A stretch of DNA of 11,881 nt from JBHIBR01 sp046759145 [NCBI: Nitrospinota bacterium] (lineage in GTDB: Bacteria; UBA8248). The stretch is from assembly GCA_046759145.1 (NCBI GenBank), contig JBHIBR010000021.1:1-11881 (forward strand). The letters run 5' to 3'. The translations under genes were made by a program, and so were the position numbers. Under the pieces are notes generated by a model. The model saw only the letters and a program-made list of their open reading frames with translations, had not been told where the DNA came from and did no database searches. The number at the start of each line of letters is the position of its first letter. Within the stretch, counting starts at the first letter, position 1. Of this stretch, positions 1 through 11,881 are shown piece after piece.

Positions 1-1
1 C

Positions 2-808
2 GTCTTCGCGGGGAGCTATCTGGCCCTGCGCTACGCCTTCCCCCACCTGGCGCAGTGGGTGGTGGACGCCAAGACTCCCCTCCCGATGCCCGCCAGCGCC
101 CTCTTCATGTACATGCTCCTCGTGCTCACGGGCATCCTCGTCTACGCCTTCTCGAGCGAGGAGCTCAAGCGGGAGTTCCTGGGGCCCATCCTGGCCCTCT
201 TGGGATCGAGCGAGGGGGGGCCGCTCCTCCGGGGGGCGCGTTGGGCGACCTTCGGCGTCATCCCCCTCCTCGCCGCCTTCGTCATCTACCGCGGCCTCGC
301 CCCGGCGAGCGAGCCTCCGGTGGAGAGCCGGATCCAGCACCCCACGATCCCCAAGGAGTACGAGAAGCTCCAGAATCCTTTCCGGAACCCTCCCGACGAC
401 CATGTCCGGACGTTCCTACGGGAGGCCAAGCTCACCGGGCTCAGCCTGGAGGAAGGGAGGCGCCGCCTCGTGGCGCGCTCCATCCGGGAGGGGCGCATCC
501 TCTACCAGAAGAACTGCCGCCCCTGCCACGGCACCAAGGCCGATGGCGAGGGCCCTCACGCGCGGGGCTTCCGCCTCAAGCCAGCCAACTTCACCGACCC
601 GGGCACCATCGCCACGCTGGTGGAGGGCTACCTCTTCTGGCGCATCAAGGAGGGCGGCATCGGCCTCCCCGTGACGGCGAGTCCGTGGGACAGCGCCATG
701 CCCCGCTGGAAGGGGGACCTCACGGATGAGGAGATCTGGAAGATCATCCTGGCCGAGTTCGACACGGCGGGCGTGGAGCCCCGAAGGCCGGAGAAGCTCG
801 GTGAGTAG
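2..808 (+). CDS. Membrane-anchored monoheme cytochrome c (5'-partial)
   Basis: The reading frame is open to the left window edge, so the true start lies upstream; a GTG at 59 is internal. The visible 268 residues begin with the end of an apparent membrane segment, followed by a second hydrophobic span (around nt 90-155) and a third (around nt 240-300). An exported domain follows with one covalent heme c motif, C-R-P-C-H, at nt 515-529. The sequence S-A-M-P-R-W near nt 694-711 supplies a plausible methionine axial ligand, followed by the usual amphipathic C-terminal helix of class I cytochromes c. The last codons overlap the GTG start of the next gene by 8 nt, so the two are translationally coupled. 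By context it is an electron-transfer subunit of a membrane redox complex, perhaps of a bc-type or molybdoenzyme-linked chain; that role is inference. The heme-binding assignment is secure, the exact family is not. Confidence 0.85.
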   Translation, partial: VFAGSYLALRYAFPHLAQWVVDAKTPLPMPASALFMYMLLVLTGILVYAFSSEELKREFLGPILALLGSSEGGPLLRGARWATFGVIPLLAAFVIYRGLAPASEPPVESRIQHPTIPKEYEKLQNPFRNPPDDHVRTFLREAKLTGLSLEEGRRRLVARSIREGRILYQKNCRPCHGTKADGEGPHARGFRLKPANFTDPGTIATLVEGYLFWRIKEGGIGLPVTASPWDSAMPRWKGDLTDEEIWKIILAEFDTAGVEPRRPEKLGE

Positions 809-2522
809 CGTGCACGGACAATGGTGGGCGGCGAGGGCGGGCGCCCGTGCGCTTCTCCTCGGCGCGTTTCTCGCGCTCGGGCCGGCCCCGGCGCTGGCCC
901 TGCCGCCCGGCTACGGGGACGCCGAGCTTCAGGCGCGAAAGCCCAAGGCCACCCCCGAGCTGGTGGCCAAGGGGAAGGAGGTCTACGAGAAGCGCTGCAG
1001 CTTCTGCCACGGGGAGAAGGGGGACGGAGAGGGCCCCGTCGCCGACTACCTCCACCCCCGCCCTCGGGATTTCACGCAGGGCCTCTATAAATTCCGCACC
1101 ACGAAGACTGGCGAGCTTCCCACGGACGAGGACCTCTTCCGCACGGTCTCCCTCGGCGTGCCCGGCACCGGCATGCCGGCCTGGGGAGAGGGGACCTTCC
1201 GCCTGCCCGAGGCCGAGCGCTGGGGGGTGGTCTTCTACATCAAGAGCTTTTTCCCGGACTTCGCCGACCCCGAGTTCAACCCCTACGAAGAGCGGGTCGA
1301 ACGCAGCGCGCCCCCGCCGGCGAGCCCGGAGCTGGTCCGGCTGGGGGGGCAGATCTATCGCGACGAGCTGCGGGGAGCCTGTGCGAAGTGCCACGGGCCC
1401 GAGGGAAGAGGAGACGGGGCCGAGGCTGGCGCCCAGAAGGACGACTGGGGCTTCCCCATCCTGCCGGCGAACCTGGCGGCGAGCTGGCGCTACAAGAACT
1501 GGGGCCCCTCGCTCGAGGAGGTCTTTCGTACCCTCTCGACCGGCCTCAACGGAACCCCCATGCCGGGCTACGCCGACTCGCTCAAGGAAAGGGAACGCTG
1601 GGCCCTGGCCCACTACGTGCGCTCGCTCCAGGTGAAGTGGGCCGCGGGGGGGAAGGTGGTCCTCACCGCCCGGCGCGTGGAGGGGGAGGTCCCCCTCCGG
1701 CCCGATGATCCCCGCTGGCAAGAGGCTGACCATCTCGACGTTCCCCTCAGCGGCCAGCTCTTGGTGGGGCCGCGCTGGCCTAATCCCTCTATCGTTCGGG
1801 TGAGGGTGCGGGCGCTCTACGACGGTCGCTCGATCGCCTTCCACCTCACATGGTTCGACCGCTTGAAGAACGACTCGCACAAGGTGCCCTCTCGCTTCCT
1901 CGAGCCTCTGCGCGACACCTACGTGCCCGCCAAGGTGCAGCTCGCCCTCCGGACCGCCCGCGACGCCATCGCCCTCCAGTTCCCGGTGAAACCGCCCCAG
2001 GGGCCCCGCAAGCCCTACTTCTTCTTGGGCGAGGCGGGCCGGCCGGTGGACCTCTGGGAGTGGCGGGCGGACTGGCAGAAGAACCCGGCCGCCCACGGGG
2101 GCCGGGCCGTGCTGGAGCAGGTGGGCAAGGGGTTTGACCGGCCCGTGGCCGAGAAACCCGCTCGGGCGCATCACGTCCGCAGCCGGGCCTCCTACGCGGC
2201 GGGCCGGTGGCAGGTGGTGATGGTGCGGCCGCTCCACACGCCCAACCCGAAGACGGACGTTCAGTTGGCCCCCGGCCTCCAGGTGCCGTTCATGATTCAC
2301 GCTTGGGACGGGGCCAACGGGGAGTTCGGCATGCGGCGGAGCATCTCGAGCTGGCACTACGTGCAGCTCGAGATCAAGACGCCCCTCCGCGTCTATCTCT
2401 ACGCCCTCCTGGGGGGGCTCGTCGCGCTGGCCTTCGAAGGCTTCCTGGTCCGGCGGGTCCGCGGGCGCGGCCGGCCGGGGGGTCATACGGGCGCCCCCGC
2501 GGGCGGCCGCGAGGAGGGATAG
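801..2522 (+). CDS. Diheme cytochrome c fused to an ethylbenzene-dehydrogenase-gamma-like heme-b domain
   Basis: I chose GTG at 801 (573 aa) because GGAG at 790-793 lies 7 nt upstream and it yields a clean signal peptide with an A-L-A end near residue 33. Further upstream codons only shadow the previous gene. Two class I cytochrome c domains follow: C66-S-F-C-H70 with a G-M-P-A-W methionine loop, and C194-A-K-C-H198 with G-T-P-M-P-G. Residues about 275-530 resemble the heme-b subunit of type II DMSO-reductase-family enzymes (EbdC, NxrC, ClrC type). Visible signs are W470-Q-V-V-M-V-R475-P-L, A-W502-D-G-A-N-G-E and a terminal S-I-S-S-W segment. A transmembrane helix at 531-550 and a basic tail anchor it with the bulk outside the cytoplasm. 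In the family this domain carries one b heme and passes electrons to or from a molybdenum catalytic subunit. No such subunit is visible here, so it may act as a pure electron relay. Confidence 0.88.
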   Translation: MSSVHGQWWAARAGARALLLGAFLALGPAPALALPPGYGDAELQARKPKATPELVAKGKEVYEKRCSFCHGEKGDGEGPVADYLHPRPRDFTQGLYKFRTTKTGELPTDEDLFRTVSLGVPGTGMPAWGEGTFRLPEAERWGVVFYIKSFFPDFADPEFNPYEERVERSAPPPASPELVRLGGQIYRDELRGACAKCHGPEGRGDGAEAGAQKDDWGFPILPANLAASWRYKNWGPSLEEVFRTLSTGLNGTPMPGYADSLKERERWALAHYVRSLQVKWAAGGKVVLTARRVEGEVPLRPDDPRWQEADHLDVPLSGQLLVGPRWPNPSIVRVRVRALYDGRSIAFHLTWFDRLKNDSHKVPSRFLEPLRDTYVPAKVQLALRTARDAIALQFPVKPPQGPRKPYFFLGEAGRPVDLWEWRADWQKNPAAHGGRAVLEQVGKGFDRPVAEKPARAHHVRSRASYAAGRWQVVMVRPLHTPNPKTDVQLAPGLQVPFMIHAWDGANGEFGMRRSISSWHYVQLEIKTPLRVYLYALLGGLVALAFEGFLVRRVRGRGRPGGHTGAPAGGREEG

Positions 2523-2527
2523 CGCCC

Positions 2528-3442
2528 ATGGGGAAGACTCTGCTGAAGGTCAGCCTGTTTTCCCTGGTCTGGGTCGGGGCCTTTATCTATGTCTCCATCG
2601 TCTTGACCGAGATCTCGGGCGGTGGCGGGACGGCGCGGCCGACTGGGGAGGTCTCTCCCGAGGCGGGGAAGGCGCTCTTCTGGGGCAAGGGCAAGTGCTT
2701 CACCTGCCACAGCTTCGGGAGCCGGGGCAGCGCCGAGCGCGGGCCCAACCTGGGGGTGGGAGGGGCCTTCGCCGAGCCCGTCGCGGTGCGGGCCGCCAAG
2801 CGCAAGCCCGGCATGAGCGCCATCCGGTACATCGTGGAGTCCATCTACCAGCCCGATGTCTTCGTCGTGCCCGGATTCTCGAAGCTGATGACGCCCATCC
2901 ACCGCCCCCCCATCGCCCTCTCGGACGAGGAGATCGCCGCCGTCATCAGCTACCTCCTGAGCGAGAGCGGCGTCGAGGTGGGGGCGAGGGAGCTCCAGGA
3001 GGTGGCCGGGGCGCAGGCGCCCTACAGGACGGGGCAGATCGAGCTCGCATCCGCCGCGACGGGCCCCAGCATCAAGTTCCCCGAGGGGGATCCCGAGGAA
3101 GGGAAGGAGGTCTTCCAGGAGATGGAGTGTTTCAAATGCCACAAGGTCGCCGGCATGGATTTCCCCGTGCCCAAGGGCGAGGTGGGGGGCGTGGGCCCCG
3201 ACCTCACGGGCATCGGCGACGTGCAGACCGAGGAGTACCTCATCGAGTCCATCGTGAACCCCAACGCCGTCATCGTGCGGGGGGAGGGGTACACCGCAGC
3301 CGATGGCATGAGCAAGATGCCCGAGTTCGCCGAGAGCATGACGGTCGGGCAGCTCCAGCACCTTGTGGCCTTCCTGAAGTCGCTGAAGGCCCCCGCCGCG
3401 GGCGCCGCGCCCGGGCCGGCGCGCGCGGGCGAGGGAAGCTGA
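2528..3442 (+). CDS. Membrane-anchored diheme cytochrome c
   Basis: ATG at 2528 gives 304 aa. It is preceded by a strong AGGAGGG at 2512-2518 and lies 5 nt after the previous stop, so the genes are co-transcribed. A single N-terminal transmembrane segment (residues about 6-28) acts as an uncleaved anchor or signal. Two cytochrome c domains follow: C57-F-T-C-H61, with a probable methionine ligand in the L-M-T-P-I-H region, and C201-F-K-C-H205, with M-S-K-M-P-E-F as ligand loop. Each ends in a helix of the kind that closes class I cytochromes (D-E-E-I-A-A-V-I-S-Y-L and Q-L-Q-H-L-V-A-F-L). The last 16 residues are an Ala/Pro/Gly tail of no known role. It probably shuttles electrons between the membrane complex and the neighbouring cytochromes; the partner is not known. 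Confidence 0.88.
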   Translation: MGKTLLKVSLFSLVWVGAFIYVSIVLTEISGGGGTARPTGEVSPEAGKALFWGKGKCFTCHSFGSRGSAERGPNLGVGGAFAEPVAVRAAKRKPGMSAIRYIVESIYQPDVFVVPGFSKLMTPIHRPPIALSDEEIAAVISYLLSESGVEVGARELQEVAGAQAPYRTGQIELASAATGPSIKFPEGDPEEGKEVFQEMECFKCHKVAGMDFPVPKGEVGGVGPDLTGIGDVQTEEYLIESIVNPNAVIVRGEGYTAADGMSKMPEFAESMTVGQLQHLVAFLKSLKAPAAGAAPGPARAGEGS

Positions 3443-3484
3443 GGGGATGTGGCTGGGCGCCCTGCGCCGCGGGGCAAGCCATGA

Positions 3485-3492
3485 GGGGAGGG
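3485..3492 (+). promoter_or_regulatory. Ribosome binding site deciding the start at 3500
   Basis: GGGGAGGG lies 7 nt before the ATG at 3500 and selects it over the in-frame ATG at 3509 and over an out-of-frame ATG at 3481. Confidence 0.6.
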
Positions 3493-3499
3493 TCGTTCC

Positions 3500-4294
3500 A
3501 TGAGACGGATGTCGGCGGTTGCTTTGCTCATCTCGCTGGCGCTTTTCCTGGCGCCGCCAGCGGGTGCGGCGTACGAGGCCATCGAGGTGAAGGACGGCGG
3601 AACCATCGCCGGTCGCGTGACCTGGTCGGGGCCCTTCCCGAAAGTGCCCCCTTTCCCCGTCGTCAAGAACCCTGAGGTGTGCGACGTGGGGAAGACGGGG
3701 AAGAAGCCCTCGCCCAGGCTCCTCGTCGACCCTCAGAGCCGCGGGGTGAAGAACGCGGTGGTCTACCTGGCCAACATCCGCCGGGGCCGCAAGCTGGTGC
3801 GGCCCGGCGCGCCGCTCGTGCTCGATCAGAAGGACTGCGAGTACAACCCCCACGTCCTCATCGCCCCCCGGCGCGCCCGACTCGCCATGACCACCAGCGA
3901 CGTGGTCCTCCACAACATCCACATGTTCGGCCGCGCTTCCTACAACCTGCCCTTCCCGAGGAAGGGGATCATCATCAAGAAGCGCCTCCGGCGCGCGGGC
4001 CTCATCTGGATGCGGTGCGACGCGGGCCACGCCTGGATGAGCGCCTACATCTGGGTGGTGGAACACCCCTACTATGCCCTGACCGACGCGGAGGGCCGCT
4101 TCACGCTCAAGGGCGTGCCACCCGGCAAGTACGTCTTGAAGGCCTGGCACGAGGGTTGGAAGGTCACCAAGACCATCGAGAAAGACGGCCTGCCCGCCTT
4201 CTACGAGTACGCCGCGCCCGTCGAGATCGCGAAGGAGGTCACGGTCTCTCCGGGCGGAACGGTGGGCGTCAACTTCAAGCTGAAGGAGAAGTAG
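3500..4294 (+). CDS. Exported cupredoxin-like / carboxypeptidase-regulatory-like protein
   Basis: The 264-aa product starts with a signal peptide (hydrophobic 6-20, cleavage probably after A-G-A near 23). An immunoglobulin-like beta domain follows. Conserved metal-type residues include D112-C113, N116-P-H118, H138-N-I-H141, and the segment C173-D-A-G-H177-A-W-M180. The order His...Cys-x3-His-x2-Met recalls the type 1 copper site of plastocyanin/azurin-like folds. Residues about 188-225 carry the carboxypeptidase-regulatory-like signature (V-T/T-D-A-E-G-R-F-x-L-x-x-V-P-P-G-K-Y-x-L-x-x-W-H-E). Proteins of this type are often annotated as carboxypeptidase regulatory-like or methylamine-utilisation-like and frequently sit beside cytochromes c. 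Here it follows three cytochrome genes after a 57-nt gap and is probably a periplasmic electron carrier or a structural partner. Copper binding is inferred from residue pattern only. Confidence 0.8.
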   Translation: MRRMSAVALLISLALFLAPPAGAAYEAIEVKDGGTIAGRVTWSGPFPKVPPFPVVKNPEVCDVGKTGKKPSPRLLVDPQSRGVKNAVVYLANIRRGRKLVRPGAPLVLDQKDCEYNPHVLIAPRRARLAMTTSDVVLHNIHMFGRASYNLPFPRKGIIIKKRLRRAGLIWMRCDAGHAWMSAYIWVVEHPYYALTDAEGRFTLKGVPPGKYVLKAWHEGWKVTKTIEKDGLPAFYEYAAPVEIAKEVTVSPGGTVGVNFKLKEK

Positions 4295-4373
4295 GAACCC
4301 TACGTAGAGCGCTTCCCGGGGGGCTTCTTGGCTCTGGTCACTCCCGGCATGTCGGTCCCCAAAGGGAGGAATC

Positions 4374-6392
4374 ATGTACCGGACCATCTGCGTGCCCGTG
4401 GACAACTCGGCCCACTCGGACCGCGCCGCCGATCACGCGCTCCGCCTTGCGCGCGCCTTCGGCGCCCGGCTGGTGGGCTGCCACGTCTACGCGGCGAGGC
4501 TCCACGAGCTGCGCTTCAAGCAGATGGAGTACACCCTCCCCGAGGAGTATCGAGAAGAGCAGGAACTCGAGCGCCAGCGCGAGGTCCATGACTCGCTCAT
4601 CACGCTCGGTCTCCGCCTCATCTCGGACTCCTACTTAGACGTCCTGGAGCGCCGCTGCGGGGAGGCGGGCGTCACCTTCGAGCGGAAGGTCTTTGAAGGC
4701 AAGCACCATAAGGTGCTCCTGAAGGACATCCGCGAGAGCCGCTACGACCTCGTGGTGATGGGCGCCCTCGGCATGGGGGCGGGCCGGGAGAGTCAGGTCG
4801 GCGGGGTGGCCGAGCGCGTCATCCGCAGGGCCCGGGCCGACTTCTGGTTAGTCCGGGGGCTGGAGGGAGAGGAGGACCGACGCCCTATAGCGGTGGGCCT
4901 CGACGGGAGTCCCCAGTCTTTCGCCGCCTTGCGACAAGCGCTCGCCCTGGGGCGGGCTTTCCGCCGGCCTGTGGAGGCGGTGGCCGTCTATGACCCCTAC
5001 CTCCACTACGCGATCTTCACTAGCGTCGTCAGGGTGTTGAGCGAGAGAGCGGCCAAGGCGTTCCGCTTCAAGGAGCAGGAGCAGCTCCACGAGGAGCTCA
5101 TCGACGCGGGCCTCGCCGGGATCTACCAGAGCCACCTCCAGGTGGCGAAGCGGCTGGCGGAGGAGGAGGGCATGGGGCTTCAGACCACCCTCCTGGACGG
5201 GAAGGCCTACGAGAAGATCCTCATTCACTGCCGCGAGGTCCGGCCTTGGCTCTTGTGCCTCGGCCGGGTGGGCGTGCACGCGGACGATGAGAGCGACCTC
5301 GGGAGCAACACCGAGAACCTGCTGCGGCTCGCCCCCTGCAACGTGCTGCTCACGGGCCGCACTTTCTACCCCCCCATGGACGTTCGCGCCGATGAGGCCA
5401 TGGCCTGGACGGAGGAGGCCCGGCGCCGCATGGACCGGGTCCCCGCCCTGGTCCGCGGCATCGCGCGGACCGCCATCTTGCGGTATGCGATCGAGCGGGG
5501 CCATTCGGTCATCACGAGCAGGATCATCGATGGGGCGATGGCCGCCTTCATGCCGGCGGCCGCCCACCGGGCCATGGGCTCCTTGGCCAAGGAGGTGGCG
5601 GCGGAGCACGTCCGGCGCGAGCCCGCCATCCGCCACATCTGCTCCGCATGCGGCTACACCGCCGAGGCCGAAGACCCGGTGCGCTGCCCGGTTTGCGGGG
5701 CGGGGGCAGAGGCCTTTCAGAAGGTGGACCGGGAGGTGGTGGAGGGGGTGTTGCGCGCGCAGGGGGGCGTCATGGAGGAGGAGGCTTTTGACGGCCAGCG
5801 GCTCCAGTGGACCAAGGCGGCACGGCACTCCCTCCAGCAGGTGTCGGACGCCCACCAGCGCCGCCGGGCTAAAGCGCGCATCGAGAAGGCGGCCCGCCTC
5901 AAGAAGCTCTCCACCATAAGCCTCGAGTTTGCACGACCCCTGATTGAGGAGAGCGTGGACCCGGCCCACCTGCCGCAAGACGCGCGGCCGGCGGCCCCGC
6001 AGGCGAAGCAGGCCTCCCCCCCGCCCGCTGAGGCAGTTCCCCGGGAGGAGGGCAGCCCCCCCTTCTCTCCCCCCCTGGGGGGGGAGCTGGCGGGCGCAGA
6101 GGAGGAAGACTTACGCTGGACGGAGGAGGCCGAGGCCAGCCTAGGACGGGTGCCCGAGGGATTCCCCCGCGCGATGACCCGGAAGCGCGTCGAGGCCGAG
6201 GCCCGCGCCCAGGGCCGCCAGGTCATCACCCTGGCCCTCGCTGAGCGGGCGATCGCCAGGGTGCGGGAGGGGGTGAGAGCCTTCATCCCACACGGGGCTC
6301 TTCCGTCGGCGACCGAACCCGAGCCCGCCCCGTCTAAGCGCCCGCCCCAGGGGGAGCATCCTGCGTCCCGATATCCCCCTCCGGCTCGATGA
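4374..6392 (+). CDS. Tandem universal stress protein fused to three PCP_red-like repeats and a rubrerythrin-type metal ribbon
   Basis: ATG at 4374 with AGGGAGGA at 4362-4369 gives 672 aa with no signal peptide, so it is cytoplasmic. Residues 1-160 and about 168-330 are two Usp domains. Each has a G-x2-G-x9-G nucleotide-binding motif: G130/G133/G143, followed by G rather than S/T, and G297/G300/G310, followed by S311. Three short repeats begin at W345, W479 and W582. They read W-T-(E/K)-x-A-x-x-x-(L/M), then V-P or its equivalent, then a basic helix, then V-I-T or L-S-T, and a closing hydrophobic helix. This resembles the PCP_red domain found at the C-terminus of the BchB/ChlB protochlorophyllide reductase subunit. 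The first copy fits best; the second lacks the V-P-x-x-x-R core. Between repeats 1 and 2 lies C423-x2-C426-G-Y...C438-P-V-C441-G, a rubrerythrin/rubredoxin-like Zn or Fe site. A proline-rich linker (about 528-575) separates repeats 2 and 3. It may sense redox or energy state for the cytochrome module; that is inference. Confidence 0.85.
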   Translation: MYRTICVPVDNSAHSDRAADHALRLARAFGARLVGCHVYAARLHELRFKQMEYTLPEEYREEQELERQREVHDSLITLGLRLISDSYLDVLERRCGEAGVTFERKVFEGKHHKVLLKDIRESRYDLVVMGALGMGAGRESQVGGVAERVIRRARADFWLVRGLEGEEDRRPIAVGLDGSPQSFAALRQALALGRAFRRPVEAVAVYDPYLHYAIFTSVVRVLSERAAKAFRFKEQEQLHEELIDAGLAGIYQSHLQVAKRLAEEEGMGLQTTLLDGKAYEKILIHCREVRPWLLCLGRVGVHADDESDLGSNTENLLRLAPCNVLLTGRTFYPPMDVRADEAMAWTEEARRRMDRVPALVRGIARTAILRYAIERGHSVITSRIIDGAMAAFMPAAAHRAMGSLAKEVAAEHVRREPAIRHICSACGYTAEAEDPVRCPVCGAGAEAFQKVDREVVEGVLRAQGGVMEEEAFDGQRLQWTKAARHSLQQVSDAHQRRRAKARIEKAARLKKLSTISLEFARPLIEESVDPAHLPQDARPAAPQAKQASPPPAEAVPREEGSPPFSPPLGGELAGAEEEDLRWTEEAEASLGRVPEGFPRAMTRKRVEAEARAQGRQVITLALAERAIARVREGVRAFIPHGALPSATEPEPAPSKRPPQGEHPASRYPPPAR

Positions 6393-6540
6393 GGTGACCG
6401 CGCGTCCAGTGCTGGAGGCGGGTGGGGGAGCCTGGCGGGCGAGGTTTCCGAGGGGCGCACTTTCGCCATGAGAGAGCCTCAGCTCGGCCGCTCATTCCGG
6501 ACCCGCTACCGAGGTCCGCCGGGTGTGCTGTTTTTTTCTA
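6393..6540. other. Non-coding stretch before the PCP_red fragment
   Basis: This 148-nt interval follows the large fusion gene. I see no ribosome-bound start or conserved protein in any frame. It ends in a seven-base T-run at 6531-6537, which coincides with the point where PCP_red similarity begins abruptly, and is a likely deletion or rearrangement junction. Confidence 0.35.
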
Positions 6541-6696
6541 CCGAAGATCCCCTACTTCGCCAGGGGGATGGTGGTCAAGGCGGTTGAGGCCTTCGCGAGA
6601 GGGAGAGGTTCAAACAAGGTGACGCCTGAGCCCCCGCAGGAGATCGAAGAGCGGTGGGCGGGAGAGGGAAGATGTCCGTTCGCCGCCGGTTCGTGA
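6541..6696 (+). pseudogene. Decayed PCP_red domain fragment
   Basis: In the frame starting at 6541 the translation runs P-K-I-P-Y-F-A-R-G-M-V-V-K-A-V-E-A-F-A-R, then G-S-N-K-V-T-P-E, then Q-E-I-E-E-R-W, to a TGA at 6694-6696. This is a very good match to the core of the PCP_red domain (K-I-P-x-F-x-R-G-M-x-x-x-x-(I/V)-E-x-x-A-R, then V-T-P-E). The usual opening tryptophan and helix are missing: codons before 6541 read through a T-run (6531-6537) into unrelated sequence, with a stop at 6469-6471 and no credible start or ribosome binding site. It lies 148 nt after the PCP_red-containing gene, so it may be a broken fourth repeat or the end of a deleted paralogue. Its tail overlaps the start of the next gene by 25 nt. 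Confidence 0.55.
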
Positions 6697-7127
6697 TGGC
6701 GACGATGGAGCGGAAGTTCCGCCAAGCGGCGATCGCGTATGTTGGGCTCGGCATCGTCGTCGTCCTCCTCACCCTGGGAGTGGGCGTCCCGGAGCGAAAA
6801 GCGGCGGAGGTCCGCTCATTGATCCCCGGTGTTGTGGCTGTCGTTTTTTTGGGCGCCATGATTTACTTCGCCTCGGCCATCGCGCGCCGATCTGGTGCAT
6901 TGGGCAGGATCGTCGTCTTTCTGACCAAGGTCTTTGTTGTGACGAGCGGCTTGAGGTCGTTCAACTTCTTGATCAATTTCTTCGGCCTGCGGGTGGAGTC
7001 GCATTTCGGGCCTTTCGCGCTGCACTTCCACCCCAGCCAGTTCACGTTCCATCCGATCTTCTTAGTAAATGCCTTGCTGACAGCCCTCATCGCCTACATG
7101 CTGGCCAGGGCAGCGTGGGGTCTCTAA
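6672..7127 (+). CDS. Small multi-pass membrane protein, unrecognised
   Basis: ATG at 6672 gives 151 aa; a purine-rich stretch (GGAGAGGGAAG, 6661-6671) lies directly upstream. In-frame starts at 6654 (GTG) and 6696 (ATG) are alternatives. Hydrophobic segments lie at about 19-39, 50-70, 78-104 (weaker, possibly two short helices) and 129-147, so three or four membrane passes are likely. A histidine- and phenylalanine-rich stretch before the last helix (H111-F-G...H118-F-H120...H127) is the most distinctive part and could bind metal, but no motif is recognised. Codon choice is visibly more AT-rich than in the cytochrome genes (TTT, GTT, TTG, GTA codons), suggesting separate origin. I do not recognise a family and assign no function. 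Confidence 0.65.
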   Translation: MSVRRRFVMATMERKFRQAAIAYVGLGIVVVLLTLGVGVPERKAAEVRSLIPGVVAVVFLGAMIYFASAIARRSGALGRIVVFLTKVFVVTSGLRSFNFLINFFGLRVESHFGPFALHFHPSQFTFHPIFLVNALLTALIAYMLARAAWGL

Positions 7128-7158
7128 AGGGAGGATATACCCATATACAAGGCCCTCG

Positions 7159-7190
7159 GCCGCAACCTCTTGATCACCTGCGGCTTTTCT
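7159..7190 (+). terminator. Possible rho-independent terminator after the membrane protein gene
   Basis: GCCGCA (7159-7164) and TGCGGC (7179-7184) form a perfect 6-bp stem around a 14-nt loop and are followed directly by TTTTCT. The position, 31 nt after the stop at 7127, suits termination of the + strand unit. The long loop and short T-run make it a weak example. Confidence 0.4.
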
Positions 7191-7223
7191 CGTGTTGACG
7201 CCCCTTCCGACCATCCCTCTTAT

Positions 7224-7272
7224 GGGACTGCCGGTCATGAGGTCGCGGGTTCGAGTCCCGTCAGCTCCACCA
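7224..7272 (+). pseudogene. 3' half of a tRNA (Ala-like acceptor) or tmRNA, 5' half absent
   Basis: The T arm is intact: stem GCGGG (7245-7249), loop TTCGAGT (7250-7256), stem CCCGT (7257-7261). It is preceded by AGGTC (7240-7244), the usual tRNA variable region. The acceptor strand CAGCTCC (7262-7268), discriminator A and encoded CCA (7270-7272) complete the 3' end. A 5' strand GGAGCTG or GGGGCTG would be needed to pair; none is found in the roughly 75 nt before it, nor a tmRNA 5' end within several hundred nt. U at position 70 with A73 is the tRNA-Ala/tmRNA pattern when paired to G3. The upstream part (T-G-C-C-G loop region) does not fold into a convincing anticodon arm. Integrases often use such tRNA or ssrA 3' ends as attachment sites, so this is probably an att remnant. 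A highly unusual functional RNA cannot be excluded. Confidence 0.5.
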
Positions 7273-7366
7273 CTTGATTGAAATCCCGTGGCCGTTGGCG
7301 GCCCGGGCGCGCTCTTTTTTGTGGCGCGAGCCCCTCAGCTCACGGCGCGCCTCGTCCGGCCGGGCC

Positions 7367-8359
7367 TTATAGCCCCAGCAGCTCGGCGATGTTCCCGCCC
7401 AGGATGGCTGCAAGCTCTTCCGCGGGAAGGTGCAGGGCCCGCACGCCCTCAACGTGGGCCCGGATGTCGGCCCCGTTGTGCATCTCCTGGGGATAGTCGG
7501 TCCCCAGGCAGAGCCTTCGGGGGCTCACCGTGAGGAGGGCCGCCCGGGTGGCGGGCATCCATCCGGCGAAGCCCGCCGTATCGAAGTAGACCTTTCCAAA
7601 AAGCTCCTCGAAAGGGCCCTCCAGCCCCAGCGCCTCCCGCTCCAGGGGGGAGAGGGGAAGAAGCTTGATGTGCCCGGGGATCTCCACTCCCCCGGGCTTG
7701 TAGAACATCTGAATGCGGCCCTTGAGGAAGGGGACGGCGCCCCCGTGATGGGGCATGACGAAACGCAGGTCCGGGAACCGAGTGAGAACGGCGTACATCA
7801 CCCGCACCGTCGCCCGGTTGATGTCCGCCGCCCGCTCCACGCTGGCGACGAGGTCGAAGTCCATCGCCGCTCCCGCCGGGCGCATGGCCGGGTGGACGAG
7901 CACCGGAAGGCCCAACTCGGCGATGCGGGCAAACAGGGGGCGGAGGGACTCGTCCCCCAGGTGAACGTCCCCCTCCGACGTCAGGAGGGCCACGGCCCGG
8001 AAACCCAGGTCGCCGGCCGCCCGGTTCAGCTCCGCGAGGGTCTCCGCGTCGCCCGAGAGGGGCAGGTGGGCGCAGGGGAAGAAACGGTCCGGATGGGCGC
8101 GGGCCAGGTCGGCGAAGCCGTCGTTCAGCTCTCGGCATACGGCGAGCCCTTTCTTGTTCCAATGGGCGAGGTGGACCACCGAGGCATCCACTCCCGCCTC
8201 CTCCATGGCCCGGAGGTGGGCGGCCGTGTCATGGAGAATGGGATTGAACGTGAAGTAGAAATCCTCCTCCACGATCCTCCCGCCGGGGGGGACGCGCCGA
8301 TGGAAGAAGGCCTTGGGCATGTAGTGGTGGTGGACCGTGATGACGGGCGGGCGCGCCAC
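7367..8359 (-). CDS. Amidohydrolase family 2 protein (ACMSD-like metal-dependent hydrolase/decarboxylase)
   Basis: The GTG start at 8359 is preceded on the minus strand by AAAGGAG about 6 nt away and gives 330 aa, the usual length for the family. The metal-binding set of the ACMSD/amidohydrolase 2 TIM barrel is visible: H10-H11-H12 after a short first strand, H156 in L-V-L-V-H-P, H204-H205 in M-P-H-H-G-G, and D288 in L-G-T-D-Y-P. Members bind one zinc and decarboxylate or hydrolyse carboxylated semialdehydes, aromatic acids or related compounds in the cytoplasm. The substrate cannot be read from sequence. It lies downstream of the bioB region on the same strand but has its own good ribosome binding site and a 134-nt leader, so it may be transcribed separately. 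Confidence 0.85.
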   Translation of the reverse strand: MARPPVITVHHHYMPKAFFHRRVPPGGRIVEEDFYFTFNPILHDTAAHLRAMEEAGVDASVVHLAHWNKKGLAVCRELNDGFADLARAHPDRFFPCAHLPLSGDAETLAELNRAAGDLGFRAVALLTSEGDVHLGDESLRPLFARIAELGLPVLVHPAMRPAGAAMDFDLVASVERAADINRATVRVMYAVLTRFPDLRFVMPHHGGAVPFLKGRIQMFYKPGGVEIPGHIKLLPLSPLEREALGLEGPFEELFGKVYFDTAGFAGWMPATRAALLTVSPRRLCLGTDYPQEMHNGADIRAHVEGVRALHLPAEELAAILGGNIAELLGL

Positions 8360-8493
8360 CTAATTCTCCTTTGCGAACGATTGGAATTTCCCTTTTTGCC
8401 GGCCGGGCAAGCCCATTGTACCCGATATTTCCCATATGGCATCCATCGGATGCTGGGACGGTACCACGAATTGGCCCCCGCCGCTCTCGGGCC
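8360..8493 (-). promoter_or_regulatory. Leader of the amidohydrolase gene with a possible -10 element
   Basis: On the minus strand the stretch contains TACAAT (8420 to 8415), about 55 nt before the GTG, in an unusually AT-rich patch for this window. No convincing -35 sequence lies 16-18 nt upstream of it, so a promoter is only suggested. Confidence 0.25.
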
Positions 8494-8775
8494 TCATATT
8501 CGCTTCCCCGGGTTTGCCCGGTTCCAGTCCGCCGCGAAGGCGGTCAAGGCGTCCTCGATGGCGTGGCGAATCCCGGCCTTGGCGTCCACGGGCGGCCCAC
8601 CCAGGAAGGCCAATTGTTGCCACGACACCTTAGGCTTGGCCACACTCTCGGAGCTGAACCCGAACAGCCCAACCGACACCACATAGGCCCTCCCATCCTT
8701 GGGGACCTGCGCCCAAAGTAACGCTAAATCGGGATCGGGGGGCTTGGAGGATGCGCGCTCCCCTTCTGAGGGTAA
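8494..8775 (-). pseudogene. 5'-truncated unknown gene fragment
   Basis: The minus frame ending with TGA at 8494-8496 reads like genuine protein over its last 75-85 codons. It includes D-P-D-L-A-L-L-W-A-Q-V-P-K-D-G, a beta-strand-like Y-V-V-S-V-G-L-F-G-F, then S-W-Q-Q-L-A-F-L-G-G, and a closing helix ending A-A-D-W-N-R-A-N-P. There is no ATG, GTG or TTG start in frame between about 8720 and the bioB stop at 8841; further upstream the frame merely shadows bioB. The first in-frame GTG pair, inside Y-V-V-S, would leave only about 62 residues. I take it as the C-terminal remnant of a deleted gene, with the upper boundary uncertain. The family is not recognised. Composition around 8710-8790 is less GC-rich than bioB. 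Confidence 0.4.
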
Positions 8776-8840
8776 TGGACGAGCAAAGAGGGGAACTTCC
8801 TGGCCAATCCGGCTGGCTGCATCTCCGTCCGGCGGGCTGG

Positions 8841-9860
8841 CTAGCTCGCCGCGCTCTCCATCCGGGGCACGGGGTGCGCGTCCGCCTCGCCGGTTACGTC
8901 CACCTCGAACCCGAGGTCCCGGATCATGCGGTGCGCCTCTGCGGGCGCCTGTCCCGGGGTGGTGAGGTAGCCGGCCACGAAGATGGAGTTCGCCGGATAG
9001 AGGGCCAGGGGCTGAAGCTCCCGCAGCTGCACCTCGCGCCCCCCGGCCGCCCGGACCTCCGAGCGCGGGTTGAAGAATCGCACGAGCGAGAGGATCCGCA
9101 GGCAGAGGGCGGGCCCAAGGGGAGGGACATCCTGCAAGGGGGTCCCCGGGATGGCGTGCAGAAAATTCACCGGGATCGACTCCGGCCCTATCTCCCGCAG
9201 CGCCTCGCAGACATCGACGATGTCCTCTCGACTCTCCCCCTGGCCGAAGATGGCCCCCGAACACAGCTCGAGCCCCGCCCGCCGCGCCGCGCGCAGCGTG
9301 GCAATGCGGTCGCCGTAGGTGTGCGTCGAGCAGATCCTCGGGCAGAAGCGCTCGCTGGTGTTGAGGTTGTGGTTCAGCCGATCTACCCCGGCCTCGCGCA
9401 GGCGCCGCGCCTTCTCCCCGTCGAGCAGCCCCAGGGAGCAACAGATGGCCATGCTGTGGGCCGACTTGATCCGCGAGACCGCAGCCCCGATGCGGTCCAC
9501 CTCGCGGTCGGTGGGCCCCCTTCCGCTGATGGCGATGCAGTAGCGGCGCGAGCCCGCCGCCGCGGCCCCCTCTGCCCCTTGGAGGAGCCGCCCTTCGTCC
9601 ACCAGGCCGTAGCGGTCGATGGCAGCGGAGGAGACCGACGACTGGGAGCAGTAGGCGCAATCCTCCGGGCAGAGGCCGCTCTTCGCGTTGATCAGGAAAT
9701 GGATCTGCACCGTCCTGCCGAAGTAGTGGCGTCGCACACGAAACGCCGCCTCGAGGAGGGGAAGCAGGTCGTCCCCGGGGGCGTCGAGGATGGCGGCGGC
9801 CTCCTCGCGGGTGGGCTTCCCGCCCGCGAGGACGCGGCTCGCCAGTTCCCGATAGTCCAT
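8841..9860 (-). CDS. bioB: Biotin synthase
   Basis: ATG at 9860 gives 339 aa and has GGAGGAGAGG just upstream; the longer frame from 9905 would start inside a hairpin. BioB is a radical SAM enzyme that inserts sulfur into dethiobiotin, the last step of biotin synthesis. The SAM-binding [4Fe-4S] motif is C64-P-E-D-C68-A-Y-C71. Ligands of the sulfur-donating [2Fe-2S] cluster are all present: C108 (Y-C-I-A-I-S-G), C140 (I-C-C-S-L-G), C200 (L-C-S-G) and R270 (V-R-A-A-G-G-R-E). The N-H-N-L-N-T-S and T-Y-G-D-R motifs also match. With every catalytic residue conserved, this is a functional BioB and not a BioB-like relative. No other biotin genes are in the window, so bioB is separated from bioA/D/F here. 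Confidence 0.95.
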   Translation of the reverse strand: MDYRELASRVLAGGKPTREEAAAILDAPGDDLLPLLEAAFRVRRHYFGRTVQIHFLINAKSGLCPEDCAYCSQSSVSSAAIDRYGLVDEGRLLQGAEGAAAAGSRRYCIAISGRGPTDREVDRIGAAVSRIKSAHSMAICCSLGLLDGEKARRLREAGVDRLNHNLNTSERFCPRICSTHTYGDRIATLRAARRAGLELCSGAIFGQGESREDIVDVCEALREIGPESIPVNFLHAIPGTPLQDVPPLGPALCLRILSLVRFFNPRSEVRAAGGREVQLRELQPLALYPANSIFVAGYLTTPGQAPAEAHRMIRDLGFEVDVTGEADAHPVPRMESAAS

Positions 9861-9875
9861 CTTGCCTCTCCTCCA

Positions 9876-9900
9876 TCGAGCCCCCCAGAGGGGGGGTCGA
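9876..9900 (-). promoter_or_regulatory. GC hairpin abutting the bioB ribosome binding site
   Basis: TCGAGCCCCCC (9876-9886) and GGGGGGGTCGA (9890-9900) pair over 10 of 11 positions around an AGA loop. On the bioB transcript this stem ends about 4 nt before the GGAGGAG ribosome binding site. It could stabilise the 5' end, limit initiation, or be a palindromic repeat without a role. It lacks a T-run on the coding strand, so it is not a standard terminator. Confidence 0.4.
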
Positions 9901-9960
9901 GACATCGCCCTTTGGAAAAGCGCTCAGACGCACCATCCCGGGCGGAGCGCGCAGATGCAA

Positions 9961-10000
9961 ACTGGACTGCAACTTAGGATCCGAGGCGCAATTCTGCAAC
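9961..10000 (-). promoter_or_regulatory. Weak promoter-like element and direct repeat upstream of bioB
   Basis: On the minus strand GTTGCAG occurs twice, 27 nt apart (10000-9994 and 9973-9967), with TTTGCA following the second copy. TTGCAG (9999-9994), a 17-nt spacer and TAAGTT (9976-9971) could be -35 and -10 boxes, each matching the consensus at about half its positions. It lies 110-140 nt before bioB and does not match the BirA or BioR operators I know. The remaining 9861-10116 interval shows no gene. Confidence 0.2.
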
Positions 10001-10116
10001 GGCCTCGGGAAAAGAAACCCGCCCCCGGCCCCGACTGCTGCCCGGTGAGGGTCCGCTTCGGGGAGGGGGTCTGCGCTCGGGTGGGGGAGGAGGTCAAGGC
10101 GCTCGGCGCCCGGGGC

Positions 10117-10461
10117 CTAGCCCCCCATGTAAGCCCCGAGGAGGAGGATGTGGTCTCCGGGCTCGACCTCGCTGTCGAGGTTGTGGCGGACGCCCAGCAC
10201 CGCGTCGTTGACCGCCACCTCGAGGTGCTCGCCGAGGCCTCCGCTCCGGGGATCCCAAAGCGCCTGATCGAGCTGGGGGAAGCGGGCGCTCAGGCGCTTG
10301 AGGATGCTGCGGACGGTGTCGCCGGGCTGAGCCACCTCGTCGAAGGCCACCCGGCCCGAGCCGTCCCCCCCCACGAGGCGGGTGACCCAGGCGACGGCCT
10401 CTACCCGGACGCGGAAGCCCTCGCCGGACGGCGCCGGTTTCTCTCGCGGCTCAACGGACAC
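10117..10461 (-). CDS. MoaD/ThiS-family ubiquitin-like sulfur carrier protein
   Basis: GTG at 10461 gives 114 aa, and the start overlaps the end of the oxidoreductase gene by 11 nt, so translation is coupled. The beta-grasp fold is suggested by the alternating strands, P-G-D-T-V-R-S-I-L-K-R-L in the first helix, A-V-N-D in the middle and V-E-P-G-D-H-I-L-L-L before the end. The protein ends in G-A-Y-M-G-G, the double glycine that is adenylated and thiocarboxylated in sulfur carriers. It is longer than typical MoaD (about 80-90 aa), with about 14 extra N-terminal residues and an insertion near V-T-R-L-V-G-G-D-G-S-G. Such genes often sit with aldehyde:ferredoxin oxidoreductases and are thought to supply dithiolene sulfur to the tungsto- or molybdopterin. 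A dedicated role here is inference from the overlap. Confidence 0.82.
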   Translation of the reverse strand: MSVEPREKPAPSGEGFRVRVEAVAWVTRLVGGDGSGRVAFDEVAQPGDTVRSILKRLSARFPQLDQALWDPRSGGLGEHLEVAVNDAVLGVRHNLDSEVEPGDHILLLGAYMGG

Positions 10462-11881
10462 CGCCCGTCGCCTCCGCGCCCCAGAGGGCGGGGATGAGCT
10501 CCTCGAGACTCAGCTGCCGGAGAGTCTCCGGGAGGGGTCGGCCGCTCTTCCGGTCGTAGCCCACCGTGGCGTACCACACATCCAGCATGTGGTCCCAGTG
10601 CTCCTGCGAGGCCATCCCCTTGGCAGGGCCGTCGGCGGGGACGGAGCCATACCGAGAGGAGGGCTTCTCCAGCTCGGGTCCGATGCCGCAGCGCAGGTTG
10701 AAAGCCCGCATGAGGGCCGCCGTCCGCCGGCCGAAGCGCATGGCCTCCCCTTTGTCGTAGTTCCAGCCCGTGGCCGCCGAGAGGGTGCGGCAGAGGAGCT
10801 CGAGCGTCGTGCGCGTGGTGAAGACGCAGGCGCCCAGCGAGTCCTCAAACTGGCGCCGCCCCAGGAAGCCGCCCACCTGCTTCGCCACCTGGTCCGGGTC
10901 GAAGGGGTTGATGCGGGCGGGCAGCCCCAGCTCGGCCGGCCTGACCGGCGGCCCGTTGTCTATGGTGCCACTGCTCGCGGTGCAGGTGTCGAGCATCTCG
11001 TCCCAGCGCGCCCGGTGGTCGTGGCCGCGGGGGGTGGCCCCCTTGAGGGTGTAGATGGCGCACTCGGCCGCCCGTCCTCCCACCTTCTCGGAGGCCCGCT
11101 TCACGCCCTCGGCCAGGAGGTCGCCGAAGCCCCGCCGGTGGACGATCAGCTGGAGGAGTTCGTTGGCCGCCTCCGCGTCCCCCCAGCGGAGCCTCGATCC
11201 CACCTCCTCCGGGGTGAGGTAGCCCTTCTCCTGGCACTCCATCACCCAGCCGCACAGCCAGGCGAATTCGTTCACGTCCACGCAGGCCCGGTCTATCTGG
11301 GTGTTGAGCCAGGATACGGCCTCCCGGTCGGTGCAGCCGACGGCCCAGCCGGCGCCGGACCAGCCCTCGTACTCCGGCTCGTCCACGATCAGCCCCTTGT
11401 GGCGGCCCGCCCGGATCACCTGCATGTGGCAGTGGTGCATCCCGCAGGCGTTGCACTGGTGCCCCCGGTGGTCGAATCCCTCGCGCAGGCTCGGCGCCTC
11501 CCACAATTTCAAGTCCGTCCCCTCGGGCGGCACGCTGGTGGTGTAGTTCTTGATGGGGAGCGCCCCCAGCCGCATCAGGTTCATCACGCCGGGTAGGGTG
11601 CCGTATTCGTAAAGGGAGCGGGTGGAGGGGTCGGTCCTGAGGTCGTGGACGATCTCCTCCGCCGCGAGGTAGAGCCCCCGGGGGTCGGCGGCACGGAGGG
11701 CCTTCGTCCCCCGCACGATGGCCACCGCCTTGAGCTGTTTCTTCCCCATGACCGCCCCGCAGCCGTTCTTGCTCGCCACGTGGCCGTAATCCCCCTCGAT
11801 GGCCGCGAAGCGCACCAGGTTCTCCCCGGCGGGGCCGATGCTGTAGACGCTCATCCGGTGGCCGCTCAGGCCGTGCTCGGC
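10451..11881 (-). CDS. Aldehyde:ferredoxin oxidoreductase family tungsten/molybdenum enzyme (5'-partial)
   Basis: The frame is open to the right window edge; an internal ATG at 11854 is probably not the start, because residues before it (A-E-H-G-L-S-G-H-R) continue the family pattern. About 476 of roughly 600 residues are visible. Numbering from that Met, G-P-A-G-E-N-L-V-R at 7-15 and the V-A-S-K-N-G-C-G-A-V-M-G-K-K-Q-L-K-A-V segment belong to the AOR N-terminal pterin-binding domain. C134-N-A-C137-G-M-H-H-C142 plus C343 in D338-S-L-G-A-C are the [4Fe-4S] ligands. G-H-D-H-R-A at 278-283 and D338 fit pterin contacts. The enzyme oxidises aldehydes to acids with ferredoxin as acceptor, or acts on another substrate in the wider family. 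The Cys spacing is x2-x4, not the usual x2-x3. It is followed by the overlapping MoaD-like gene. Confidence 0.9.
   Translation of the reverse strand, partial: AEHGLSGHRMSVYSIGPAGENLVRFAAIEGDYGHVASKNGCGAVMGKKQLKAVAIVRGTKALRAADPRGLYLAAEEIVHDLRTDPSTRSLYEYGTLPGVMNLMRLGALPIKNYTTSVPPEGTDLKLWEAPSLREGFDHRGHQCNACGMHHCHMQVIRAGRHKGLIVDEPEYEGWSGAGWAVGCTDREAVSWLNTQIDRACVDVNEFAWLCGWVMECQEKGYLTPEEVGSRLRWGDAEAANELLQLIVHRRGFGDLLAEGVKRASEKVGGRAAECAIYTLKGATPRGHDHRARWDEMLDTCTASSGTIDNGPPVRPAELGLPARINPFDPDQVAKQVGGFLGRRQFEDSLGACVFTTRTTLELLCRTLSAATGWNYDKGEAMRFGRRTAALMRAFNLRCGIGPELEKPSSRYGSVPADGPAKGMASQEHWDHMLDVWYATVGYDRKSGRPLPETLRQLSLEELIPALWGAEATGGVR

Follow-up and report, generated by a model that had tools for sequence, protein, structure and literature searches.

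The gene described here lies in a window of 11,881 nucleotides (the whole stretch of DNA that was analysed) and occupies an intact open reading frame of 672 residues on the forward strand; GGGAGGAATC stands before its ATG. The encoded protein, here termed Usp-PCP, joins two universal stress protein (Usp) domains to three PCP_red domains and a rubredoxin-like ribbon. The features of the window are given below with the evidence for each.

2..808, + strand: membrane-anchored cytochrome c, truncated at its 5' end by the window edge (Pfam)
822..2522, + strand: protein with two cytochrome c domains and an EB_dh domain, start uncertain, open frame from 726 (Pfam)
2528..3442, + strand: membrane-anchored diheme cytochrome c (Pfam)
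3500..4294, + strand: CarboxypepD_reg-domain protein with a hydrophobic N-terminus (Pfam)
4374..6392, + strand: Usp-PCP, a Usp-Usp-PCP_red-ribbon-PCP_red-PCP_red protein of 672 residues (open reading frame list, Pfam, alignment)
4374..4856, + strand: Usp domain 1, residues 1-161 (Pfam, structure match, alignment)
4875..5360, + strand: Usp domain 2, residues 168-329, bounds approximate (Pfam, structure match, alignment)
5406..5537, + strand: PCP_red copy 1, residues 345-388 (Pfam, structure match)
5637..5717, + strand: rubredoxin-like ribbon, CxxC...CxxC, residues 422-448 (Pfam, alignment)
5808..5939, + strand: PCP_red copy 2, about residues 479-522 (Pfam)
6117..6248, + strand: PCP_red copy 3, about residues 582-625 (Pfam, structure match)
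6696..7127, + strand: small hydrophobic protein with no Pfam match; at locus L007 a relative of it adjoins the radical SAM gene described below
7370-11881, - strand: downstream unrelated genes (amidohydrolase, BioB-like radical SAM protein, ThiS-type protein, aldehyde ferredoxin oxidoreductase)

A first-pass annotation had read the protein as two Usp domains fused to three PCP_red-like repeats, with a metal ribbon between the first and second copies, and Pfam placed each of these families above its cut-off. Usp scored 139.8 bits over two stretches (cut-off 24), PCP_red (PF08369) scored a significant 89.3 bits (E = 1.6e-25) over three stretches (cut-off 32.5), and RUBY_RBDX scored 28.9 bits at residues 422-448 (cut-off 26.5). 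The nucleotide motif of universal stress proteins (PF00582) has the form G-2x-G-9x-G(S/T). Usp domain 2 carries it as G-2x-G-9x-GS at residue 297, and Usp domain 1 carries G-2x-G-9x-G at residue 130, ending in GG in the window protein and in GS in 28 of 35 aligned rows. Since the highest 19-residue Kyte-Doolittle mean was 1.24, the protein has no obvious membrane span. Pfam detected no Oxidored_nitro domain (PF00148) in Usp-PCP at E-values up to 1, and its best score against DPOR subunit B in NCBIfam was 53.2 bits, below the equivalog cut-off of 509. Despite the ribbon, no ferritin-like di-iron domain was matched in Pfam, and the protein falls outside the NCBIfam rubrerythrin family (16.2 versus 200 bits).

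When the full-length protein was modelled with AlphaFold2 (pLDDT 77.2, pTM 0.53), residues 1-334 agreed with tandem Usp proteins, namely 3cis (Z = 28.5, 279 residues aligned) and 3ab8, which contains ATP (Z = 27.6). In both Usp domains, the models and the alignment revealed long inserted helices bearing invariant histidines. A second model, of residues 336-640 (pLDDT 82.1, pTM 0.33), matched two PCP_red structures solved by NMR, 2kru (TMt 0.75 and rmsd 1.1 in Foldseek, at an E-value of only 0.026; VIA Z = 9.2) and 2l09 (TMt 0.68, E = 0.03; VIA Z = 9.5), as well as the C-terminal end of subunit B of DPOR (2ynm_D; 50 residues, Z = 7.2); no Foldseek match to this model reached an E-value of 0.001 or better. 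The predicted fold thus resembles that of PCP_red, the domain to which the first-pass annotation had likened the repeats. PCP_red also resembled AAA+ lid domains (Z = 7-8.5), a likeness that we set aside because such scores are common among helical arrangements.

Upstream of the gene lie cytochromes c, one of them with an EB_dh domain, in keeping with the respiratory context noted earlier. The absence of a nearby chlorophyll gene was likewise confirmed: no chlorophyll-synthesis family in Pfam was matched by the other window proteins among ten scanned. The CarboxypepD_reg protein is probably exported, judging from its N-terminus, and its gene is often immediately upstream of Usp-PCP among relatives. 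This protein also contains a CDAGHAWM stretch reminiscent of a cupredoxin copper loop, but a copper site was dropped as a weak lead since the pattern tried fits only 3 of 52 homologues. At 7245-7272 there is a perfect tRNA 3' end (T-arm plus a ...CCA-like tail), present once in the window and without a 5' half, where ARAGORN called no tRNA; this could be what is left of an att site bordering an island with the respiratory genes. ARAGORN did call a tRNA-Trp at 2201-2280, inside the EB_dh coding frame, which is probably false since Rfam matched no RNA family in the window.

Scanning of genome contigs recovered 333 stretches encoding Usp-PCP relatives. The best 80 of these each match at least 528 of the 672 query residues, with 49-61% identity in the best segment, and carry record titles from Rokubacteria/Methylomirabilota, Poribacteria, Tectomicrobia/Entotheonella, Rhodothermales, Acidobacteria, TA06, Planctomycetota, Proteobacteria, and one further bacterium. 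A Usp-PCP profile matched 28 of 297 genomes from the phylum centred on an Acidobacteria record and 14 of 395 from the phylum centred on a Rhodothermales record, with one match in each. Since the architecture recurs in so many relatives, the assembly artefact that the first-pass annotation had considered is ruled out; Usp-PCP is a conserved family, with one copy per genome in the two phylum samples searched. In an alignment of 35 members (mean column identity 67%), the ribbon cysteines (423, 426, 438, 441), the PCP_red tryptophans (345, 479, 582), and six Usp histidines (37, 44, 72, 211, 239, 254) were invariant, and PCP_red copy 3 was shortened at three loci (L031, L041, L058). The window protein formed a long branch of unsure placement in a tree of 41 rows. 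By its cytochrome genes, the relative nearest to the window is L171, whose EB_dh gene ends 18 bases before its Usp gene. Here (1942-4351), a 534-residue Usp-Usp-PCP_red-ribbon protein is followed by a separate 259-residue protein with three PCP_red domains, and therefore the fusion can be split.

Around Usp-PCP, at the loci of the best 80 of the 333 relatives, stand cytochrome oxidase genes and the genes of three partners with which it makes up a cassette: an AhbD/NirJ-like radical SAM/SPASM protein ending in PCP_red (SAM-PCP), a small zinc-ribbon-PCP_red protein (ribbon-PCP), and an Mrp/NBP35-type ATPase (Mrp). The first-pass annotation had suggested a regulator or assembly factor; as a direction this holds, but not the view of a lone fusion, since Usp-PCP is one of three PCP_red proteins per cassette, together with SAM-PCP and ribbon-PCP. 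The trio was present in 17 of the 18 first host genomes, with the SAM or ribbon gene elsewhere in the genome when not at the locus. The exception was G010, where SAM-PCP was not found; in G007 the PCP_red match of the SAM gene is split between frames. Profile searches placed SAM-PCP in 37 of 38 Usp-PCP genomes; among these matches, those of G199 and G311 were shorter or split and kept PCP_red within one reading frame, and that of G296 was without PCP_red. In 4 of 28 genomes without Usp-PCP, shorter SAM matches occurred, all without PCP_red. Cassette genomes also contain additional small PCP_red proteins whose genes adjoin those for EB_dh proteins or cytochromes c (L085, 5822-6490, beside an EB_dh gene; L097, 8126-8701).

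The best-scoring NCBIfam families of the SAM partner were AhbD and NirJ2 in 17 of 17 members, and peptide and PQQ maturase families of the SPASM radical SAM group scored as well. Every SAM protein scored fell under all curated cut-offs, that of L004 reaching 307.1 of 500 bits for AhbD, 302.5 of 500 for NirJ/NirJ2, and 262 of 395 for TIGR04053. The ATPase partner belongs to Mrp/NBP35 (ParA/NUBPL domain, 235.5 versus 27.1 bits at L047). In Mrp/NBP35 proteins, a C-terminal CxxC holds a bridging Fe-S cluster. A pattern search found this CxxC in 54 of 55 non-Rokubacteria copies and in 1 of 25 Rokubacteria copies; missing in 24 of 25 of the latter, the motif makes a simple Fe-S carrier an unlikely role for Mrp, and we set that role aside. 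Ribbon-PCP has a CPF motif at least 90% conserved in 62 aligned rows, some loci being counted twice. One-base overlaps join Usp to Mrp (L031, L051), and Mrp to ribbon and ribbon to SAM (L156), and such overlaps were seen in different phyla. The median gap to the Usp gene was 29 bases from EB_dh (n = 9) and 15 bases from CarboxypepD_reg (n = 25); frame starts were set mechanically, and single gaps can be off.

Among relatives, cytochrome c and EB_dh genes of the window type come after a CydA-like gene that matches PF01654 (81.7, 89.6, 87.3, and 66.7 bits in four relatives; cut-off 26.2). The N-terminal part of its product aligns with the CydA chains of solved cytochrome bd, and two of its histidines align with CydA histidines that we take to be ligands. 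Canonical quinol-oxidising cytochrome bd is marked by a GRQPW-type quinol-loop signature, and a pattern search found this signature absent from 9 of 9 CydA-like rows. The 11,881-nt window contains none of the CydA-like, SAM-PCP, Mrp, and ribbon-PCP genes. Judging from the gene order of relatives, on which its link rests, the CydA-like gene of the window copy would lie past the left window end.

Co-occurrence was quantified with profiles for the CydA-like protein, built from loci near Usp-PCP and tuned to that subfamily, and for the EB_dh protein. Thirty-eight positive genomes comprised 25 of the 28 Acidobacteria-centred matches (without G004 and the partial matches G190 and G359) and 13 of the 14 Rhodothermales-centred ones (without G009); G004 and G009, counted later, are not among the 38. 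A further 14 genomes, taken from the 18 first hosts without G001, G002, G010, and G015, raised the positives to 52. The 28 negatives, picked by size, came from 40 no-match genomes listed among 650 without a match, the 12 left out all being at most 2.6 Mb. All 52 Usp-PCP genomes matched the CydA-like profile, whereas among the 28 without Usp-PCP only G377 did, weakly and in part (2e-26). The genomes are related, and the Fisher p-values calculated for the co-occurrence take no account of this kinship and do not represent evolutionary counts. EB_dh was likewise found in 52 of 52, each with a match reaching the EB_dh half, while partial matches outside that half occurred in 3 of the 28. Usp-PCP and the CydA-like gene share a contig in 46 of the 52 genomes, 1.9-25.3 kb apart, and lie on different contigs in 6. 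In a second sample of 60 genomes from the Rokubacteria-centred phylum, CydA-like was present in 39 of 41 PCP_red-positive genomes and in 0 of 19 PCP_red-negative ones. The two positives lacking it were G041 and G058, the match in the latter lying on a 6.3-kb contig that starts inside a TM-cytochrome c gene. Thus, Usp-PCP family genes sit and co-occur with a cytochrome complex having a CydA-like subunit. The first-pass annotation, which noted neighbouring cytochromes c, had missed this bd-like complex; it, rather than c-type cytochromes in general, is the partner that tracks Usp-PCP. The cassette and the bd-like genes are arranged most clearly at L161, where a single strand carries the genes for Usp-PCP, SAM-PCP, a small membrane protein, Mrp, ribbon-PCP, the CydA-like protein, diheme c, and cytochrome c/EB_dh, and where 19 kb gave no match to a cox gene.

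Outside the cassette, PCP_red is a domain of chlorophyll-type reductases. The single negative genome with PCP_red, G375, carries it on BchB- and BchZ-type proteins (Oxidored_nitro plus PCP_red), and among 14 control genomes it was found in Synechococcus elongatus only. A BchZ-type protein at L160 (1061-2467) also ends in PCP_red (35.5 bits, cut-off 32.5), and thus the domain is not confined to DPOR. Every PCP_red match that was classified belonged to a chlorophyll-type reductase, to a member of the trio, or to one of a few small additional proteins of cassette genomes. Chlorophyll synthesis was rejected as the function of the cassette, since the window Usp-PCP is without Oxidored_nitro and no BchB was found among the classified PCP_red matches of the 18 first host genomes. 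We also rejected the SAM protein as the missing step of heme b synthesis, because homologues of ferrochelatase and Chlor_dismutase occur in 12 of 12 host genomes searched, although the Chlor_dismutase matches are weak and partial in 8 (41-64 bits). Ordinary heme b would thus need no extra step, which suggests that a special rather than a common heme would be at stake.

The domains, the cassette, the coupling of its genes, and their co-occurrence are what the data show; we infer from them that the bd-like complex is the target, that the cassette serves to mature it, and that this involves a tetrapyrrole. The cassette would then be a dedicated maturation machine for the complex with Usp-PCP as its nucleotide-binding scaffold, a reading to which we give an even chance. 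It would act in the cytoplasm on the CydA-like complex; the tandem Usp would bind ATP or AMP and serve as switch and scaffold, the PCP_red domains would dock the client or its tetrapyrrole, or present either to the SAM protein and the ATPase, and the ribbons would hold Zn or Fe. The outcome would be a cofactor, most likely a heme, correctly made or inserted. This reading is favoured because the CydA-like gene tracks Usp-PCP (52/52; 39/41 versus 0/19; same contig in 46/52), because SAM-PCP accompanies it in 37 of 38 genomes, because one-base gene overlaps and a median EB_dh-Usp gap of 29 bases occur, because L161 unites the cassette and the bd-like genes on one strand without a cox match, and because PCP_red in G375, which lacks the cassette, sits on BchB- and BchZ-type proteins. 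A tetrapyrrole role would fit the SAM proteins, whose best scores are to AhbD and NirJ2, both tetrapyrrole enzymes. Within the maturation reading, a more specific and fairly unlikely version is that the cassette both makes and inserts a non-standard tetrapyrrole of the bd-like complex. Here the AhbD/NirJ-like protein would alter heme or a heme precursor, PCP_red would be a module for handling tetrapyrroles that the cassette has in common with chlorophyll reductases that form chlorins, and nucleotide-gated transfer would fall to the tandem Usp and Mrp. Counting against maturation are the homologues of the ordinary heme b enzymes in 12 of 12 genomes, the loss of the Mrp CxxC in Rokubacteria, SAM scores below curated cut-offs, the position of the cassette amid cox genes at many loci, PCP_red in G041 without a CydA-like match, and a CydA-like gene unseen within the window itself.

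The cox genes raise the question of whether the cassette serves the adjoining heme-copper (aa3-type) oxidase instead of the bd-like complex. The gene's surroundings in Rokubacteria and Poribacteria are cox1-4, ctaA, and ctaB, joined in the latter by sco, but COX1 was found in 38 of 38 Usp-PCP genomes and also in 26 of 28 without Usp-PCP. Being non-discriminating, cox was rejected as the sole partner. Moreover, in 13 cassette genomes of the acidobacterial phylum the single COX1 match was on a different contig in 8 and at a distance of 0.56-0.72 Mb in 5, and L161 has cassette and bd-like genes with no cox match in 19 kb; we consider this service highly improbable. It is also possible, though unlikely, that nothing is built and that the protein is an energy or redox sensor, in which Usp responds to ATP/AMP and the ribbon to metal or redox state, and PCP_red binds and regulates the bd-like complex or the proteins that donate electrons to it. 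Regulatory roles are common among Usp proteins, and the tandem Usp fold close to ATP-bound 3ab8 and the conserved G-2x-G-9x-G motifs fit such a sensor, which would nevertheless leave unexplained the radical SAM and Mrp partners travelling with Usp-PCP. These partners are accommodated if the SAM protein makes a separate small molecule or peptide for this respiratory chain, aided by Usp-PCP, ribbon-PCP, and Mrp, with PCP_red as a docking tag for the SAM protein or the ATPase and not a tetrapyrrole module. BchB and BchZ work with NifH-like ATPases. That these other PCP_red carriers pair with ATPases, to which the Mrp P-loop is related, and that the SPASM family includes the peptide and PQQ maturases that also score, speak for such a product. 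The top scores, however, go to the heme enzymes AhbD and NirJ2, and we regard a separate product as decidedly unlikely.

The maturation reading can be set beside known systems. BchB/ChlB of DPOR and BchZ of COR have a C-terminal PCP_red of the same family and fold as that of Usp-PCP, but the window protein has a tandem Usp in place of Oxidored_nitro and scores 53.2 against 509 bits. It shares the tandem Usp fold and the G-2x-G-9x-G motifs with Rv2623 (3cis), TTHA0350 (3ab8), and UspE (5cb0), but differs from them in the long helices inserted into its Usp domains, which bear the invariant histidines, and in a PCP_red/ribbon extension of 340 residues. The SAM partner is a radical SAM/SPASM protein like AhbD, NirJ/NirJ2, and TIGR04053, but scores below their curated cut-offs and has an extra C-terminal PCP_red. 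In heme d1 synthesis, accessory genes likewise lie beside one cytochrome complex and include a NirJ-like enzyme. The bd-like oxidases of Nitrospina and Nitrospira, as described in excerpts of the Nitrospina genome paper (PMC3578206), have a CydA-like N-terminal half, no quinol-loop signature, and c-type cytochromes nearby, as here; in the present genomes an EB_dh subunit and the PCP_red cassette go with the complex. Their function is termed enigmatic in that text, and cytochrome bd families are sorted in an OR-C/OR-N scheme in passages of three further papers (PMC10839748, PMC12342949, PMC11707229). Excerpts of DPOR and chlorophyll papers (PMC12518044, PMC13297055, PMC7948495) assign no function to PCP_red, and PMC7242693 yielded no passage when searched for the names of hemes. 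In the CC-licensed PMC literature, we found no described cofactor-maturation system with Usp, PCP_red, and Mrp components and no description of the cassette, although one may exist elsewhere. Since the cassette tracks one bd-like complex almost one to one, the functions of both the complex and PCP_red can be approached by spectroscopy and by deleting genes. Should a modified heme take part, respiration would have recruited an enzyme of the NirJ/AhbD type and a module of chlorophyll reductases; bd-like oxidases would then have a cofactor pathway of their own, and PCP_red a role beyond photosynthesis. At some loci of the acidobacterial phylum (L144, 1308-4382; L152, 3531-4211), the cassette lies beside a molybdopterin and 4Fe-4S protein and a cytochrome c, which resemble subunits of alternative complex III.
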